NCBI RefSeq assembly: GCF_003391055.1
Contig: NZ_QUAJ01000001.1
Span: 186,001-250,000 of the forward strand
DNA from: Psychrilyobacter piezotolerans
Lineage (GTDB): Bacteria > Fusobacteriota > Fusobacteriia > Fusobacteriales > Fusobacteriaceae
Direction of reading: 5' to 3'
Length of the DNA stretch: 64,000 bases
Positions 1 to 64,000 of this stretch are shown here, piece after piece. A model generated the notes under the pieces. That model worked only from the letters and a program-made list of their open reading frames with translations, was not told the DNA's origin and searched no databases. Made by a program: the position numbers and the translations under genes. Position 1 is the stretch's first letter, and each line of letters opens with the position of its first letter.

Positions 1-209
1 GTCTTTACTTCTATATTATCTAATTCCGATAAACATTTTTCAACCAATGCTTTTCTTTCCTCTAAATTAAACCAATATTTTTTGTTGTGGCTGTTTAAAA
101 CACCCACTATTAATTTATTTGAAAATTTACTGGCACGTTTTATAATATCTAAATGCCCCTTAGTTATAGGATCAAAACTTCCTGCACATACTGCTACTAT
201 TTTTTTCAT
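1..209 (-). CDS. coaD: Phosphopantetheine adenylyltransferase, N-terminal part (cut by window edge)
   Basis: These are the first 69 codons of phosphopantetheine adenylyltransferase, which transfers AMP from ATP to 4'-phosphopantetheine in cytoplasmic coenzyme A synthesis. The visible N-terminus carries the nucleotidyltransferase signature GSFDPITKGH at residues 10-19, including the T-x-G-H phosphate-binding motif. The gene reads leftwards and the rest lies beyond base 1. Its ATG (207-209) begins one base after the rng stop codon, so the two are probably co-transcribed and translationally coupled. The identification from the signature is firm; only length and C-terminus cannot be judged. Confidence 0.9.
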   Translation of the reverse strand, partial: MKKIVAVCAGSFDPITKGHLDIIKRASKFSNKLIVGVLNSHNKKYWFNLEERKALVEKCLSELDNIEVK

Positions 210-210
210 C

Positions 211-1686
211 TTACATCTCCATTACTATTTCATAGTCATTATTGTTTTTTTCTTCATTTTTCTTATTTTTTTTCAGGACAAATTCCTTGTTACGTAATTT
301 TAAATATCCTGTTATAAACTCTATATAAGCCTCACAAATAAAGTCGTACAACTCCGCACTCGTAGCAAGCCTTATTCTCCTAATATCATCATCTTCCCCT
401 ATTTCTCTTATTTCTCTCATTATATCCAGGATAATACTCTCTTTAGATTTCACTGTTCCTGTCCCATCACAGCACGGACAAGGTTTTTGATAGTATTTAG
501 CCAGGGGGCTTCCCTGTCTTTTTCTCGTCATCTCAACCAGCCCAAGATCTGTAAAATGAATGATATTATTTTTTATCCTGTCTTTTTTTAAGCACTGCCC
601 CAATACTTCCACTACTTTCAGCTTGTCTTTTTCCACCTTCATATCGATAAAATCTATGATGATAATCCCACTGAGGTTTCTAAGTCTCAGCTGTCTTGCT
701 ATCTCTATGGCTGCTTCTACATTAGTTTCCACTACCGTCTCTTCCAGGTTCGTCATCCCTGTATTCCTGCCTGTATTCACATCTATACTTATGAGAGCTT
801 CTGTCTTTTGGATGATCAGATATCCCCCGCAGTCTAACCAGACCCTTTCATTTAGAGCCGCCTCCAATCCCTTGGTTACATTGTAGTGATCGAAAATATG
901 GAGGGAACTCTCAAATAATTTCACCTTGGTTTTAAATGTATTGTCGGAAAATGCCCTTACATAGTCCACTATCTCCCAATACCTTTTCTCATCATCTATT
1001 ATCAACTCATCTATTTGATTGGAAAAAACATCCCTTACAGTTCTTGTAACCATATCGTTATCCTGGTATAGAATCTCTCCTGCACGGCTTTTTTTAAAAC
1101 TGTTCTCTATATTTTTCCATTTTTTTACCAAATATTCAATCTCCCTTTCAAAATGAAGATTAGTTTTATCCTTAGCTGCAGTCCTTATAATAACCCCCAT
1201 CTCATCAGGTTTTATCTTGTGGATTGCGGTTTCCAGCCTCTCTCTCTCTTCAGGCTCCTTTATCTTTTGCGAGATAGCAATATGGCTGTCGTTTGGCATC
1301 AGAACCAAATATTTTCCAGGTATAGTATAGTGGGTAGTCACACGAGCTCCCTTATCACCCCGGGGTTCCTTTACTATTTGGACTATTATTTCATCTCCTA
1401 CACTGAGGATCTCCTCTATGGGTCTATTGCTGTTTTTTACACCACTCAGATATTTTTCCTCAAATTCACGCAGATCCCGGACATGCAAAAAAGCATTTTT
1501 TTCTGTGCCAATATCCAAAAATGCTGATTCCATTCCAGGTAATACATTGGCTACCCTAGCCTTATATATATTACCATTTATTCTATTTTGTTCGTTCCTC
1601 TGTATAAAAAATTCTGTGAGTTTATCTTCCTCTAAAAGAGCTGCTCTCTCCTCGAAATCACTTATACTTATTATTATCTGATTCAT
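211..1686 (-). CDS. rng: Ribonuclease G/E family endoribonuclease
   Basis: A single-strand-specific endoribonuclease of the RNase E/G family, which acts in rRNA 5' maturation and mRNA turnover. An S1-type RNA-binding domain lies around residues 38-120. The catalytic core has the metal-binding aspartates in SIDVNTGR (Asp302) and in IIDFIDM (Asp345, Asp348), and the zinc-link motif CPCC is at 403-406. At 491 residues it has RNase G size and lacks the long disordered C-terminal scaffold of RNase E. Its ATG overlaps the stop of the upstream radical SAM gene by two bases, and coaD follows one base after its stop. Confidence 0.93.
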   Translation of the reverse strand: MNQIIISISDFEERAALLEEDKLTEFFIQRNEQNRINGNIYKARVANVLPGMESAFLDIGTEKNAFLHVRDLREFEEKYLSGVKNSNRPIEEILSVGDEIIVQIVKEPRGDKGARVTTHYTIPGKYLVLMPNDSHIAISQKIKEPEERERLETAIHKIKPDEMGVIIRTAAKDKTNLHFEREIEYLVKKWKNIENSFKKSRAGEILYQDNDMVTRTVRDVFSNQIDELIIDDEKRYWEIVDYVRAFSDNTFKTKVKLFESSLHIFDHYNVTKGLEAALNERVWLDCGGYLIIQKTEALISIDVNTGRNTGMTNLEETVVETNVEAAIEIARQLRLRNLSGIIIIDFIDMKVEKDKLKVVEVLGQCLKKDRIKNNIIHFTDLGLVEMTRKRQGSPLAKYYQKPCPCCDGTGTVKSKESIILDIMREIREIGEDDDIRRIRLATSAELYDFICEAYIEFITGYLKLRNKEFVLKKNKKNEEKNNNDYEIVMEM

Positions 1687-2714
1687 AATATACCACTCTC
1701 TAAAATTTTATTTAAGATTTCTTTCCTAGTATATTCTATCCTATTTACCACTACTTTTTCCAGTGATAAACTATTATCTCCCTTTATAGTCATCTTTTTT
1801 CCAAAAAATAACTTGTTTTTTTTATTCATCCCTACTATTTTAGAGATGTTTTTCTCATGGGTAACTATATCCAAAGTTTCTAAATTTAGTGATCTTAAAA
1901 ATCTACCATAGATTTCTGTCTCAATAGTTTCCTTAAAAGCCGGATGAAAAGGTCCTGCTTTTATTACCCCCTCTTCACAAAGATCGTCGGAGGGCTGCAG
2001 TCCTACCCTGATTATATTTATATCATTCAGTTCAAACAAAACCATGATCGGCAACACCCTCATAACAGCTTCTTCCAACTCCATGGGGCTGTATTCCTTA
2101 TCATAATACATCTTTTCTAATTTCGTATTATTTATAACCAATGTAGGATATATCCTTACCATATCCGGTTTTATCTCCACTACCCTTTCTGCTGTTTTGT
2201 AATCTGTCTTGTTGGTAGACCCAGGGAGTCCGGGCATTACCTGTATTCCTAATTTAAAACCATAACTCTTTATTAAAGTAGATGCCGCTTCTACTATATT
2301 AGATTTATAACCTCTTTCAGACCGGGACAAGACCTCATCATCCAGAGACTGTACTCCCAACTCTATAGTTGTTACACCGTATTTCAGGAGAAGGTCCAAT
2401 ATCTTTTCATTGATGTAGTCAGGTCTTGTAGACAGTCTGATCCCATCTACAAGACCTGCATCGATATACGGTTTAACTGTAGCTAAATATCCTTCCTGTA
2501 TCCTCTTGTCAATCCCTGTAAAGGTTCCACCAAAAAAAGCTACTTCTTTAACCGAATTCTTTGGTAGAATCTCTAAATGTTCTTCTATTATTTCTTTAAT
2601 ATCGGAACATGTGACGTCGGTTTCCCTACCATTTATCTTCACCTGATTACAAAATACACAGGTGTGGGGACAACCAAAGTGACTTATGAATATTGGAATG
2701 TTATAATGTTTCAA
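1683..2714 (-). CDS. Elp3-like radical SAM protein
   Basis: A radical S-adenosylmethionine enzyme that resembles the radical SAM half of Elp3. The N-terminal 4Fe-4S motif is CPHTCVFC (Cys15, Cys19, Cys22), followed by the glycine-rich SAM-contacting segment FFGGTFTG. At 343 residues it lacks the C-terminal acetyltransferase domain of true Elp3, so tRNA wobble-uridine modification should not be assumed; the substrate is unknown. The start is a TTG at 2712-2714, 11 bases inside the end of rnc, because the residues just after it (KHYNIPIF) are part of the conserved N-terminus and no better start exists. It sits between rnc and rng, a context suggesting RNA metabolism. Confidence 0.82.
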   Translation of the reverse strand: MKHYNIPIFISHFGCPHTCVFCNQVKINGRETDVTCSDIKEIIEEHLEILPKNSVKEVAFFGGTFTGIDKRIQEGYLATVKPYIDAGLVDGIRLSTRPDYINEKILDLLLKYGVTTIELGVQSLDDEVLSRSERGYKSNIVEAASTLIKSYGFKLGIQVMPGLPGSTNKTDYKTAERVVEIKPDMVRIYPTLVINNTKLEKMYYDKEYSPMELEEAVMRVLPIMVLFELNDINIIRVGLQPSDDLCEEGVIKAGPFHPAFKETIETEIYGRFLRSLNLETLDIVTHEKNISKIVGMNKKNKLFFGKKMTIKGDNSLSLEKVVVNRIEYTRKEILNKILESGIL

Positions 2715-3408
2715 TATATTTTATTCCCAAACTGTCACAGGCATGTTTTGCGGCTTTCTGCTCTGCTGTTTTTTTGTTTTTTCCCTCTCCTGATCCTACT
2801 AATTCACTATTTATAAATACACCTATCTTAAAAAATTTAGCATGATCCGGTCCATCTTCACCTATAAGCTCATAGGTAGGTACTTCCTTATATTTTCTTT
2901 GGCTGTACTCCTGCAGGGCCGTTTTAAAATCTATCAATTCATCATTTTCATAGATGTGCTCTATCTCATAAACCAGATGGGATAAACCGTATTTTCTAGC
3001 AGTTTCTAAGTCCGAATCCAGGTAGATAGCTCCTAATACCGATTCAAATACATCTCCTAAGATTGAAGATCTATCCCTTCCCCCGGTGACTTCCTCTCCC
3101 TTACTCAAAAAAAGATATTCACCTAATTTTAATTTTCTTGATATTTTCGCTAATACCGGTTCACTTACTACCATTGATTTTAATTTAGCCAGATCACCCT
3201 CTGAGGATTCTTTAAAATTTTTATATAAATATTCAGTAACGACAAGATCTAGAACTGCGTCTCCTAACAGTTCTAGTCTTTCGTTGCTTATTTTTTTATA
3301 TTCCTTATTTTCATTTCCATAAGATCTATGAAGTAAGGCATGTTTTAAAAGTTTTTTATCCTTAAAAGTGTGACCCAGAATTTTTTCTAATTCCAAGTAT
3401 TTTTTCAT
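2701..3408 (-). CDS. rnc: Ribonuclease III
   Basis: Double-strand-specific endoribonuclease that processes rRNA precursors and structured RNAs. The RNase III signature NERLELLGD lies at residues 42-50, and the second acidic metal-binding segment GDVFESVLGAIYLD follows near residue 120. A double-stranded RNA-binding domain fills the C-terminal third, ending in the typical KTAEQKAAKHACDSL helix. The length of 235 residues is normal. The ATG is preceded by GGGTGGAG. It is the first gene of the rnc-radical SAM-rng-coaD run, all on the minus strand with overlapping or abutting ends. Confidence 0.95.
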   Translation of the reverse strand: MKKYLELEKILGHTFKDKKLLKHALLHRSYGNENKEYKKISNERLELLGDAVLDLVVTEYLYKNFKESSEGDLAKLKSMVVSEPVLAKISRKLKLGEYLFLSKGEEVTGGRDRSSILGDVFESVLGAIYLDSDLETARKYGLSHLVYEIEHIYENDELIDFKTALQEYSQRKYKEVPTYELIGEDGPDHAKFFKIGVFINSELVGSGEGKNKKTAEQKAAKHACDSLGIKYIETL

Positions 3409-3423
3409 TTCTCCACCCTTATA

Positions 3424-3530
3424 ATTGACTCTTCCTCCCTATGGTTTCTCGATTCACGAGTATTAAAATCAATTCTAGTTAGAATGAATTTTAAATGTGA
3501 TAAAGGAAACCAAAGCTCAGGGAAAGAGTT
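3424..3530. repeat. Intergenic foldable repeat between rnc and fabF (family C relative)
   Basis: The spacer holds an imperfect inverted repeat, AAAATCAATTCT and AGAATGAATTTT, around a four-base loop. Outside it lie GGTTTCTCGATTCACGAGTA on one side and GGAAACC on the other. The same phrase (TTTGGTTTCTC, then a CACGAGTA-like box, then an AT-rich hairpin) recurs at about 31380-31480 and, inverted, at about 57140-57220, so this is a degenerate member of a dispersed family. No separate terminator for fabF is evident, and the stem-loop may serve as one. Confidence 0.55.
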
Positions 3531-3536
3531 AGTTTT

Positions 3537-4778
3537 TTAGTTCTCGTATTTTTTCATAGCTATTACTGCGTTATGCCCACCAAATCCTAATGATGTAGAC
3601 ATTCCTACTCTTATTTCCTTCTTTCTCGCTTCATTTGGAACGTAATCTAAATCACATTCTTCATCTGGATTTTCATAGTTGATAGTCGGTGGCATTATCC
3701 CTTCACTTATTCCTAGGGCTAATATTACACCTTCAATTCCACCTGCTGCTCCAAGTGCATGACCTGTAGCTCCCTTAGTAGATGATACCGCTAAATCTTT
3801 AGCATGATCTCCAAAAACAGTCTTTATAGCTGCTGTTTCCAGCCTGTCATTAGCTGGTGTAGAAGTTCCATGTGCATTGATATAGTCAACTGTAGTTTTA
3901 TCTATATTTCCCTGCTTTATAGCCATCTCCATAGCTCTTGCTGCTCCCTCTCCACCTGGTCCTGGGGAAGTGATATGGTGAGCGTCACAAGTTTCTCCAT
4001 ATCCTACGATCTCTGCATATATCTTTGCTCCACGTGCTTTAGCCTGTTCCAATTCTTCCAAGATCACTATTCCTGATCCCTCTCCCATTACAAATCCATC
4101 TCTATCCACGTTAAATGGTCTAGATGCTTTAGTCGGCTCATCATTTCTAGTAGATAATGCTTTCATATTAGCAAAACCTGTGATCGCAAATTCTGTGATA
4201 CAAGCTTCAGTTCCACCTGCTATCATAGTATCAGTTTTCCCATATTTGATCATCTCAAAAGCATCTCCAATTGAGTGAGTTCCTGCAGCACATGCTGTTA
4301 CTATAGTTTTATTTGGTCCCTTAGCACCAGTGTATATTCCTACATTTCCAGAAGCCATATTAGCTATCATTGCAGGTATTGTAAATGGAGATACTCTTCT
4401 AGCACCTTTATCTAATAAAGTCTTATGTTGAGTTTCAAAAATTTCCATCCCACCAATTCCAGAACTAACTATAGTTCCTACAGAAGTTGCATTTTCTTCA
4501 GTTATCTCAAACTTTGCATCTTCCAAGGCCATCTTAGCTGCTGCTATGGCAAATTGTGTGTTTCTAGCTAATTTTTTTACTTCTTTTTTTTCAATTCCAA
4601 AATCTGTAGGATCGAAATCAGTTACTTCTCCAGCTATCTTTACCGATGTATTTTCAGTATCAAAACTCTCTATTCTCTTTATTCCGCACTCTCCAGCTTT
4701 TATTTTAGCCCAAGATTTTTCTACCCCTGTTCCTAGTGCAGTTATCATTCCTACCCCAGTAATTACGACTCTTCTCAT
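3537..4778 (-). CDS. fabF: 3-oxoacyl-[acyl-carrier-protein] synthase II
   Basis: Condensing enzyme of type II fatty-acid elongation, joining malonyl-ACP to acyl-ACP with loss of CO2. The active-site cysteine is Cys163 in TACAAGTHS. The two histidines are His303 in NAHGTSTP and His340 in KGATGHALGAAGG, and the conserved lysine is Lys335, so the triad is intact. At 413 residues it has FabF size. The ATG follows GAGGTGAAAAG. It is the last gene of the fab cluster and is separated from acpP by a 148-base spacer containing a probable terminator, so its transcription may partly rely on readthrough or a local promoter that I cannot place well. Confidence 0.95.
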   Translation of the reverse strand: MRRVVITGVGMITALGTGVEKSWAKIKAGECGIKRIESFDTENTSVKIAGEVTDFDPTDFGIEKKEVKKLARNTQFAIAAAKMALEDAKFEITEENATSVGTIVSSGIGGMEIFETQHKTLLDKGARRVSPFTIPAMIANMASGNVGIYTGAKGPNKTIVTACAAGTHSIGDAFEMIKYGKTDTMIAGGTEACITEFAITGFANMKALSTRNDEPTKASRPFNVDRDGFVMGEGSGIVILEELEQAKARGAKIYAEIVGYGETCDAHHITSPGPGGEGAARAMEMAIKQGNIDKTTVDYINAHGTSTPANDRLETAAIKTVFGDHAKDLAVSSTKGATGHALGAAGGIEGVILALGISEGIMPPTINYENPDEECDLDYVPNEARKKEIRVGMSTSLGFGGHNAVIAMKKYEN

Positions 4779-4894
4779 CTTTTCACCTCATAATATTTAA
4801 GTTTTTTAAATAACCATCTCTAAATTGTAGCTTCCTACCAATTGTTGATTTTCTATTATCATATCTAATCTACAGACAGTTTTTTAAATAAAAT

Positions 4895-4918
4895 GATAGG
4901 GGATATAACTCCCCTATC
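4895..4918 (-). terminator. Probable terminator or attenuator after acpP
   Basis: Perfect hairpin GATAGGGG / CCCCTATC with an eight-base loop, just after the acpP stop codon. On the minus strand it is followed by ATTTTATTT, a moderately T-rich tract. Partial readthrough into fabF is likely. Confidence 0.65.
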
Positions 4919-4926
4919 TATAATCT

Positions 4927-5151
4927 TTATTTAGCTGCTTCTACGAAGTTAAGTACATCTTGAACAGTTTTGATTTTTTCAGCATCTGCATCAGGAATTT
5001 CGATATCGAACTCTTCTTCGAATGCCATGATTAATTCTACTGTATCTAATGAATCTGCTCCTAAATCGTCGATGAAGTTCGCCTCTAAAGTTACTTGATC
5101 CGCGTCTACACCTAATTGATCTACTATTACTTCTTTAATTTTATCTAACAT
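4927..5151 (-). CDS. acpP: Acyl carrier protein
   Basis: Small acidic carrier that holds growing acyl chains on a 4'-phosphopantetheine arm attached to Ser34 in the motif GADSLD. The 74 residues have the usual length and four-helix pattern, and are rich in Glu and Asp. The ATG is preceded by AAGGAGGAAAAAATT, a very strong ribosome-binding site suited to high expression. It lies between fabG and fabF. It appears to have its own promoter in the 78-base gap to fabG and is followed by a hairpin, so it is probably made in excess of its neighbours. Confidence 0.97.
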
Positions 5152-5187
5152 AATTTTTTCCTCCTTGAATTTAATTTACACTTTATA

Positions 5188-5216
5188 ATAATAACAAATT
5201 TTGTACATTTTTTCAA
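5188..5216 (-). promoter_or_regulatory. acpP promoter with weak copy of the fatty-acid operator
   Basis: On the minus strand: -35 TTGAAA (5211-5216), 17-base spacer, -10 TATTAT (5188-5193). The sequence at 5191-5204, ATAACAAATTTTGT on the plus strand, matches the ATAACA-NN-TGTTAT palindrome at 10 of 12 fixed positions. It overlaps the -10 box by three bases, the same placement as at the tetR and porin promoters. The promoter is fairly convincing. The operator is weaker and depends on the position match. Confidence 0.5.
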
Positions 5217-5229
5217 CCTTAAAAAGGTT

Positions 5230-5982
5230 TTAAGGCATTATCATACCACCATTAACACTTAAAGTCTGCCCTGTTATATATGTAGACAGATCCGAAGCTA
5301 AAAATAACACTGCATTAGCTATATCTTCCGGTTCTCCCATCTTACCTAGTGGTATTGAATTTAACATAGCTTCCTTTGCAGCAAAACTTATAACATTCGT
5401 CATATCAGATTTTATATATCCTGGTGCTATAGCATTTACCCTTACATTTCTTTTAGCTGATTCACGAGCCAGTGATTTAGTCATCCCTATAAGTCCGGCT
5501 TTAGAGGTAGCATAGTTTACCTGCCCCATATTTCCTGTAAGCCCTACTACAGAGGTCATATTTATAATCGATCCAGACCTTTGCTTAGTCATAGTTCTAT
5601 AAAACCCCTGAGTCACATAAAATATTCCTTTTAGGTTTACATCCATAACCGAGTCCCAATCTTCTTCTTTCATCTTCATAAACAGCCCATCTCTTGTGAT
5701 ACCGGCATTATTTACCAGGATATCTACTCTGCCAAATTTTTCTATAGTTTTGTTTACCAGATTTGTTACATCTTCTTTAGAAGTAACATTGGTTTGCACC
5801 GCCAAGGCTTCCACGCCGTATTTAGCAGATATTTCGCCAGCTATCTCTTCTATTTTTTCAATAGCAGAACTTCCGATTATTACTACATCAGCTCCACTTT
5901 CAGCTAATTTTTCCACAACAGATCTTCCGATCCCCCTTGTAGATCCAGTAACTACCGCTACCTTACCCTTTAAATTAATCAT
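5230..5982 (-). CDS. fabG: 3-oxoacyl-[acyl-carrier-protein] reductase
   Basis: NADPH-dependent reductase of the fatty-acid cycle, converting 3-oxoacyl-ACP to 3-hydroxyacyl-ACP. The short-chain dehydrogenase Rossmann motif TGSTRGIG is at residues 12-19, NNAG is present, and the catalytic set is Ser in NMTSVVG with Tyr and Lys in YATSK. The C-terminus GQTLSVNGGMIMP is typical. I start it at the ATG at 5980-5982 because ATAAGGAGACTATT stands directly upstream; an in-frame ATG at 6009 would lie within fabD and has no ribosome-binding site. The resulting 250 residues are the normal FabG length. It is preceded by fabD, whose stop lies ten bases upstream. Confidence 0.95.
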   Translation of the reverse strand: MINLKGKVAVVTGSTRGIGRSVVEKLAESGADVVIIGSSAIEKIEEIAGEISAKYGVEALAVQTNVTSKEDVTNLVNKTIEKFGRVDILVNNAGITRDGLFMKMKEEDWDSVMDVNLKGIFYVTQGFYRTMTKQRSGSIINMTSVVGLTGNMGQVNYATSKAGLIGMTKSLARESAKRNVRVNAIAPGYIKSDMTNVISFAAKEAMLNSIPLGKMGEPEDIANAVLFLASDLSTYITGQTLSVNGGMIMP

Positions 5983-5992
5983 AATAGTCTCC

Positions 5993-6886
5993 TTATATCG
6001 ATTCGACATTTACCACTTCTAAAGTTTTATCTATCTTTCTAACTAAACCTTTTAATACTTTTCCAGGTCCAATCTCATAGAATTTAGTTACTCCATTATC
6101 CCTTAATTTTTCGATTGTTTCAACCCATCTTACAGGACCAAAAGTCTGGTGGTATAACTCTTCTTTTATTTTTGCAGCATCCTTTAAAAACTCTACTCCT
6201 GTATTAGACAAGATCTCGATATTTCCTTCCATAAAGTTGAATTTATCAAAATCAGCTTTTAATCTGTCTCCTGCCGGTTTCATCAATGATGAATGAAATG
6301 GCCCGGATACAGCCAGTACCATAGCTCTTTTAGCTCCTGCTTCCTTTAACTTCTCACATGCTGCAGCAATGGCATCTTTTGATCCCGCTATTACAGTCTG
6401 CTTAGGTTCGTTATAGTTTACAGCTTCTACTATTCCATCTATACTTTCACAGATCTCCTCGATCTTAGCTGATTCCAGCCCGATAATAGCTGCCATAGTT
6501 CCGTCTACCTCACCTGAAACTACGTTCATAATCTCCCCTCTAAGGGCAGTTAATCTCACTGTATCACAAGTTGATAATACGTTAGCAGTTCCTAATGCTG
6601 AGTACTCTCCCAGTGAATGTCCAGCCGCATAGTCTGCTTCGATTCCGCTGTCCTTTAATAACTTAGTCAATACCAACGACATAGTTACTATAGCAGGCTG
6701 TGTATATTTTGTTTGTTTTAACTTCTCCTCAGGTCCGTTAAACATAGTTTCTTTTAAGTCTAAATCTAAGCTATCAAAAATTTCATCAAAATATTTTTTA
6801 GCCATCTCATTTGTTTCATATAATTCCTTACCCATTCCAACATATTGTGTTCCTTGTCCTGGATATATAAACGCTATTTTCGACAT
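5993..6886 (-). CDS. fabD: Malonyl-CoA:ACP transacylase
   Basis: Transfers malonyl groups from CoA to acyl carrier protein, supplying the extender unit. The motif GQGTQ is at residues 10-14, the nucleophile elbow GHSLGE has Ser91, and the partner histidine is in SGPFHSSLM near residue 197. The ATG at 6886 follows AAGGGAGGAACA; an in-frame ATG six codons earlier lacks a site and would lie at the predicted transcription start. The product is 297 residues, normal for FabD. It is the first gene behind an internal, operator-bearing promoter (6903-6944), so fabD-fabG can be transcribed separately from plsX-fabH. Confidence 0.95.
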   Translation of the reverse strand: MSKIAFIYPGQGTQYVGMGKELYETNEMAKKYFDEIFDSLDLDLKETMFNGPEEKLKQTKYTQPAIVTMSLVLTKLLKDSGIEADYAAGHSLGEYSALGTANVLSTCDTVRLTALRGEIMNVVSGEVDGTMAAIIGLESAKIEEICESIDGIVEAVNYNEPKQTVIAGSKDAIAAACEKLKEAGAKRAMVLAVSGPFHSSLMKPAGDRLKADFDKFNFMEGNIEILSNTGVEFLKDAAKIKEELYHQTFGPVRWVETIEKLRDNGVTKFYEIGPGKVLKGLVRKIDKTLEVVNVESI

Positions 6887-6902
6887 TGTTCCTCCCTTAA
6901 TC

Positions 6903-6944
6903 ATAACACCTGTAATTTATATCACATAACACCTGTTATGTCAA
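6903..6944 (-). promoter_or_regulatory. Internal fab promoter with two palindromic operators
   Basis: On the minus strand a near-consensus promoter: -35 TTGACA (6939-6944), 17-base spacer, -10 TATAAA (6916-6921). The spacer holds a perfect copy of the palindrome ATAACACCTGTTAT (6926-6939). A second copy, ATAACACCTGTAAT (6903-6916, one mismatch), covers the expected transcription start; the copies are 23 bases apart. A repressor bound here would block both polymerase binding and start. The same motif is found at the tetR, porin and yceD promoters, so the bound protein is inferred to be the TetR protein at 12342-12923. Confidence 0.8.
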
Positions 6945-6955
6945 ATTTTGTGTGA

Positions 6956-7951
6956 CTAATATGCCCACTTCATAACACATGATGCATAGGTCAATCCGGC
7001 TCCGAAACCTACCAACGCTATATTATCACCTTTTTTAATCATTCCTTTTTCCAACGCTTCTCCCAAGGCTAACCCAACGGAAGCTGCTGATGTATTTCCA
7101 TATCTATCCAAGTTTAGCACAAATTTTTCTGCCGGGAATCCCAACTTTTTTGCTGCTGAACTTATGATTCTCATATTAGCTTGGTGAGGTACGATTAGTT
7201 CTAATTCATCTATACCTATACCTGTATTTTCCAATACTTTTTCCACTGCTCCAGGCATGGCTTTTACTGCAAATTTAAAAACTTCCTGTCCCTTCATCTT
7301 AAGGTAGTGAGATCTATTATCTATAGTTTCATGGGTTGCAGGAGTTCTAGATCCACCTGCCGGGATGATCAATACATCATCCAAATCTCCGTCAGCACCC
7401 AGATGAGAACCTATAAGGCCGTAACCCTCTTCAACCTCTCCCAGTACTGCCGCTGCCGCTCCATCACCAAATAGTACACAGGTATTCCTGTCTTCCCAAT
7501 CCAAAATTCTAGAGAATACTTCCGCACCTATCACCAATACTTTTTTATACATACCAGTTGCTATAAAGTTCCCTCCGGCTTCCAGTCCGTATACAAATCC
7601 ACTGCAGGCCGCACCCAGGTCAAATGCTGCTGCATGATGTGCTCCCAATCTTTTTTGCAGCATAGCCGATACAGAGGGAGTAAAATAATCCGGTGTCAGC
7701 GTAGCCACAACTATGAGGTCTATCTCCTCCGCCTTGGTATTAGATGATTCCAAGGCCTTCACTGCTGCATTGTAAGCAAGGTCAGAGGTAGCTTCATTCT
7801 CTGCCGCTATCCTTCTTTCCTTTATCCCTGTCATCTTTTGTATCCATGCATCTGAAGTATCCACTATTTTTTCTAAATCAGAATTTGTCATTATTTTTTC
7901 AGGGACATAGGTTCCTATTCCCAATATCCCAAAATTTTTAAGAGTTTTCAT
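6956..7951 (-). CDS. fabH: 3-oxoacyl-[acyl-carrier-protein] synthase III
   Basis: Initiating condensing enzyme, joining an acyl-CoA primer to malonyl-ACP. The active-site cysteine is Cys116 in DLGAACSGF, the histidine is in VPHQANMR and the asparagine in RYGNTSAAS, so the Cys-His-Asn triad is complete. The 331 residues are typical. The ATG follows CGGAGGAGAAA and overlaps the end of plsX by 14 bases, which implies coupling. The gap to fabD carries a promoter with two operators, dividing the cluster into plsX-fabH and fabD-fabG halves. Confidence 0.95.
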   Translation of the reverse strand: MKTLKNFGILGIGTYVPEKIMTNSDLEKIVDTSDAWIQKMTGIKERRIAAENEATSDLAYNAAVKALESSNTKAEEIDLIVVATLTPDYFTPSVSAMLQKRLGAHHAAAFDLGAACSGFVYGLEAGGNFIATGMYKKVLVIGAEVFSRILDWEDRNTCVLFGDGAAAAVLGEVEEGYGLIGSHLGADGDLDDVLIIPAGGSRTPATHETIDNRSHYLKMKGQEVFKFAVKAMPGAVEKVLENTGIGIDELELIVPHQANMRIISSAAKKLGFPAEKFVLNLDRYGNTSAASVGLALGEALEKGMIKKGDNIALVGFGAGLTYASCVMKWAY

Positions 7952-8963
7952 TTTCTCCTCCGATTACCTTTTTTAAACTTTCAACAAAGTTATTTTCTGC
8001 AAATTTATTTCCGACTAAGATAGCATTTTTTATAGCTTTTGAATCTGAGTTACCATGAGCCTTTATAGATATTCCATTGAGTCCCATAAATAGCGCTCCG
8101 CCATATTCCGATGAATCGGACTGCCTCTTCATCTCTTTGAATACAGAGCTCATAAGTAATGCTCCTATTTTTGCCAGGAGGCTTTTATTTACCCCGTCCT
8201 TTATGATGTTTTTCATAAAATGAACTGTTCCCTCTGCTGTTTTCAGCACTATATTCCCTGTAAATCCGTCTGTTACCACTACATCTACAGATCCATTGGT
8301 CATCTCACGGGTTTCTATATTCCCACGAAAGTCTATGTATTTATTTTCTTTTAACAGATAAAATGCAGCTTTAGTAAGTTCATTCCCCTTACCATCTTCC
8401 TCTCCTATATTAAGTAAACCTACTCTAGGACTTTCTATATTCAACAATACCTTGGCATACTCATTTGCCATGGTAGCAAACTGATCCAGATATTCCGGCT
8501 TACAATCAGCATTTGCCCCTGCATCCAGGAGCACTATATGTTTATTATCATTTGCCGGGAACACTGTTGTTATAGCAGGCCTGAGCACTCCTTTAATCCT
8601 TTTTAACTTCAACTGGCTGGCTGTCATAAGGGCCCCTGTATTTCCGGCCGATATACAAGCTGTAGCTTCTTTATTTTTTACCATCTCTAAAGCCACATTC
8701 ATAGATGCATCTTTTTTAGCTCTTACAGCTGCTGTAGGAGATGACTTCTCATCCATTTCTATCACTTCTGTGGCATTTTTTATCTCTATTCTATCCACAT
8801 CATAACTATATTTTAACAGTTCTTCTTTTATAAGTTCTTCCTTCCCCACAAGGATCACACGGATATTTTTATTTTCACCGATAGCTTCGATAGCTCCCTT
8901 TACTGTTTCTAACGGAGCATAATCACCACCCATAGCGTCTAATGCTATTCTCAATATTCTCAC
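7938..8963 (-). CDS. plsX: Phosphate acyltransferase
   Basis: Converts acyl-ACP to acyl-phosphate, the acyl donor for glycerol-3-phosphate acylation, and so links fatty-acid and phospholipid synthesis at the membrane surface. The N-terminal DAMGGDYAP motif and the central AGNTGAL motif are clear, and 341 residues is usual. The start is uncertain. GTG at 8961-8963 gives the length stated, but TTG at 8952-8954 gives the family's usual beginning (M-R-I-A-L-DAMGG), and GGGGTGAG, which overlaps the GTG, would then be its ribosome-binding site; I lean slightly to the TTG. A terminator-like hairpin after rpmF lies upstream. Confidence 0.95.
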   Translation of the reverse strand: MRILRIALDAMGGDYAPLETVKGAIEAIGENKNIRVILVGKEELIKEELLKYSYDVDRIEIKNATEVIEMDEKSSPTAAVRAKKDASMNVALEMVKNKEATACISAGNTGALMTASQLKLKRIKGVLRPAITTVFPANDNKHIVLLDAGANADCKPEYLDQFATMANEYAKVLLNIESPRVGLLNIGEEDGKGNELTKAAFYLLKENKYIDFRGNIETREMTNGSVDVVVTDGFTGNIVLKTAEGTVHFMKNIIKDGVNKSLLAKIGALLMSSVFKEMKRQSDSSEYGGALFMGLNGISIKAHGNSDSKAIKNAILVGNKFAENNFVESLKKVIGGENENS

Positions 8964-9046
8964 CCCTTTTCCTATCTACTCACTCTATCCTACCATATTT
9001 CTTCGTTTTTTTTCCCTTGTTTTTTTGTTTTATAATTTATTTTTAT

Positions 9047-9082
9047 ATAAAAAAAAGGTAAGAATACTCTCACCTTTTTTTC
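9047..9082 (-). terminator. Terminator after rpmF
   Basis: Stem GGTGAGA / TCTTACC (one G-T pair) extended by A and T runs on both sides, just after the rpmF stop. On the minus strand it ends in a run of seven T. The A/T symmetry would let it act in both directions. Some readthrough into plsX is likely, as yceD-rpmF-plsX-fab is a common bacterial operon order. Confidence 0.7.
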
Positions 9083-9089
9083 TTAAAGA

Positions 9090-9272
9090 TTACTCAGCGT
9101 CGCTAGTTAAAACTTGCTTCCCTTTATAACTTCCACATTCTAAACATACTCTGTGAGGTCTCTTTGGAGCTCCACAGTTAGAACACGTAGCTAAGTTAGT
9201 TCCTTTTAAAGCGTGGTGCGATCTTCTCATGTTTTTCTTAGCTTTTGATGTTTTCTTCTTAGGTACTGCCAT
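9090..9272 (-). CDS. rpmF: 50S ribosomal protein L32
   Basis: Small zinc-ribbon protein of the large ribosomal subunit. The 60 residues begin [19 protein letters not shown] and carry the two cysteine pairs CSNC and CLEC that bind zinc, making it a zinc-containing paralogue. The ATG is preceded by AGGAGGGGAATATA. It follows yceD by 41 bases, a pairing conserved across bacteria where the two genes head the plsX-fab operon, which ties lipid synthesis to ribosome supply. Confidence 0.97.
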
Positions 9273-9313
9273 TATATTCCCCTCCTAACTTTTATTTTAA
9301 TTATAATAAATTA

Positions 9314-9805
9314 TTAATTCTTTAAATCCAGCAGCTTTTGCCATCTGGAGTCTATACCGCTGTTACGATATTTTTCTAATTCTTCTAAACCATCACATTC
9401 CGGTTCACAGGCTGGAAATTGAGGCATATCCAAAATAATATAATCTCTTACCAGAGAACTTATATCCACCTCTCCATCAACTAACTCTTCTACCATGTCA
9501 TCTGATACTTGCGCTTCCTTACCTAGAGATTCGATATATTCGTCATAATCTTTACTCTCTTTATAGTCTCCAAAAAACTCTCCAGAAACCTTGACTTCTA
9601 TCTCCTCTAAACACCTGACACAACTAGTCTTTGCTAAAGCTGTATATTCACCTCTAATGATGACCTCACCTTCAACTAGTTCTAATAAGTAATCTACATG
9701 AACTTCCGGAACTATTGCTCCTTCTACCAGAATATCTTCTAATATCTCTGTAAATTCAAATTTAGTTTCCCTTTTCATTTTTAACTGATCAATATTTTTT
9801 TTCAA
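9314..9805 (-). CDS. yceD: YceD family (DUF177) protein
   Basis: Member of the DUF177/YceD family, linked to 23S rRNA accumulation in plants and bacteria and nearly always found before rpmF. The 163 residues contain the conserved CVRCLE pair in the middle, a second C-x3-C (CEPEC) and the late DSRWQKL motif that corresponds to the family's D-P-R-W ending. The start is a TTG (9803-9805) supported by GAGGTGAATTGAC directly upstream; the first in-frame ATG, nine codons later, has no such site. Two minus-strand promoters lie upstream (9836-9864 and 10027-10055). Confidence 0.85.
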   Translation of the reverse strand: MKKNIDQLKMKRETKFEFTEILEDILVEGAIVPEVHVDYLLELVEGEVIIRGEYTALAKTSCVRCLEEIEVKVSGEFFGDYKESKDYDEYIESLGKEAQVSDDMVEELVDGEVDISSLVRDYIILDMPQFPACEPECDGLEELEKYRNSGIDSRWQKLLDLKN

Positions 9806-9835
9806 GTCAATTCACCTCTATAATGTTACCTATGC

Positions 9836-9886
9836 ATTATATTAAACTTTCCAACCTTTGTCAAGTAAATTTTCTTAACAAAGGTT
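9836..9886 (-). promoter_or_regulatory. Proximal consensus promoter of yceD-rpmF, overlapped by an inverted repeat
   Basis: On the minus strand: -35 TTGACA (9859-9864), 17-base spacer, -10 TATAAT (9836-9841); both hexamers are perfect consensus. A 13-base-arm inverted repeat with one mismatch (AACCTTTGT-c-AAG and CTT-a-ACAAAGGTT, 9853-9886) covers the -35 box and the bases upstream. It could be an operator for an unidentified regulator or an RNA stem in the transcript from the upstream promoter. It does not match the ATAACA-NN-TGTTAT motif. Confidence 0.8.
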
Positions 9887-10026
9887 TTTATCTTCATTTT
9901 TATTTCATTCTAATAGTTCTTTACGCCAACCTTTTCGGCTTAAATTTAGTTTACGAGTAATAATTTACAACTAAATTTATTTTAACAAGGTAATTTATTC
10001 CATTATAAATGTCCAATCCACCTCCT

Positions 10027-10055
10027 ATTATATAACGTATGTTATTTTATTTCAA
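10027..10055 (-). promoter_or_regulatory. Distal yceD-rpmF-plsX promoter with fatty-acid operator
   Basis: On the minus strand: -35 TTGAAA (10050-10055), 17-base spacer, -10 TATAAT (10027-10032). The palindrome ATAACGTATGTTAT (10032-10045) matches ATAACA-NN-TGTTAT at 11 of 12 fixed positions and abuts the -10 box. The transcript would have a leader of about 215 bases before yceD. The site is also 19 bases upstream of the hydF -35 box on the other strand, but its placement within this promoter makes the leftward operon the more likely target. Confidence 0.68.
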
Positions 10056-10063
10056 TCAAAAAG

Positions 10064-10093
10064 TTTACATTATAGATCGATTAACGATATAAT
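10064..10093 (+). promoter_or_regulatory. hydF promoter
   Basis: Plus strand: -35 TTTACA (10064-10069), 18-base spacer, -10 TATAAT (10088-10093), 34 bases before the hydF ATG. It is divergent from the yceD promoters. Confidence 0.65.
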
Positions 10094-10127
10094 ATAAATA
10101 TCAAAATATATTTAAGAGGTGATTTTA

Positions 10128-11357
10128 ATGTCAAATTTAAATAAAACTCCAAGTTCAAACAGACTGCATATCTCTATTTTCGGGAAAAGAAATATGGGGA
10201 AATCAACACTAATCAATGCAATCACAGGACAAAATTTAGCCATCGTTTCTGATTTTGCAGGAACAACAACCGATCCCATCTATAAAGCTATGGAGATCCT
10301 GCCCATAGGACCATGTGTTCTTATCGATACAGCAGGAATAGATGATGTAGGTGCCTTAGGAGATTTACGTATAAAGAAAACCATGGAAGTCGTAAGAAAA
10401 ACCGATATAGCCCTTATCACAGTTGACTACAACGGATTTCTAGAGTTCGACTATAATATTATCGACATTTTAAATAAAAATAACACTCCGTTTATAGTGG
10501 TTATCAATAAGGCAGATATAGAAAAACCCAATTCTGATTTTTTAACGGAGTTAGAAAATTTAAATTATCCATATATAAATCTGTCCGCAGAACAAAAAGA
10601 CAGGATGGAAGATATGAAAGGCCTGATCATCCAGCATTCTCCCATGGAATTTGAAAGTCCAAGCATCTTAGGAGACCTTATAGAAGACGGAGATCACATT
10701 GTTTTGGTTATTCCCATCGATACCGGGATGCCTAAAGGTCGTATAATTCTGCCCCAGGTGCAGACTATGAGAGATATTTTAGATAACAGCGGAATCATCC
10801 ACACCTGTAAAGATACCGAATTGCAAGCCACTTTAGATGGATTGAAACATCCTCCGAAATTAGTCATCACAGATTCCCAGGCTTTTGAAAGAGTCTCAGC
10901 CATGGTTCCAGAAGGTGTCCTTCTGACTTCATTCTCCATCCTTTTTGCCCGATACAAAGGTGATTTAAACAGGATGGTAGATGGAGCAAAGACACTGATG
11001 TCACTTAAAAGCGGGGACAAATTTTTAGTTTCAGAAGCCTGTACCCACCATGTTCAAAAAGATGATATAGGCAGATATAAGATCCCCAAATGGATAGACG
11101 AAAAGATCGACACCGGGATAGATTTTGATATCGTAGCAGGAAGGGACTACCCAGAAAATTTAAAAGACTATAAATTGGTTATCCATTGCGGCGGATGCAC
11201 TCTGAACAGAAAAGAGATGTTAGGCAGAATAGACATAAGTTACCGTGAAGGGGTTCCCATCTTAAACTACGGTCTTTGTATAGCCGCCCTCTATGGTATC
11301 CTGGACAGAGCCCTTAAACCCTTTCCAGAAGTTAATGAAATATGGAAGAAAAAGTAA
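10128..11357 (+). CDS. hydF: [FeFe] hydrogenase maturation GTPase HydF
   Basis: GTPase and scaffold on which the two-iron subcluster of the [FeFe] hydrogenase H-cluster is assembled before transfer to the apo-hydrogenase. The N-terminal P-loop is GKRNMGKST at residues 19-27 and the switch motif DTAGIDD follows. In the C-terminal part C-T-H-H and the CGGC pair provide the C-x-H...C-x-x-C ligands for its 4Fe-4S cluster. The start is the ATG at 10128, preceded by AAGAGGTGATTTTA; an upstream in-frame GTG lies inside that site. The product has 409 residues. HydE, HydG and the hydrogenase are not in the window, so hydF stands alone. Confidence 0.95.
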   Translation: MSNLNKTPSSNRLHISIFGKRNMGKSTLINAITGQNLAIVSDFAGTTTDPIYKAMEILPIGPCVLIDTAGIDDVGALGDLRIKKTMEVVRKTDIALITVDYNGFLEFDYNIIDILNKNNTPFIVVINKADIEKPNSDFLTELENLNYPYINLSAEQKDRMEDMKGLIIQHSPMEFESPSILGDLIEDGDHIVLVIPIDTGMPKGRIILPQVQTMRDILDNSGIIHTCKDTELQATLDGLKHPPKLVITDSQAFERVSAMVPEGVLLTSFSILFARYKGDLNRMVDGAKTLMSLKSGDKFLVSEACTHHVQKDDIGRYKIPKWIDEKIDTGIDFDIVAGRDYPENLKDYKLVIHCGGCTLNRKEMLGRIDISYREGVPILNYGLCIAALYGILDRALKPFPEVNEIWKKK

Positions 11358-11494
11358 ATCTTAAAAACTTAACCGCAAATTACACAAATGAATGCGAATA
11401 AGTAGAGGATAGAGGAAAGTATCTTGAAAAAGAAAAAATCAGATAGAAGCCCAAGAAGAGAATTAATTACAAAGAAAAGAGGTTAACAGAACCC

Positions 11495-11625
11495 TCTCTT
11501 TTGTTCTCCCCCCTTTATGCCATCGTAAAATTAACTTTTACTAAAAGTAAATTTTTTGTACTCGTCAATCGGGGGAGATGTCCAAAGGACAGTAGGGGTT
11601 CTTGGTGTTGATTGGTGGCTAAGTT
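11495..11625. repeat. Dispersed stem-loop repeat, family C, copy 1
   Basis: This occupies most of the 408-base gap between hydF and the RlpA-like gene. From outside in it has GAACCC.../...GGGGTTC, TTCTCCCCCC/GGGGGAG, an AT-rich hairpin (AAAATTAACTTTTACT / AGTAAATTTT) and a small TGTCC/GGACA hairpin. The copy at 39298-39421 has the same order with compensating changes, as expected of a folded RNA or DNA element. A GTGTTGATTGGTGGCTAAG tail corresponds to GTGTTAATTCGTGACTTAA in copy 2. A weak terminator for hydF may be present just upstream (GGTT-AACAG-AACC). Confidence 0.65.
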
Positions 11626-11765
11626 ATTTGATTTTTGTAAATCAGAAGTTTATCTGTGTCATCCGTGTCAAGTGTTTTGACTTTGATTAGATTTTATTTT
11701 CGAAAATTAACCACATTAGCGGTTTCAAAATTGTAAATTAGTGATAAAAAGGAGAGGATTTCGAA

Positions 11766-12236
11766 ATGAAAAAATTAGTATTAGTCATAATTATCGCTAT
11801 TGCCCTGGTAGGCTGTAGCAGCAACGCCCCAAAGAAAACAGTATCGTATTCTAAATCCCCCGTACAAAATTCTAAATCTAAAACAGGTAAGACTGTCACA
11901 GATAAGACCGTCAAAGGGAAGACCATGAGAGGAAAGGCGTCTTGGTATGGAGATTACTTTCACGGGAAAAAAACAGCCAGCGGGGAAAAATACAACATGT
12001 ATAATTTAACCGCTGCCCATAAAACACTGCCTTTCGGCACAATTGTCAGAGTAAAAAACTTAGATAACGGGAAATCTGTAGAAGTCAAAATAAATGACAG
12101 AGGCCCATACGTGAAGGGGCGGATCATCGATCTGAGCAGAGCTGCCTTTAAAAAAATAGCCCCCTTGGGAGCCGGAGTATTGAATGTTGAGGTTACCATC
12201 TTGGACACTTCAAATACTTTTAGATATAAACACTAA
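11766..12236 (+). CDS. RlpA-like double-psi beta-barrel lipoprotein
   Basis: Outer-membrane or periplasmic lipoprotein of the RlpA family; family members cleave or bind denuded peptidoglycan strands. A signal peptide with lipobox LVGC ends at Cys17, followed by a basic Ser/Lys/Thr linker to about residue 60 and then the double-psi beta-barrel: GKASWYGDYFHGKKTASGE with KINDRGPY. These include the family's catalytic glutamate and aspartate positions. The 156 residues lack the SPOR domain of E. coli RlpA. The ATG follows AAGGAGAGGATTTCGAA. It is followed by a shared terminator facing the tetR gene. Confidence 0.85.
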   Translation: MKKLVLVIIIAIALVGCSSNAPKKTVSYSKSPVQNSKSKTGKTVTDKTVKGKTMRGKASWYGDYFHGKKTASGEKYNMYNLTAAHKTLPFGTIVRVKNLDNGKSVEVKINDRGPYVKGRIIDLSRAAFKKIAPLGAGVLNVEVTILDTSNTFRYKH

Positions 12237-12310
12237 ATTTTATCTCAAAATTCTATGTTTATGTAATAAACTAGTAGCATTCTGCTCTTGGGGTATGATT
12301 TTTCAAATAA

Positions 12311-12341
12311 AAAATGAGCAAAATAATTTGCTCATTTTTTA
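12311..12341. terminator. Bidirectional terminator between rlpA-like gene and tetR
   Basis: Perfect ten-base stem AATGAGCAAA / TTTGCTCATT with a four-base loop, flanked by an A run on one side and a T run on the other, so it can end transcripts from both convergent genes. It abuts the tetR stop codon. Confidence 0.88.
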
Positions 12342-12923
12342 TTAATTTAATTCATTTTTTTCTTTTTCTATACCTAGGTGGTAATAGATGATCGATGCAG
12401 GGCCACTTATCAGTCTTTTTCTTATAAAATTATCCGATGGTGTTTTGAAATATCCCGTTGCAATAAGGGTAGATAAACCATGGGCATATGTCCAGCAATC
12501 AATGGTCAAAGTTTCTTTGACATCAGCTGGCAGACTATCAAACCTTTCGTCTTTTTTCATCTCCTCAAAGATAATCTTATGAAACTCAGATATCAATGTA
12601 CTGTATGAGCTATTTCTTAAAAATATAGATTTAAATAACGGTTTTTCTTCCCTTGCAAATTTGCAGATCCCCATCCCTATATTAAGAAAAGGTACCTCCT
12701 CTTTTTCTTTGCTGACATATGTTAAAAATAGATTTTTGGCTCTATTTATCAATTCCTTTTTTAATTCATCCATAGATATAAATAAACCATAGATGGGTGC
12801 AGGAGAACAGTTTAATTCCTTGGCTAAACTTCTAGCTGTGATATTTTCCAAACTGCCTCTCTCTAACATACCAAAAGCTTTATCTATTATTTGTTCTCTT
12901 GTGAATATGGGTTTTTTAGGCAT
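12342..12923 (-). CDS. TetR family regulator, candidate repressor of fatty-acid genes
   Basis: One-component regulator of the TetR family: N-terminal helix-turn-helix (residues about 8-55, ITARSLAKELNCSPAPIYGLF) and a variable all-helical ligand domain to residue 193. Family members usually bind palindromes as dimers and release DNA on binding a small ligand. Its promoter carries two copies of ATAACACTTGTTTT. The same palindrome occurs at the divergently placed FadL-like porin and at the yceD-plsX and fabD promoters. I infer that it represses itself and the fatty-acid synthesis and uptake genes, with an acyl-CoA or acyl-ACP as a plausible ligand. Family assignment is firm; regulon and ligand are inference. 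Confidence 0.85.
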   Translation of the reverse strand: MPKKPIFTREQIIDKAFGMLERGSLENITARSLAKELNCSPAPIYGLFISMDELKKELINRAKNLFLTYVSKEKEEVPFLNIGMGICKFAREEKPLFKSIFLRNSSYSTLISEFHKIIFEEMKKDERFDSLPADVKETLTIDCWTYAHGLSTLIATGYFKTPSDNFIRKRLISGPASIIYYHLGIEKEKNELN

Positions 12924-12951
12924 TTTTCCCCTCCAATTTTATTTTTCTTGT

Positions 12952-13011
12952 ATTATAACACTTGTTTTTTTATCTTTTATGTATTATAACACTTGTTTTT
13001 TAGTTTTTCAA
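12952..13011 (-). promoter_or_regulatory. tetR promoter with two operators (autoregulation)
   Basis: On the minus strand: -35 TTGAAA (13006-13011), 17-base spacer, -10 TATAAT (12983-12988). Operator 1, ATAACACTTGTTTT (12986-12999), overlaps the -10 box. Operator 2, an identical 14-mer (12955-12968), lies 31 bases downstream in the early transcribed region and overlaps a second TATAAT (12952-12957). The duplicated block is a 20-base direct repeat, TGTATTATAACACTTGTTTT. Confidence 0.78.
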
Positions 13012-13072
13012 CCTCTATTCTATATAAGTTTATAATTTATAACTATATTTAAGTTGTAATTTTATATAAAAA

Positions 13073-13095
13073 GGGAACCCCTCTAAGAGTTCCCC
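13073..13095 (-). terminator. Terminator of the FadL-like porin gene
   Basis: Stem GGGAAC / GTTCCC with a ten-base interior that can pair further, eight bases after the stop codon. On the minus strand it ends CCCTTTTTATAT. Confidence 0.8.
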
Positions 13096-13102
13096 TAAAT
13101 AA

Positions 13103-14347
13103 TTAGAATTTATATGCTGCACTTATTCCTGTAGCAATTATATTTTTTTTATAATTTACCCCATCTACTTCATGATCAATATAGTCCACATACATCGTTC
13201 CGAATGTCCACTCTAAGTTAGAATTCTGCTGGAACTTAGCTCCCACTGTAAATATATGTGAGTTTAATGCAAACTCGGTGTCGTTAAACGTCTCATCAGA
13301 TGCACCTGTATCCGCATAGTTATATCCAGTAGTCAGAGTCCATCTTTCAGATACCTGGTACTCTGTACCTACATTTACTTCCCATCCGTTTTTAAATCCG
13401 TCTTTACCATCTGTGTCAGCTTCTGAAATGAAAAAATAGTTTCCTCCACCCATTACAGTCCACTTATCGGTCATTTTATAAGATACCCCGTATTTCAATT
13501 CAGCTGGAAGGTCTCTCCATCTTTTATCACCATCGATGATTGGAGCTAAAGCTGCTCCTGCCGGGTTTGCAGCTATTGCAGGTAGCATTACTCCTAAACT
13601 TCCACTTCCTTCTGAATCTGCTTCAAATTCCAGCTTAACCTTAGTATTATAAGTCACTGCCATGTTCAATCTGTCGTTAGGTCTATAGTTCACTCCAAAG
13701 GTTCCACCGAATCCCTGGGCCGTTCTCTCTGCATCATAAGTACCATCCAATCCTTTAGTTATTGGACTTGTTGGATATTGTTTTGTATCTTTAACTTCAA
13801 TTTTTATATTTCTTTGGGCATAGATATATTTAACCCCTGCTGCCACCGACCATTCATTGTTTAATCTGTAGGCCGTCCCAAGGTTAGCCATGACATAGGC
13901 ATTTTTCCCTTCAACGGTACCGCTTCCACCAAAATCAGCTCCAAGTCCACCATGAAGTAAACCATCCAATAAAGGTACTCCATCCTCATAGTCTAAAGTA
14001 GGTCCTCCTGCTGCTCCTCCAGTGTTGGCATAGAATGCCCAGTCTCCACTCTTATGAATATAACTTAAATTAGGTATAATCCCCATTGGATCGTTAGCCT
14101 TATAGTTATCCCCACCCTTTTCCATCTCGTAAGTAATATTAGACAGCTGTCCTCCTATACTCATATAGTTTCCGTCCTCTAAATGGACTAAACCTGCCGG
14201 ATTATAATAAACCGCCTCTGCTGTTAATGTAGCATTTTGAGCCGGGTTCCCCATATATGCTGGCGTTGAGTTAGCTAGTGCGTCTACACTGGCTCCATAT
14301 GATACTGTACTAAGTAAAGCTATACATCCAAATAATATTTTCTTCAT
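13103..14347 (-). CDS. FadL/OmpP1 family outer-membrane porin
   Basis: Outer-membrane beta-barrel of the FadL/OmpP1/TodX family, which imports long-chain fatty acids or other hydrophobic molecules. A Sec signal peptide ends near residue 19 (SYG-A). The mature N-terminal plug segment has the family's NPAG motif (YYNPAGLVHLEDG, near residue 50). Alternating beta strands follow, and the chain ends in an aromatic residue (AAYKF) as needed for barrel assembly. At 414 residues it is normal for the family. Its promoter carries two copies of the ATAACA-NN-TGTTAT operator, and its neighbour is the presumed regulator. Substrate is inferred from family and regulon. Confidence 0.85.
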   Translation of the reverse strand: MKKILFGCIALLSTVSYGASVDALANSTPAYMGNPAQNATLTAEAVYYNPAGLVHLEDGNYMSIGGQLSNITYEMEKGGDNYKANDPMGIIPNLSYIHKSGDWAFYANTGGAAGGPTLDYEDGVPLLDGLLHGGLGADFGGSGTVEGKNAYVMANLGTAYRLNNEWSVAAGVKYIYAQRNIKIEVKDTKQYPTSPITKGLDGTYDAERTAQGFGGTFGVNYRPNDRLNMAVTYNTKVKLEFEADSEGSGSLGVMLPAIAANPAGAALAPIIDGDKRWRDLPAELKYGVSYKMTDKWTVMGGGNYFFISEADTDGKDGFKNGWEVNVGTEYQVSERWTLTTGYNYADTGASDETFNDTEFALNSHIFTVGAKFQQNSNLEWTFGTMYVDYIDHEVDGVNYKKNIIATGISAAYKF

Positions 14348-14420
14348 TTTTTCATTTCTCCTTCTTTCTCTTTTATTTTAACAGATCAACAATTTGACCT
14401 TCCTAATTAATTACTAGTGT

Positions 14421-14471
14421 AATATAACACCTATTATTTTAAAAGTCAAGATTTAAAATAACACTTGTTCT
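14421..14471 (-). promoter_or_regulatory. Porin promoter with two fatty-acid operators
   Basis: On the minus strand: -35 TTGACT (14444-14449), 17-base spacer, -10 TATATT (14421-14426). Operator copy ATAACACCTATTAT (14424-14437, one mismatch) overlaps the -10 box. Copy ATAACACTTGTTCT (14458-14471, one mismatch) lies nine bases upstream of the -35 box. Their starts are 34 bases apart, against 31 at tetR and 23 at fabD. Confidence 0.78.
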
Positions 14472-14816
14472 TCATCACCTTCTTAATTATGGATCTCTTA
14501 AAGCCGAACAACCGTAGCCTACTTTAATTTTATCGTGATTTATCATAAACTATTAATTATGCTTATCTTTCACTTATTCATCATGTAGAATTACAAGAAA
14601 CTTTATGCCCTACAAATGATCCAGATAGGTGCAAAAAAAACAAAGTCATAGAAACGAAAGATCTGTTATAAAGTTCAGCCTTTGGTTATGTTTTAAATTA
14701 TTTTATTTTCAGGTAATTTAATATTCGTGCCATAGAAAACGAAGAGAGAAAAAAAGTTTTAAATCACTCCTATCTGAGGTATAATTACCATAAAGCGGCA
14801 AACTGAAGGAGTAAAG
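14472..14816. other. Intergenic region without recognised gene
   Basis: The 345 bases between the porin promoter region and the CCA-adding enzyme gene hold no credible reading frame, tRNA or strong hairpin. A TATAAT at about 14781 may be the -10 box of the downstream gene, but no good -35 box accompanies it. Confidence 0.4.
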
Positions 14817-16100
14817 ATGTATATAGAATTAGCTAAGGAGATCCAAAAGATAAATGGTTGTCTATATGTGGTAGGCGGGGCTGTGAGAGATTTTTTTATC
14901 TACAACAATCCCATTGAAAAAAACTCAAATATAGACATAGAAATCTTAGGAGTTTCTCCTGCACAAATAGAAAAAATATTAAATAATTTCGGCAGATGGA
15001 AATTAGTCGGCAGCCTCTACAAGGTCTATCTCATCGAAAATTTAGAAATTACTCTACCACGAGACGGTGACGGATTCAACCCCGCTTTAAATATAGAGAC
15101 TTCCATTCTAAACAGGGATCTGACCATCAACTCCCTTTACTACAACCCTCTGACAGAGAAGACTATAGACCTTTATAATGGAAAATCAGACCTTGAAAAT
15201 AAAATTTTACAATATATAGACCGTGAAACTTTTTTAGAAGACCCCCTCAGATTATTTAGAACCATCGAGCTGGCAGGGAGGTTAAATTTTAAGCTTTCGG
15301 AGGATCTAAAGGTCTTAATTTCAACAAATTTTCACCTGATTCAAAAGATTCCACGGGAAAGAATCATGGGGGAATTGGAGAAAATCCTTTTAAATCACAG
15401 GAAACCTTCCAAAACTTTCAGGCTCCTGGATGAGGTTGGAGGAGTCGAGATCCTGTTTCCAAATCTATACCGGTCTAAAAAAACAATCCAGGATAAAGTT
15501 TTTCATCCTGAGGGAGATGTTTTCACCCACACCCTTATGACCCTTGATATCCTAAAAACCACCGAAAGAACAGCAGACCTTATGGTAGCCCTTTTATTTC
15601 ACGATATCGGAAAAAACCTTACACAAGACACCAATTTTAAAGGGCATACCAGAGCATCCAGGGAGATGTTTTTAGATTTAATAGGTAAATTTACAAACAA
15701 CAAAAAACTCATATCTTCTGCTTCTGATTTAATTTTTTACCATGCTGCCCCATTGATATTGATGTTAAACAACAAGGTCAATAAAATCACAATAAGAAAG
15801 CTAGCTGTCCAGGTAGATATCCCTAAACTCCTCAAAGTCTATAAAGCTGATGTTTTAGGAAGGGGACGGTTAGACAACTCACAGGAACTGGATAACATCC
15901 AAAAGATAAGGTCTATCTATCTGGAGATAAAAGATGATCTGACTCCCTTAGTCAACGGCAGCCACCTGCTTTCATGGGGATATAAGAGCGGGAAGGAATT
16001 TAAAAAGATCCTGAACTATCTGTATAAGTTACAGTTAGAGGAGAAGTTCACCAGCATAGAAGAAGCTAGGGATATAATTGAAAATGAAGAGAAACAATAG
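14817..16100 (+). CDS. tRNA nucleotidyltransferase (CCA-adding type) with HD domain
   Basis: Class II nucleotidyltransferase of the tRNA CCA-adding/poly(A) polymerase family, which builds or repairs the 3' CCA end of tRNAs. The head domain begins GGAVRD (residues 20-25) with the metal-binding pair D-x-E in NIDIEIL, followed by the RNRDxTINS-like [10 protein letters not shown]. The neck has the [16 protein letters not shown] motif. C-terminal to this is an HD phosphohydrolase domain ([21 protein letters not shown]), as in bacterial CCA enzymes with phosphatase activity. The ATG follows GAAGGAGTAAAG. Its stop codon TAG lies within the left terminal repeat of the 143-bp element that follows. Confidence 0.88.
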
Positions 16101-16239
16101 AACGCGGATGCATAGATACATACACGGATAAAATGGAGATAATCACAGATTTTTATTTTTGGGGTTTAAACCAAGAAAACGTAATTATCAGTGTGAATCA
16201 GAGATTTTTCTGTGTATCTCGAAGAGATCCGCGTTCTAT
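16097..16239. mobile_element. 143-bp MITE-like element, copy 1
   Basis: The element is bounded by the 13-base inverted repeat ATAGAACGCGGAT / ATCCGCGTTCTAT. Its interior includes GGGGTTTAAACC and long AT tracts. The element at 50226-50368 is its reverse complement with the same length and only about seven differences, so the two are recent copies. No coding capacity is present. The left end overlaps the stop codon of the CCA-adding enzyme gene. Related but shorter or degraded copies lie at 21271-21380 and about 54885-54985. Confidence 0.75.
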
Positions 16240-16368
16240 GAGATAAGTTAAAGTCAAATTTTAGTCCACTTCAAAAACAAAGTTTAGGATAACGGCAAAG
16301 AAAAGGTTTGAATATTTACAAAAATATCTAATTATGATATTCTTGTACTATAATGATTAGGAGGAACT

Positions 16369-16935
16369 ATGAATTTTTTTAAAAAGATGCTACTTTTAAC
16401 CCTCTTACTTTCCTTCATGGGATGTTCTAAAAATGCCTATGTCAGAACTATTGAAAAAGGATACAGTAAGAGTAAGGAAGATCCCTCTGTTTATATTAAA
16501 GATAGTGAGGAATCTATATATACCAAGAAAAAAATGAAATACTCGGTCTACGAAAACCAGCACTTCCTAGTGTTGAAAGAAGATAAAAAGACCCGGGAAA
16601 AAACTCTATACCTGGCATTGAAATACAGGGGGGATGAGTGGATCTATATGAACGCTCTGGATTTAATCTCCCATGAAACCTATCATATGAATTTTATGGC
16701 CAGAAAATTAAATACAGCTTTTTGGAGGGATAAATCAAATCTTGTAGATTCCGTTGAGGAGTACATAGCTTTTGCTTTAAAACCTCAGGAGATCGATGCT
16801 ATGAAAAAAATGGCTGAGAGTAATCACGGAGAGATAAAGTATTATAGTGAGGTCGATGACAGATCGGTAACAACAGCAATAACTGCAGAAGAAATTCAAA
16901 ATATGAAAGAAATATTAGATTTATATTCTAAATAA
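16369..16935 (+). CDS. Lipoprotein of unknown function
   Basis: I do not recognise a family. The signal peptide (MNFFKKMLLLTLLLSFMGC) ends in a lipobox with Cys19, so the 188-residue product should be anchored to a membrane on the periplasmic side. The central part has a YRGDEWIYMNALDLI stretch like the strand pattern seen in many small bacterial lipoproteins. HETYH at 102-106 fits H-E-x-x-H, with Glu130 and Glu131 downstream, but no other metalloprotease feature is visible. The start has AGGAGGAACT upstream. The next gene follows after 38 bases and may be co-transcribed. Confidence 0.72.
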   Translation: MNFFKKMLLLTLLLSFMGCSKNAYVRTIEKGYSKSKEDPSVYIKDSEESIYTKKKMKYSVYENQHFLVLKEDKKTREKTLYLALKYRGDEWIYMNALDLISHETYHMNFMARKLNTAFWRDKSNLVDSVEEYIAFALKPQEIDAMKKMAESNHGEIKYYSEVDDRSVTTAITAEEIQNMKEILDLYSK

Positions 16936-16973
16936 AATATAGGGGTCACCACCCTGTCAAAAGGAGAGATATT

Positions 16974-17669
16974 ATGTCAATTAAATTAAAACATTGCTTA
17001 ACATCACATGCAACATCATTCAATCCTCAAAGTCGTGGGTTTGATATAGCAGGACAATTCGACAGCTTGGTTCAGCCTATTTTTCCAATTGGAATGCCTA
17101 AACTATCTATATACTTAGCATTCGAAGGGTTAAATAGAGATACTAACTTCGAGATGAGAATCAACAGTCCTAGTGATGAATTATTATCCAGTGGAGAGTT
17201 ACCAGTTCCCAGAGATATGTTTGGTCACGGTAGAAAAGTAATCAACATTGAACAATTTGTTATTGCCGAAAGGGGAACATATACATTAGACATCTTAGAA
17301 AAAACTCCCAGCGGATTAAAGTTTTTAATGACTGAAACTCTGTTTACTACGTCTTATCCGCCTAAAAGACATTTTCAAGATGGAGAAGTAGAAGCTATCT
17401 TAGCTTCTAAAGAAAAAATCATCAGAACTATCAAAAGTGATTTTAAACCAGTGGATGTGGATACTGTTGTAAAGTTACAGCTGAGCTTAGACGTCAATGA
17501 AAAGTTGGAAGAAGGGCATATCTTATTCCCTGAAAATAATATCCTTACTATTGAAGACAATGAATATGATCTTACCGGACTGAGAAGGGAAATGGAATGG
17601 ATGTTTGGAAGACCTATCCCTCAGCAGCAGCCTCAAAATGAAGAAGGATCTGCAGAAGAAACAAAATAA
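16974..17669 (+). CDS. Conserved-looking cytoplasmic protein of unknown function
   Basis: No family recognised. The 231 residues have no signal peptide or membrane segment. The first 190 look like alternating beta strands with few charges, and the last 20 are a low-complexity tail rich in Gln and Glu (PQQQPQNEEGSAEETK). The strong Shine-Dalgarno site AAAGGAGAGATATT and the perfect terminator right after it support a real, well-expressed gene. It may be in one transcript with the upstream lipoprotein gene. I cannot assign a function. Confidence 0.7.
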   Translation: MSIKLKHCLTSHATSFNPQSRGFDIAGQFDSLVQPIFPIGMPKLSIYLAFEGLNRDTNFEMRINSPSDELLSSGELPVPRDMFGHGRKVINIEQFVIAERGTYTLDILEKTPSGLKFLMTETLFTTSYPPKRHFQDGEVEAILASKEKIIRTIKSDFKPVDVDTVVKLQLSLDVNEKLEEGHILFPENNILTIEDNEYDLTGLRREMEWMFGRPIPQQQPQNEEGSAEETK

Positions 17670-17691
17670 GTTATACTCAATATAAAAATAT

Positions 17692-17730
17692 AAGAAGAGG
17701 CTGATCCAAAAAGATCAAGCCTCTTCTTTT
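17692..17730 (+). terminator. Rho-independent terminator
   Basis: Stem AAGAAGAGGCTGATC / GATCAAGCCTCTTCTT (one extra A) with a six-base A-rich loop, ending in TTTT. It ends the 16369-17669 transcript. Confidence 0.9.
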
Positions 17731-17803
17731 GACTACTAAATCTAATGACTAATTTACCAGAAAAACACATTATTCAGTAGGTATTTAAAAGTATAATTTA
17801 TAT

Positions 17804-19138
17804 CTATTTAGCTACATTTCCGCTTACATTGAGTACATCCCATGTTCTGGCAAATGGAGGAGAATAACAAAAATCCATCATTCCTAATTCTGAAGTTTTC
17901 ATCTTTGCAGCAACTGCCATGGCAATAACATCTACCCTCAATACAGCTCCATTTTTTCCTATAATCTGCCCTCCTAAAATAACCTTAGTCTCAGCATCAT
18001 ATATTAATTTTACAAAAATATTCTCCTGTCCCGGATAATAATTAGTTTGATTTTTATCCTTTACTAATACAGTTTTATAGTTTATCCCGTCTAATTTGGC
18101 TTCGGTTTCTGTTATCCCTGTTCTTCCGGCTTCTAAATCCATTACCTTGATGCAGGCAGATCCCAGAGTCCCATTGAACTTAATTTTAGCCCCGGCTAAA
18201 TTTTCCCCTACTACCCTTCCAATTTTGTTAGCTGTTGTAGCCAGAGGAATATACACATTTTTCTTTCTGACTTTATGATATACCACTGCACAGTCTCCTG
18301 CTGAATAGATACTATCTACAGATGTTTTTCCCTCTTCGTCTATTATAATAGCTCCCCTGTCCATCTCAATTCCTGTACCCTCCAGGAATCCTGTTGCAGG
18401 TCTTACACCAGTGGCTACAACTACGATATCAGCACTGTATTCACCCTTATCGGTAATGACCCTTTCTACCACACCATTTCCCTCTATTTTTTTTACAATC
18501 TCTTCTAAATGAAGTTCTACACCATGTGATCTTACCTCTTTTTCCATAAGATCTGTTATCTCACTGTCAAAAGAAGCTGACATCATCCTTTTTCCCTGTT
18601 GGATAACCCTTACATTTTTCCCCAGATTTTTCGCCGCTTCTACAACCTCTATCCCTATGTACCCGGCACCGATCACTACTATCTCTTTATTTTCCTCTTT
18701 CATTATGGCTTTCTTTAAACTGATACCGTCATCCATAGATTTCAAAGTGAAAATATTTTTTAAAGTTTTCAATCCTTCAACTGGCGGCAGGATAGCATTA
18801 GCACCTGTAGCTACCATTAATTTATCGTATGAACTTTCAAAAGTTTCATCTGTCACTAAATTTTTAACTATTACTATTTTTCTCTCCACATCTACCTTTA
18901 AAACCTCATGATTTATATTCACTTCTACACCGGATTCTCTAAACTGTTCCGGAGTCCTGGCAATCATACCTTTGGGATTGTCAAAAAAATCTCCTACATA
19001 ATAGGGCAGCCCGCAGGCTCCAAAAGATACGATACTTCCCTTTTCATATACTATGACCTCTGAATTTTTAGCCATTCTTTTAGCCTTTGCTGCTGCACTC
19101 ATTCCTGCTGCTACTCCGCCTATAATAACTATTCTCAT
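17804..19138 (-). CDS. CoA-disulfide reductase / NADH oxidase family flavoprotein
   Basis: FAD- and NAD(P)H-dependent disulfide reductase of the group including CoA-disulfide reductase, NADH oxidase and NADH peroxidase. The FAD motif GGVAAGMSAA starts at residue 7. The single redox cysteine is Cys42 in SFGACGLPYYVGD. The second dinucleotide fold is GAGYIGIEVVEA near 155-166 and the second FAD motif is YSAGDCA. The C-terminal dimer domain ends in SPPFARTWDVLN. At 444 residues it has the standard length, with no rhodanese extension. Substrate (CoA disulfide, peroxide or oxygen) cannot be decided from sequence. In an anaerobe an oxidative-stress role is likely. Confidence 0.85.
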   Translation of the reverse strand: MRIVIIGGVAAGMSAAAKAKRMAKNSEVIVYEKGSIVSFGACGLPYYVGDFFDNPKGMIARTPEQFRESGVEVNINHEVLKVDVERKIVIVKNLVTDETFESSYDKLMVATGANAILPPVEGLKTLKNIFTLKSMDDGISLKKAIMKEENKEIVVIGAGYIGIEVVEAAKNLGKNVRVIQQGKRMMSASFDSEITDLMEKEVRSHGVELHLEEIVKKIEGNGVVERVITDKGEYSADIVVVATGVRPATGFLEGTGIEMDRGAIIIDEEGKTSVDSIYSAGDCAVVYHKVRKKNVYIPLATTANKIGRVVGENLAGAKIKFNGTLGSACIKVMDLEAGRTGITETEAKLDGINYKTVLVKDKNQTNYYPGQENIFVKLIYDAETKVILGGQIIGKNGAVLRVDVIAMAVAAKMKTSELGMMDFCYSPPFARTWDVLNVSGNVAK

Positions 19139-19201
19139 AAATCCTCCTTTATCGTCTACGAAACTAAAAATGTCTAATCAGAAATCTTTATAATGCCATC
19201 C

Positions 19202-20053
19202 TTATATTTCAGCATTCAATTTTGTTGTTCCTGCCAATCTTTCATTATCTAATTTTATCAACTTTTCTGATTTTTCAAATATTTCTTCCCGCCATTTTTC
19301 TAAATTAGATGAAGGTTCCCGGATATACAACTTAACCATCCTATCAAATATTTCCCCTGAAAAACGTGCAATTATCTGTGAGATTAACCCTATTTCAGTT
19401 TTCGAAGTATCTCTAAATCCTCTCAATTTAAAACTATTATCCTCTGAATAACTGTGAATAATCGAACCTTGGTTATGGGTTTCAGCACATAATAAACTAT
19501 AGTGTATCTTTGCACCCTTACTTTTGTAAGGATCGTCTGTTTTTTCATCAAAATAAAAGCTTTTCCAGTTAAGTCTGTGATCGTTACTTTCTTTTTTCTT
19601 TCCCCGCTGTTTTTTTAGTTCGTCTCCCAACTGTTGTTGAATTGATTTTATACCCTCCTGGTCATCTGCCGATAATTCCATTTTTTCATATTTAGACAGA
19701 TAATCTAAACTTTTGCAGTAAATATAAGCTAATGCTCTTTTGGGGGCTTTCAGCATAAAATTCAGATCTAAAAAACCATCTAAAACACTTCTTGCTAAAA
19801 CAGATATATTCTGCTGGGAATATTTTTCCGATAATATAATTATCCCATCTATTTTTTCCAGTATTTCCTTTAAAATAGAAATCATTATTTGCTGCTGTTT
19901 TTCTTCCCGGCCAGTTACCTTACTTTCATTTAAAGAAACTACTATATCCAGGCCTTTTTGAATAACTTCTTCCAGCATCACACTAAATTCAACATACATT
20001 TCTTTTGTTTTATCAGTTGCTTCCTCTGTTAACTCTTGTTTTGTAATCCCCAT
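19202..20053 (-). CDS. DUF5677-like helical protein
   Basis: Predicted mostly alpha-helical cytoplasmic protein of 283 residues. The central SVLARSVLDGFLDLNFMLK with the later ALLCAETHNQGS-like histidine stretch resembles the DUF5677 family, whose members are often found near defence or stress genes and may be HEPN-related; no activity is established here. A coiled-coil-prone stretch lies around 125-160. I start at the ATG at 20051-20053 because AGGAGTGGTGAAT stands before it; earlier in-frame GTG codons fall inside that site. It sits alone between the flavoprotein gene and tsaB. Confidence 0.6.
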   Translation of the reverse strand: MGITKQELTEEATDKTKEMYVEFSVMLEEVIQKGLDIVVSLNESKVTGREEKQQQIMISILKEILEKIDGIIILSEKYSQQNISVLARSVLDGFLDLNFMLKAPKRALAYIYCKSLDYLSKYEKMELSADDQEGIKSIQQQLGDELKKQRGKKKESNDHRLNWKSFYFDEKTDDPYKSKGAKIHYSLLCAETHNQGSIIHSYSEDNSFKLRGFRDTSKTEIGLISQIIARFSGEIFDRMVKLYIREPSSNLEKWREEIFEKSEKLIKLDNERLAGTTKLNAEI

Positions 20054-20095
20054 ATTCACCACTCCTAAAAATAATTTTATTCGTGTTGTTCATGA

Positions 20096-20785
20096 TTACT
20101 TCTTCTCCCTGGCTTCTTTTTCCCTTTCAGCCTGGGTTTTCGAGATATAATAAGGCTCCAGTGTATAAAGGTTATCTGCATCTCTTTCCACTGCCATCTC
20201 AGCCATAATTCCCGCTCTTACCATTGAGTTGGATTTTAAATTATATACGGCATTATCTCCCATAACTTCATCTATTATTTCCTTATAGACAATACTTCCG
20301 TCACCTGTAAAAGTAATTTTTTCCCCTTTAAAATCTTCCAATATTAATTTTAGCTCCTCGGCTCCATACTGGGATACCCGCGTCATCAGGTCACCATTAT
20401 ATTCATAGGCAGAATAATACACCCTTCCCTTTCTGGCATCTATCAGTGACATAATCTTATTGGGAGTTTGTGACACAGTATGTGCAAGGATATCCAATTC
20501 ATTTACCCCTACAAGGTCGCAGCCGATACTGTAAGCCAGTCCTTTGGCTGTTCCTACTCCTACTCTGATTCCTGTAAATGATCCAGGCCCTATACTGACA
20601 GCTATCCTGTCTATATCCTTTGGCTTAAGTTTAGCCAGGCTGAATACCATATCCACTATGGACATCAAAGAATCTGAATGATTCAGCCTTATATTTGCAT
20701 TTATTTCCGATAAAATCCCTATCTCACTATCGTATAATGCTACACTACCTGTTTTAGTAGAAGCATCTATTCCCAATACTACCAT
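20096..20785 (-). CDS. tsaB: tRNA t6A synthesis protein TsaB
   Basis: Partner of TsaD and TsaE in making N6-threonylcarbamoyl-adenosine at position 37 of ANN-decoding tRNAs. The 229 residues show the ASKHA-fold start GIDASTKTGSVALY and the diagnostic GPGSFTGIRVGVGTAKGLAY near residue 70. It lacks the metal-binding histidines of TsaD, as expected for TsaB. Its start overlaps the end of tsaE by seven bases, indicating translational coupling. TsaD and TsaC are not in the window. Confidence 0.92.
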   Translation of the reverse strand: MVVLGIDASTKTGSVALYDSEIGILSEINANIRLNHSDSLMSIVDMVFSLAKLKPKDIDRIAVSIGPGSFTGIRVGVGTAKGLAYSIGCDLVGVNELDILAHTVSQTPNKIMSLIDARKGRVYYSAYEYNGDLMTRVSQYGAEELKLILEDFKGEKITFTGDGSIVYKEIIDEVMGDNAVYNLKSNSMVRAGIMAEMAVERDADNLYTLEPYYISKTQAEREKEAREKK

Positions 20786-21231
20786 AATTTATTTAACTCC
20801 TTCTCTCTTTCTTCATTCCCGATAAATTTCATCTCAACTTCACGGGAATTCTCATCCCTGTGATATATTTTTATCTCTATATATTCTTTGGGTAACTCTG
20901 TATCTATTATGTTGGCCCACTCTATTATTGTCAGCCCGTCGTTATGCAGATAATCTTCATACCCGATCTCATATACTTCCTCAGGGTCGGACAGTCTATA
21001 AACATCAAAATGATATAAGGGCATCTTCCCCCCTAGATGTTCCAATACATAGTTAAATGTGGGACTTTTTATATTGCCGGTGATCCCTAATTCTTTTGCT
21101 ATTGTTTTAGTCAGAGTTGTTTTTCCTGTTCCCAGATCTCCTACCAGTGCTATAACGTCATTTGGAATTACAAAATCAGCTAATTTAACTGCTAATTCCG
21201 TCAATTCCTCAAATGATAATATTTTCTTCAT
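20779..21231 (-). CDS. tsaE: tRNA t6A synthesis ATPase TsaE
   Basis: Small P-loop ATPase that drives the TsaB-TsaD complex through its catalytic cycle. The Walker A motif GDLGTGKTT lies near residues 31-39, and the conserved SPTF and HFDVYRL segments follow. I place the start at the ATG at 21229-21231, nine bases after AAGGAGA, giving 150 residues. Longer readings starting at ATG 21240 or GTG 21255 are less likely: the first is too close to the ribosome-binding site and the second is part of a TCGTGACAAA phrase that belongs to a dispersed repeat. Confidence 0.9.
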   Translation of the reverse strand: MKKILSFEELTELAVKLADFVIPNDVIALVGDLGTGKTTLTKTIAKELGITGNIKSPTFNYVLEHLGGKMPLYHFDVYRLSDPEEVYEIGYEDYLHNDGLTIIEWANIIDTELPKEYIEIKIYHRDENSREVEMKFIGNEEREKELNKLW

Positions 21232-21248
21232 TTTTTTCATTCTCCTTT

Positions 21249-21380
21249 TTGTCACGAATTACACCAATTTATAGAACACGGATTACGCGGATCTAGCGGA
21301 TTTTCACTGTTTTTTACTGGAAATAAAATCTGCGATTACCTTTTTACACCATCCGTGTATGCATAGCATCCGCGTTCTAT
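21249..21380. repeat. Dispersed repeat with ATAGAAC termini, shorter copy
   Basis: Between tsaE and rfaE2. ATAGAACACGGAT (21271-21283) and ATCCGCGTTCTAT (21368-21380) are the same termini as in the 143-bp element, but here 110 bases apart with a diverged interior (TTACGCGGATCTAGCGG; ATCTGCGATTACC). To the left lies GTCACGAATTACACCAATTT, another phrase common in the intergenic regions of this window. Confidence 0.65.
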
Positions 21381-21431
21381 CACCTTTTTCTAGGTGCTAA
21401 TCAGTATTTATTGGTGGCTAAGTTTTTTATT

Positions 21432-21905
21432 TTAATTTTTGTTTTCCGCTATCTTTTTCACTACATTGGAGGTAGATTTCCCATCTACCAGGGTAAGGAT
21501 CCTTACCTCTCCTCCGTTTTTCTCTACTACCACAGTTTCAGGAAGATCTTCCTTCTTGTAATCTCCTCCCTTTACATGGATAGAGGGCTTCAATGTTTCT
21601 ATTATCTCTACAGGGGTGTCCTCCGGGAATATTACAGCATAATCTACAGCCTTTAGCCCGCACAATAATTCTGCCCTGTCCATCTCACCATTTATAGGTC
21701 TTGTAGGCCCCTTTAACCTTCTTACAGAGTCATCGGAGTTAACTCCCACGATCAATATATCACCGCATTCACGGGCTTCATTTAAATATCTGAGATGTCC
21801 CACATGCAGGATATCAAAACACCCATTGGTAAAGACCACCTTTTTTCCGCTTTCTTTCAGTCCTTCAACTAATTTACCGGCCTCTTCTCTCGTTAGTATA
21901 CTCAT
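21432..21905 (-). CDS. rfaE2: D-glycero-beta-D-manno-heptose 1-phosphate adenylyltransferase
   Basis: Nucleotidyltransferase that forms ADP-heptose for the lipopolysaccharide inner core. The cytidylyltransferase-like motif TNGCFDILHVGH spans residues 25-36 with the H-x-G-H signature, and the domain ends with a typical KSTSNVVKKI. At 157 residues it is the stand-alone adenylyltransferase domain, not fused to the RfaE1 kinase as in E. coli HldE. Its presence implies a diderm cell with heptose-containing LPS. The ATG follows CAGGAGGAATTT. The other heptose genes are not in this window. Confidence 0.9.
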   Translation of the reverse strand: MSILTREEAGKLVEGLKESGKKVVFTNGCFDILHVGHLRYLNEARECGDILIVGVNSDDSVRRLKGPTRPINGEMDRAELLCGLKAVDYAVIFPEDTPVEIIETLKPSIHVKGGDYKKEDLPETVVVEKNGGEVRILTLVDGKSTSNVVKKIAENKN

Positions 21906-22086
21906 AAATTCCTCCTGATTTTTTCCTTTTATTTCTATAAATTATACCTTAATTTCAATTCTTTTAAAAGACCTCACTCTCAAACCTGTCTATAGTTTTC
22001 TCTATTGTCATATTAAAAAAAATTTTAATTATGAATTTTTTTTATATTCATGACCTCGTGAAAACGCCAAAGAGGAAAGAGTAAGC

Positions 22087-22422
22087 CTACCTGTGCCTCA
22101 TCTCATCCAATTCAAATACCAGTCTGTCATATGAAGACTGCATCCTCTTCATCTTTTCCTCATATTCCCTTGTTTTCTCCTCCACCTTTGTTTTCAGTCT
22201 GCCATCTACATCATCTAATTTTGCTCTCAATTCCCTTAATTCACCATTCCTAACCTTTAATTTCTGCTTTAAGGTGGTGTTTTCTTCCTCTATTTTTTTA
22301 TATCCATTCTGAATCTCTAATTTATCCCTGCCTAATTTCTCCAGTCTGCCTCTCAGTTTATCTATCTTACCCAGCAGTTCTATTTTTTCCCTTCTATATC
22401 TGCTCTTTAATACAAAAAACAT
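22087..22422 (-). CDS. Small coiled-coil protein of unknown function
   Basis: A 111-residue, highly charged protein that is almost wholly heptad-patterned (RGRLEKLGRDKLEIQNGY..., LKQKLKVRNGELRELRAKL...), so a long parallel or antiparallel coiled coil is expected. A short hydrophobic MFFVLKSRYRREK start could be membrane-facing but is too short for a transmembrane helix. I use the ATG at 22420-22422, preceded by AAAGGAGAATATAAAG. A reading frame extends 42 codons further upstream but runs through the terminator of the thiF-like gene, so that part is not coding. No function is proposed. Confidence 0.65.
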   Translation of the reverse strand: MFFVLKSRYRREKIELLGKIDKLRGRLEKLGRDKLEIQNGYKKIEEENTTLKQKLKVRNGELRELRAKLDDVDGRLKTKVEEKTREYEEKMKRMQSSYDRLVFELDEMRHR

Positions 22423-22501
22423 CTTTATATTCTCCTTTAAATTTATTTTTATAATATATATTAACACGATTTTATTAGTTAATAAAACATTATAACCATT
22501 A

Positions 22502-22541
22502 AAATAGAGGGGAATAATCCTGCGATCATCCCCCTCTATTT
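22502..22541 (-). terminator. Terminator of the aor-moaD-thiF operon
   Basis: Stem AATAGAGGGGGATGATC / GGATTATTCCCCTCTATT with a short loop, just after the thiF-like stop, followed on the minus strand by TTAATGG. It also has a T-rich tract in the plus direction. Confidence 0.8.
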
Positions 22542-22547
22542 TAGTCA

Positions 22548-23216
22548 TTACACCTTCAATCTGGTAAAACTGTTGTACTCAAGGTCGATATACAGGACCT
22601 CATTGTTTAAGACTTCTCCTTTATTCAATAGGAGCTTGATTACTTCTCCTACCTGGATAGAAGCTGCCAGGGCAGGGGTGAAACTGGGATTCCCCATCTT
22701 ATTTTCCAGGTCATCTTCCTTATAAATTTTATCCAAAATAAAATCTCCCGGCATGATCACTGCTACCTGTGCTATCCACCCTCCTATAGCTCCATGAACC
22801 ATGGGAATATTGTTTTTATCACAAGATAGCTCTACAATCTTTTTTAATCCAGGAGAATCCAGTGCGTCTACCACTATGTCTGCCCCTTTTATGATGGCAT
22901 CGATATTATGACTGGAGATTTTCCTATTGATTGCCATAACTTCCGTCTCCGGATTTATAGTTTCTGCCCTTTTTTTACCTTCCTCTACCTTAGATATTCC
23001 CAAATTATCTTCTGTAGAGATTATCTGCCTGTTTAAATTAGACATCTCAAATTTATCAAAATCCACAAGGATAAGTTTTCCTACTCCTATCCTTGTAAGC
23101 ATCTCAACTGCATATCCCCCTAAGCCTCCCATACCTAAGATAACTACCGTGGATTCGGATAGTTTCTTTTGCTCATGGGTCGATATCATTTTTTTATTCC
23201 TGGAATACCTGTCCAT
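22548..23216 (-). CDS. ThiF/MoeB family adenylyltransferase
   Basis: E1-like enzyme that adenylates the C-terminal glycine of a ubiquitin-fold sulfur carrier, here most likely the MoaD-like protein encoded next to it. The nucleotide-binding motif GMGGLGGYAVEML is near residues 28-40, with the following arginine-finger-type segment NLNRQI. The 222 residues lack the zinc-binding CxxC pairs and rhodanese domain of longer MoeB/MOCS3 proteins. The start follows the moaD-like gene by one base. Context (AOR, MoaD, ThiF) argues for a role in tungstopterin maturation rather than thiamine synthesis. Confidence 0.83.
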   Translation of the reverse strand: MDRYSRNKKMISTHEQKKLSESTVVILGMGGLGGYAVEMLTRIGVGKLILVDFDKFEMSNLNRQIISTEDNLGISKVEEGKKRAETINPETEVMAINRKISSHNIDAIIKGADIVVDALDSPGLKKIVELSCDKNNIPMVHGAIGGWIAQVAVIMPGDFILDKIYKEDDLENKMGNPSFTPALAASIQVGEVIKLLLNKGEVLNNEVLYIDLEYNSFTRLKV

Positions 23217-23217
23217 C

Positions 23218-23466
23218 TTATCCCCCTCCTACAGGGGGGAAGATAGCTACCCTGTCCCCTTCTTTCATAGATTCATTATAATCTAATTTCCTTATCCCGT
23301 TGATCATAACTATCATAATTTCTTTTTCTGAAATTCCAATCTCGTCCATCAAATCATCTATTGTCAGATCATTTTTCACTTGTATCTTTTTTACCCCTCT
23401 GCTCTCTAGAGGAAGCAGCTCCCTCAAATAAGCAAAAAGTCTTATTTCTATCTGAATATTTTCCAT
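23218..23466 (-). CDS. MoaD/ThiS family sulfur carrier
   Basis: Ubiquitin-fold sulfur carrier of 82 residues. The beta-grasp pattern is clear (RLFAYLRELLP near the start, VMINGIRKLDYN in the middle, GDRVAIFPPVGGG at the end), and the required C-terminal Gly-Gly is present. It lies four bases after the aldehyde oxidoreductase gene and one base before the adenylyltransferase gene that would activate it. The grouping suggests it serves the pterin cofactor of that enzyme, as a dedicated copy separate from the cell's general MoaD. Confidence 0.88.
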   Translation of the reverse strand: MENIQIEIRLFAYLRELLPLESRGVKKIQVKNDLTIDDLMDEIGISEKEIMIVMINGIRKLDYNESMKEGDRVAIFPPVGGG

Positions 23467-23470
23467 CCTC

Positions 23471-25198
23471 CTAAAATTCCAATGTTTTATCTAATTCTTC
23501 ATCTGTAAAATCAAATGTTACATTGTGAGGAGCGACTGCTTCCTCTTTGAAAAATTCAGGTAACCTGTCTTGAACCTTTGTTATTCCAGCCCTTTGATTA
23601 AATGCTTTTTCCAGCTTTAATACTTCCTGCCCCCCTGCAAGGATCTCATTAATATCAAAATTAGTGTCATATTTTGAATTTATCATATTAGCTACTTCGG
23701 GGAAGGCAGTTTCATCATCTAAGATAGGGAAGGCTACAAAGATACAGAATCCCAAACTATCTAAAACTGCTGTTGCTATTTGAAGATTTCTGGATAACTC
23801 CACCTGTCCCTCTTTCTTTAATGGGTCCACAACTCCTCCTACCCCTAATATGTTCGACGTAACTGCATATCCTGCCGTATGATCTGCTCCCATTGGAGTA
23901 GTTGCATAGGTTACTCCCTGCCCCTTTACCGATCTGGGGTCATAAGCTGGCAGCGCCTGCCTTTTTACTACGGGCACCCTCTCTGTTCCAAATGCCTGAC
24001 CTGTAAATGCAGCTCCATTACCTATGATTCTCCCGATAGGTGAACCTTTACCGATCTCTTCCAATAACTTTAGTGCACCTTTATCATCACCAAATTCTAA
24101 ATATCCGCCTTCCATTGCAACTCCTACTGCAACTCCAGTATCTATGGTGTCTACTCCAAAATCATCACACATTTTATCCATCTTGGCTATTGAATCCAGA
24201 TCTTTTATATGACAGTGAGCTCCAAATGCCCAGATAGTTTCATATTCAAATCCCCCTGTAAGATAATCCCCTTTTTTATCATTATACACCTGGGAACATC
24301 TCATGATACATCCAGGATGACATGCATGGGTTGTCTGCCCCTTTCTTTTTTGAATAGTTTCAAACATAGTTTCCCCACTGATACTTTCGGCAAATTCAAA
24401 CCTGCCATCTCTAAAGTTATCTGTAGGTAATCCCCCGGCTTCATTTAAAATATTTACCAGAACTGCCGTTCCATATGCCGGCAGACCCTGCCCGGATACA
24501 GGGTGGGCTAAGACCGATTTGGAGAAGTTTCTGGCTGCAGTCCTAAATGAATCTATATCATGGTATTCAACTTTGTTTTCCTTCCCGGGATCAATAACTA
24601 TTGCCTTTATCCCTTTGGACCCGAGAACTGCCCCGGTTCCGCCCCTTCCGCAATGTCTTGTTGGTCTTCCTTCCGGATCTGTAACTGCAATTGATGCTGC
24701 AGTTAATCTCATCTCCCCAGCCTGTCCTACCGACATTACAGTTACTTTTTCACCGCATTTTTCTCTCAAGATATTTCCTACATCATAGTTCCCTTTCATC
24801 TTTAAGTAGCCGGCATCTTCTATTGTCACTCCTTCAGGAGTTATTTTTATGAGGTTTAATTCCTGATTTTCAGGTTTATTCTCTATAATAATTGCCTTAT
24901 ACCCTAATTTTGCCAGGCTCTGGGCTGCTGTTCCCCCTGCGTTGGATTCCTTTATCCCGCCAGTTAACGGACTCTTGGTTCCTACACTGAGCCTTCCTGA
25001 ACTTGGTGCCAAAGTTCCTGCAAAAAGACCCGGAGCTATGACTAACTTATTGTTCTTCCCCAGCGGATGTGACGCGGCATCAACTTCATCGGATATAATT
25101 CTGGATGTCAGTCCTCTCCCGCCTAATCCTGTATATTCAGGTTTTACCTCTTCAAAACTAACGATCTTGGTACCCATGTCGATTCTACAAATTTTCAT
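23471..25198 (-). CDS. aor: Aldehyde ferredoxin oxidoreductase (tungsten enzyme)
   Basis: Cytoplasmic tungsten-bispterin enzyme that oxidises aldehydes to acids with ferredoxin as acceptor, or the reverse. Family marks are YTGLGGRGLTSRII at the start, RHCGRGGTGAVLGSKGIKAI near residue 200, and the iron-sulfur ligand set CHPGCIMRC near 300 with the distal Cys in LGFCIFV. I use the ATG at 25196-25198, preceded by AAGGAGGAATGTATT; an in-frame start nine codons earlier has none. The 575 residues are a little under the usual 600-620. It heads an operon with MoaD- and ThiF-like genes. A TTGAAA/TATACT promoter lies at about 25350-25385. Confidence 0.92.
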   Translation of the reverse strand: MKICRIDMGTKIVSFEEVKPEYTGLGGRGLTSRIISDEVDAASHPLGKNNKLVIAPGLFAGTLAPSSGRLSVGTKSPLTGGIKESNAGGTAAQSLAKLGYKAIIIENKPENQELNLIKITPEGVTIEDAGYLKMKGNYDVGNILREKCGEKVTVMSVGQAGEMRLTAASIAVTDPEGRPTRHCGRGGTGAVLGSKGIKAIVIDPGKENKVEYHDIDSFRTAARNFSKSVLAHPVSGQGLPAYGTAVLVNILNEAGGLPTDNFRDGRFEFAESISGETMFETIQKRKGQTTHACHPGCIMRCSQVYNDKKGDYLTGGFEYETIWAFGAHCHIKDLDSIAKMDKMCDDFGVDTIDTGVAVGVAMEGGYLEFGDDKGALKLLEEIGKGSPIGRIIGNGAAFTGQAFGTERVPVVKRQALPAYDPRSVKGQGVTYATTPMGADHTAGYAVTSNILGVGGVVDPLKKEGQVELSRNLQIATAVLDSLGFCIFVAFPILDDETAFPEVANMINSKYDTNFDINEILAGGQEVLKLEKAFNQRAGITKVQDRLPEFFKEEAVAPHNVTFDFTDEELDKTLEF

Positions 25199-25301
25199 AA
25201 TACATTCCTCCTTATTTTGGTCCACTCCTTTCCAAATGCGGGAGGAAATTCAGTTTCCCGAAAGACCCATTGGTGTCATTTCATAGATGTCAAAGATCCT
25301 T

Positions 25302-25385
25302 AGAAATTTCCACTCGGAGATAACATTAATATAATAATCTTACAATATAGTATATAATATATTTTCTTAATTTCAAGTTTCTTGC
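25302..25385. repeat. Duplicated promoter-bearing segment, copy 1
   Basis: About 84 bases (GAAATTTCCACTCGGAGATA ... TTAATTTCAAGTTTCTT) that recur at 27187-27270 with few differences. On the minus strand the segment contains TTGAAA and, 16 bases on, TATACT, a probable promoter for the aor operon here and for the ytfI-ytfJ pair in the other copy. Both copies are followed on the plus strand by a MORN-repeat gene. The remaining bases to 25605 are AT-rich with no gene. Confidence 0.72.
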
Positions 25386-25605
25386 CTAAAATAAACGATT
25401 ATCTCTTTAAAATAATTAAAAAAACAACTAAATTCTGAGGTACTACTACAATAACGACATAAAACGCTAACTATTTAAAGATAAAGTTAACCTTTAACAA
25501 GACTTAAAAAAATAAAGATAAACTTAAAAAAATTGAATATATTATTATTTAAAAGCACACTTAAATAGTGGTTAATAATTTTTAAAAAAATCAAAGGAGG
25601 GAGTC

Positions 25606-25926
25606 ATGAAAAAAATAATATTAATATTAGTGATTAGTATAGGTTTAATGAGTTATAGTAAATCAATTAATCAATTACATAACAAAAATATCAAACTTAG
25701 AAGACATTTTTACAATAAATTCGCAGATACGGAAGTGACTGCCTATAGTAAAAATAGAAAAGTCATATATAAAGGACATTATAAAAATGGGAAAAAAGAT
25801 GGGGAATGGATTACCTATTATAAAAATGGGAAAATTAAATCTAAAGAAATTTATAAAGATGGGAGAAAGATTAGCTATGGTACTATACCAAGGTTAATTC
25901 CTTATGCATTTATAAAGTTTTATTGA
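25606..25926 (+). CDS. Secreted MORN-repeat protein, short paralogue
   Basis: A 106-residue protein with a signal-peptide-like start (MKKIILILVISIGLMSYSKS) and about two MORN-type/toxin-antitoxin YwqK-like repeats (KDGEWITYYKNGKIKSKEIY). It is a paralogue of the gene at 27401-28012, with a near-identical leader but far fewer repeats; the C-terminus RLIPYAFIKFY has left the repeat pattern. AAAGGAGGGAGTC precedes the ATG. It probably faces the periplasm or cell surface. An IS3 transposase relic begins 32 bases after its stop, so it may have been shortened by rearrangement. Confidence 0.68.
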   Translation: MKKIILILVISIGLMSYSKSINQLHNKNIKLRRHFYNKFADTEVTAYSKNRKVIYKGHYKNGKKDGEWITYYKNGKIKSKEIYKDGRKISYGTIPRLIPYAFIKFY

Positions 25927-25957
25927 TTTATAAACAGATGTAATTGTCCAATAAAAT

Positions 25958-26083
25958 TATAAAGATGAGATTAGAAAAGAAATTTCAAGATACATGAATT
26001 ATTATAATAACCATAGGTATCAATGGAATTAAAAAAAGATGACTCCCGTGCAATACAGGAATCATCTTTTATCAGTAGCCTGA
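25958..26083 (+). pseudogene. IS3-family transposase, C-terminal relic
   Basis: In one frame the sequence reads Y-K-D-E-I-R-K-E-I-S, then RYMNYYNNHRYQWN, a stop, then KKMTPVQYRNHL, which is the characteristic C-terminal end of IS3/IS150-type transposases (YYNNxRxQWxLKKMTPxEYRxHL). A premature stop lies between QWN and KKM, and everything upstream of about 25958 is missing. The bases after it (AAGTGTCCTTGACAAAGGGT, about 26098-26117) resemble the terminal region of such an element. It is a dead right-hand fragment of an insertion sequence. Confidence 0.8.
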
Positions 26084-26125
26084 CTATACCTTTTTTTAAG
26101 TGTCCTTGACAAAGGGTACAGTTTA

Positions 26126-26171
26126 AAGTACCCATTCTGCTATCATTAGATAAAGGATGGGTACTTTTTAT
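26126..26171 (+). terminator. Strong hairpin at the end of ytfJ and of the IS relic
   Basis: Stem AAAGTACCCAT / ATGGGTACTTT with a 23-base loop, followed on the plus strand by TTTATTTA. It abuts the ytfJ stop codon, so it may also end leftward transcripts, though the minus-strand T tract is poor. Confidence 0.65.
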
Positions 26172-26549
26172 TTAATCATTTTCAGATTCTTTCTTGAAAC
26201 TATCAGGAGCAACCTCTTTAAGCTTATCCATCAAATCAGGGACCATCTCTAACAGCTTCTCCAATCCAGTATTTTTCTTAATCGGAAGAACACTCACTTC
26301 TCCGTTTTTAATGACAATCACAGCAACAGGCGTTATATGGGAGCCGAAGCCGGCACCATGGCTACCAGACTGCTGGTTTTTTTTTGGGTCTGATTCTTCC
26401 CCATTGCCTGTTCCCAATCCAAAAGAAAGGGAAAGAGTCGGGATTAAAGTAATATCCCCTATTTGAAATGGTTCTCCAATGACAGTTTTGTTTTTAATAA
26501 AATTTTCAAATTTGTCAAACAACTGATCAATATTTTCTTTAATAGCCAT
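26172..26549 (-). CDS. ytfJ: YtfJ/GerW family protein
   Basis: Small protein of the GerW/YtfJ family. In Bacillus it is a forespore protein needed for germination, but homologues occur in non-sporulating bacteria with unknown roles. The 125 residues contain the family's TVIGEPFQIGDITLIPTLSLSFGLGTG strand set, a Gly-rich loop (GSHGAGFGSHI) and TPVAVIVIKNGEVSVLPI. I start at the ATG at 26547-26549, after GGAGGTTATAACC. It follows the DUF2953 gene, the same pair as ytfI-ytfJ of Bacillus. No sporulation genes are seen here. Confidence 0.85.
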   Translation of the reverse strand: MAIKENIDQLFDKFENFIKNKTVIGEPFQIGDITLIPTLSLSFGLGTGNGEESDPKKNQQSGSHGAGFGSHITPVAVIVIKNGEVSVLPIKKNTGLEKLLEMVPDLMDKLKEVAPDSFKKESEND

Positions 26550-26575
26550 GGTTATAACCTCCATTAAATTTATTA

Positions 26576-27172
26576 TTATCTTAAGACAAGCCTTGCCGGC
26601 TTATACAAAATCAGTTTTAAAAAAATAAAAACCAAATAATATAAAGCAAACGTCCCGTCTGTGTATATTGTCCCGTTATAAATCTCCTCGTCATACCTAA
26701 ATCTAAATTTTTCCATATCCATGGGGATGCTGAAAAAGCTGCTTAAGCCATGTACAAAACCTGTAATGCCGGGGTCTTCAAACCCAAGCTCCCCGCTGAT
26801 GACAAACTTTTTGGGTTTATATTTTTTCAACACTTTTTTTAAACAGTGAACTATATATTTTACTCCCTTTTTCGTCATTTTCCTTTTTTTAACCCTGGTT
26901 CTGCCTTTCTTTTCATTTTCTTCAATTTTCTGTTTTTGTGCAGTTTTTTTACTTTTAATTTTAATGGATCTGCCAAACACCTTGATGTAAAATAGCTGCT
27001 TATTACTATAGCCTAATTGAAATAAACCAAACAACCATCTTACCTTTGCACCACAGTAAAAACAGTTTTTGTTATTTGCCAGTTTAATACTGTAGGTAAA
27101 AGGAAAAAACAGCAGCAGCAAAATAAATAACAGAACAGATATTAAAATAATTAGTAATACATCTAAAATCAT
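26576..27172 (-). CDS. YtfI-like DUF2953 membrane protein
   Basis: Protein of 198 residues with an N-terminal transmembrane helix (ILISVLLFILLLLFFPFTYSI), a strongly basic middle (KIKSKKTAQKQKIEE ... VKKRKMTKK) and the DUF2953 C-terminal part (ELGFEDPGITGFVHGLSSF ... YDEEIYNGTIYTDGTF), possibly re-entering the membrane at LVFIFLKLIL. The start is the ATG at 27170-27172 after CAAGGATGTTTTATTT; a GTG nine codons earlier belongs to the duplicated promoter segment. Together with the following ytfJ-like gene it forms a pair known from Firmicutes, suggesting a shared role at the membrane. Confidence 0.75.
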   Translation of the reverse strand: MILDVLLIILISVLLFILLLLFFPFTYSIKLANNKNCFYCGAKVRWLFGLFQLGYSNKQLFYIKVFGRSIKIKSKKTAQKQKIEENEKKGRTRVKKRKMTKKGVKYIVHCLKKVLKKYKPKKFVISGELGFEDPGITGFVHGLSSFFSIPMDMEKFRFRYDEEIYNGTIYTDGTFALYYLVFIFLKLILYKPARLVLR

Positions 27173-27186
27173 AAATAAAACATCCT

Positions 27187-27270
27187 TGGAAATTTCCACT
27201 CGGAGATAACATTAATATAATAACCCTACATTAAAGTATATAATATATTTTTTTAATTTCAAGTTTCTTT
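27187..27270. repeat. Duplicated promoter-bearing segment, copy 2
   Basis: Second copy of the 84-base segment at 25302-25385. Minus strand TTGAAA and TATACT boxes (16-base spacer) are kept, and here they face the ytfI-ytfJ pair. Weaker similarity continues to the right into the leader of the MORN gene (CTAAAACAAAC...CCCTTTAAAAATT against CTAAAATAAAC...TCTTTAAAATAATT), showing that promoter and MORN gene were duplicated together. Confidence 0.72.
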
Positions 27271-27400
27271 TATTCACCCAACTTGTGCAAACTTTATTTT
27301 TTGTTGTCTAATCATCTAAAACAAACATTGTCCCTTTAAAAATTGACTTTTTAAATTTTTTGAGTGAGACTAAAAAAAAAGAATGAAAAAGGGAGGAAGA

Positions 27401-28012
27401 ATGAAAAAATTATTAGTATTATTAATAATTAGTATAAGTTTAATGAGTTATGGAAACTCAATTAAAAAAGATCAATTACAAAACAGAAATGGGATGGATT
27501 ATAAAAATAGAAAAGATGGGGAATGGATTGGCTATTACGAAAATGGACAAATTGAATATAAATACAATTATAAAGATGAGTTAGCAAATGAGGAATTTAT
27601 TAAGTATTACGAAAATGGACAAATTGAGTATAAATACAACTGTAAAAATGGGATATTAAATGGGGAATCAATTGGCTATTACGAAAATGGACAAATAAAA
27701 TATAAATATAATTATAAAGATGGATTCGCAAATGGAAGATCGATTAGCTATTACAAAAATGGACAAATCGAATATAAATACAATTATAAAGTTGGATTCG
27801 CAAATGGGGCAGTTATTGGTTATTATGAAAATGGACAAATAAAACTTAAAGGAATTTATAAAGATGGAGAACTAAATGGGGAATGGATTTTCTATTATGA
27901 GAATGGACAAATAAAACTTAAAGGAATTTATAAAGATGGAAAACTATATGGGGAATGGATTTCCTATTACGAGAACGGACAAATCGAATATAAATATAAT
28001 TATAACTCTTAA
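27401..28012 (+). CDS. Secreted protein with seven MORN-type repeats
   Basis: A 203-residue protein: signal-peptide-like leader (MKKLLVLLIISISLMSYGNS), then about seven tandem 23-residue units of the form NGexIxYYENGQIeyKyNYKdG. Such MORN/YwqK-like repeats form extended beta structures and often mediate contacts at membranes or with phospholipids; the partner here is unknown. The units are so similar at DNA level (69-base period) that recent expansion by slippage or recombination is likely. The start is the ATG at 27401 after AAAGGGAGGAAGA. It is the long paralogue of 25606-25926. Confidence 0.78.
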   Translation: MKKLLVLLIISISLMSYGNSIKKDQLQNRNGMDYKNRKDGEWIGYYENGQIEYKYNYKDELANEEFIKYYENGQIEYKYNCKNGILNGESIGYYENGQIKYKYNYKDGFANGRSISYYKNGQIEYKYNYKVGFANGAVIGYYENGQIKLKGIYKDGELNGEWIFYYENGQIKLKGIYKDGKLYGEWISYYENGQIEYKYNYNS

Positions 28013-28126
28013 AGATGGAGTTAAATACTAATTTATTGGGATACAATATTTTATAAACCTCTTAAATGAATGTTGTGCTTTACTCATTTTGGAACTCTCA
28101 TAACTCGAACCAATAAAATCAACCTT

Positions 28127-28160
28127 AAAAGGACACTGAAAAACAGTGTCCTTTTATTTA
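28127..28160 (+). terminator. Rho-independent terminator
   Basis: Perfect 12-base stem AAAAGGACACTG / CAGTGTCCTTTT with a five-base A loop and a trailing ATTTATT, 114 bases after the MORN gene. The A/T flanks allow use in both directions. Confidence 0.85.
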
Positions 28161-28236
28161 TTACTTTTTAACATTTTGTCTTTAAATTCATTGAACTTTA
28201 AAATTTGCACAAGTCGAGTTATTAATTTTTAACCTT

Positions 28237-28320
28237 CTAAAAATTCTCTGCATTAATATATACCTTTTCTATTTCCTCTTTGGGAATTATCCTGCTGAAG
28301 ATATTATTTTCATCATAATT
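28237..28320 (-). pseudogene. Possible HIT-family relic
   Basis: A 27-codon open stretch on the minus strand reads NYDENNIFSRIIPKEEIEKVY and ends INAENF-stop. It resembles the N-terminus of histidine-triad (HIT) proteins (Y-D-x-x-N-I-F-x-K-I-x-x-G-E-I-P-x-x-K-V-Y), but the histidine triad and everything after are missing and there is a stop codon close before it without a start. I read it as a decayed gene fragment; the match is short, so confidence is limited. The rest of 28161-28409 shows nothing recognisable. Confidence 0.4.
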
Positions 28321-28409
28321 TATTTACCTCACAAAGCTCCTTTATAATTAAACATAGCTTTATAGGTTTATGCTATACTACACTTATCAACTAAAAGCGG
28401 AGGTTCAAA

Positions 28410-28748
28410 ATGATATTTCATATAGTAGATAAAGATTATTGGCTCAGTCAAGTTTCTAGTGGTGAATATCTCACAAGCTGTCTGGATTCAGAGGGCTTTA
28501 TTCATTGCTCTGATCTCCATAAAGTTACCCATGTGGCAAACCAAATATATAAAGGTGTTAAGAATTTAATACTACTCTGTATTGATGAAGATAAGGTTCA
28601 TGCTGAAGTTAAATGGGAAGACCTTTACAATCTAAATTATGACTATCCACATATTTATGGCGTGCTAAACATAGAAGCAGTAATCTCAATTCATGAATTC
28701 GAACCTAATGAGAAAGGCTGTTTTAGTATTCCAAATGATCTAATATAA
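28410..28748 (+). CDS. DUF952 family protein
   Basis: Small cytoplasmic protein of 112 residues from the DUF952 family, whose fold is related to ADP-ribosyl-binding domains but whose function is not established. The hallmark FHIV start, the EGFIHCS motif at residues 29-35, the VANQIYKG helix, the ILLCIDEDKV strand and the PHIYGVLN motif are all present, so the gene looks intact. AAAGCGGAGGTTCAAA precedes the ATG. It stands alone, with a fragment of a decayed gene and a terminator upstream. Confidence 0.85.
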   Translation: MIFHIVDKDYWLSQVSSGEYLTSCLDSEGFIHCSDLHKVTHVANQIYKGVKNLILLCIDEDKVHAEVKWEDLYNLNYDYPHIYGVLNIEAVISIHEFEPNEKGCFSIPNDLI

Positions 28749-28838
28749 CTGATTCCCCAATATGGGGAGACACGTCCTTATATCTTAACTCTAGCTATAG
28801 GATACCTTTACATTAGTGGCAATCACCTCTATATATTA

Positions 28839-29972
28839 TTATAATTCATCAAACTCAGATAAATCCATTTCTTTCCTATTTTTCCAGTCACAAACTAATC
28901 CACCTTTAAAAGATTCTCCAATATACTCATTGGTAATCCTAATTATAGCCGGTAGTTCATTATAAAAACTAACAACGCCATAAATGTTATTGTCTTTTGC
29001 AATTATCATTGAGTAATGAGATTTTTCAGGTGTTTTTTCTATTATTTCAATAACATTATTTAAAATATCTTTCTCTTTAATAATAAACTGATCAATGTTT
29101 GTACAATTTAGGATACTCTCCCTAATTGAATTGAATATTCTATTTAAAACAAATTCATGTCCCTTTAGGTAAGCAAGAGTGTTAAAAGCCGTTTTTAAAT
29201 ATAAAAAATGCATATCTACAGATTCTAAGTCAATTTGATAAGTATATTTATGATTTTTTTTACCTAAATTCAAAATTTTCTTAGTTCCTTTAACATTTTT
29301 TTTAATTTCCTCAAGCAATGCTGTAATAAGAACAAGAGCTAAAAAATCCATATTAATTCTTTTATGGGAAGTTGCTGCAAACCACTTGTTATTGTTAATT
29401 CCAATATTGATAAAATGTTTTTTAGTTGAATATGGCATCTCTACCATAATGTAACTTCTTTTTTTATCCAACAAGAAAACTAAGAGCTTTAATTGAAAAC
29501 TAAGTATATCTTCCTTGCTACGATTAATATTAAAAAACGTAGGTAAACAGGAATTCTCAGCGTCATTGAAGTCAATATATATTTGAGGAATTATATGTGA
29601 TTCTCCAGCGAATATAAATCCAAGCTGATAGGAATCGTTTGGTATCTCGCCCTCTTTTAAAACTCGTACCATTGGGGATTTTATTTTTTTTACATTTAAC
29701 GATCCTCTTTTTCCTGGACCAAAATTATTTCTATTGATTGAAATAAATGAATTTCTCATTATATTCATCTCTAGAGGAGAAAATTTTTCATTCACTTTAT
29801 CAGACACATATCCATTTGGTAACGTACGTATTCCACCAAGTCCAGCAGGAATAATATGCTCTTTTTTTACATATGTAAAATTTTCACTATCATTATTAAT
29901 ATAAATACAGTGTTTAATAACAATCCCTCCATTTATAAATAAAAATGTATTTTTTCTACTATTATTCTGCAA
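28839..29972 (-). CDS. HNH-like protein with degenerate zinc motif
   Basis: Protein of about 360-377 residues. The N-terminal part reads HCIYINNDSENFTYVKKEHIIPAGLGG, the E-H-I-I-P-x-x-L-G-G core of HNH-type endonucleases, but the zinc-binding CxxC pairs usual before and after that core are absent (one Cys remains). The remaining 300 residues are Ile/Lys/Asn-rich and unrecognised. The longest frame begins at a TTG (29970-29972) without a ribosome-binding site. A clear GGAGGG lies six bases before an ATT codon at 29916-29918, which would give a natural MKHCIYIN start, so an ATT start is possible. Composition is even more AT-rich than its neighbours, which suggests horizontal transfer. Confidence 0.55.
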   Translation of the reverse strand: MQNNSRKNTFLFINGGIVIKHCIYINNDSENFTYVKKEHIIPAGLGGIRTLPNGYVSDKVNEKFSPLEMNIMRNSFISINRNNFGPGKRGSLNVKKIKSPMVRVLKEGEIPNDSYQLGFIFAGESHIIPQIYIDFNDAENSCLPTFFNINRSKEDILSFQLKLLVFLLDKKRSYIMVEMPYSTKKHFINIGINNNKWFAATSHKRINMDFLALVLITALLEEIKKNVKGTKKILNLGKKNHKYTYQIDLESVDMHFLYLKTAFNTLAYLKGHEFVLNRIFNSIRESILNCTNIDQFIIKEKDILNNVIEIIEKTPEKSHYSMIIAKDNNIYGVVSFYNELPAIIRITNEYIGESFKGGLVCDWKNRKEMDLSEFDEL

Positions 29973-30085
29973 AGTCGACTTTACCTAACTTTTTTATATA
30001 TACTTAAAATTTTCGTTTATACTTTCAAATTTGAAAACATAGATGAAATCATGGCTTCATATTATAATATTTTTCCACCAGTATC

Positions 30086-30535
30086 TTAATCTTCTACAAC
30101 TTCTATTAGATCGCCCTCTTTTATCTCTCCACCCTTTAAGATCTTAGTGAATATCCCCTCTCTGGGCATAACGCAGTCTCCCACTAATTTTCTGATCTCA
30201 CATCCTACATGACAATTTTTTCCTATTTGGGTTACCTCCTGGAGGGTTTCACCAATTTTTAACTTTGTTCCAACCGGTATTTCATATAAAACCATTCCTT
30301 CTGTTGTCAGATTTTCGGCAAATTTTCCTGTACAGAACCCCACCCCGTCTAAATTCTTTAATTTTTTTATACTGGAATTATCCAACAGGCTGACCTGTCT
30401 ATGCCAGTTACCGGCATGGGCATCTCCTACCAAACCATGATCTACCTTAAACACTCCAGTTTTTATAGGTTGTTTAACCACACCCTTTGTTTCACTTATA
30501 TTTATTGCAAGTATCTTTCCTTTTATACTACCCAT
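30086..30535 (-). CDS. MOSC domain protein
   Basis: Stand-alone MOSC domain of 149 residues. MOSC domains occur at the C-terminus of molybdenum cofactor sulfurases and in enzymes that hand sulfur to, or use, the pterin cofactor. The pattern fits: GDAHAGNWHRQVSLL early, ENLTTEG in the middle, and the conserved cysteine region IGKNCHVGCEI at the end of the domain. The ATG follows AAGGAGAAGATC. It lies about 1 kb before the moeA pair and 5 kb from the tungsten enzyme, consistent with a role in tungsto- or molybdopterin maturation. Confidence 0.85.
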   Translation of the reverse strand: MGSIKGKILAINISETKGVVKQPIKTGVFKVDHGLVGDAHAGNWHRQVSLLDNSSIKKLKNLDGVGFCTGKFAENLTTEGMVLYEIPVGTKLKIGETLQEVTQIGKNCHVGCEIRKLVGDCVMPREGIFTKILKGGEIKEGDLIEVVED

Positions 30536-30589
30536 GATCTTCTCCTTATTTTTTATAATTATCTAATTTATGTTTAATTTTTTTTGACA

Positions 30590-31560
30590 CAGATTTTTAA
30601 ATTCTTTTTTTCTTGGCTAGAACCTTTCTTTTCTACCGCGAATTACGCTAAAAAAAATTCGTACTCGTCATTCGGGAAAATTGAAGGTTCTAAGGGTGTC
30701 ACCCTTAACGGACTCTATTTACTTTTTATCTGAAAAAGAAATAGAGGAAAGAAAAGCAGACTTTTTCTAAATGATGTTATAGGGGTAAGTCAGAGATGAT
30801 TTTCGTCTTTTTACTGTGACAGTCCTCGCTTCACTGTGGAACTTATTCTGCTGGACGACTAAGTCAGATATTTATTGTGAAGCTAGGTAACATCTAGAAA
30901 AAGAAATGAAATTCAAGAATAAAAAAACAAAAACTCTTTCTGACTTTAAATTTTGAAGTTTATAGTCGTTACGCTTCGGCAGTACTGTTTCTACAATGAC
31001 GATTGTGACTTACTATACAAAGACATTTATAAACCTTCTTGAACTTTTTCGTTAATTTTTCTTTCAAGAGAAAAAGTATCCCGTATCAAAGGCGGAACCT
31101 TTGGAACTTAATCTTTTGTCACAGATTACACAGATTTTGGAACCTTTTTACACGGAGACTCACCGAGGTGAGGTTAGAGATACACTGAGGTTTTTCTCTG
31201 GGTAACTCTTCTTTCCTCTGGGTTCTCCGTGTCCAATTTTTTTCTTTTAAATTCTTTTTCTGGATGTTATCCTGCTTCCCAGTATAACCTTTGCGAGTTT
31301 CGTCGTGCCCATCATGCCCCGATAGATAAGACCCTCTCTCCCCCTTCAGGTACTCTCTCCCTCGTAGGGAGAAAGAACTATAACTGTCCTTGCTTTGGTT
31401 TCTCCCGATTCACGAGTACAAAAAATATACTTTTAATAAAAATATTTTTTTCGATGTGAAGGGAGAGACCTAAGAGGAAGAGGGTAATAAGAACTTTCAA
31501 CTTCGAAGTTTATAGTCGTTACACTTTGTTTCCTCTTTACAGAAAGAGGAAACATCGAAA
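30590..31560. repeat. Repeat-rich intergenic region
   Basis: Nearly 1 kb without a credible gene, made of fragments of at least three dispersed families. A family C fragment lies at about 30636-30720 (CGCGAATTACG, CGTACTCGTCATTCGGG, GGTTCTAAGGGTGTC). A family D element lies at 30954-31110 (GAAGTTTATAGTCGTTACG ... TTTATAAACCTTC, then a CTTTTTC/GAAAAAG hairpin and a GGCGGAACCTTTGGAAC tail). GTCACAGATTACACAGATTT is at about 31117. A second family C relative occupies 31370-31480, and a partial family D start (GAAGTTTATAGTCGTTACAC) about 31505. Short frames across it are accidental. Confidence 0.65.
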
Positions 31561-31569
31561 GAAGGAGTT

Positions 31570-33453
31570 CTAAGAAATCTCAACTATCTCCCCTGGATTC
31601 TCCAACTTATATCCCGGTATATTATCTATCTCTTTAGAAAATTCTTCCGATTTTAAATATTCAATAAACTTTAAAACTCTTTCATCTTCCAAACTGTCCT
31701 TTAAAACTGCAAAATCATAGTCCTCATAATCTACTAAAATAAAATCAAGATCCAATATATCTGCTGCAGATTTCACCCCTAAAGCCAGGTCACAGGTTGA
31801 AGATTTCACCGACATTGCTGCCGCCATATGGGTTACAGCTTCCCTTTCATAACCCTGGATATCGTTATTATCTATACCTAATTTTTCCAGATTATAGTCC
31901 AGAAGGATACGGGTTCCTGCCCCCCTCTGCCTGTTCATAAATGTCAGATCAGCCCGGATCAGATCCTCTATTCCCCTTATATTTTTGGGGTTTCCTTTGG
32001 GTACCATGAGTCCCTGTTCCCTCTTTATCCCTTTTATCAAGGCCGCATCCCCAGAAGGGAAATATTTATTTAAAACACCTGTATTGTATGTTCCGCTTTT
32101 ACTATCCAGTATATGGATAGGAGCTATGGTGGTTTCCTTTTTCTTTAATGCCAATACCCCACCAAAACTACCCACATGGGATAACGACAATTTTATTCTA
32201 TCGGAAATCCTGTCCATTATGGGATCATTGCTTCCAATCACTACTATGGATTTTTTTATAGCTGATAACGGCTTGAGTAATTTTATCTCTACCTCTTCCC
32301 CTATATCGTGCCCCTCGTTATTTCTCGATATTACAAGGATTCCATCGGCTTTCACCAGACTCATGCTGACTCCTGCCCCTCTGTCCAGAGGAGTAGCAAC
32401 TAATTTACCTCCTACATAACCTAAAGTCATACGGACAAACTCCTTATGTTTCAAGGAGGAATATATCCGCTTGGATAAGCTGGCTTTTACTATGTCAGCC
32501 TTTTCATCATCTCTGCATAACATCTTCTCCAGGAGTGATTTTACAAACTCCTGGTAGACAAAATATGCCGATACGGGGTATCCCGGTATTCCTATTACGG
32601 GTTTGTCCTCAATAAATCCTAAGATAGTAGGTTTTCCCGGTTTGATGGCTATACCGTGAATTATAACTTCTCCCAACTCTTCTATGAGAGATTTTGTATA
32701 ATCATGGGTTCCTGCTGACGACCCTGCATTGATAATCACTATATCATTTTTCCCTACTGCATCCAGTATATTTTTCTTCAGCAGTTCCCTTTCATCCCGG
32801 ACAGGTGAATATCTGTACGGCTCCCCACCGGATACGGTAATCATTGCCTCAAACATCCTGGAGTTGGAATCTATGATGTCTCCTACCTTTAAATTCCTGT
32901 AGTCTTCTACGATCTCGCTCCCCGTCGGGATAATTGCAACTTTCGGCTTTTTAACCACCTCTATCTCAAATATCCCCCCGGCAAATAAAGCTCCTATATC
33001 CTCCGGCCTGATCTCGTGAAATGACGGCAGGATCATATCGTTTTTTATTATATCTTCCCCTACATTTCTGATATGCTGGTAGGGATACGCTGATTTTATT
33101 ATCCTGACATCTCCATTTTCTGCTTCCACTACTTCCTCTATCATGATGACTGCATCAAACTCGGGATTGACAGGATTTCCTGTATTTACATAGAGAAAAT
33201 CTTTATCTTTTTTTAATGTTACAGGATTGGTTTCGCTGGCCGTTTCCGTGTCTTTAGACCTGACTAATATCCCGTCCATAGCTGAAGCATTAAAATTAGG
33301 AGATGATACATTGGCAAACACAGGGGACGATGTTACCCTTCCCAGAGATTTTTCCGTGGGAATGGTTTCTTTTTTACTGTATTTTTCTATCCTGTTAAAA
33401 AACAGGGGTTTAGTTTCTTCCAAGCTGATATTATCTATAAATGTATTCCTCAT
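31570..33453 (-). CDS. MoeA fused to a periplasmic-binding-like domain
   Basis: Two-domain protein of 627 residues. Residues about 1-400 are MoeA-like (molybdopterin molybdenumtransferase: NFNASAMDGILVRS, VIPTGSEIV, NAGSSAGTHDY, HGIAIKPGKPTILG, GIPGYPVSAYF), inserting Mo or W into the activated pterin. Residues about 410-627 resemble a substrate-binding PBP-type domain (IAPIHILDSKSGTYN, MNRQRGAGTRILLDYNLEK), a fusion known in bacteria and archaea that may sense or hold the oxyanion. It has no signal peptide, so it is cytoplasmic. It follows a second moeA by eight bases and is last in the mog-moaA-ABC-moeA operon. Confidence 0.88.
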   Translation of the reverse strand: MRNTFIDNISLEETKPLFFNRIEKYSKKETIPTEKSLGRVTSSPVFANVSSPNFNASAMDGILVRSKDTETASETNPVTLKKDKDFLYVNTGNPVNPEFDAVIMIEEVVEAENGDVRIIKSAYPYQHIRNVGEDIIKNDMILPSFHEIRPEDIGALFAGGIFEIEVVKKPKVAIIPTGSEIVEDYRNLKVGDIIDSNSRMFEAMITVSGGEPYRYSPVRDERELLKKNILDAVGKNDIVIINAGSSAGTHDYTKSLIEELGEVIIHGIAIKPGKPTILGFIEDKPVIGIPGYPVSAYFVYQEFVKSLLEKMLCRDDEKADIVKASLSKRIYSSLKHKEFVRMTLGYVGGKLVATPLDRGAGVSMSLVKADGILVISRNNEGHDIGEEVEIKLLKPLSAIKKSIVVIGSNDPIMDRISDRIKLSLSHVGSFGGVLALKKKETTIAPIHILDSKSGTYNTGVLNKYFPSGDAALIKGIKREQGLMVPKGNPKNIRGIEDLIRADLTFMNRQRGAGTRILLDYNLEKLGIDNNDIQGYEREAVTHMAAAMSVKSSTCDLALGVKSAADILDLDFILVDYEDYDFAVLKDSLEDERVLKFIEYLKSEEFSKEIDNIPGYKLENPGEIVEIS

Positions 33454-33461
33454 TCTGCCTC

Positions 33462-34682
33462 CTAAAATCTATATACCCTTACCCTGCTTCCTTTTTCTAA
33501 GCCCTCTATATTACTCCCCAGTACGATATATCCGTTGGATTTAGTCATAAGAGTTATCATCCCTGATTTCCCGAAAATAGGATTAATAATTATCTCATTG
33601 TTTTCAACAGTTTTATTTATCATCTGATATGTTGTCCGTCCGGGGGTAGAGTGAAGGTTATGGGATAAAACCCCATAGTAATAATCATCACTATCCCCGC
33701 AAAAATATAAACTTTCAATAAGTTTTTTTACGACAATATTAAAAACAACCATGGAGGAGATGGGATGACCGGGCAGACCAAAGATAAGTTTATCGTTGGA
33801 TCTCCCGATAATAGTAGGTTTCCCGGGTTTTATAGAGATCCCGTGAACAAAGACTTCCCCCCCGTCCAATTCCGAGATAACCCTGCTGGTATAATCGTAG
33901 TTCCCGGCAGAACTTCCCCCTGAAATGAGCACTATATCGGATCTTTTGGTTGATTTCCTCACCTCTTCCAATATAGTTTCGAAATTATCTTTAACTATTT
34001 TTTTCTCTACCACGACTCCAAATTTCTGAATAGCCAGGGAAAGGGTATAGGAGTTTATATCCCTGATTTTTCCCATCCTATACTCCTCATCCTCTCCTAT
34101 AATCTCGTCTCCTGTGGAAATTATAGAAAACCTGAATTTTTTAAATACCGGAAGTTCGTATATCCCTAAAGATGCCAAAACTCCTACATTTTCAGGGGTT
34201 ATAACAGCCCCTTTTTTCAGGATAATATCGCCTTCCCTTACATCTTCTCCCATAACCATTATATTTTCAAAACTGCTTACCGGTTTATGAACCAGCAGAG
34301 TATCTTCCAGTATCTCGCAAAACTCTATCATAATCATGGAATCTGCACCCTCTGGGATCATGGCACCTGTGGGGACATATACAGCTTCCCCCCTTTCCAG
34401 TTTTTTAGAACTATCTTCCCCCATCAAAACCTCACCTTTTATGGTGAAAAATGCCGGGATCCCCTGGGAAGCTCCCAGGGATTCCCTGGATTTTATGGCA
34501 TATCCATCCACTGTTGACCTGTTAAATTCAGGAACATTCAGGTCAGCTGCAATGTTTTCACACAGTACCCTGCCCAGGGAATCTTCCAGTTTACACATCT
34601 CTTTTTTTCCTTTAAGGGATGGTATCTTTTTTAAAATTAATTCTTCTATCTCATCTATATCGGTTACCTTTAGAAAGTTCAT
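33462..34682 (-). CDS. moeA: Molybdopterin molybdenumtransferase MoeA
   Basis: Single-domain MoeA of 406 residues that ligates molybdate or tungstate to adenylated molybdopterin. Typical motifs are NRSTVDGYAIKS near residue 58, YVPTGAMIPEGAD, STGDEI, SGGSSAGNYDYTS and HGISIKPGKPTIIG, ending in the small C-terminal beta-barrel (SNIEGLEKGSRVRVYRF). The ATG lies 15 bases after the ABC ATPase gene. It is adjacent to the MoeA-PBP fusion; two paralogues side by side could divide Mo and W insertion, which is inference. Confidence 0.9.
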   Translation of the reverse strand: MNFLKVTDIDEIEELILKKIPSLKGKKEMCKLEDSLGRVLCENIAADLNVPEFNRSTVDGYAIKSRESLGASQGIPAFFTIKGEVLMGEDSSKKLERGEAVYVPTGAMIPEGADSMIMIEFCEILEDTLLVHKPVSSFENIMVMGEDVREGDIILKKGAVITPENVGVLASLGIYELPVFKKFRFSIISTGDEIIGEDEEYRMGKIRDINSYTLSLAIQKFGVVVEKKIVKDNFETILEEVRKSTKRSDIVLISGGSSAGNYDYTSRVISELDGGEVFVHGISIKPGKPTIIGRSNDKLIFGLPGHPISSMVVFNIVVKKLIESLYFCGDSDDYYYGVLSHNLHSTPGRTTYQMINKTVENNEIIINPIFGKSGMITLMTKSNGYIVLGSNIEGLEKGSRVRVYRF

Positions 34683-34697
34683 ATTTTGACTCCTCTT

Positions 34698-35306
34698 TTA
34701 TTCCACCCCTAATTTTTCCAGGACTATTTTTTCTCCCTTTAAATTCTCAAAAAAACTATGATCGTGAGTTACAACAATTATAGTAGTGCCTCCCTGGTTG
34801 TATTTTTTCAAAATATCTATAAGTTCCAGCTTAGCCCCTTTATCCAGATTTGCTGTAGGTTCATCCAACATCAATAGTTTTGGGGAAAAGGAAAGTGCTC
34901 TTACAATTGCAACCTTCTGGGTTTCCCCGCTTGAGAGTTTAGAAGCTTCCTTATTTTTTAATGCCTTTAAATTAAAGATCTCCAAAAGATCTTCCATACG
35001 CTTCTCTATATTTACTCTTTTTCTGATCTTCAGCGGGTATGCGATGTTTTTATAGACATCTCCTTTTAGCATATACGGGTTTGCATCCACCAATGAAATC
35101 TCTTCTTCTGAAAAAGAGTCATCTATCCTGCCCTGATAATCCCTGTCTATCTTGGCTAGAATATTTAATAAGGTGGATTTCCCTGCTCCATTTTCCCCTA
35201 GCAAATAACTGATTCCGCCATTTCTAAAAGTAAGTTCCGGAATATTTAAAATACCCTTCCTATTAAAACTTTTTTTTAAATTTTTAATCTTAATATCTTT
35301 CCCCAT
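34698..35306 (-). CDS. ABC transporter ATP-binding protein, tungstate/molybdate type
   Basis: ATPase subunit of a small ABC importer. Walker A is LGENGAGKST, the signature is KLSSGETQKVAIVRAL, Walker B is LLMLDEPTANLD and the H-loop is VVTHDHSF. At 202 residues it has only the nucleotide-binding domain, without the TOBE domain of ModC, as in TupC-type tungstate importers. The permease gene ends two bases upstream and moeA follows, so the substrate is almost certainly an oxyanion for the pterin cofactor; tungstate fits best given the tungsten enzyme nearby. Confidence 0.85.
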   Translation of the reverse strand: MGKDIKIKNLKKSFNRKGILNIPELTFRNGGISYLLGENGAGKSTLLNILAKIDRDYQGRIDDSFSEEEISLVDANPYMLKGDVYKNIAYPLKIRKRVNIEKRMEDLLEIFNLKALKNKEASKLSSGETQKVAIVRALSFSPKLLMLDEPTANLDKGAKLELIDILKKYNQGGTTIIVVTHDHSFFENLKGEKIVLEKLGVE

Positions 35307-35308
35307 AA

Positions 35309-36004
35309 CTAGTTATCCACCTCGATCTTATGAACATATATGAAGTTATTAATTAAAAATGTAATTCCTAATAATATTATCCCCAAGGCTATTCCTGTAG
35401 AATAATCCCCCATTGAATTTAACATGGATATAGACGTTGTCATCACCCTGGTGGATCCTTTGAGGTTTCCTCCTACAATCATCACTGCCCCTACCTCTGT
35501 TATTGCACGGGAAAAACAGGTGATAACTATTATCAGCAATTCATCTTTTAATTCAAACAGGATTAAGAATAATCTGTCTTTTCTTCCTCCGCCCAGTATT
35601 TTCCCCACCCTGTTTATTTTTCGTGCCTTGGACCGGCTCAGTGTATAGGTCAGGCTCAGGCACAGAGGCAGGATCAAAAATGACTGGGCTATTACAATGG
35701 CTGTAGGAGTGTATAGCAGTTGTAAAAAACCAAATATTGAGTTCCTGGATAAGACCAAAGCTATCAATAATCCTACTACTACCGATGGGACCCCCATCAA
35801 AGAGAATATTGTTCTGGCGAAGAACACTTCTCCTTTAAATTTTTTCAGCCCCAACTTTAATCCTAGGGGTATGAAAATCACTGAAATTATCAGTGTTGAG
35901 ATAAAGGCAACTCCTACCGAGAGAAAGATAACTTCATACAGCTCCTTATTGAAAGATATTATCAGTTGAAATGCCTTTATAAATCCATTTAATATATAAT
36001 CCAT
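35309..36004 (-). CDS. ABC transporter permease, tungstate (TupB) type
   Basis: Inner-membrane permease of 231 residues with about five or six transmembrane helices (for example FLSVGVAFISTLIISVIFIPLGL and IALGIILLGITFLINNFIY). The cytoplasmic coupling loop is CFSRAITEVGAVMIVGGNLKGSTRVMTT, whose E-V-G-A-V-x-x-V-G-G-N core is characteristic of tungstate TupB permeases. It is co-transcribed with the ATPase. No substrate-binding lipoprotein gene (TupA) is present in this window, so it must be elsewhere unless another protein serves. Confidence 0.85.
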   Translation of the reverse strand: MDYILNGFIKAFQLIISFNKELYEVIFLSVGVAFISTLIISVIFIPLGLKLGLKKFKGEVFFARTIFSLMGVPSVVVGLLIALVLSRNSIFGFLQLLYTPTAIVIAQSFLILPLCLSLTYTLSRSKARKINRVGKILGGGRKDRLFLILFELKDELLIIVITCFSRAITEVGAVMIVGGNLKGSTRVMTTSISMLNSMGDYSTGIALGIILLGITFLINNFIYVHKIEVDN

Positions 36005-36100
36005 ATTTTTTCCTTTTTAAGTTTACTTCACAATAACAGTCTATTCTTTTTACTTTAAACTTATCTATCATTTTAATTTTTTTTAAAATGTATATCCCAC

Positions 36101-37039
36101 TTATCCGCCTATACTTACCATATTTTTTTTTATATATTTTTTTTCATTCAACCTGTGTTCCTTTGGTTTTTCTCCCATAATTTTTTTTAAAGTCCCCAGG
36201 GGATCCTTTTCTTCTAAAACTTCTAATAAGTTGTACTCTGTATCCGAATGCAGACACAGCTTTAACTTCCCTTCAGAAGTTATCCTTATCCTGTTACAGG
36301 AAGAACAAAATTTATTTGAATTAGGTGATATAAATCCGACTTCTCCCTTTGAGTCCGGTATTTTGTAAATTTTAGCTACATTTTCTCCCCTATAAAATTT
36401 CAATTCCCTGTATTTGTTTATAACCTCTTCTGCTGAATAATATTTATCTTTCCCCCACTCTATATTATCTCCCATTGTCATCAATTCAATGAATCTTACC
36501 TGGATTTTTCTATCTTTGGTAAGTTTTATAAACTCTCCTATTTCCTCGCTGTTAAAGCCGTTGATCAAAACACAATTTATCTTTATGGGAACCATGTCCA
36601 GTTCTTCTAATTTATCTATAGCCGATAAAATTTTATTTAAACCATCTACCCCTGTTATACCTTTAAATTTATCCCTCTTAAATGTATCCAGGCTTAAGTT
36701 TACTCTGGCTAATCCGGCTTTTTTCAGCTCCTCTAATTTCTCCGATAATAACAGCCCGTTACTGGTCATGGTAATCTCTTCTATCCCATCTATCTCCTTT
36801 ATTCCACGGACTATTTCCACTAAATCTCTTCTTAACAGCGGTTCCCCCCCTGTTAACCTGATCTTTTTTATTCCCATTTTTGAAAATAATTTTACTAAAT
36901 TAATAATCTGCTGCTGTGACATAGTTTTTTCAAAACAATGTATATTATCCTGGGGGCTGCAATACTTACATTTAAAATTGCAGCTATCTGTCAATGAAAT
37001 TCTTAAGTAGTCTATATCTCTGCTGTATGAGTCTAACAT
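36101..37039 (-). CDS. moaA: GTP 3',8-cyclase MoaA
   Basis: Radical SAM enzyme that begins molybdopterin synthesis by rearranging GTP. The N-terminal cluster motif is CNFKCKYC (Cys20, Cys24, Cys27), the SAM motif is TGGEPLLR, and the C-terminal cluster is FCSSCNRIRITSEGKLKLCL. The chain ends in the functionally important Gly-Gly (VSIGG). I take the ATG at 37037-37039, preceded by GAGGGGGAAAT; an in-frame start eight codons earlier overlaps mog. The 312 residues are normal. It lies between mog and the ABC genes; MoaC, MoaE and MobA genes are not in view. Confidence 0.94.
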   Translation of the reverse strand: MLDSYSRDIDYLRISLTDSCNFKCKYCSPQDNIHCFEKTMSQQQIINLVKLFSKMGIKKIRLTGGEPLLRRDLVEIVRGIKEIDGIEEITMTSNGLLLSEKLEELKKAGLARVNLSLDTFKRDKFKGITGVDGLNKILSAIDKLEELDMVPIKINCVLINGFNSEEIGEFIKLTKDRKIQVRFIELMTMGDNIEWGKDKYYSAEEVINKYRELKFYRGENVAKIYKIPDSKGEVGFISPNSNKFCSSCNRIRITSEGKLKLCLHSDTEYNLLEVLEEKDPLGTLKKIMGEKPKEHRLNEKKYIKKNMVSIGG

Positions 37040-37049
37040 ATTTCCCCCT

Positions 37050-37538
37050 CTACTTTCTGGCACAGTCTCCTGTTTGTTTTAATAAAATTTCCAGACCGTG
37101 ATGTACCGGTTCTAATATATATTCTAATATTTCCCTTACCGCTTTAGGGCTTCCAGGGAGATTGATGATCAGCGTATTCTTCCTGATTCCTGCAACGCCT
37201 CTGGACAGCATCCCACGATTGGTAATCTTCAAACTAAATGCTCTCATAGCTTCCGGTATTCCCGGTGTCAGCCTTTCTATTACTTTCAGGGTTGCTTCCG
37301 GCGTTACATCCCTTGGAGAAAATCCCGTTCCCCCTGTAGTTAGAATTAAGTCTACATCTCCTCTTTCAGTTATTTCCAGAAGTTTCCCCGCTATAATATC
37401 TTCTTCATCTGGAATGAGATCTGTTACAATAACTTCATATCCAAATTCTTCCACACACTCTATAATGACTTTTGTACTCAGGTCTTCCCTCTCACCTTTG
37501 GATCCCTTGTCACTCATACAAATTATTCCAACTCTCAT
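37050..37538 (-). CDS. mog: Molybdopterin adenylyltransferase (Mog/MoaB family)
   Basis: Adenylates molybdopterin before metal insertion by MoeA. The 162 residues have the family's opening VGIICMSDKGSKGEREDLS, the TTGGTGFSPRDVTPEATLKV substrate loop near residue 70, and the INLPGSPKAVREILE motif. The start is the ATG at 37536-37538 after AAGAGGTGAAATT. It heads the operon mog-moaA-tupB-tupC-moeA-moeA, behind a plausible promoter at 37592-37620. Confidence 0.9.
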   Translation of the reverse strand: MRVGIICMSDKGSKGEREDLSTKVIIECVEEFGYEVIVTDLIPDEEDIIAGKLLEITERGDVDLILTTGGTGFSPRDVTPEATLKVIERLTPGIPEAMRAFSLKITNRGMLSRGVAGIRKNTLIINLPGSPKAVREILEYILEPVHHGLEILLKQTGDCARK

Positions 37539-37591
37539 AATTTCACCTCTTATCGTCAATAATAGTACATTCCATCTTACTTATATCAAGA

Positions 37592-37620
37592 ATAATATAC
37601 CTCATTTTTATATAAATCAA
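37592..37620 (-). promoter_or_regulatory. Promoter of the mog-moaA-tup-moeA operon
   Basis: Minus strand: -35 TTGATT (37615-37620), 17-base spacer, -10 TATTAT (37592-37597), about 53 bases before the mog ATG. I see no ModE-like palindrome in it. Confidence 0.6.
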
Positions 37621-37650
37621 GTTTTTTCCTAAATTGTATAATTAAATACC

Positions 37651-37715
37651 AAAAAAAAGATCCATAGATACCCTCATATAGTGTAATTACCACCAGACAG
37701 GAGTATCTATGGATC
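37651..37715 (-). terminator. Terminator of the HD-domain gene
   Basis: Perfect 13-base stem GATCCATAGATAC / GTATCTATGGATC with a 31-base loop, ending on the minus strand in TTTTTTTT. It lies 32 bases after the HD gene. The loop is unusually long for a simple terminator. Confidence 0.75.
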
Positions 37716-37747
37716 ATAATATTTTAACCGGCATAAAGATAAGTTCT

Positions 37748-38392
37748 TTATTTTTCCCCATTCCACTCTGAGTGAAAATTTTCCAAAAATTCTTCCATTA
37801 CCCTGTGCCTATTCTGGGCTTTTTTATATCCTGTTTTAGTATTCATCCTGTCTTTTAACAGGAGCAGTTTTTCATAAAAATGACTTATTGTATCCCCCTT
37901 ATCTTTTATATGGAGGTTACAATCCGGGTCATACATAACTCTTTTTTTATATCCGCCATATGCAAAAGTTCTGCCTATCCCTATGGCTCCTATGGCATCT
38001 AACCTGTCTGCATCCTGCACTATCTCGCCCTCGACAGTTTCCATCTTGTGTTTATTTTTCCCCCCCTTAAAGGAGATATTGTTGGCTACATAAACTACAT
38101 GATCTATTATTTTTTTTTCCACTTCTAACTCCATTAAAAATTCACTTATGATCTCTCTTCTGTCCTCATCGGTGTGCCCGAATTTATGATCTGCTATATC
38201 ATGCAGGAGAGCCCCTAACTCCACCACAAAGATATCTATCTTACCCTCATAAAGTTCCTTCTCCTTCTTAGCTATATCCAGTGCATTGTTGTAAACTCTT
38301 ACAATATGCCACCAATCATGGCCCGATCCTTCCCCTTCTAATTTTTTCTTTACAAATTCTTTAGTTTTTTCTATGATTAATTTTCGATTCAT
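37748..38392 (-). CDS. HD-domain phosphohydrolase
   Basis: Metal-dependent phosphohydrolase of the YedJ/YpgQ HD group, whose members hydrolyse nucleotides such as dNTPs or related phosphates. The first histidine is in GHDWWHIVRV, the HD pair in LLHDIADHKFGH and the later aspartate in VQDADRLDAIGAIGIGRTF; the set is complete. I start at the ATG at 38390-38392, eight bases after AAGGAG; an upstream ATG has no such site. The length is 214 residues. It stands alone, between the mog operon and deoC, and a nucleotide-related role fits the deo neighbours. Confidence 0.83.
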   Translation of the reverse strand: MNRKLIIEKTKEFVKKKLEGEGSGHDWWHIVRVYNNALDIAKKEKELYEGKIDIFVVELGALLHDIADHKFGHTDEDRREIISEFLMELEVEKKIIDHVVYVANNISFKGGKNKHKMETVEGEIVQDADRLDAIGAIGIGRTFAYGGYKKRVMYDPDCNLHIKDKGDTISHFYEKLLLLKDRMNTKTGYKKAQNRHRVMEEFLENFHSEWNGEK

Positions 38393-38552
38393 CCTCAACA
38401 CTCCTTCCATTAATTTGTTTATATTTTTATTTTAGCATATTTATTTGATTCCCATAAAAAATAGTTCCAATCAAAAAAGAATACTGTAAACAGTATTCTT
38501 TTTATTTTATTTTATTCCTGCCTTATAATTATAAAATTAAATTAAAAACAGT

Positions 38553-39218
38553 TTAGTATTCCCCTTCTTTGGCTTTTCCTGTACTCACTAAGCTGACACC
38601 AGAAGATGTCCCTAATCTAGTTACTCCCATCTCAATATATCTCATGGCAGTCTCTATATCTCTTACTCCTCCAGCGGCCTTTATCTGAGCTTTATCCCCT
38701 ACTACTTCCTTCATAAGAGCTACGTCTTCAAATGTAGATCCCCCTGTTCCAAATCCTGTAGAAGTTTTTACAAAGTCTGCTCCTGCACTGACAGAGAGCT
38801 CACAAGCTTTTCTTTTTTCTGCATCTGTCAGGTAGCAGTTTTCATGGATAACTTTTAATACATGAGTTCCCATAGCTTCCTTTATCTCTCTGATCTCAGT
38901 TTCCACCTCATCAAATTTACCATCTTTTAAGAATCCAACATTGAGTACCATGTCGATCTCATCTGCCCCGTCTTCGATACATTTTTTAGTTTCGAACACC
39001 TTTGCGTCTTTAGACATAGCTCCCAAAGGGAATCCTATTACTGCTGCAATTTTTACATCCGATCCCTCTAACTCTTTCTTAGCTAAAGGTACATACGATC
39101 CATTTACACATACTGAAAAAAAGTTATATTCACGGGCTTCCTTACATAATTTGATTATATCTGCCTCTGTAGTCGTTGCCTTTAACACTGTATGGTCTAT
39201 ATACTTGTTTATTTCCAT
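38553..39218 (-). CDS. deoC: Deoxyribose-phosphate aldolase
   Basis: Class I aldolase splitting 2-deoxyribose 5-phosphate into glyceraldehyde 3-phosphate and acetaldehyde. The Schiff-base lysine lies in FVKTSTGFG, the second lysine in IKAAGGVRD, and the aspartate in EIDMVLNVG. I use the ATG at 39216-39218, after GGAGGAATAAAATC; a start 19 codons earlier would read through repeat sequence. The 221 residues are typical. It works with deoA just upstream in deoxynucleoside breakdown; the acetaldehyde formed is a possible substrate of the tungsten oxidoreductase. Confidence 0.95.
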   Translation of the reverse strand: MEINKYIDHTVLKATTTEADIIKLCKEAREYNFFSVCVNGSYVPLAKKELEGSDVKIAAVIGFPLGAMSKDAKVFETKKCIEDGADEIDMVLNVGFLKDGKFDEVETEIREIKEAMGTHVLKVIHENCYLTDAEKRKACELSVSAGADFVKTSTGFGTGGSTFEDVALMKEVVGDKAQIKAAGGVRDIETAMRYIEMGVTRLGTSSGVSLVSTGKAKEGEY

Positions 39219-39264
39219 GATTTTATTCCTCCATTTTTTTGTTTTTGGCTTTACACAAATCAAA

Positions 39265-39425
39265 ATATCTGACACAGATTACACTAATTTTTAGAACTCT
39301 CTGTTCTCCCTCTTTATGGCATCGTAAAATTCATTTTTACTAAAAGTAAATTTTCGTACTCGCCAATCGAGGGAGGTGTCCGAATGGACGGTAGGAGTTC
39401 CTCGTGTTAATTCGTGACTTAATCT
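39265..39425. repeat. Dispersed stem-loop repeat, family C, copy 2
   Basis: Fills the gap between deoC and deoA. TGACACAGATTACACTAATT on the left and GTGTTAATTCGTGACTTAAT on the right flank a nested structure: GAACTC/GAGTTC, TTCTCCCTC/GAGGGAG, AAAATTCATTTTTACT/AGTAAATTTT, and a small TGTCC/GGACG hairpin. Copy 1 at 11495-11625 has the same plan, with matched changes in the outer stem (CCCCCC/GGGGGAG against CCCTC/GAGGGAG). Confidence 0.68.
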
Positions 39426-39434
39426 TATTAGTTA

Positions 39435-40736
39435 TTATCCTATCATATCTAATATTGTTGGTATTTTTTCTACTTTTTCCTCAGAGAATACAAAGGCACC
39501 CCTTAAAGTTTCTAAGATCTCATCTCTCATGTTATTTTGATGGTATAGAGTTAACAGAGCTTCTCCTGCCTCAAACTGGTCTCCTACCTTCTTATGCATT
39601 ATCAGTCCAACTGAATGATCGATTATATCATCCTTTGTAGCCCTTCCAGCTCCAAGCATCATAGCAGCCTTACCTATTTTTTCAGCATCAATATGTTTTA
39701 TATATCCCCTTTCATCCACATTGAATTCAAAAGTTTCAGCAGCTATATTAAGCAGTGAATAGTCGTCACAGATATCAGGATTTCCACCGCTGCCTTTTAT
39801 GAATTTTTTCAGCATCTTAAGAGCTTCTCCATTTTCTATAACTTCTTTTACCCTTCCGATCCCCTCTTCCAATGTTTTTACATCACCTTTTAAGATAAGT
39901 GCCTGTGCTCCCAATACTTCCACCAGATAAGTGAAGTCCTCAGGTCCATTCCCCTTTAAAGTTTCCACAGCTTCCACTATTTCAAGTGAGTTCCCCACAG
40001 CATTCCCCAATGGTTCATCCATATTAGTCAGCATGCATACAATATTCCTGTCAAATGCCTTCCCCAGGTCATACATTGTCTGGGCTAATTTACGTGCTTC
40101 AGTCAGGTCCTTCATAAATGCCCCGGATCCTACCTTTACATCTAAAATTATTGCATCTGCATGAACTGCCAATTTTTTACTCATTATAGAACTGGCAATA
40201 AGCGGAATACTTGATACAGTAGCTGTAACATCCCTGAGTGCATAAAGTTTTTTATCCAAAGGAACTATTGTATCTGCCTGCCCCATGAGTCCCGTTCCTG
40301 TTTCATTTACTATTTTTATCAATTCTTCTTTTGAATTGCTGAATTTAAACCCTTTGATCGACTCAAATTTATCTATAGTTCCACCAGTGTGACCCAGTCC
40401 TTTACCGGATAATTTTGCCGTTCCCATTCCCAGGGCACCAAATATAGGAGCTAAGGCGATAGTTGTCTTATCTCCTACCCCTCCTGTAGAATGTTTATCT
40501 ATCAAAAACTTCTCCACGCCAGGAAAATCTATTGTTTCTCCTGAATCTATCATAGTTCCCGTGAATACTTTCAATTCCTCTGTAGTCATCCCATTAAAAT
40601 AAACAGCCATTAAAAAAGATGCAATTTGATAATCAGGTACTTCTCCTGCCTGGTAATTTTCCAATAAAAATCTTATCTCCTCATCGGTTAAAATTTCTTT
40701 TTCCCTTTTCTTTTGGATAATGTCAACTATTCTCAT
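39435..40736 (-). CDS. deoA: Pyrimidine-nucleoside (thymidine) phosphorylase
   Basis: Phosphorolysis of thymidine or other pyrimidine nucleosides to base and (deoxy)ribose 1-phosphate. The family signature SGKGLGHTGGTIDKFES starts near residue 107, with DKHSTGGVGDKT before it and the SSIMSKKLA stretch after. I use the ATG at 40734-40736 following GGGGAGGCTAAAA, giving 433 residues, the length of Bacillus Pdp. deoC lies downstream on the same strand behind a repeat-filled gap. The phosphopentomutase step is not obviously encoded beside them. Confidence 0.93.
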   Translation of the reverse strand: MRIVDIIQKKREKEILTDEEIRFLLENYQAGEVPDYQIASFLMAVYFNGMTTEELKVFTGTMIDSGETIDFPGVEKFLIDKHSTGGVGDKTTIALAPIFGALGMGTAKLSGKGLGHTGGTIDKFESIKGFKFSNSKEELIKIVNETGTGLMGQADTIVPLDKKLYALRDVTATVSSIPLIASSIMSKKLAVHADAIILDVKVGSGAFMKDLTEARKLAQTMYDLGKAFDRNIVCMLTNMDEPLGNAVGNSLEIVEAVETLKGNGPEDFTYLVEVLGAQALILKGDVKTLEEGIGRVKEVIENGEALKMLKKFIKGSGGNPDICDDYSLLNIAAETFEFNVDERGYIKHIDAEKIGKAAMMLGAGRATKDDIIDHSVGLIMHKKVGDQFEAGEALLTLYHQNNMRDEILETLRGAFVFSEEKVEKIPTILDMIG

Positions 40737-40858
40737 TTTTAGCCTCCCCATATAATACAGCTATACCTATAATATTATAACTTATATTTTCTTTTTTTCC
40801 TCTTTAATCATTATTATTAATGAACGTTCGCGATGGTGCATGCATTAAAAACCTTAGA

Positions 40859-40883
40859 GTTTGCCCGCCTCCGGCGGGCAAAC
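40859..40883. other. GC-rich perfect hairpin
   Basis: Eleven-base perfect inverted repeat GTTTGCCCGCC / GGCGGGCAAAC with loop TCC, strikingly GC-rich for this AT-rich genome. It lies in the 300-base divergent spacer between deoA and the Crp-like gene. Smaller palindromes GAACGTTC and TGCATGCA stand about 20-35 bases to its left. It lacks a T run on the plus strand; on the minus strand GGTTTTT follows ten bases later. Its function is unknown: REP-like element, operator or leftover of mobile DNA. Confidence 0.6.
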
Positions 40884-40971
40884 AGCTATAATTTTTCTTT
40901 GAAATCATCAAAATACTTTATTTAAAATAGAATTTTAAATAAAATAAGAATTACATTTTAATATTATTATT

Positions 40972-41000
40972 TTGATTTTCTTCTTAAAATATGATATAAA
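40972..41000 (+). promoter_or_regulatory. Promoter of Crp/Fnr-like gene 1
   Basis: Plus strand: -35 TTGATT (40972-40977), 17-base spacer, -10 TATAAA (40995-41000), about 48 bases before the ATG. Confidence 0.6.
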
Positions 41001-41048
41001 ATTTTATGAGTTAATTATAGGACAGGTGGCAGAAATGGAGGAGAATGG

Positions 41049-41705
41049 ATGAAAAGCAGTCTGATTATAGAAAAATTTATCGATACATATAAATTGAACA
41101 ACCTGTTTTCTAAGGAAAATATCAATTTATTTAATTTAAAAAAATACTCCAAGGGAGAAAATATCCTCAACGCCAAAGATGAAGTAAAACACATCTATTT
41201 TATTGTGTCCGGGGGTGTTGATATCCACTCTTTTTTAGCCAGCGGCAGGGGTATCTTCATAAATAAATTATCCCCACCGGAAATATTTGGAGATGTGGAA
41301 TATCTAGGAGAAACTTCCATGTTATTTGATGTAATTGCCAACTCTAACAACACCCTTATTATGAGTATCTCATTTAAGGCTATTGAAACGCATTTAAAGG
41401 ACAACTCCCAGTTGTGGAGATTTTTAGGTGTGGCTTCTACCCGAAAATTATTAAAAACAAACAGTGCCATCCTCCTGAAGGAGGGGTTTAACCTAAAAAA
41501 TATCTTAGCCCTTCATCTGGTTGAAAATGACCACCTTATAAATTTCAAATCTTTAAATGAGCTGTCCAAAGAATTGAATGTCAGTTATCGTAATCTGACC
41601 AGGATCATAAAGTTTTTTACAGATTCAGGAATAATAAAAAAAGACCGGAAGAGTATCACCACTCTGGATGAGAAGGCCATAAAAAAATATGCTAAAGAGA
41701 TATAA
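41049..41705 (+). CDS. Crp/Fnr family transcriptional regulator (YeiL-like) 1
   Basis: DNA-binding regulator of 218 residues: N-terminal cyclic-nucleotide-binding-type beta-roll (YFIVSGGVDIHSFLASGRGIF, PPEIFGDVEYLG) and C-terminal winged helix (SLNELSKELNVSYRNLTRIIKFFTDSGIIKKD). It has no cysteine cluster, so it is not an oxygen-sensing Fnr, and the cAMP-binding Arg/Ser pair is not evident. The ATG follows ATGGAGGAGAATGG. A second regulator of the same type lies at 44308-44991; these are likely paralogues that control nearby transport or nucleoside genes, which is inference. Confidence 0.82.
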   Translation: MKSSLIIEKFIDTYKLNNLFSKENINLFNLKKYSKGENILNAKDEVKHIYFIVSGGVDIHSFLASGRGIFINKLSPPEIFGDVEYLGETSMLFDVIANSNNTLIMSISFKAIETHLKDNSQLWRFLGVASTRKLLKTNSAILLKEGFNLKNILALHLVENDHLINFKSLNELSKELNVSYRNLTRIIKFFTDSGIIKKDRKSITTLDEKAIKKYAKEI

Positions 41706-41731
41706 AAAAGCAAGGTGAGGTTACATCCAGA

Positions 41732-41770
41732 TAAAAAAACTAGGGATTTTTCAAAATTCCTATTTTTTTT
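41732..41770. terminator. Bidirectional terminator
   Basis: Stem TAGGGATTTT / AAAATTCCTA (one mismatch) with a two-base loop, an A run on the left and TTTTTTT on the right, between the convergent Crp-like and MarR genes. Confidence 0.78.
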
Positions 41771-41776
41771 ATCTTT

Positions 41777-42241
41777 TTAATCTCTTAGTTTTTCCATCTC
41801 ATTTTGCAGATGATTATTTGATCTTTCCAGAAACTTTAAGACTATTTTCTGCTCTTCCCCGGTAAAGGTTGAATAAAAACCCATCTCCCTGTCTTTCGCT
41901 GCTTTATGGGTCTTTTCATGGTCTAAATAAACTTCCATTCCCTTTGAAGTTAATCTAAAATATACCTCTTTTTTATTTCCCTCTTCTTTAAAACTAGTTA
42001 TAAACTCTTTTTTTATTAATTTTCTTGTAATCTTTGTTATTCCGCCTCTGGTCATCTTCATTGTATTTGCCAGCAAAGTAACATTTGGAGATTCCAGCTT
42101 TTCAATATTATCTATACAGTGGATCTCCGACAAGGATAGATCCCAGCTCTTATTTTTATTGGACATATGGTTGTATACTTCTGCTTTTTCTAGAAATTCA
42201 GATATTTTTTCAAATATAAGTTCTTCTATAATTTTTTTCAT
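41777..42241 (-). CDS. MarR family transcriptional regulator
   Basis: Winged-helix repressor of the MarR family, 154 residues. The DNA-binding part is SEIHCIDNIEKLESPNVTLLANTMKMTRGGITKITRKLIKKEFI with the wing EGNKKEVYFRLTSKG, framed by the dimerisation helices at both ends. It is encoded 37 bases downstream of a cyclase-family gene on the same strand. The promoter of that pair carries a GAAACAA / TTGTTTC inverted repeat, the sort of site a MarR dimer binds, so autoregulation is likely. The ligand is unknown but may be the cyclase substrate. Confidence 0.87.
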   Translation of the reverse strand: MKKIIEELIFEKISEFLEKAEVYNHMSNKNKSWDLSLSEIHCIDNIEKLESPNVTLLANTMKMTRGGITKITRKLIKKEFITSFKEEGNKKEVYFRLTSKGMEVYLDHEKTHKAAKDREMGFYSTFTGEEQKIVLKFLERSNNHLQNEMEKLRD

Positions 42242-42278
42242 ATTTCTCCCTCCGTTCTATAATCTAAAGTTCATAAAA

Positions 42279-42830
42279 CTACCCGAAAACTTCTATTTCT
42301 ACCGGAATAGCCGTAGCTCCCTCTTTCTGATCCCATTCTAATTTCAATTGAATTATATCAGAAATTTTATCCAGATTAGTCATATTTTCAATTACATAGG
42401 TTCCTTTGGACTCTGTATATTCATCTATCTTTCGATGATCCTTCCCATGCTGGATCCCATGGAGATCTATTCCTATAAATTTTACTCCTCTGTCTATGAG
42501 GGAATCCACTGCTTCATCTGTCAGAAATGGAGCATCTTTAAAATTCAAATATTTCTCCGTCCCATAACCGAATTTTTCCATGAAACCAGTTCTAAAAATA
42601 ATAAAATCTCCTTTTTCAACTTCAATTTTTTTTACTCTTTCATAGCCTATGAGATCCAAACCTCTGACATCAACCACCACTCCCCTGCACAGTCTTAAAG
42701 ACAGATCCAAATCAGAATAATTGTATACATCTATATGGGTTCCTACATGTCTAGCCTGATGTTCATCCTGCTTTTCGGCCCACTCTCTAAGTTTTTCCGG
42801 CATATCAAAAGTTTTTAAATTTAAGTTCAT
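42279..42830 (-). CDS. Cyclase family hydrolase
   Basis: Metal-dependent hydrolase of the cyclase/kynurenine-formamidase-like family, 183 residues. The N-terminal metal motif is HVGTHIDVY, close to the family's H-x-G-T-H-x-D-x-P but with Tyr for Pro, and a later FIGIDLHGIQHGKDH carries further histidines. I use the ATG at 42828-42830, after AAAGGAGGCAGAGAT; an earlier in-frame start lacks a site. Substrate unknown: relatives open amides, isatin-type rings or other cyclic compounds. It is co-transcribed with a MarR regulator, suggesting inducible catabolism or detoxification. Confidence 0.78.
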   Translation of the reverse strand: MNLNLKTFDMPEKLREWAEKQDEHQARHVGTHIDVYNYSDLDLSLRLCRGVVVDVRGLDLIGYERVKKIEVEKGDFIIFRTGFMEKFGYGTEKYLNFKDAPFLTDEAVDSLIDRGVKFIGIDLHGIQHGKDHRKIDEYTESKGTYVIENMTNLDKISDIIQLKLEWDQKEGATAIPVEIEVFG

Positions 42831-42856
42831 ATCTCTGCCTCCTTTTTGTTTATAAG

Positions 42857-42888
42857 GAAACAATAACTCGTTTTTGTTTCTTTGTCAA
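42857..42888 (-). promoter_or_regulatory. Cyclase-marR promoter with inverted-repeat operator
   Basis: Minus strand: -35 TTGACA (42883-42888), 17-base spacer, -10 TATTGT (42860-42865). The inverted repeat GAAACAA (42857-42863) ... TTGTTTC (42874-42880) fills the region between the boxes and overlaps the -10. This is a probable MarR site. Confidence 0.68.
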
Positions 42889-42903
42889 CAATAATTTTTA
42901 TAA

Positions 42904-42932
42904 TAAAAAATCCTCCAAATTTGGAGGATTTT
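42904..42932 (-). terminator. Terminator of the BMP lipoprotein gene
   Basis: Nine-base perfect stem AATCCTCCA / TGGAGGATT with a minimal loop, ending in TTTTTTATTA on the minus strand, immediately after the stop codon. Confidence 0.88.
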
Positions 42933-42936
42933 AAAC

Positions 42937-43944
42937 TTATTTTATTTCAATCTTTCCCGAGATAAGATCTTTCTTTATTTGTTCTAATTTACCTAAATTT
43001 TCCTCTCCGATAACTTCTTTAGAAAATTCAAAGTCAGTAGTTCCCATTCCATTTTCTTTTAATCCTAAAACAAGTGTTCCAGCTGTAAAGTTTCCGGCTA
43101 ATCCCTCTGAAGCTGCATCAAATACAGATACGTCCACTCTTTTTAAGATTGAAGTTAGGATTTTCCCTTTTACTTCTCCATCCTGGTTTGAATCTACACC
43201 GATCCCATATAAATCTTCCCTGCCTTTTATAGCTTCCATAACTCCTCTACCAGATCCACCTGCTACTGTAAAAATAACATCCACACCGTTTTCTGCCATT
43301 GATATAGCCAATTCCTTTGCTCTGGCAGGGTCATTGAACGGGTTGCTTCCACCAACATATATATCCTTTACTTCAACATTTGGATTCATATAAAGAGCTC
43401 CCTGCTCATAACCCTCATAAAAACTCTTTATTACCGGGGCGTCTACCGCTCCTATAAATCCCAATGAATTATTTTTGGTTACCATTTGTCCTAAAGCTCC
43501 TGCTAAGAAAGAACCTTCTTTTTGATTAAAGATTATAGATTTTACATTTGGCAGATTTACAACTGAATCTATAATTACAAAATTACTTTCCGGGTATTCT
43601 TTTGCTACCTTTTCAATACCTTTTTCAGCATCAAAACTCACACCGATTATAAGGTCATAATTTGCTTCTGCAAATTCAGTTAAAAATTGATCAAATTCTG
43701 AAAGAGTTGTAGGCTCTACATATTTAATTTTTACACCTAATTCTTTTTCCGCTTTCAAAAGACCTTTATAAGCTGAATCACTGAAAGATTTATCTCCTAA
43801 CCCGCCTAAACCAAGTACTATTCCTACTTTATAATCAACTTTTTTTACACCTGCATTTCCGGCATTGGCAGAATCCTCTTTTTTCCCGCAAGCAGTCAAT
43901 AAAATCAAGCTTAAACCCATTAAAAATAATATTATTCTTTTCAT
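42937..43944 (-). CDS. BMP-family nucleoside-binding lipoprotein
   Basis: Substrate-binding lipoprotein of the basic membrane protein (BmpA/PnrA/Med) family, which captures purine nucleosides for an ABC importer. Signal peptide with lipobox LLTAC, Cys19. The mature part has the family's LGGLGDKSFSDSAYKGL opening, a DLIIGVSFDAEKGIEKVAKEYP block and VIFTVAGGSGRGVMEAIK. The length is 335 residues. A guanine-class purine riboswitch with a terminator lies in its leader, so it should be shut off when guanine is plentiful, which supports a purine substrate. The permease and ATPase genes are not adjacent. Confidence 0.88.
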   Translation of the reverse strand: MKRIILFLMGLSLILLTACGKKEDSANAGNAGVKKVDYKVGIVLGLGGLGDKSFSDSAYKGLLKAEKELGVKIKYVEPTTLSEFDQFLTEFAEANYDLIIGVSFDAEKGIEKVAKEYPESNFVIIDSVVNLPNVKSIIFNQKEGSFLAGALGQMVTKNNSLGFIGAVDAPVIKSFYEGYEQGALYMNPNVEVKDIYVGGSNPFNDPARAKELAISMAENGVDVIFTVAGGSGRGVMEAIKGREDLYGIGVDSNQDGEVKGKILTSILKRVDVSVFDAASEGLAGNFTAGTLVLGLKENGMGTTDFEFSKEVIGEENLGKLEQIKKDLISGKIEIK

Positions 43945-44000
43945 TTTTTTATTCCTCCTAATTTTTAAACAACATCAACAATATCTTATTTATATATGTA

Positions 44001-44033
44001 AAAACTAAAAACAGCTTACCAAAAAGTAAACTG
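44001..44033 (-). terminator. Riboswitch expression platform (intrinsic terminator)
   Basis: On the minus strand CAGTTTAC / GTAAGCTG (one mismatch, six-base loop) followed by TTTTTAGTTTT, ten bases downstream of the purine aptamer and 60-odd bases before the BMP gene. Confidence 0.75.
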
Positions 44034-44042
44034 CTCGCAATT

Positions 44043-44108
44043 TACTCATAGTGGCTAATTTAGGTTAGCCGTAGAAACTTTTGTCCATATCACAAATTTA
44101 TATGAGTT
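44043..44108 (-). promoter_or_regulatory. Purine riboswitch, guanine class
   Basis: Minus-strand aptamer with the conserved layout: P1 ACTCATA / TATGAGT, the ATATGG segment and GTTTCTAC junction, P3 GGCTAA / TTAGCC with loop CCTAA, and the closing CACTATGAG. The specificity base in the last junction (the C of ACTATG) is cytosine, which pairs with guanine; adenine switches have U here. The junction GTTTCTAC keeps the usual U, so a 2'-deoxyguanosine variant is not indicated. A terminator follows, making it an OFF switch for the BMP transporter gene. Confidence 0.9.
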
Positions 44109-44307
44109 GATTTATTTTTTTATGGTAATATGATAGTATAATACCAACAATAAAAATAGGTCTTATGTCCTTTTTTAGGGTATAATAATAAAAAAGCACA
44201 ACTTTGCCTTTCTATTAAATATTAACCAACAACTAAAAATTAACGTGGATAAAACTTAGGCAAAAATTTACAAAACCTTAAACAATAAAAAAACAGAGGT
44301 GGAATCT

Positions 44308-44991
44308 ATGAAAATCATCAATAGTCCCAATTTATTAAAAAAATATATTGAATTGTACAATATCAGCTCCATTTTTTCAAATAACCTTGAAAAATATATG
44401 TCCCTCTACCAATTTAAAAAAAATGAACATCTTTTTACCTCCTCTGAAAAGGTAAATTATTTCTACCTATTGGTTGCCGGGGGAACGAAAATCGTTTTAA
44501 ATTTGGAGAATGGAAAATCCCTCCTAATTGATTACAGTAAACCCTTGGAGATGTTAGGAGAGATGGAAATAATAAACAACCCATATTCAAAATACGATAT
44601 TATTGCTACTGAGGACACTACTGTAATAGGTATCAGTATGAGTGTTTTTTCAAAATTAATTGCCGATGATCCAATATTCTGGAAATACCTGTATAGCTCT
44701 ACCCTAAATAAATTACAGGCTACAGTTAATTCCAATATTATCTCCTCCTCCTATAGTTTTGAGCATGTTTTAGCCAACTATCTCATCAACCATGCTGTGG
44801 AAAAAGGAGATGAAATCTTGATAGAATCTACCAGTTTTAACGACCTGTCCCAACTTTTAGGTACCAGTTACAGGCACCTCAACAGAGTCTTGAAAAAATT
44901 CATCGAGCAGGGGCTGATAAAAAAAGACAAGAGAAGGATAGTTATCACAGATTATGAAAAATTAAGCGAGTATTATATAGAACTATATTAA
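44308..44991 (+). CDS. Crp/Fnr family transcriptional regulator (YeiL-like) 2
   Basis: Regulator of 227 residues with a beta-roll sensor domain (YFYLLVAGGTKIVLNLENGKS, PLEMLGEMEII) and a winged helix (SFNDLSQLLGTSYRHLNRVLKKFIEQGLIKKDKRR). It has no cysteines at cluster-binding positions. I start at the ATG at 44308 after AGAGGTGGAATCT; a GTG three codons earlier is inside that site. It is divergent from the riboswitch-controlled BMP gene and paralogous to 41049-41705. Control of purine nucleoside uptake is a reasonable guess from position only. Confidence 0.82.
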   Translation: MKIINSPNLLKKYIELYNISSIFSNNLEKYMSLYQFKKNEHLFTSSEKVNYFYLLVAGGTKIVLNLENGKSLLIDYSKPLEMLGEMEIINNPYSKYDIIATEDTTVIGISMSVFSKLIADDPIFWKYLYSSTLNKLQATVNSNIISSSYSFEHVLANYLINHAVEKGDEILIESTSFNDLSQLLGTSYRHLNRVLKKFIEQGLIKKDKRRIVITDYEKLSEYYIELY

Positions 44992-44994
44992 AAC

Positions 44995-45036
44995 ATAAAG
45001 AGGCACAACCCGTTTTGGGTCAGCCTCTTTTGTTTA
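44995..45036 (+). terminator. Rho-independent terminator
   Basis: Stem AAAGAGGC-aca-ACCC / GGGT-ca-GCCTCTTT with a GTTTT loop and trailing TTGTTT, directly after the second Crp-like gene. Confidence 0.88.
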
Positions 45037-45087
45037 CCTCAATATAGTCATTCCATAAAAACTTATTTTCTTGATGCTGACTAAAGA

Positions 45088-45400
45088 CTTTGTCACGAAT
45101 TACACGAATTTTAAAAAATTTATTTTATCCTTTAAACTGAAGTTTATAGTCGTTACACTTCCGCTGTAGTGTTTCTACAATGACGATTGTGACCTACTCC
45201 ACTAAGACAATTTATAAACTTCTAGCACTTTTTGGTTACTTTTTCTTGCTACAGAGAAAAAGTGACTCGTATTAAGGACGAAACCCTTAGAACTTTTATT
45301 TACTCTTCTTTTTTATGGTTTCTCTTCAAAAAAGAAACCGAAGTAGTAATAATTAGAGTCAAGTTTAAATACTCTTTGTGAGCTCTATTTTTTCTTCGTG
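45088..45400. repeat. Dispersed repeat, family D, with flanking TCACGAATTACACG phrase
   Basis: The 395-base gap to the next gene carries GTCACGAATTACACGAATTT (about 45092-45112), then a family D element: GAAGTTTATAGTCGTTACAC (45130-45149) with its inverted partner TTTATAAACTTC (45210-45221). These enclose GTAGTGTTTCTACAATGACG. A CACTTTTT / AAAAAGTG hairpin follows, and the tail is CTCGTATTAAGGACGAAACC. The copy at 30954-31110 follows the same order base for base over most of its length, and a disrupted third copy lies at 57235-57360. Confidence 0.68.
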
Positions 45401-45431
45401 TATGGTGCCCATTTATTAGCTAAAAGCAAGA

Positions 45432-45842
45432 CTACATATTTTTTATATCGTGCTTCATATTTATAATGTCTGCTTTAATAGCAGGAACTATCTCTTTCCA
45501 GATGATCTTCTTTTCCGCTGCAAAATCTTTTTTCATCCTGTTAATTTTTTCAAATAGTGATAAATAGATCTCTCTAACTTTTTTATTTCTAAGGTCTGTT
45601 CTGTATACCTTATCAAACTCTATCAGGATATTGTCTACACACCCTTCATTTACAAATTTTTCCCCATCAAAACTGGTCTTAAATAACATCAACATGAATT
45701 TATAACCAATTTTATCCTTATCTAATTTACAATATTTTAAAGTATAGATATCTCCTCCTGCAATAACATTTGAAATAAATCTTCCATCTATATGATCGGC
45801 TACCTTTTCCTTTATCTTTAATACATGATTTTCATTTTCCAT
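45432..45842 (-). CDS. Hypothetical protein
   Basis: A 136-residue soluble protein without recognisable family marks. Beta-rich N-terminal half (DHIDGRFISNVIAGGDIYTLKYCKLDKDK) and a helical, lysine-rich C-terminal half that could form a coiled coil (YLSLFEKINRMKKDFAAEKKIIWKE). A weak AGGAGTTGAAAGACA precedes the ATG. It is followed by repeats rather than a terminator. No function can be suggested. Confidence 0.6.
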   Translation of the reverse strand: MENENHVLKIKEKVADHIDGRFISNVIAGGDIYTLKYCKLDKDKIGYKFMLMLFKTSFDGEKFVNEGCVDNILIEFDKVYRTDLRNKKVREIYLSLFEKINRMKKDFAAEKKIIWKEIVPAIKADIINMKHDIKNM

Positions 45843-45909
45843 TGTCTTTCAACTCCTAAATATTTTTTATATTACATTTTACCATATGATCCATTAAAAA
45901 TTTATAAAA

Positions 45910-45952
45910 TTAAAAACCTCCTGTGAAATAGATTACTCTAAATGCAGGAGGC
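45910..45952 (-). terminator. Terminator of the PD-(D/E)XK gene
   Basis: Stem CCTCCTG / CAGGAGG with a 21-base loop, followed by TTTTTAATTTT on the minus strand, just after the nuclease-like gene. Confidence 0.75.
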
Positions 45953-45958
45953 TATATT

Positions 45959-46915
45959 TTATTTGAAATCCAAATAGATTTTTTGAAATCTTTCATAATG
46001 ATCTTTTAACTTTTTATTCTGGTATTTTTCTGATATTTTCAAGATACTTTGATTGACATCCTCCCAATAATACAGATTGATTTTATTAAAATATTCTATT
46101 TTTATATTTTTTCTAAATTTTATGAATTCTTTGTATTGAGTATCATTTCTTTTTGAAATAATACAATTCATAGTTCCTATATTTTCTTTTTTAACTATCA
46201 CATTGTTTTTTAATTCAAAAAATGTATTATATAAATTTCTAACCAACTGATAATTTTTTAAAAAAAACTCATAATCAACAGTATCTTCATTAAATAATTC
46301 AATCACTTTATCGTATTGAACTTTTGTATTAGTCATATTTAAGTTATGCTTCTCATTAGGAATTCCAAACCATTTTGATTCATATTTTGATTCATTCTTT
46401 ACTTTTCCAAAACTATTTTCTGTATATTTTATCTCAAATAAATGCTGTATCCCTTTATTTTCCGTTAAAAGACAATCTACTTCTGTTTGGCTTTCTCCAC
46501 CTCCAGAATCATTCATAGAAACTTCTAGTTTTAGACTTACTATATCTTTAATCCCAAAAATAAATTCACACATGTCTTTTTCGTTTTTTTCTATTTTAAT
46601 TGGTAAAAAAAAGTTTATAGCCATACTTTGAGATGAATTTAAATGTTTTTGAAAATTGTGTAGTTTTATTTTTTCACTTTTTATCAATTCTAAAATTTCT
46701 TTTCTATAGGTGTCAAAATAAACAATTTCACTATATTTATTATCATTAAAACCCACACACAGCTTATCCGATAATATATAATCATATTTTTCCCCATTAT
46801 AAATTATAAATTCTTTTAATTTTTCTTCCTGTATTGAAGTTACACCTAAATTTAATTTCGTGCTAAATTCACCTAAATGATTTTTAACTTTTTTATTAAA
46901 TTCACCGGATTTCAT
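45959..46915 (-). CDS. PD-(D/E)XK nuclease-like protein (PGN_0703-type)
   Basis: Protein of 318 residues resembling the PGN_0703 family of putative restriction endonucleases. The N-terminal half has LNSSQSMAINFFLPI, a feature of that family, and the middle has the PD-(D/E)XK catalytic pattern: acidic residues in SQTEVDCLLTE, then the E-x-K motif FEIKY 14-18 residues later. Chain ends in charged helices. No methyltransferase gene is adjacent. The very AT-rich codon use and the neighbouring nuclease remnant suggest acquired defence DNA. A weak AGGAGTTGATAGG precedes the ATG. Confidence 0.62.
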   Translation of the reverse strand: MKSGEFNKKVKNHLGEFSTKLNLGVTSIQEEKLKEFIIYNGEKYDYILSDKLCVGFNDNKYSEIVYFDTYRKEILELIKSEKIKLHNFQKHLNSSQSMAINFFLPIKIEKNEKDMCEFIFGIKDIVSLKLEVSMNDSGGGESQTEVDCLLTENKGIQHLFEIKYTENSFGKVKNESKYESKWFGIPNEKHNLNMTNTKVQYDKVIELFNEDTVDYEFFLKNYQLVRNLYNTFFELKNNVIVKKENIGTMNCIISKRNDTQYKEFIKFRKNIKIEYFNKINLYYWEDVNQSILKISEKYQNKKLKDHYERFQKIYLDFK

Positions 46916-46965
46916 CCTATCAACTCCTAATATTTTATTTTTAACATACTATAAATTATAAAAAG

Positions 46966-47565
46966 CTATATCCCTTTTAAAATTTTACCTATTTCACTTC
47001 TATTTTCGTCTATATGTACGGCTATTTCCAAAAGACCATCTTTTATTTTTTTTATTACTTCTTTTCTTTTACCTTCATCTTGCAATTTATAAAAATTTTT
47101 ATTTTCATATTGAAAATCTGTATCACAGTATTTATATAAATTTGTTGCTCCACTGGACGTTTTTAATGATAAAGTGGTTAATTTTTTTAACAACTCCTCT
47201 TCAATATTTTTCAAACCAACCTCTTGTACGTCTTTATCAAATATTTGAAAGAATAAATAAAAATCTTCATCTGCTTTTGCATTTGCTACTCCTATACTCA
47301 AAACATTTTCATTAAAATAATCCTCATAAACATAATACATTTCTAATGGTGACCATTTATTGTTTCTCGCATTTTTTATTTTATTCACTTCTGATACCCC
47401 TTGATCATTATCTAATGAAAACCCATATTCCCCTATACTTCCTCCTATCTCTTCTTTTAATTCATTCCAAAATTTAAACTCTATCTCGGCTTTTGCTTCT
47501 GGGATTGATTTACTTAATTCCTCAACTATCTTTAAATTATTATTTTTTAATAAAAATTCTTTCAT
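46966..47565 (-). CDS. C-terminal remnant of a PDDEXK_4-like nuclease
   Basis: The 199-residue frame starts MKEFLLKNNNLKIVEELSKSIPEAKAEIEFKFWNEL. This is the kind of sequence found after the catalytic domain in PD-(D/E)XK superfamily (PDDEXK_4) proteins, so it is probably the back half of a larger gene. The open frame runs further upstream without a start (KYIYSEPEKEEI precedes the Met), and the missing front part continues in another frame at 47600-47758. AGGAGGAAATA stands before the ATG, so the remnant could still be translated. A stand-alone function is unlikely but not excluded. Confidence 0.55.
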   Translation of the reverse strand: MKEFLLKNNNLKIVEELSKSIPEAKAEIEFKFWNELKEEIGGSIGEYGFSLDNDQGVSEVNKIKNARNNKWSPLEMYYVYEDYFNENVLSIGVANAKADEDFYLFFQIFDKDVQEVGLKNIEEELLKKLTTLSLKTSSGATNLYKYCDTDFQYENKNFYKLQDEGKRKEVIKKIKDGLLEIAVHIDENRSEIGKILKGI

Positions 47566-47599
47566 TATTTCCTCCTTTTCTGGCTCAGAATATATATAT

Positions 47600-47758
47600 T
47601 TAGTATTCTTTTTTATATTGAGCTGTCGTTTCTCTCACACTAGGTATAATACTTAATTTTTCTATACTTTCCTCTATAAATTTTAGAATTTTTTCTTCAA
47701 ATAATATCTTTTCATAATTTAAATCTTCGCTGTCCAAGGTTAAATAATACAATTTATC
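47600..47758 (-). pseudogene. Upstream fragment of the broken PDDEXK_4-like nuclease
   Basis: An open stretch without a start reads DKLYYLTLDSEDLNYE ... SVRETTAQYKKEY-stop. In intact PDDEXK_4 proteins the segment YLTLDG...VRE-x-I-x-QY is followed by a linker and then the M-x-E-F-L-L-x-N region, exactly what lies just downstream in another frame. Reading AAA-AAG instead of AAA-AAA-G in the A run at about 47608-47614 joins the two frames. The N-terminal catalytic domain is gone: a stop codon precedes the fragment and only AT-rich DNA lies beyond. Confidence 0.65.
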
Positions 47759-47855
47759 TTAATATATCATTAAAATTTTCCTACTTCCTTTCCCCTATGA
47801 ATATTAGGAATTCACTTTTAGTTTTAGTTTCAAAAGTAAAATATACTTAGTATAC

Positions 47856-47887
47856 TAAAAAAGGGTAATCCATAAATCACCCTTTCT
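47856..47887 (-). terminator. Terminator of the small membrane protein gene
   Basis: Stem AAAGGGT / ACCCTTT with a 12-base loop, ending in TTTTTTAG on the minus strand. Confidence 0.75.
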
Positions 47888-47906
47888 TCTGATTATATTA
47901 TTCTCT

Positions 47907-48221
47907 TTATGCTATTTCTATACTATTCGTAACACGTTTTCCTAAGCTGAATATGAAGAATATACCTGCTATTCCAAATGTTATTATACTAAATATTGTC
48001 CATAACACGAGATATACACAATCTCCTCCTACATTTAGATTAGAACTCATTCGTCTTTCGATACCGTTTTCTACCAGTATACTTCTATTAATTAAATATT
48101 TTGAAAAACTCAAAATAAAAAATGGTGCTGCTAATCCAAAAGTTATAATCAGTAATAAAAACCACCCCAATAAAAACAACAAACTTTCTCCAAACGTTAA
48201 ATTACATTTTATTTTCCCCAC
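47907..48221 (-). CDS. Small two-helix membrane protein
   Basis: About 104 residues with two long hydrophobic segments, LLFLLGWFLLLIITFGLAAPFFIL and YLVLWTIFSIITFGIAGIFFIF, each containing the phrase II-T-F-G-[IL]-A. The halves look like an internal duplication, similar in style to small DUF898-like membrane proteins with a repeated I-T-x-G motif. I start at a GTG (48219-48221) because AAAGGAGAGATTTT stands just before it; the in-frame ATG 15 codons upstream would make that site coding. Function unknown. Confidence 0.6.
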   Translation of the reverse strand: MGKIKCNLTFGESLLFLLGWFLLLIITFGLAAPFFILSFSKYLINRSILVENGIERRMSSNLNVGGDCVYLVLWTIFSIITFGIAGIFFIFSLGKRVTNSIEIA

Positions 48222-48311
48222 AAAATCTCTCCTTTTTTTAAGTTTAATTTTTCGTATTTTAAGCATACATTAAGTTTCAATAAAATAAAAATTAAAAAAA
48301 ATTAATATTTT

Positions 48312-48342
48312 AAAAAAAGAAAATCCTCAGATTCTCTTTCTT
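48312..48342 (-). terminator. Terminator of the phosphohexomutase gene
   Basis: Hairpin AGAGAATC / GATTTTCT with a four-base loop, ending in TTTTTTT on the minus strand, about 20 bases after the stop. Confidence 0.75.
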
Positions 48343-48363
48343 AAATTATATTATTTTATTAAA

Positions 48364-50091
48364 CTATAATCCCTCTACAAATTCTTTGAATTCCACCATA
48401 GATCTGTCTAGTTTCTTTTCCACCTCTGCCTTGCTGTCTGATTTTACAGCGAAATAATATTTTATTTTCGGCTCAGTTCCAGATGGCCTGGCTGTGATAT
48501 ATGTTCCGTCAGCTAAAACAAATTGAAGCACATTGGATTTCGGCAGGTCTAATTTAACCTCTGTACAAGCCGTCTTATCGCACTCTGTCTGTAATTCAAA
48601 ATCTCTTACTGTGACTATGTCCTGCCCCAATAGTTGTGCAGGAGTATTTTCTCTTAGAGTTTTCATGATATTGGTGATTTGTTCTGCTCCATCTTTTCCA
48701 CTCATAGTTATTGCAGTGATTCCCTCTTTATACCAGCCATATTTTTCGTACATCTTATCTAATTCTGCCGGAATATCTGTTCCAATAGACTCATAATAAG
48801 CTGCCATCTCGGATAAGATCATAGTAGTCACAATGGCATCTTTATCTCTGGCATGGGTACCTATCAGGTATCCATAAGATTCTTCAAATCCAAAGACATA
48901 ACTTCCGTCTAAGACCCCATCTTCGAATTGCTTTATTTTTTCCCCTATGAATTTAAACCCCGTCAATGTTCTATACATCTTTACCCCATGAGCTTTTGCC
49001 ACTGCATCAAGCATAGGAGTAGAAACCACTGTGGAAATTACTGCACCATTGGAAGGGATATCCTTTTTAAATTCCAAGATATATTCCATCAACAATAACC
49101 CTACCTGGTTTCCATTTGGATATGACCAATCACCTTTTTTATCCTTTACTGCTATTCCCAGTCTGTCTGCATCTGGATCATTTGCCATAACAATGGATGA
49201 ACCTTTTTCATCTGCTAACTCAATTCCTAATTTAAACACTGCCGGATCCTCAGGGTTTGCATACCCCACTGTAGGAAATGTTCCATCTGGCATCTCCTGA
49301 CTGGATACTGTGTACACAGATTTAAATCCACATTCATCCAATACTCTTTGTACAGGCACCCTCCCTGTTCCATGGAGCGGGGTATATACTATCTTATAAT
49401 CTGCTTTATTTGGAATATCTGTTATAATCTGTTCCTTCTTTACAGCCTCCATATATTTATCATCTAAATCTTTTCCTACTATGATCAATAATCCACGGGA
49501 TTTAGCTTCCTCTTCAGAGATAAGTTTAATCTCTCCTAAATCTTTGACATTTTTAACACCATTTACTATCCCGCTGGCATGAGGTTCTACACATTGAGCT
49601 CCGTCATTCCAATAAACTTTATATCCATTGTATTCTACCGGATTATGGGATGCAGTTACTACTACACCTGCCTGGGTTCCCAATTCTCTCACTGCAAATG
49701 ATAATTCCGGAGTAGATCGAAGTGATTCAAATAAATATGCAGGAATTCCATTGGCAGCTAATACCAAAGCTGTATTCAATGAATATTCTACCGATCCTAT
49801 CCTGCAGTCATAAGCTATTACAACACCTTTTTTTCTTACAGCTTCTGCATCTACTTCTAACAGGTAGTTTGCAAATCCTTGAGTCGCTTTCCTTATCATA
49901 TATTTATTCATTCTATTGATTCCGTTTCCCCTGACTCCCCTCAATCCCCCTGTACCAAATGCTAATTCAGTATAGAACCTTTCCTCTATCTCCTTTTCAT
50001 CTCCCTTTATAGAAGCTAATTCTTCCCTGTCCTCTCTATCTATATATGGTGAATTTAACCACACTTCATATTCCTTCATATAATCTTTCAT
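48364..50091 (-). CDS. Phosphoglucomutase/phosphomannomutase family
   Basis: Alpha-D-phosphohexomutase interconverting hexose 1- and 6-phosphates, feeding glycogen, cell-surface sugar or LPS synthesis. The phosphoserine loop is VVTASHNPVEYNGYKVY (near residue 145), the metal-binding loop NDPDADRLGI, the sugar-binding loop FGFEESYG and the phosphate-binding loop RPSGTEPKIKYY. The 575 residues correspond to the long PgcA-type enzymes of Firmicutes rather than the 460-residue ManB group. The ATG follows TTGGAGGGAAACT. It is monocistronic, with a terminator behind and repeats in front. Confidence 0.9.
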   Translation of the reverse strand: MKDYMKEYEVWLNSPYIDREDREELASIKGDEKEIEERFYTELAFGTGGLRGVRGNGINRMNKYMIRKATQGFANYLLEVDAEAVRKKGVVIAYDCRIGSVEYSLNTALVLAANGIPAYLFESLRSTPELSFAVRELGTQAGVVVTASHNPVEYNGYKVYWNDGAQCVEPHASGIVNGVKNVKDLGEIKLISEEEAKSRGLLIIVGKDLDDKYMEAVKKEQIITDIPNKADYKIVYTPLHGTGRVPVQRVLDECGFKSVYTVSSQEMPDGTFPTVGYANPEDPAVFKLGIELADEKGSSIVMANDPDADRLGIAVKDKKGDWSYPNGNQVGLLLMEYILEFKKDIPSNGAVISTVVSTPMLDAVAKAHGVKMYRTLTGFKFIGEKIKQFEDGVLDGSYVFGFEESYGYLIGTHARDKDAIVTTMILSEMAAYYESIGTDIPAELDKMYEKYGWYKEGITAITMSGKDGAEQITNIMKTLRENTPAQLLGQDIVTVRDFELQTECDKTACTEVKLDLPKSNVLQFVLADGTYITARPSGTEPKIKYYFAVKSDSKAEVEKKLDRSMVEFKEFVEGL

Positions 50092-50225
50092 AGTTTCCCT
50101 CCAATTTTTATTTCTCGCTTCTTAGTAGATAATACTTTTTTTCCGTCTTTTTTTCAAGTAAGATTTTTGAGTTAAATCTACTTCTCCACCTTTTTTTTCC
50201 TGTTAATCTACAGAAATCTTAATTC

Positions 50226-50368
50226 ATAGAACACGGATCTCTGTCGAGATACACAGAAAATCTCTGATTCACACTGATAATTACGTTTTCTTGGTTTAAA
50301 CCCCAAAAATAAAAATCTGTGATTATCTCCATCCTATCCGTGTATGTATCCATACATCCGCGTTCTAT
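50226..50368. mobile_element. 143-bp MITE-like element, copy 2 (inverted)
   Basis: Reverse-complement copy of the element at 16097-16239, with the same length, ATAGAACACGGAT and ATCCGCGTTCTAT termini, and about 95% identity. It lies in the spacer between the phosphohexomutase gene and the IMPACT-family gene. The spacer is otherwise AT-rich and carries a CTCTGTGTGACTTTATC phrase to the right. No target-site duplication is obvious. Confidence 0.75.
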
Positions 50369-50432
50369 TTCTTTTTTTCTCTGTGTGACTTTATCTTCCC
50401 TCAGTGCAGCCCTGTGTCCAAGTTATTAGCCT

Positions 50433-50462
50433 AAAAAAAAAAGGTTGAATAATTCAACCTTA
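50433..50462 (-). terminator. Terminator overlapping the IMPACT-family stop codon
   Basis: Perfect stem AAGGTTGAAT / ATTCAACCTT with a minimal loop, followed by TTTTTTTT on the minus strand. The last bases of the gene form part of the stem. Confidence 0.88.
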
Positions 50463-51032
50463 ATTTTCTATCAATACAATTCCCCTTACTTCCTTTAGTT
50501 TTGCAAGTGTACCTTCTGAAACTCTTCCCCTGTAGAGAATTTGTTCCCCGTATTCCTTGAAAAACTCCTCTTCATCCTCCAGCAATTTGTCTATCTGAAC
50601 AGACCTGTCATAAGAAAATTCCATTACCACATTTATTTTGGGATTCCATTCCACTATCTGGGCTTCTTCCACAGCTAATTTTGCAGTTTTAGCATAATTT
50701 CGAATAAGTCCTCCGGCTCCTAATTTTATCCCGCCAAAATATCTGGTAGCTACTACCACTAAATTATCCAACCCCAGTATATTTAAAATCTCTCCCATAG
50801 GTTTCCCTGCTGTTCCACTGGGTTCCCCATCGTCATCTACCTTATAGTATTCCTGACCTTTTTCTAAGACCTTATATGCACTGCAATTATGTCTCGCATC
50901 GGGATGTTTTAATTTTATCATCTTTATAAATTCCTCTGCCTCATCCTTTGTAAAAATAGGCTTTATATATCCTATAAATTTAGACTTTTTGATCTCAAAT
51001 TCTATCATACTTTCATTTTTTATTGTTTTCAA
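50460..51032 (-). CDS. YigZ/IMPACT family protein
   Basis: Cytoplasmic protein of 190 residues from the IMPACT/YigZ (UPF0029) family, proposed to bind nucleic acid or ribosomes; function in bacteria is unclear. Hallmarks: FEIKKSKFIGYI, HPDARHNCSAY, the DDDGEPSGTAGKP motif near residue 67-79, and VVVATRYFGGIKLGAGGLIR. The start is TTG (51030-51032) after GGGAGATTAAGAT and overlaps the stop of the upstream channel-like gene, so the two are coupled. Confidence 0.88.
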   Translation of the reverse strand: MKTIKNESMIEFEIKKSKFIGYIKPIFTKDEAEEFIKMIKLKHPDARHNCSAYKVLEKGQEYYKVDDDGEPSGTAGKPMGEILNILGLDNLVVVATRYFGGIKLGAGGLIRNYAKTAKLAVEEAQIVEWNPKINVVMEFSYDRSVQIDKLLEDEEEFFKEYGEQILYRGRVSEGTLAKLKEVRGIVLIEN

Positions 51033-51655
51033 ATCTTAATCTCCCTAAATTTGCCAGGTAAGTTTAATTTATATTTAATAGCTACCATCCTTATGGCGAA
51101 TAGAAGTAAAAATATTGTATAAGCTAAACTTTCCCTCTCTAAAATCTTCTCCTTGGCTAAAAACCAATATAAAAATCCTCCTGCTGCACATAGGGCAGCA
51201 TACAGGTCTTCCTTCAATATAAATGGGATTTCAGAAACCAGCATATCTCTGATCACTCCTCCGCCTACACCAGTCAGGGTAGCCATTACAGCTGTAGAAA
51301 ATGGCCCTAAATTAGCGTTCACACCTTTTTCTGCTCCAATTATGGCAAAGGCAGCCAATCCTAATGCGTCAGATATCATTACAAGTCTTGAAATTCTCCT
51401 GCTGCCTTCTAATTTATTGTGTAAAAAAAAGTAACTGATCAGTGCTGTAACCACAGCTAAGTATGCATCCCTTTCATTGAGAAGTGATACCGGAATTTTA
51501 TTTAGGAGCATATCCCTTATGATTCCACCACCTACTGCAGTTATTACGCCCAGTACAATCACACCAAAAATATCTAACCTGTATTTCAATCCCTTTAACA
51601 TCCCGGATATTGCAAAAGCTACAACACCTATATAATTTGTAATCTCGAAAAACAT
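51029..51655 (-). CDS. TRIC/YadS family membrane protein
   Basis: Integral inner-membrane protein of 208 residues with about seven helices, built from two repeats that each contain the glycine motif G-G-G-x-x-R-D (VGGGIIRDML near residue 42 and VGGGVIRDML near 128). This is the UPF0126 group, which belongs to the trimeric intracellular cation (TRIC) channel family; a role in monovalent cation or glycine transport has been discussed for homologues. It is translationally coupled to the IMPACT-family gene downstream. Confidence 0.87.
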   Translation of the reverse strand: MFFEITNYIGVVAFAISGMLKGLKYRLDIFGVIVLGVITAVGGGIIRDMLLNKIPVSLLNERDAYLAVVTALISYFFLHNKLEGSRRISRLVMISDALGLAAFAIIGAEKGVNANLGPFSTAVMATLTGVGGGVIRDMLVSEIPFILKEDLYAALCAAGGFLYWFLAKEKILERESLAYTIFLLLFAIRMVAIKYKLNLPGKFREIKI

Positions 51656-51795
51656 CTTCCCTTTACACTCCTAATCTTTTCTCTTTTATTATTTTTTATT
51701 TTATTTTTGACGCTAAATTTTATTTAATTGGCGTATTCGTGGTTAATCTCCTGGTCTTTAATTATCCATTGTACATTTGGGATTCCAATTATTAG

Positions 51796-52542
51796 TTATC
51801 CCTGCCTTATATACATATTTAAAATATTCACTAAAAAACCAAACATTGGATCGATTATCTTCCATAGTATCCCCAGGTAACTTAGGGCAATTATTATAAA
51901 AAATCCATATCTGTCTAAGTTCTCGACCATATCTTTTATCACATCTCCTCCCAGACTCCATAAGATCTTAGATCCATCCAAAGGCGGGATAGGCAGGATG
52001 TTAAATATCCCTAAAACTAAATTTATCCTGATCAAATAACCTATTGCCATATGAACTATATCATTGCTCATATATAACTCCGGGAAAAATTTAATTATCG
52101 TAGCACCTACAAAGGCCAGGGTAAAATTCACTACCACTCCGGCTATAGACACCATGAAAACACTGAGTTCCCCTCTTCTAAAGTTTCGATAGTCTACAGG
52201 GACAGGTTTTGCCCACCCTATGACAAAGGATGACCCCATCAAGATAAGTCCGATGGGTAACAACATACCTAAAGGATCTATGTGTTTTATAGGGTTTAGT
52301 GTCAAACGTCCCATGACTTTAGCTGTGGAATCTCCATTTAGATAAGCCACCACTCCATGAGCTAATTCATGCAATATGATAGATATCATGAGGACTCCTA
52401 TCATAATAAGGATCGTTGGTGTTTTTATCAAACGCCCCATCAGAAATACCAACAATAAAACTGCCAAAGTTCCGTAGATAACCTTGGTAGACCTGGGCAT
52501 ATCTCTATTTTCATATTTAAAATTTTCAAAAAAATCTCTCAT
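51796..52542 (-). CDS. Site-2 protease family zinc metallopeptidase (M50)
   Basis: Membrane-embedded metallopeptidase of the M50 family, 248 residues and about six transmembrane segments. The zinc motif HELAHG lies in helix IILHELAHGVVAYLNGD, and the third ligand is the Asp of NILPIPPLDGSKIL near residue 190. The short length without PDZ or CBS domains places it with the small rhomboid-like/YwhC-type S2P group of unknown substrates. The ATG follows TAGGAGGTAAG. It lies 35 bases downstream of comEC on the same strand and may share its transcript. Confidence 0.87.
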   Translation of the reverse strand: MRDFFENFKYENRDMPRSTKVIYGTLAVLLLVFLMGRLIKTPTILIMIGVLMISIILHELAHGVVAYLNGDSTAKVMGRLTLNPIKHIDPLGMLLPIGLILMGSSFVIGWAKPVPVDYRNFRRGELSVFMVSIAGVVVNFTLAFVGATIIKFFPELYMSNDIVHMAIGYLIRINLVLGIFNILPIPPLDGSKILWSLGGDVIKDMVENLDRYGFFIIIALSYLGILWKIIDPMFGFLVNILNMYIRQG

Positions 52543-52577
52543 CTTACCTCCTATTTCCGTTATTATGACACAGAGAT

Positions 52578-54230
52578 TTACTTTCTCTCTGTGACTTTCT
52601 TTATCCTTCCTTTTTCATTTATAAAAAATTCATCTCCTACCTTTATCCTTTGCCCTTTCTCAAGTACAGTAGTTTCTGCGCCGGGGTAGGCTTCCTTTAA
52701 CTCATTATTTTCCATTCCATAGGAGGTCACTATATAATCTAATCTATTTATCCCGCTGTCTTTTAGCAGGAGGATCTCCCTCCTCTCTGGTCTCCTATTC
52801 AAAAATAATACCTCATTGGGAGTGCTTCTATAATTCATCCATTTCAAATCTAATTTTTCTATCCTTTGAGGCGGTACTAGAAATATCAACGGTATTATCC
52901 CTAAAACTATATACCAGTATTTTCTTATTTTTTCCCTTTCAAATAGGATAAATAATAATATTAGAACATATAGGAAGATATATAATAATAAAGAGATTTT
53001 AACATAAAATGCCAAAGTTAAAAAGGGAATTTTAGAAAATATATCTATTATTAAACTCAAGAGTTTATAGAGGTAATATCCAAGGGGCATCAAGATCTTC
53101 CCCAGACCTATAAAAGATAATAAAAGGGCTATAAATAAGACCTGAACTGTGACCGTGCCCAGTGGAATCACTATTAAATTTGGTATAAAAGAAAACAAGG
53201 GTAAAACTCTAAAATAATATAAAAATATCGGTATCAGGATAAGCTGGATGGAAAAGCTTAATATAAGAAAATCTATAAGTTTTATTTTTTTTAGTTTTTT
53301 AGGAATAAATCTTTTTATCTCCCCTTGGATTTTAGGGTATAAAAATAAGATTCCTGCTAAAGCCAGGTAGGACATCTGGTAGGAGATACTCCTAATGGCA
53401 TAGGGGTTGATAAAACCAGAAACCATAAAAGCCAGCATCAATGCTTTCTTCATCTCCCTTTCCTCATAAAAGATCTTAGCACCTAAATATAGTACTCCCA
53501 TGATATATGCCCGGAGGACAGAGGGAGTAAACCCTACCCCATAACAATAGGCCGTGAGGATGATTCCGGCCATTGCATATCTGATCTGATAGGGTAATTT
53601 TTTTAACAGAACCAGTATGGAAAATATTATTATTCCTATATGCAGCCCTGATATTACAAGGATATGGGAGGTTCCTGTATAGTTAAACTTTTCCCTGACC
53701 TCTTGAGATATCCCGTCTTTCCTGCCCAGCAGAACTGCTGCAACAAAATTTTGAAATTCATAGGGAAAGGCGGAGACTAATTTTTCTACCCTGTTATTTA
53801 AAAGATCTTTAATTGGAGTTTCTATCTTTTCATCTTTCAAAACCACCAATTCTATCCTGGCATCCTCTATTTTATTTATTCTTCCCAGAACATTATAAGA
53901 ACCATCCTCTAAAAACTTATCCAAAACAGGATAATAACTGATTTTCAAATGTTTTCCGTCGGTTTTTATTATCTTGGCATTGTCTGAAACCACATCCATC
54001 TGAAATTCATAAGTTTTATTTACTCCAAGTTTATCCATGGTTTTCAAACTGTAATTCACATACAAAAATATCGTTATCCCGCTTAACACCAAGGTTAAGA
54101 TCCTGTCTTTTCTTTTAAAGTAAACTGCCAGGATAAACAAAAGGGAACAAAGTAATCCTTCCCTCCCTCCAAAAAGATTGACCATAGATATAAATATTGC
54201 ATTTAGGAAAAATATCATATTTATATCCAT
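52578..54230 (-). CDS. ComEC/Rec2 family DNA-uptake channel protein
   Basis: Polytopic membrane protein related to ComEC, the inner-membrane channel for transforming DNA. Residues about 1-150 form the OB-like periplasmic part (DUF4131 region). The Competence domain follows: GTSHILVISGLHIGII, GFTPSVLRAYIMG and SISYQMSYLALAGI. At 550 residues it lacks the C-terminal metallo-beta-lactamase nuclease domain of many ComEC proteins, with only a short beta-rich tail (GMENNELKEAYPGAETTVLEKGQ), which is common in some groups. The ATG follows GGGAGTGATCTT. Confidence 0.87.
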   Translation of the reverse strand: MDINMIFFLNAIFISMVNLFGGREGLLCSLLFILAVYFKRKDRILTLVLSGITIFLYVNYSLKTMDKLGVNKTYEFQMDVVSDNAKIIKTDGKHLKISYYPVLDKFLEDGSYNVLGRINKIEDARIELVVLKDEKIETPIKDLLNNRVEKLVSAFPYEFQNFVAAVLLGRKDGISQEVREKFNYTGTSHILVISGLHIGIIIFSILVLLKKLPYQIRYAMAGIILTAYCYGVGFTPSVLRAYIMGVLYLGAKIFYEEREMKKALMLAFMVSGFINPYAIRSISYQMSYLALAGILFLYPKIQGEIKRFIPKKLKKIKLIDFLILSFSIQLILIPIFLYYFRVLPLFSFIPNLIVIPLGTVTVQVLFIALLLSFIGLGKILMPLGYYLYKLLSLIIDIFSKIPFLTLAFYVKISLLLYIFLYVLILLFILFEREKIRKYWYIVLGIIPLIFLVPPQRIEKLDLKWMNYRSTPNEVLFLNRRPERREILLLKDSGINRLDYIVTSYGMENNELKEAYPGAETTVLEKGQRIKVGDEFFINEKGRIKKVTERK

Positions 54231-54314
54231 AAGATCACTCCCTGTTCTAATATTTTACTTGATACAGCTCTAGTTATTCCCAAAGTCAGTTACCAGATGC
54301 AGTTCATTGTATAA

Positions 54315-54671
54315 TTAAAACCTTGTTTGCCGTAAACTTTCTCCATATTGATTTCTGCCAGCCTCTCCCTCATTAACCATTAAGACCAGAAACCATATCC
54401 AGCCTATCAACGGAATCAATATCACCAGCTGCATCCATCCGCTCTTTCCTATGTCATGCAGCCTTCTTATGGTAACTGCAATTCCCGGGATAAATATAAA
54501 CAATGAATATATCCCTGAAAGAACTTCATTTCCAGGGGAAATTAGTTGGTCTATTGTAAGCAATGCCATACTTATTGCAAAATTTACCAATACAAACATC
54601 CAGTATTCCCTTCTGTCGGATCTGCCGTCAAAATCCTTCCACTGCCTCAATACTTTTAAATAATAATTCAT
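54315..54671 (-). CDS. DUF805 family membrane protein
   Basis: Small inner-membrane protein of 118 residues with the DUF805 signature: a WKDFDGRSDRREYWMF start, three transmembrane helices, the IRRLHDIGKSGW motif near residue 70, and the short NQYGE-type tail. Function is not known for the family, which is often abundant and stress- or envelope-associated. The ATG follows GGAGGAGAGCAG. It stands alone between comEC and a repeat-rich spacer. Confidence 0.9.
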   Translation of the reverse strand: MNYYLKVLRQWKDFDGRSDRREYWMFVLVNFAISMALLTIDQLISPGNEVLSGIYSLFIFIPGIAVTIRRLHDIGKSGWMQLVILIPLIGWIWFLVLMVNEGEAGRNQYGESLRQTRF

Positions 54672-54844
54672 CTGCTCTCCTCCTTTATTAGTTTTGCCTA
54701 TAATTTACTAAAAATACCTTATTTTCCTTTTCACATCACCCCTATTTTTTTTAAAATTTATAAATCGATCTTTAATAATCTATCTTTCATAGCGTTACAG
54801 AACTTTAAAAAAACTTTTACAGCTATTTCGCTGAAGTCTAATAA

Positions 54845-55145
54845 TTTTTTTGTCACGAATAGCACGAATCTTATAAACATTTTTTGACACAGATTTACGC
54901 AGATAAAAACTGATTTCCACAGATTAATTTACATCCTGTATTTTTTATTTCTTAATCCGTGTATGCTCTTGCATCCGCGTTCTATTTCTTCGTGATACAT
55001 TTAAATTTCTTTATTAAATCATATTTAAAATTAAGTTTTCCAGTACACGTTTTTCTACGATTATCTAAATCGAGTATAGCTAAAACTTGATTTAGAATGT
55101 CGTTTTTAATAATCCTATATTTTTAGTGTAATTCGTGACTAAGTC
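54845..55145. repeat. Repeat-rich spacer with degraded ATAGAAC-type element
   Basis: Most of the 550-base gap before the acetyltransferase gene. It holds TTGTCACGAATAGCACGAAT (about 54850), then GACACAGATTTACGCAGAT, and an ATCCGTGTATGCTCTTGCATC stretch ending in ATCCGCGTTCTAT (54973-54985), the right end of the 143-bp family without a matching left end. It closes with GTGTAATTCGTGACTAAGTC (about 55125). No gene is visible. Confidence 0.6.
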
Positions 55146-55156
55146 TTTTAATATTT

Positions 55157-55185
55157 TTGGATTATTTCCCTTTGCAGAGTATACT
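55157..55185 (+). promoter_or_regulatory. Promoter of the acetyltransferase gene
   Basis: Plus strand: -35 TTGGAT (55157-55162), 17-base spacer, -10 TATACT (55180-55185), 36 bases before the ATG. Confidence 0.58.
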
Positions 55186-55221
55186 CCTATTAAAAATTAA
55201 TTTTCAGGGGAGGAAAAAAAG

Positions 55222-55749
55222 ATGTATGAAGGTAAACTGGTACGACTGAGGGAGTATCGAAAGGAAGATATAGAAAAAGCTAAGGAGTTTTTAAATGATT
55301 TTGAGGTAAGGAAAAATTTGCAGCCTGCAATACCTTACCCGTATACATTGGAAGACGAGGAAAAGTGGTACAGCGGTATCAGTGCTGTAAAAGATACCTA
55401 TACCTTTGCCTTGGAAACTCTAGAGGGCAGATATATTGGGGGATGCGGGGTAAATAGTGTCGATTGGAAAAACAGTAAGGCAGTGATCGGAATATTTATA
55501 GGAGATAAGGAATACTGGGGTAAAGGATACGGCAGTGATGCCATAAATACCCTGGTTAAATTTATATTTGAAGAGATGAATATCAACAAGATAGCACTGT
55601 GTGTCTATTCTTTCAACGAAAGAGCCATCAAATGTTATGAAAAATGCGACTTTACCAGAGAGGGGGTTTTGAGGGAAGAACTTTTCCGACAGGGCAGATA
55701 TCACGATGAGATATTGATGAGTCTGCTGAGGAAAGAATATAAAAAATAA
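55222..55749 (+). CDS. GNAT family acetyltransferase, RimJ/RimL-like
   Basis: N-acetyltransferase of 175 residues. The GNAT core is clear: LVRLREYRKEDIE at the start, the acetyl-CoA loop GDKEYWGKGYGSDA near residues 93-106 and YSFNERAIKCYEKCDF near 130-145. The closest overall pattern is the RimJ/RimL and spermidine-acetyltransferase-like set, which modify protein N-termini, amino acids or polyamines; the substrate cannot be read from sequence. AGGGGAGGAAAAAAAG precedes the ATG. It is monocistronic, with its own promoter and terminator. Confidence 0.85.
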   Translation: MYEGKLVRLREYRKEDIEKAKEFLNDFEVRKNLQPAIPYPYTLEDEEKWYSGISAVKDTYTFALETLEGRYIGGCGVNSVDWKNSKAVIGIFIGDKEYWGKGYGSDAINTLVKFIFEEMNINKIALCVYSFNERAIKCYEKCDFTREGVLREELFRQGRYHDEILMSLLRKEYKK

Positions 55750-55802
55750 AAACCCTGCCTAATAATTAGAGAATTCTCCTCTAATTATTAGGCAGGTTTA
55801 GG
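55750..55802. terminator. Bidirectional terminator
   Basis: Perfect 18-base inverted repeat (CCTGCCTAATAATTAGAG and its complement, 55754-55771 and 55779-55796) with a seven-base loop, between the convergent acetyltransferase and nagA genes. Such a long perfect stem is the strongest hairpin in the window. Confidence 0.88.
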
Positions 55803-55803
55803 T

Positions 55804-56949
55804 TTAATTTACACTAAATTTTGATACACCCCTTACTATTACATCTATTAATTCTATTTTTTCATCTAAGATAACCAGGTCTGCTGTATATCCAGCAGCT
55901 ATCCTTCCATACCTGTTGTCTATATTCACTGCTTTGGCCGGATATAAAGATGCCATCCTCAGAGCTTCTTCTAAAGATACTCCTACATGTTCTACTAAAT
56001 TCCTGACTCCCTGATCCATGGTCAATACCGACCCGGCTAAATTTCCCTCTTCATTTCGGAGCTGACCATCTTTATGAAAACACCTCTTACCCTCAAACAT
56101 AAATTCAGGCATATCGGTCCCTGCAGGGGACGCTGCATCTGTAACAAGATATAATCTTTCTCCCAGCAATTCTTTGGCAATTCTCACACTGGCATAATGA
56201 CAATGGAACCCATCTACTATTATTCCTGCTTTTATATCTTTAGAGTCGAATACAGCTCCTACAACCCCAGGCTCTCTGTGGGTGAACGGACTCATAGCAT
56301 TATATAGGTGGGTTGCCAATGTTATCCCATAAGGTTTCTTTTCCATTATCTCTTCATAGGTAGCGTTGGTGTGTCCAAGGGCCACATTTACTCCCCCTTC
56401 TCTCAGGGTTTTTATATGCTCAGGTTTGGCATTTTCAGGTGCCAGAGTAAGGATAGTTGTTTTTGACTTGGATATTTTCCCGATAATTTCATCCGATAAG
56501 ACCCTTATCAGATCCTCCCTATGAGTTCCTTTTTTATCCACAGATATATATGGCCCCTCTATATGAAGTCCCAAAACTCCTAAACTTTCCAAATCCTCTA
56601 TCTCTTCCATTACCTGAAGAGCACTCTCGATCTTATGGTCTGCACAGGTAATAAGGGTAGGAGTATATAGAGTACAGCCATATCTTATATTAGTTTCATT
56701 CATAACTTTAAAAGTATTTACAGATACATCCTCATTTAATAAGACTCCTCCGCAGCCGTTGAGCTGTAAATCTATAAATGCCGGTGCTATAAGATTACCA
56801 TCTATATCTTTTTTTTCTATATTGGGATATAAAGTGTCTAAATCCTCTGATTTTACTATCTCTTTTATTTTTTTTCCATCTATGACAAGGGTTCTGTTAA
56901 AGATGGTTTTTTCACCGGTAAATATTCTGCCGTTTATCAATGCGTACAT
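55804..56949 (-). CDS. nagA: N-acetylglucosamine-6-phosphate deacetylase
   Basis: Amidohydrolase removing acetate from GlcNAc-6-phosphate in amino-sugar catabolism. Motifs: FIDLQLNGCGG (metal region) near residue 60, HIEGPYIS near 125, ALGHTNATYEE with the metal histidine, ATHLYNAMSPFTHREPG, and the catalytic aspartate in LVTDAASPAGT. I use the ATG at 56947-56949, nine bases after AAGGAG; an ATG three codons earlier abuts that site. The 381 residues are normal. It lies downstream of nagB behind a 560-base repeat-rich gap, and nagE is divergent from nagB. Confidence 0.93.
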   Translation of the reverse strand: MYALINGRIFTGEKTIFNRTLVIDGKKIKEIVKSEDLDTLYPNIEKKDIDGNLIAPAFIDLQLNGCGGVLLNEDVSVNTFKVMNETNIRYGCTLYTPTLITCADHKIESALQVMEEIEDLESLGVLGLHIEGPYISVDKKGTHREDLIRVLSDEIIGKISKSKTTILTLAPENAKPEHIKTLREGGVNVALGHTNATYEEIMEKKPYGITLATHLYNAMSPFTHREPGVVGAVFDSKDIKAGIIVDGFHCHYASVRIAKELLGERLYLVTDAASPAGTDMPEFMFEGKRCFHKDGQLRNEEGNLAGSVLTMDQGVRNLVEHVGVSLEEALRMASLYPAKAVNIDNRYGRIAAGYTADLVILDEKIELIDVIVRGVSKFSVN

Positions 56950-56964
56950 ACATTTCATCTCCTT

Positions 56965-57505
56965 TTAAAACTTTGACACAGATCTCACTATGCCCATCAG
57001 GTATCCCACTAAACCATCTCTCGCCTAACTCTTTCCTTGTTGTCGTTTTCGCGAGGTCACGAATATAAAAAAATTCTTATAGTTAAAAAGAATTTCTTTA
57101 ATGTGAAATCAGAGAAAACTATAGCTCGATCTTTTAGCTTTGGTTTCTCTAAAACTAGATTCATATTTAAAATTTATTCTAAAGTTAGAATTAATTTTGA
57201 TATTCATGAAATCTCCATAAAAAGGAGGAGTCTAAACTTCCGGCACTTTTTGGATACTTATTTCTTGCTCGCATTTTTATTTTTTTCTAATGTTATTAGA
57301 GAAAATAAAATAATCGCGATATCTAAAGTATCCCAGTTAAGGGTGGAATCCTTAGGTCTTTTTTGTCGCAGATCTCACAGATTTCATAAACTAAAGTCTT
57401 TCAATTCTTCCTTTTGACATTTAGAAATGATTTTTATTTCTAATAATCGTCACCTCGAAGCGAGGAAGATGTCCAACAGGACAAAAGGAGTGATCTCTGT
57501 CAAAT
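56965..57505. repeat. Repeat-rich spacer between nagB and nagA
   Basis: No credible gene in 560 bases. It contains TTGACACAGATCTCAC (about 56973) and GAGGTCACGAATAT (about 57052). An inverted family C relative lies at about 57140-57220 (AGCTTTGGTTTCTC ... AAAATTTATTCTAAAGTTAGAATTAATTTT). A family D tail at 57235-57360 (CACTTTTTGGATACTTATTTC ... AGTATCCCAGTTAAGGGTGG) is split by about 50 extra bases. A GTCGCAGATCTCACAGATTT phrase and the CGAAGCGAGGAAGATGTCC end piece (57455-57475) complete it. The 126-codon frame across it follows the repeats and is not a gene. Confidence 0.62.
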
Positions 57506-57511
57506 ATAATC

Positions 57512-58339
57512 CTATCTTCCCCTATTGTATAAATCTGCAATTAATTTTTCCGAATCTAAGTTTGCACTTTCTATATCTTTAAAATATCTATAAGTTCCTA
57601 CTTTTAATTCTACTGTAGCCTCTTCATCCGACACTATGATGCCTTTTTTATGCATTTGAAGAGCTGAGATTGTCCACATATGATTGATTCCCTCTTCTAC
57701 AGCCTGACGAAGTGCTCTGGCCTTATTATGTCCATTTACCATGATCAACACTTCCTTAGCATCTAGTATAGTCCCTACCCCTACAGTCAGCGAAAGCTTT
57801 GGAACCTTATTTATATCGCCGTCAAAGAATCTTGAGTTAGCTATGATAGTATCAGCAGTTAATTCCTTATCTCTTGTCCTGGAAGTAAGTGATGATCCCG
57901 GTTCATTAAATGCAATATGACCATCTGGACCAATTCCCCCTAAAAATAGATCTACTCCCCCTACAGTTTTCATCTTTTCTTCAAATCTTGCACACTCAGC
58001 TTTATAATCTGCAGCCATCCCGTCTAAAATATTGATATTTTCTTCCTTTATATCTATATGATTAAAAAAATTCTCATACATAAAGTAATGATAACTCTGC
58101 GGGTTATCCCTGTCTAAACCTACATATTCATCCATATTAAATGTCACTATATTCTCAAAGCTGATTATTCCATCCTTATTAAACTGAATAAGTCTTTTAT
58201 ACATTCCTAAAGGTGTCGATCCTGTGGGTAATCCCAATACAAAGGGGGTTCTTGCAGTAGGTTTTGCCTCCAATATTTTGTTTGCTACATAACAGGCTGC
58301 CCAGTCACCAATATTTTTTTCAGTAATAACAACTCTCAT
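57512..58339 (-). CDS. nagB: Glucosamine-6-phosphate deaminase
   Basis: Converts glucosamine 6-phosphate to fructose 6-phosphate and ammonia. The sugar-phosphate isomerase-like fold shows [14 protein letters not shown] near residue 38, the catalytic FNMDEYVGL near residue 70, and [21 protein letters not shown] with the catalytic histidine near 143. The length is 275 residues. GGAAGGACT precedes the ATG. Behind a strong promoter with a palindromic box (58377-58405), divergent from the GlcNAc phosphotransferase gene, it forms the core of a nag regulon with nagA. Confidence 0.95.
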
Positions 58340-58376
58340 AGTCCTTCCTCCAATTTATATTTTTTTATTTATCAAA

Positions 58377-58405
58377 ATTATAGTTTCATTTTTGACTATT
58401 GTCAA
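58377..58405 (-). promoter_or_regulatory. nagB promoter with palindrome at the -35 box
   Basis: Minus strand: -35 TTGACA (58400-58405), 17-base spacer, -10 TATAAT (58377-58382), both perfect. The palindrome TTGAC-TATT-GTCAA (58392-58405) covers the -35 box and may be the operator of a nag regulator, which is not encoded in the window. Confidence 0.8.
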
Positions 58406-58439
58406 TCTTTTTGAATAAAAAACACAATCTTTATTTTAA

Positions 58440-58550
58440 AAATGAATTTTTTTTACAAAATCCTTGATTTTTGATATACTTATATTGTATTATATTTTTA
58501 GAGAGTGTTTTTTAATAATATATACTGTATTATATTAAATCAATTTTTAT
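58440..58550 (+). promoter_or_regulatory. nagE upstream region with repeated TGTATTATATT boxes
   Basis: Plus strand: TTGATT (58463-58468) followed 18 bases on by TATTAT is a possible promoter. The box TGTATTATATT occurs twice about 41 bases apart (about 58486 and 58527), each preceded by ATA-rich sequence. This could be tandem -10 regions or a duplicated regulator site. The leader from here to the ATG is about 140 bases. Confidence 0.45.
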
Positions 58551-58681
58551 ACTTTTTTAAAAAAACATGAATTAAGAAAACTTTAGTAGGATATTTAGAC
58601 CCTGTTAGGTATCTTAATTTAAGGAATAAATTTTAAATCATATAAAAATTGTATAACTACTTAATTTTAAGGAGGAAAAAT

Positions 58682-60118
58682 ATGTTTAAGTATTTACAAA
58701 AGATTGGTAAGGCATTGATGGTTCCTGTAGCTGTACTTCCAGCAGCAGCAATATTAATGGGTATTGGATATTGGATCGATCCCACCGGATGGGGAGCAAA
58801 CAGTCAGGTAGCAGCACTTTTAATCACAGCTGGTAAATCTCTTATAGGTAGTATGGGAATTTTATTTGCTGTAGGTGTCGCTTTTGGAATGTCTAAGGAC
58901 CAGCATGGCTCTGCTGCACTAACTGGTTTGGTCGGGTTTTTAGTTTTAACTACCCTGCTCAGCCCCGGAGCTGTAGCTGCATTAAAAGGCATAAAAGTTG
59001 CCGATGTTCCTGCTGCTTTTGGCAAGATCGACAATGGTAACCAGTTTATTGGTATCTTAGTGGGGGTTATCTCATCTGCATTATATAACAAATTTAGTAA
59101 GGTGGAACTGCATAAAGCATTATCTTTCTTCTCAGGTAAAAGATTAGTTCCGATTATAACTGCTGCTACAATGATCCCCATTTCATTTATATTGATGTTT
59201 CTTTGGCCGGTAGTCTATAATGGATTAGTTACATTCGGTACTTCTATTGTTGATTTGGGACCATTGGGGGCAGGGATCTATGGATTCTTCAATAGATTAT
59301 TGATCCCTGTTGGATTACATCATGCTTTAAACTCTGTATTCTGGTTTGGCGCAGCAGGGATCAATGACCTTGGAAACTTCTGGGCTGGAACAGGAACTAA
59401 GGGGATTACAGGTATGTATATGGCCGGATTTTTCCCAATCATGATGTTTGGATTAGTTGGAGCCGCTGCTGCTTTTGTTAAAACTTCTAAACCAGAAAAT
59501 AAAAATAAAGTTGCTTCTATCATGATTGCTGCCGGATTTGCAACATTCTTTACCGGTGTTACAGAGCCATTGGAATTTGCATTCATGTTCTTAGCTCCTG
59601 GATTATATTTAATACATGCACTTCTTACCGGTGTTTCTTTATTCATTGCAGCTACTATGCACTGGACCGCTGGATTTGGATTCTCAGCCGGGTTAGTTGA
59701 CTTTATCCTGTCTTCAAGATTACCCCTGGCTGATAAGCCGTATATGTTAATAGTTCAAGGGCTGGTATTTATGGCTATCTATTATCTTGTATTTACATTT
59801 GCTATCACAAAATGGAACTTAAAAACTCCAGGGAGAGAAGAGATCGAAGGGGATACTGAAGAATTCGAAGCTCCTACAACTCATACTGCAACAGCTAAGT
59901 TAATCTTGGAATATGTCGGTGGAACGGAGAATCTCATGGAAGTAGACAGTTGTGCTACCAGACTCAGATTGGAAGTTAAAGATCAAGGATTAGTTCAGGA
60001 TGCTAAGATTAAGAAGATCACTTCTGGTGTATTAAAACCAGGAAAAACATCTGTTCAAATTATTGTCGGGCCGCATGTGGAATTTGTAGCTGCGGAATTA
60101 AAAAAATTAGTAAAATAA
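58682..60118 (+). CDS. nagE: PTS N-acetylglucosamine transporter, EIICB
   Basis: Membrane permease and phosphotransfer domain of a sugar phosphotransferase system, importing GlcNAc as GlcNAc-6-phosphate. The EIIC domain (residues about 1-385, about ten helices) starts FKYLQKIGKALMVPVAVLPAAA and has the substrate motif TGVTEPLEFAFMFLAP. The EIIB domain (about 400-478) carries the phosphorylated cysteine in EVDSCATRLRLEV. There is no EIIA domain, so a separate crr-like protein must supply phosphate. I use the ATG at 58682 after AAGGAGGAAAAAT. GlcNAc rather than glucose is inferred from the divergent nagB. Confidence 0.88.
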   Translation: MFKYLQKIGKALMVPVAVLPAAAILMGIGYWIDPTGWGANSQVAALLITAGKSLIGSMGILFAVGVAFGMSKDQHGSAALTGLVGFLVLTTLLSPGAVAALKGIKVADVPAAFGKIDNGNQFIGILVGVISSALYNKFSKVELHKALSFFSGKRLVPIITAATMIPISFILMFLWPVVYNGLVTFGTSIVDLGPLGAGIYGFFNRLLIPVGLHHALNSVFWFGAAGINDLGNFWAGTGTKGITGMYMAGFFPIMMFGLVGAAAAFVKTSKPENKNKVASIMIAAGFATFFTGVTEPLEFAFMFLAPGLYLIHALLTGVSLFIAATMHWTAGFGFSAGLVDFILSSRLPLADKPYMLIVQGLVFMAIYYLVFTFAITKWNLKTPGREEIEGDTEEFEAPTTHTATAKLILEYVGGTENLMEVDSCATRLRLEVKDQGLVQDAKIKKITSGVLKPGKTSVQIIVGPHVEFVAAELKKLVK

Positions 60119-60126
60119 GATAAAAA

Positions 60127-60162
60127 AATAGGGTTAACCATTTGGTTGACCTTATTTTTTTA
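60127..60162 (+). terminator. Terminator of nagE
   Basis: Hairpin AATAgGGTTAACC / GGTTgACCttATT with a four-base loop and trailing TTTTTTTA. Confidence 0.8.
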
Positions 60163-60192
60163 TCCCCTATTATTTTCAAAAGGAAGTAAAAT

Positions 60193-60231
60193 AAAAAAAA
60201 GGAACTAATCACATGATTAATCCCTTTTTTA
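60193..60231 (-). terminator. Terminator of gltX
   Basis: Hairpin AAAAAAGGGATTAATC / GATTAGTTCCTTTTTT (one mismatch, four-base loop) with a T run on the minus strand, just after the gltX stop. Confidence 0.82.
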
Positions 60232-60234
60232 TAT

Positions 60235-61746
60235 CTAGTATATCTTATACTGTTCGTTCATATTTTGGATTCTGGCTAAAGTTCTTGTCTTCCCTATGAT
60301 AGAGATAACATTGTATAATTCAGCACCCTTTCCTTGACCGGTAATTACTGCTCTAAGCGGCATATATACTTTACCAGGTCCTGTTCCCATAGCTTCTAAA
60401 GTATCTACTAACATAGCTTTTACTTCTTCTACAGTTAACTCTTCATTTGCACCTTCTAATTTCTCTACGAAATACTTTATAGCCTTTATCTCATCTTCAC
60501 CCTTTATAGCATTGTGAAGTCTTTGAATTGGTTTTTTCTCCTTGTTGCTCATCTCTTCAGTTGTTTCAGGCAGCTTGAATTCATCCACATAGTAGATGTC
60601 AGCTAATGCTGCTAATCCCTTCATAGTAGTTGCAGGTTCTCTCAAGATATCGATTACTCTCTCTAAAGTTTTCATCTCTTTTTCATCGGCATTTTCAGAT
60701 ACAAATCCTCTTTCAACGAAAAATCTCTTAGACATTTCAGTTAATTCTGTCAGGTCTTTCATTCTCATATGCTGGTTATTTACCCATCCTAACTTTTCTA
60801 AATCAAAGATCGGTCCTCCTAATGATACTCTTGTAATATCAAAAGTTTCTATAAATTCATCCAGAGTAAAGATCTCCTTATTTTCTCCTACAGAGTATCC
60901 CATAAGACCCAGGAAGTTTATCATTCCCTCTTTTAAATAACCCTCTTCAAGATAGTAATTTAATGATACAGGATTTTTTCTCTTAGAGATCTTTGTTCTG
61001 TCTGCATTTCTAAGTAATGGCATATGAACAAATTCAGGCATATCCCATCCAAAAGCCTTATACATTTGAATATGTTTAGGGGTAGAAGCAATCCATTCCT
61101 CTGCTCTTATAACATGAGTTATCCCCATTAAATGGTCATCTACTACGTTAGCTAAGTGATAAGTCGGGAACCCGTCTCCCTTTAATAAAATTTGATCATC
61201 TATCTTATTGTTTTCAAATCTAACTTCCCCTCTTAAAACATCCTTTATCACAGTTTCACCGTCATATGGCATCTTAAGTCTGATTACATATTCCTCACCA
61301 GCTTCTAATTTAGCTGCAATTTCTTCCTTAGATAATGATCTGCAATGCCCGTCATATCCAGGAGCCTTTTTCATGGCTTTTTGTCTCTCTCTTAATTTAT
61401 CTAATCTGTCTCTTGTACAGAAACAGTAGTAAGCTTCTCCTTTTTCCACCAATTCATTGGCATATTTCCCGTATAAGTCAAATCTTTCAGACTGTCTGTA
61501 AGGACCAAAATCCCCGCCTACGTCTGGACCTTCATCCCAACCTAGATCTAACCATCTCAAAGTATCAAATATTTGCTTTTCTGAATCAGCAGTAGTTCTA
61601 GTCTGGTCTGTATCCTCTATTCTAAGTAAAAATGATCCTCCGTTTTTCTTAGCCATAGCTAAATTAAATAAAGCTATATAAGCTGTTCCCACATGGGGAT
61701 CTCCTGTTGGAGAAGGTGCTATTCTCGTTCTAATTTCTTTACACAT
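60235..61746 (-). CDS. gltX: Glutamyl-tRNA synthetase
   Basis: Class I aminoacyl-tRNA synthetase charging tRNA-Glu. The HIGH-type motif is [17 protein letters not shown] (near residues 10-26), and the KMSKS-type loop is RTKISKRKN near residue 250. A zinc-site-like [11 protein letters not shown] follows the Rossmann half, and the C-terminal half is the helical anticodon-binding domain. At 503 residues the length is usual. The motif K-I-S-K-R-K is typical of bacterial GluRS. AGGAGGAATATAGAT precedes the ATG. No GluQ or gatCAB gene is nearby, so discriminating behaviour cannot be judged. Confidence 0.95.
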
Positions 61747-61765
61747 ATCTATATTCCTCCTAAAT

Positions 61766-62864
61766 TTATTTTTTCATCCATCTGAGATATCCGGTTATGA
61801 AGTTATCTATCTCACCATCCATAACTGCCTTTACATTCCCGCTTTCTGTGTTGGTTCTATGATCCTTTACCATGGTATATGGCTGGAATACATAGGATCT
61901 TATCTGGTTTCCCCAGCTGTTGTCAGACTGTTCTCCATGGAGTTTTTTCAGCTCATCTTCCCTTTTTTTCATCTCTATCTCTAACAGCTTGGATTTTAAC
62001 ATCTTTAGGGCTGTTTCCCTATTTTGAAGTTGTGATCTACCACTCTGGCATCCTACTATGACTCCCGTTGGAAGATGGGTCATCCTTACGGCTGAATCTG
62101 TGGTGTTTACATGCTGCCCTCCTGCTCCTCCTGCTCTAAATGTATCCACCTTTAGATCACTTGGAACAATCTCGATATTAATCGTATCATCAATTTCCGG
62201 GGTTACATCTATAGAGGCAAAAGATGTGTGTCTTTTTTTAGCAGCATCAAAGGGAGATATTCTCACCAGTCTATGAACCCCTTTTTCACCCTTTAAGTAT
62301 CCATAAGCTCTCGAGCCGCTTACTAAAAGGGTAATGGATTTTATTCCCACCTGGTCACCTGCCTGATAATCAAGTTCCTCCACCTTATACCCTTTAGAAT
62401 TAAACCACCTGCTGTACATCCTATAGAGCATCTCTGCCCAGTCACAGGATTCTGTTCCTCCTGCTCCTGCATGAATAGTAAAGATAGCACCGTTTTCATC
62501 ATATTCACCATCTAAAAGCAGACTGGTATCAAAATCTTCTATCTCCTTTATGAGTTTAGAAAATTTAGTCTGGAGTTCCTCTGCAAATTCTTCTTCACCA
62601 GCTTCTACAAATTCAATGAGTAGATCCAGTTCATCTATCCCATTAGATATATCATTGTATTCTCCTACAATCACTTTTAAAGAATTTAAGTTTTTAATTA
62701 TCTTAGAACTTTGTTTCTTGTCGTTCCAAAATCCATCTTTCAGGGTTTCACCTTCCAGTTCCTTTATCTCATCATTTTTTTTCTCTAAGTCAAAGATGCC
62801 CCCTGATTCCAGTTAATTTCTCTTTAACTCCTGTCATTTCCCTTCTTATCTCTAAAATATCCAT
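61766..62864 (-). CDS. prfB: Peptide chain release factor 2, with programmed +1 frameshift
   Basis: RF2 recognises UAA and UGA stop codons and triggers peptide release through the GGQ motif ([11 protein letters not shown]) after SPF-type stop recognition ([15 protein letters not shown]). The gene is in two frames. ATG 62864 starts a 24-codon frame ending ...IRGHL at TGA (62790-62792); skipping one base at CTT-TGA-C continues into the main frame at D-L-E-K-K. With the shift the product is 365 residues, the exact length of typical RF2. The site AGGGGG-CAT-CTT-TGA-C is the classic autoregulatory arrangement. The start is preceded by AGGTGGTAAAT. Confidence 0.96.
62789..62804 (-). promoter_or_regulatory. 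prfB +1 frameshift site
   Basis: Minus strand AGG GGG CAT CTT TGA C: an internal Shine-Dalgarno-like AGGGGG three bases before the slippery CTT, then the in-frame UGA and C. This is the conserved RF2 frameshift signal (usually AGG GGG TAT CTT TGA C, here CAT for TAT). Low RF2 levels lengthen the pause at UGA and favour the shift. Confidence 0.95.
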
Positions 62865-63002
62865 ATTTACCACCTATACTCTCTATTTTATTCAACCATA
62901 ATAATCTTATATTTCCCCTTTAAATTACATTTTTATTCAGAAAATTATAGCATGAAATTCCTTTATTTTCAATGCTGCTACCATATCTCTAAATCACAAT
63001 TT

Positions 63003-64000
63003 TTAATATAAAATTTTATTTTTTCCCGATCTTTTAGCCTTATATAGTGACTTATCGACTATCTCTATCAACCCTTCAACACTGAGTCCTTCTTCATATT
63101 CCATGACTCCTCCGCTTATAGTTACCTTTATTTTTTCCCTGCTATTGAAAAATTCTCTCTTTTTTATTTCCTTCCTTAACCTTTCTCCTACTTTAAAAGC
63201 ATCCATTCTGTTAGTATTAGGTAAAACAATTATAAATTCTTCCCCGCCATACCTGCACACTTTATCCATCTTACTGGTTTCTTCCATAAAAATTTTACAG
63301 ACTTCTTTTAACACAAAATCTCCAAAAACATGGCCGTAGACATCATTTATATTTTTAAAATTATCTAAATCAATCATAATTATAGAAAAAGTCGACTGAA
63401 ACATCTTCTTTTTAATTATTTCATCCTCTAAAAAAGTAGTGAGACTCTGCCTGTTATAAACCCCGGTAAGGGAATCTATTCTGGCAATTTCCTTTAATTC
63501 AATCTCTCTCTTTTTGACATTTTTTTGAATATTTTTTACCTCTTTTGTTATTACATTCAATTCTGAATCATCGGATATATACATCAATATTTCTTCTATA
63601 TTTTTACTATAGTTTCCATTGGAAATTCCCTCTATTAAAATACTTAAATTTTTCAAATGAACCTTTAACTTTTTAGAAAATGAATTTATTATCAATAGAG
63701 AGATTATCGTCCCTATCAAACTAATGATAATTCCAGCTTTTATTATATTTAAAGGGAGCTCTTTTAGCTCATTTTTATAGGTTCCGCCTACCATGATTAA
63801 TCCTAATTCTAAAATAGGTTCCAACCTAAAATATTTTTCACCATTAGGTGTATCCAAATCAAATATTACAGGTTTTTTAAGACTTAAAATTTCATCTAAA
63901 TAAGATTTTTCACCCTTGAATTTCAAATCCATATATTCCTTTATTAAAATTATATTTTTATCATTTACCCCTGGTATCCCGGCATCTACAACAAGCATTC
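63003..64000 (-). CDS. Membrane-bound diguanylate cyclase (GGDEF), N-terminus beyond window
   Basis: C-terminal 331 or more residues of a sensor cyclase that makes cyclic di-GMP. Visible parts: the end of an extracytoplasmic sensor domain (cache-like strands around NGEKYFRLEPILELGLIMVG), one transmembrane helix (IIKAGIIISLIGTIISLLIINSF), a HAMP-like linker with coiled coil, and the GGDEF domain beginning ARIDSLTGVYNRQSL with the active site RYGGEEF. The product-inhibition site R-x-x-D is altered to S-K-M-D. The upstream part continues past base 64000, so the true start is not seen. Confidence 0.9.
   Translation of the reverse strand, partial: MLVVDAGIPGVNDKNIILIKEYMDLKFKGEKSYLDEILSLKKPVIFDLDTPNGEKYFRLEPILELGLIMVGGTYKNELKELPLNIIKAGIIISLIGTIISLLIINSFSKKLKVHLKNLSILIEGISNGNYSKNIEEILMYISDDSELNVITKEVKNIQKNVKKREIELKEIARIDSLTGVYNRQSLTTFLEDEIIKKKMFQSTFSIIMIDLDNFKNINDVYGHVFGDFVLKEVCKIFMEETSKMDKVCRYGGEEFIIVLPNTNRMDAFKVGERLRKEIKKREFFNSREKIKVTISGGVMEYEEGLSVEGLIEIVDKSLYKAKRSGKNKILY

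What the first reader, a model, noticed from the sequence alone, without database searches (positions are those of the whole stretch)
6903..6944. Internal fab promoter carries a perfect operator in its spacer and a second one at the start site
Between fabH and fabD, TTGACA and TATAAA are 17 bases apart on the minus strand. The spacer holds the only perfect 12/12 copy of the palindrome (6926-6939), and a second copy (6903-6916) covers the start point, 23 bases away. It means fabD-fabG can be turned down independently of plsX-fabH, an unusual internal control point in a fab cluster.
Basis: partly seen in the sequence, partly recalled or inferred. Interest (0 to 1): 0.72.

Follow-up and report, generated by a model that had tools for sequence, protein, structure and literature searches.

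The report
Fatty-acid repressor operators inside fab cluster
Inside a cluster of fat-making genes in a fusobacterium there is a second start signal that carries DNA switches, and the same switch sits in front of a fatty-acid import gene, an unsaturated-fat gene and a neighbouring repressor gene across the whole bacterial family, which points to a previously undescribed repressor that coordinates fat import and fat making.

Summary
On the minus strand TTGACA (6944-6939), 17 bases and TATAAA (6921-6916) precede fabD; a perfect ATAACANNTGTTAT lies in the spacer (6926-6939) and an 11/12 copy (6903-6916) covers the start point. It is not chance. The promoter, and an operator beside or just after its -10 box, recur between fabH and fabD in most Fusobacteriaceae genera: 41 of 58 genomes, against a mean of 0.9 in shuffles. 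The downstream copy is the conserved one; the perfect spacer copy is confined to the window's genus. The same palindrome sits in the promoters of a tetR-like gene and a fadL-like gene in this window, and of a FabX-like gene elsewhere in the genome, family-wide. Control promoters (yceD, fabK, fabH) have none. All 48 genomes with this TetR have the sites; of five near-complete genomes without it, one does. Best reading: the TetR at 12342-12923 represses its own gene, fadL, fabX and fabD-fabG: a FabR-like regulator that is not a FabR orthologue. 'Independent of plsX-fabH' holds only partly: no terminator precedes fabD, and here a distal yceD promoter also carries an 11/12 copy. Binding, repression and ligand are inferred.

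The parts
6939..6944 (-). -35 box TTGACA of the internal fabD promoter
   Evidence: TTGACA with a 17-base spacer recurs in most genera
6916..6921 (-). -10 box TATAAA (TATATT or TAAAAT in other genera)
6926..6939 (.). operator O1, perfect 12/12 palindrome in the spacer; conserved in all 7 same-genus genomes with this stretch, not across the family
6903..6916 (.). operator O2, 11/12, covers the expected start point near 6909; the family-wide operator
5993..6886 (-). fabD (start codon at 6886 preceded by GGGAGG, not the upstream ATG at 6904)
   Evidence: TIGR00128, 320.7 bits
5230..6009 (-). fabG (3-ketoacyl-ACP reductase by sequence and position), second gene of the controlled unit
6956..7951 (-). 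fabH, upstream gene; no terminator-like site between it and fabD
12342..12923 (-). TetR-family regulator (P0001), proposed repressor
   Evidence: weak TetR_N and TetR_C_33 hits, TetR-like predicted fold (pLDDT 86)
12955..12968 (.). operator upstream of tetR, 11/12
12986..12999 (.). operator upstream of tetR, 11/12, in the spacer of TTGAAA-17-TATAAT (13011-12983)
13103..14347 (-). fadL-like outer-membrane fatty-acid transporter, next to tetR
   Evidence: (PF03349, 3e-22)
14424..14437 (.). operator in the fadL promoter spacer (TTGACT-17-TATATT), 11/12
14458..14471 (.). second operator upstream of fadL, 11/12
10032..10045 (.). 11/12 copy in the spacer of a distal minus-strand promoter (TTGAAA 10055 - TATAAT 10027) 240 bases before yceD-rpmF-plsX-fabH; only in the window's genus
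9836..9864 (-). proximal yceD promoter, perfect consensus TTGACA-17-TATAAT, no operator
5188..5216 (-). separate acpP promoter TTGAAA-17-TATTAT without a good operator copy, so the controlled unit is mainly fabD-fabG

Best explanation
The two palindromes are operators of the TetR-family protein encoded at 12342-12923. The protein dimer binds AWWACANNTGTWWT and blocks RNA polymerase at the internal fabD promoter, at its own gene, at the neighbouring fadL-like transporter gene and at a FabX-like gene elsewhere in the genome. It thus turns down fatty-acid import, the likely unsaturated-fatty-acid branch enzyme and the fabD-fabG step together. Shown: the sequences, promoter geometry, family-wide conservation at these genes and not at controls, the tetR-fadL linkage, and the match between presence of the TetR and presence of the sites. 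Inferred: that this TetR is the protein that binds, and that binding represses (the sites cover the -10 box, spacer or start point). Most speculative: the signal, probably a long-chain acyl-ACP or acyl-CoA acting as co-repressor, because import and synthesis are controlled with the same sign.
For: Promoter and operator conserved between fabH and fabD across genera at fixed geometry: TTGACA-17-TATATT/TAAAAT, operator usually starting 2-3 bases after the -10 box. Sites upstream of fabD in 41/58, of FabX-like in 33/44 and of fadL in 33/42 genomes, against shuffle means of 0.6-0.9; controls 0/16, 0/32, 0/55. tetR and fadL are neighbours, often in one apparent operon with the sites in its promoter. 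All 48 genomes with intact TetR have at least one site and 36 have sites at two or more of the three promoters; of five near-complete genomes without it one has sites (Fisher p 1.7e-5, not corrected for relatedness). In G044 the tetR copy is broken by stop codons and the sites are absent. TetR fold predicted at pLDDT 86. E. coli/Salmonella FabR, a TetR-type fatty-acid repressor, has the core ACAnnTGT (PMC4804515). In genome-wide exact searches the hits in several relatives are largely these promoters, plus accBC in G025.
Against: No binding, transcript or mutant data for this organism. G046 has sites but no TetR was found in its 90%-complete assembly. Several genera (g4, g7, g13, part of g12) have a short fabH-fabD gap and no fabD operator, although g4 and g7 keep the TetR, so control of fabD is not universal. 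The accB copies lie upstream of the -35 box, where a simple repressor would be less expected. Co-occurrence counts are inflated by relatedness.
Confidence: 0.78

Rival explanations
1. The palindromes are real operators but are bound by a different regulator encoded elsewhere; the linked TetR has other targets and is merely one of the regulated genes.
For: Binding was not tested. G046 has sites without a detected TetR. Second TetR-FadL pairs exist in some relatives.
Against: Sites at the tetR-fadL promoter itself across genera, co-presence in 48 of 48 genomes and loss with the broken tetR of G044, and a core like that of the TetR protein FabR.
Confidence: 0.12
2. The protein works as a dual regulator: it represses fadL, fabX and fabD but activates accBC, much as E. 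coli FadR represses some genes and activates others.
For: At accB the palindrome sits at a near-constant distance just upstream of the -35 box (centre roughly -48 to -50) in four genera including this one.
Against: At fabD, fabX, fadL and tetR the sites overlap the spacer, -10 box or start point, a repressor position. Only about half of the accB promoters examined have the site.
Confidence: 0.2
3. The palindromes near fabD are chance products of an AT-rich sequence, and the promoter is an ordinary constitutive internal promoter.
For: Genome-wide the near-palindrome is no more frequent than its reversed control (47 against 42), and E. coli has a weak fabD promoter with no reported operator (PMC3896788).
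Against: Conservation across genera at fixed spacing, against 0.89 expected in shuffles, and none at control promoters.
Confidence: 0.03

Closest known systems
FabR of E. coli and Salmonella (TetR-family repressor of fabA and fabB)
   Same: TetR-family fatty-acid repressor; operator core ACAnnTGT (PMC4804515); targets include the unsaturated-fatty-acid branch; weak similarity limited to the DNA-binding part.
   Different: 18.2 bits against a cutoff of 151 for the FabR model; targets found here are fadL, tetR itself, a FabX-like gene and an internal fabD promoter; encoded next to fadL; ligand unknown.
FadR of E. coli (GntR family)
   Same: One protein linking fatty-acid uptake or breakdown and fatty-acid synthesis genes (PMC3896788; PMC3460868 abstract).
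   Different: Different protein family and operator (from general knowledge); FadR represses the fad system and activates fab genes, whereas here both kinds of gene carry the operator in a repressor position.
FabT (MarR family) and FapR of Gram-positive bacteria
   Same: From general knowledge: one regulator controls most of the synthesis genes in response to acyl-ACP or malonyl-CoA.
   Different: Other protein families and operators; fadL is not a target. Not tested here.
Internal fabD promoter of the E. coli fab cluster
   Same: Promoter just upstream of fabD inside a cluster of the same gene order (PMC3896788).
   Different: Described there as weak and thought to offset polar effects; no operator reported.
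Fatty-acid synthesis regulation in Fusobacterium nucleatum (PMC11091888)
   Same: FabX homologue and FabK studied in a relative; a C>T change at fabK TSS+1, 7 bases after the -10 box, raised fabK mRNA 7-19 fold without changing fabG.
   Different: The passages read name no TetR (0 occurrences) and no operator; an F. nucleatum genome was not identified among those held, so that base could not be placed in or out of a palindrome.

Membership tests
TetR family of transcriptional regulators | N-terminal TetR-type helix-turn-helix | tested here: met
   PF00440 matched in 38 of 38 orthologues, best 7.4e-07; the window protein alone scores below the curated cutoff (17.7 against 24 bits)
TetR family of transcriptional regulators | All-helical fold with C-terminal ligand domain | tested here: met
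   Nine helices, pLDDT 86; top PDB matches are TetR-family proteins, FasR 6o6o at TM 0.67-0.69; TetR_C_33 in 28 of 38
FabR | Sequence equivalog of FabR (NF008402) | tested here: not met
   18.2 bits against cutoff 151, limited to residues 8-62
FabR | Operator core ACAnnTGT | tested here: met
   Sites found share ACANNTGT; reported FabR core is ACAnnTGTnnnnT
FabR | Targets fabA and fabB | not tested
   fabA/fabB were not searched for; the targets found are fabD, FabX-like, fadL and tetR
FabR | Binding strengthened by unsaturated acyl thioesters | not testable with these tools
   needs purified protein
FabX (H. pylori unsaturated-fatty-acid enzyme), for the C21 target gene | Four cysteines for the [4Fe-4S] cluster in the C-terminal subdomain | tested here: met
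   KCVQCLKKCDYSFC aligns with the C300/C304/C308/C320 stretch, spacing differs slightly (positions from PMC8626469); FabK model only 174 of 453 bits
sigma-70-type promoter | Two hexamers at 16-18 spacing, conserved | tested here: met
   11 of 12 matches in the window and 10-11 of 12 in nearly all genomes with a long fabH-fabD gap

The most novel reading that the evidence does not exclude
Fusobacteriaceae share an undescribed acyl-supply regulon run by one TetR protein: import (fadL), unsaturated-fatty-acid synthesis (FabX-like), the fabD-fabG step through an internal promoter and, with the site upstream of the -35 box, possible activation of malonyl-CoA supply (accBC). It would be a dual regulator sensing acyl-ACP, with a core operator like that of FabR reached from a non-orthologous TetR protein.
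Probability: 0.25. Interest if true: 0.68.

Novelty: new variant of a known kind. Interest (0 to 1): 0.52.

Why it matters
No fatty-acid regulator was named in the papers found here for any fusobacterium, although the phylum includes F. nucleatum, whose fatty-acid synthesis is studied as a drug target. This gives a concrete regulator, a defined operator and a short target list, all directly testable. It also suggests that import and synthesis are controlled in the same direction, unlike FadR in E. coli, and that control of the core cluster is placed at an internal promoter so that phospholipid and initiation enzymes (plsX, fabH) can run separately.

Tried and rejected
Counting palindromes genome-wide: no enrichment over the reversed control, so frequency alone proves nothing. 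A tighter pattern with a YR centre missed the window's own sites (centres CC/GG/AG) and was dropped as a definition. The other sites in G000 that were examined (near a racemase-like gene, a membrane-protein gene, a methyltransferase-like gene, or inside coding sequence) showed no lipid link. A structured RNA or tRNA in the yceD leader: none found. Operator at canonical fabK: absent in the genomes held. Literature searches for a fusobacterial TetR/FadL/fab regulator found none.

Full report
WHAT IS THERE. The minus strand before fabD reads TTGACA-TAACAGGTGTTATGTGA-TATAAA, then TTACAGGTGTTATGATTAAGGGAGGAACAATG. The -35 box is 6944-6939, the -10 box 6921-6916, O1 6926-6939 (12/12) and O2 6903-6916 (11/12, starting with the last A of the -10 box); the expected start is near 6909. 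The gene order on the minus strand is yceD-rpmF-plsX-fabH-fabD-fabG-acpP-fabF-rnc. acpP has its own promoter-like site and no terminator-like site lies between fabH and fabD.

IS IT CHANCE. Frequency alone would not convince: 47 near-copies in the genome against 42 for the reversed pattern. Position does. In the 58 Fusobacteriaceae genomes in which the region upstream of fabD could be read, the core ACANNTGT with at least 9/12 matches lies within 100 bp in 41, across 10 of 14 genera; shuffles of the same sequences give 0.89 on average, at most 4. The promoter is conserved with it: TTGACA, 17 bases, TATATT or TAAAAT, then usually 2-3 bases and the operator. Where the fabH-fabD gap is short (g4, g7, g13, some g12), promoter and operator are both missing. 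Both halves of O1 are invariant in all seven same-genus genomes with this stretch, but outside the genus only a weak spacer copy was seen (G053).

THE REGULON. Within the window the other good copies cluster upstream of a TetR-like gene (12955, 12986) and a FadL-like gene (14424, 14458). The second perfect copy of the genome lies upstream of a FabK-family gene on contig C21. That protein scores only 174 bits against the FabK cutoff of 453 but aligns with H. pylori FabX including its four-cysteine stretch, so I call it FabX-like. Across the family the sites are upstream of the FabX-like gene in 33/44 and of fadL in 33/42 genomes, and at none of the control promoters yceD (16), canonical fabK (32) and fabH (55). 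In this genome an operator sits in the 17-base spacer of five promoters: fabD, tetR, fadL, FabX-like and a distal yceD promoter. tetR and fadL are neighbours in most genomes, often apparently co-transcribed behind the operator.

THE REGULATOR. P0001 (193 aa) has weak TetR_N and TetR_C_33 matches that become clear over its orthologues, a confident TetR-like model (pLDDT 86) and TetR-family proteins as its best structural neighbours, with FasR at TM 0.67-0.69 among them. Presence of the protein and of the sites go together: 48 of 48 genomes with it have sites, 36 at two or more of the three promoters; among five near-complete genomes lacking it one has sites (p 1.7e-5, relatedness not corrected). 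G044, whose copy is broken by stop codons, lacks the sites. Relatives at 29-39% identity exist in another family of the order; their targets were not examined.

HOW IT MOST LIKELY WORKS. A repressor dimer on O2 would cover the start point, and on O1 the spacer and edge of the -35 box; both would exclude or stall polymerase. Sites at the fadL, tetR and FabX-like genes are placed likewise. Import and synthesis thus carry the same control, which fits a co-repressor that reports plentiful acyl chains (acyl-ACP or acyl-CoA), as for FabR. This last step is inference. Because transcription from upstream can read through into fabD, repression here should lower fabD-fabG rather than switch it off, while plsX-fabH continue. 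In this genus the distal yceD promoter has an 11/12 copy with a mismatch in the core (ACATACGT); a perfect-consensus proximal promoter without operator follows it, so plsX-fabH would still be expressed.

COMPARISON. FabR of Salmonella has the reported core ACAnnTGTnnnnT (PMC4804515), the same core as here, but P0001 is not a FabR orthologue (18.2 of 151 bits). So: works like FabR, not a member. E. coli has a weak internal fabD promoter (PMC3896788), so the internal promoter is known in kind; its operator control is not reported there. In F. nucleatum, spontaneous C>T changes at fabK TSS+1, 7 bases after the -10 box, raised fabK mRNA without changing fabG (PMC11091888).

A FURTHER LEAD. Exact genome-wide hits in G025 included accBC. 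In this genome and in g2, g5 and g6 relatives a 10-11/12 copy lies just upstream of the accB -35 box at nearly constant distance, a position more typical of an activator.

LIMITS. The organism is a member of Fusobacteriaceae (its named relatives are Propionigenium, Cetobacterium and Fusobacterium); its genus name was not established by a tool. No expression or binding data exist here. The library searched lacks most subscription papers, so absence of a described regulator is not proof that none is described.

Noticed in passing
L399 about 1981-1994 (G000 contig C1, upstream of accB at 55211-55621): ATAACAGGTGTATT (10/12) just upstream of the accB -35 box; 10-11/12 copies at a similar place in g2, g5 and g6 relatives, a position typical of an activator.
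   Followed up: partly
window 10027-10055: Distal minus-strand promoter TTGAAA-17-TATAAT before yceD with ATAACATACGTTAT in its spacer, conserved in 6 of 8 genomes of the genus and absent elsewhere.
   Followed up: yes
L154-L162: Second TetR-FadL pair (36-40% identical to this TetR) in g2 and g3 genomes, in the order tetR-fadL and, in those looked at, with different repeats (CATAACACTGTTG) upstream.
   Followed up: no
G044 contig C126 37412-37950: The tetR orthologue is broken by several stop codons, and the operators at fabD and the FabX-like gene are absent.
   Followed up: partly
PMC11091888, Table 3: F. nucleatum fabK TSS+1 C>T, 7 bases after the -10 box, goes with 7-19 fold more fabK mRNA; the position would match an operator half-site, but that sequence was not held.
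   Followed up: partly
L363 1690 (G037 contig C1 944189): AAAACATATGTTAT upstream of an alpha/beta-hydrolase-like gene about 4 kb from the FabX-like gene; possible further target.
   Followed up: no
L002 536-1468: FabX-like gene in an anaerobic family, although H. pylori FabX is described as passing electrons to oxygen; the electron acceptor here is an open question.
   Followed up: no
L204-L261: Homologues of the TetR (27-35% identity) in many uncultured Bacilli and Clostridia genomes; their neighbours were not examined.
   Followed up: no
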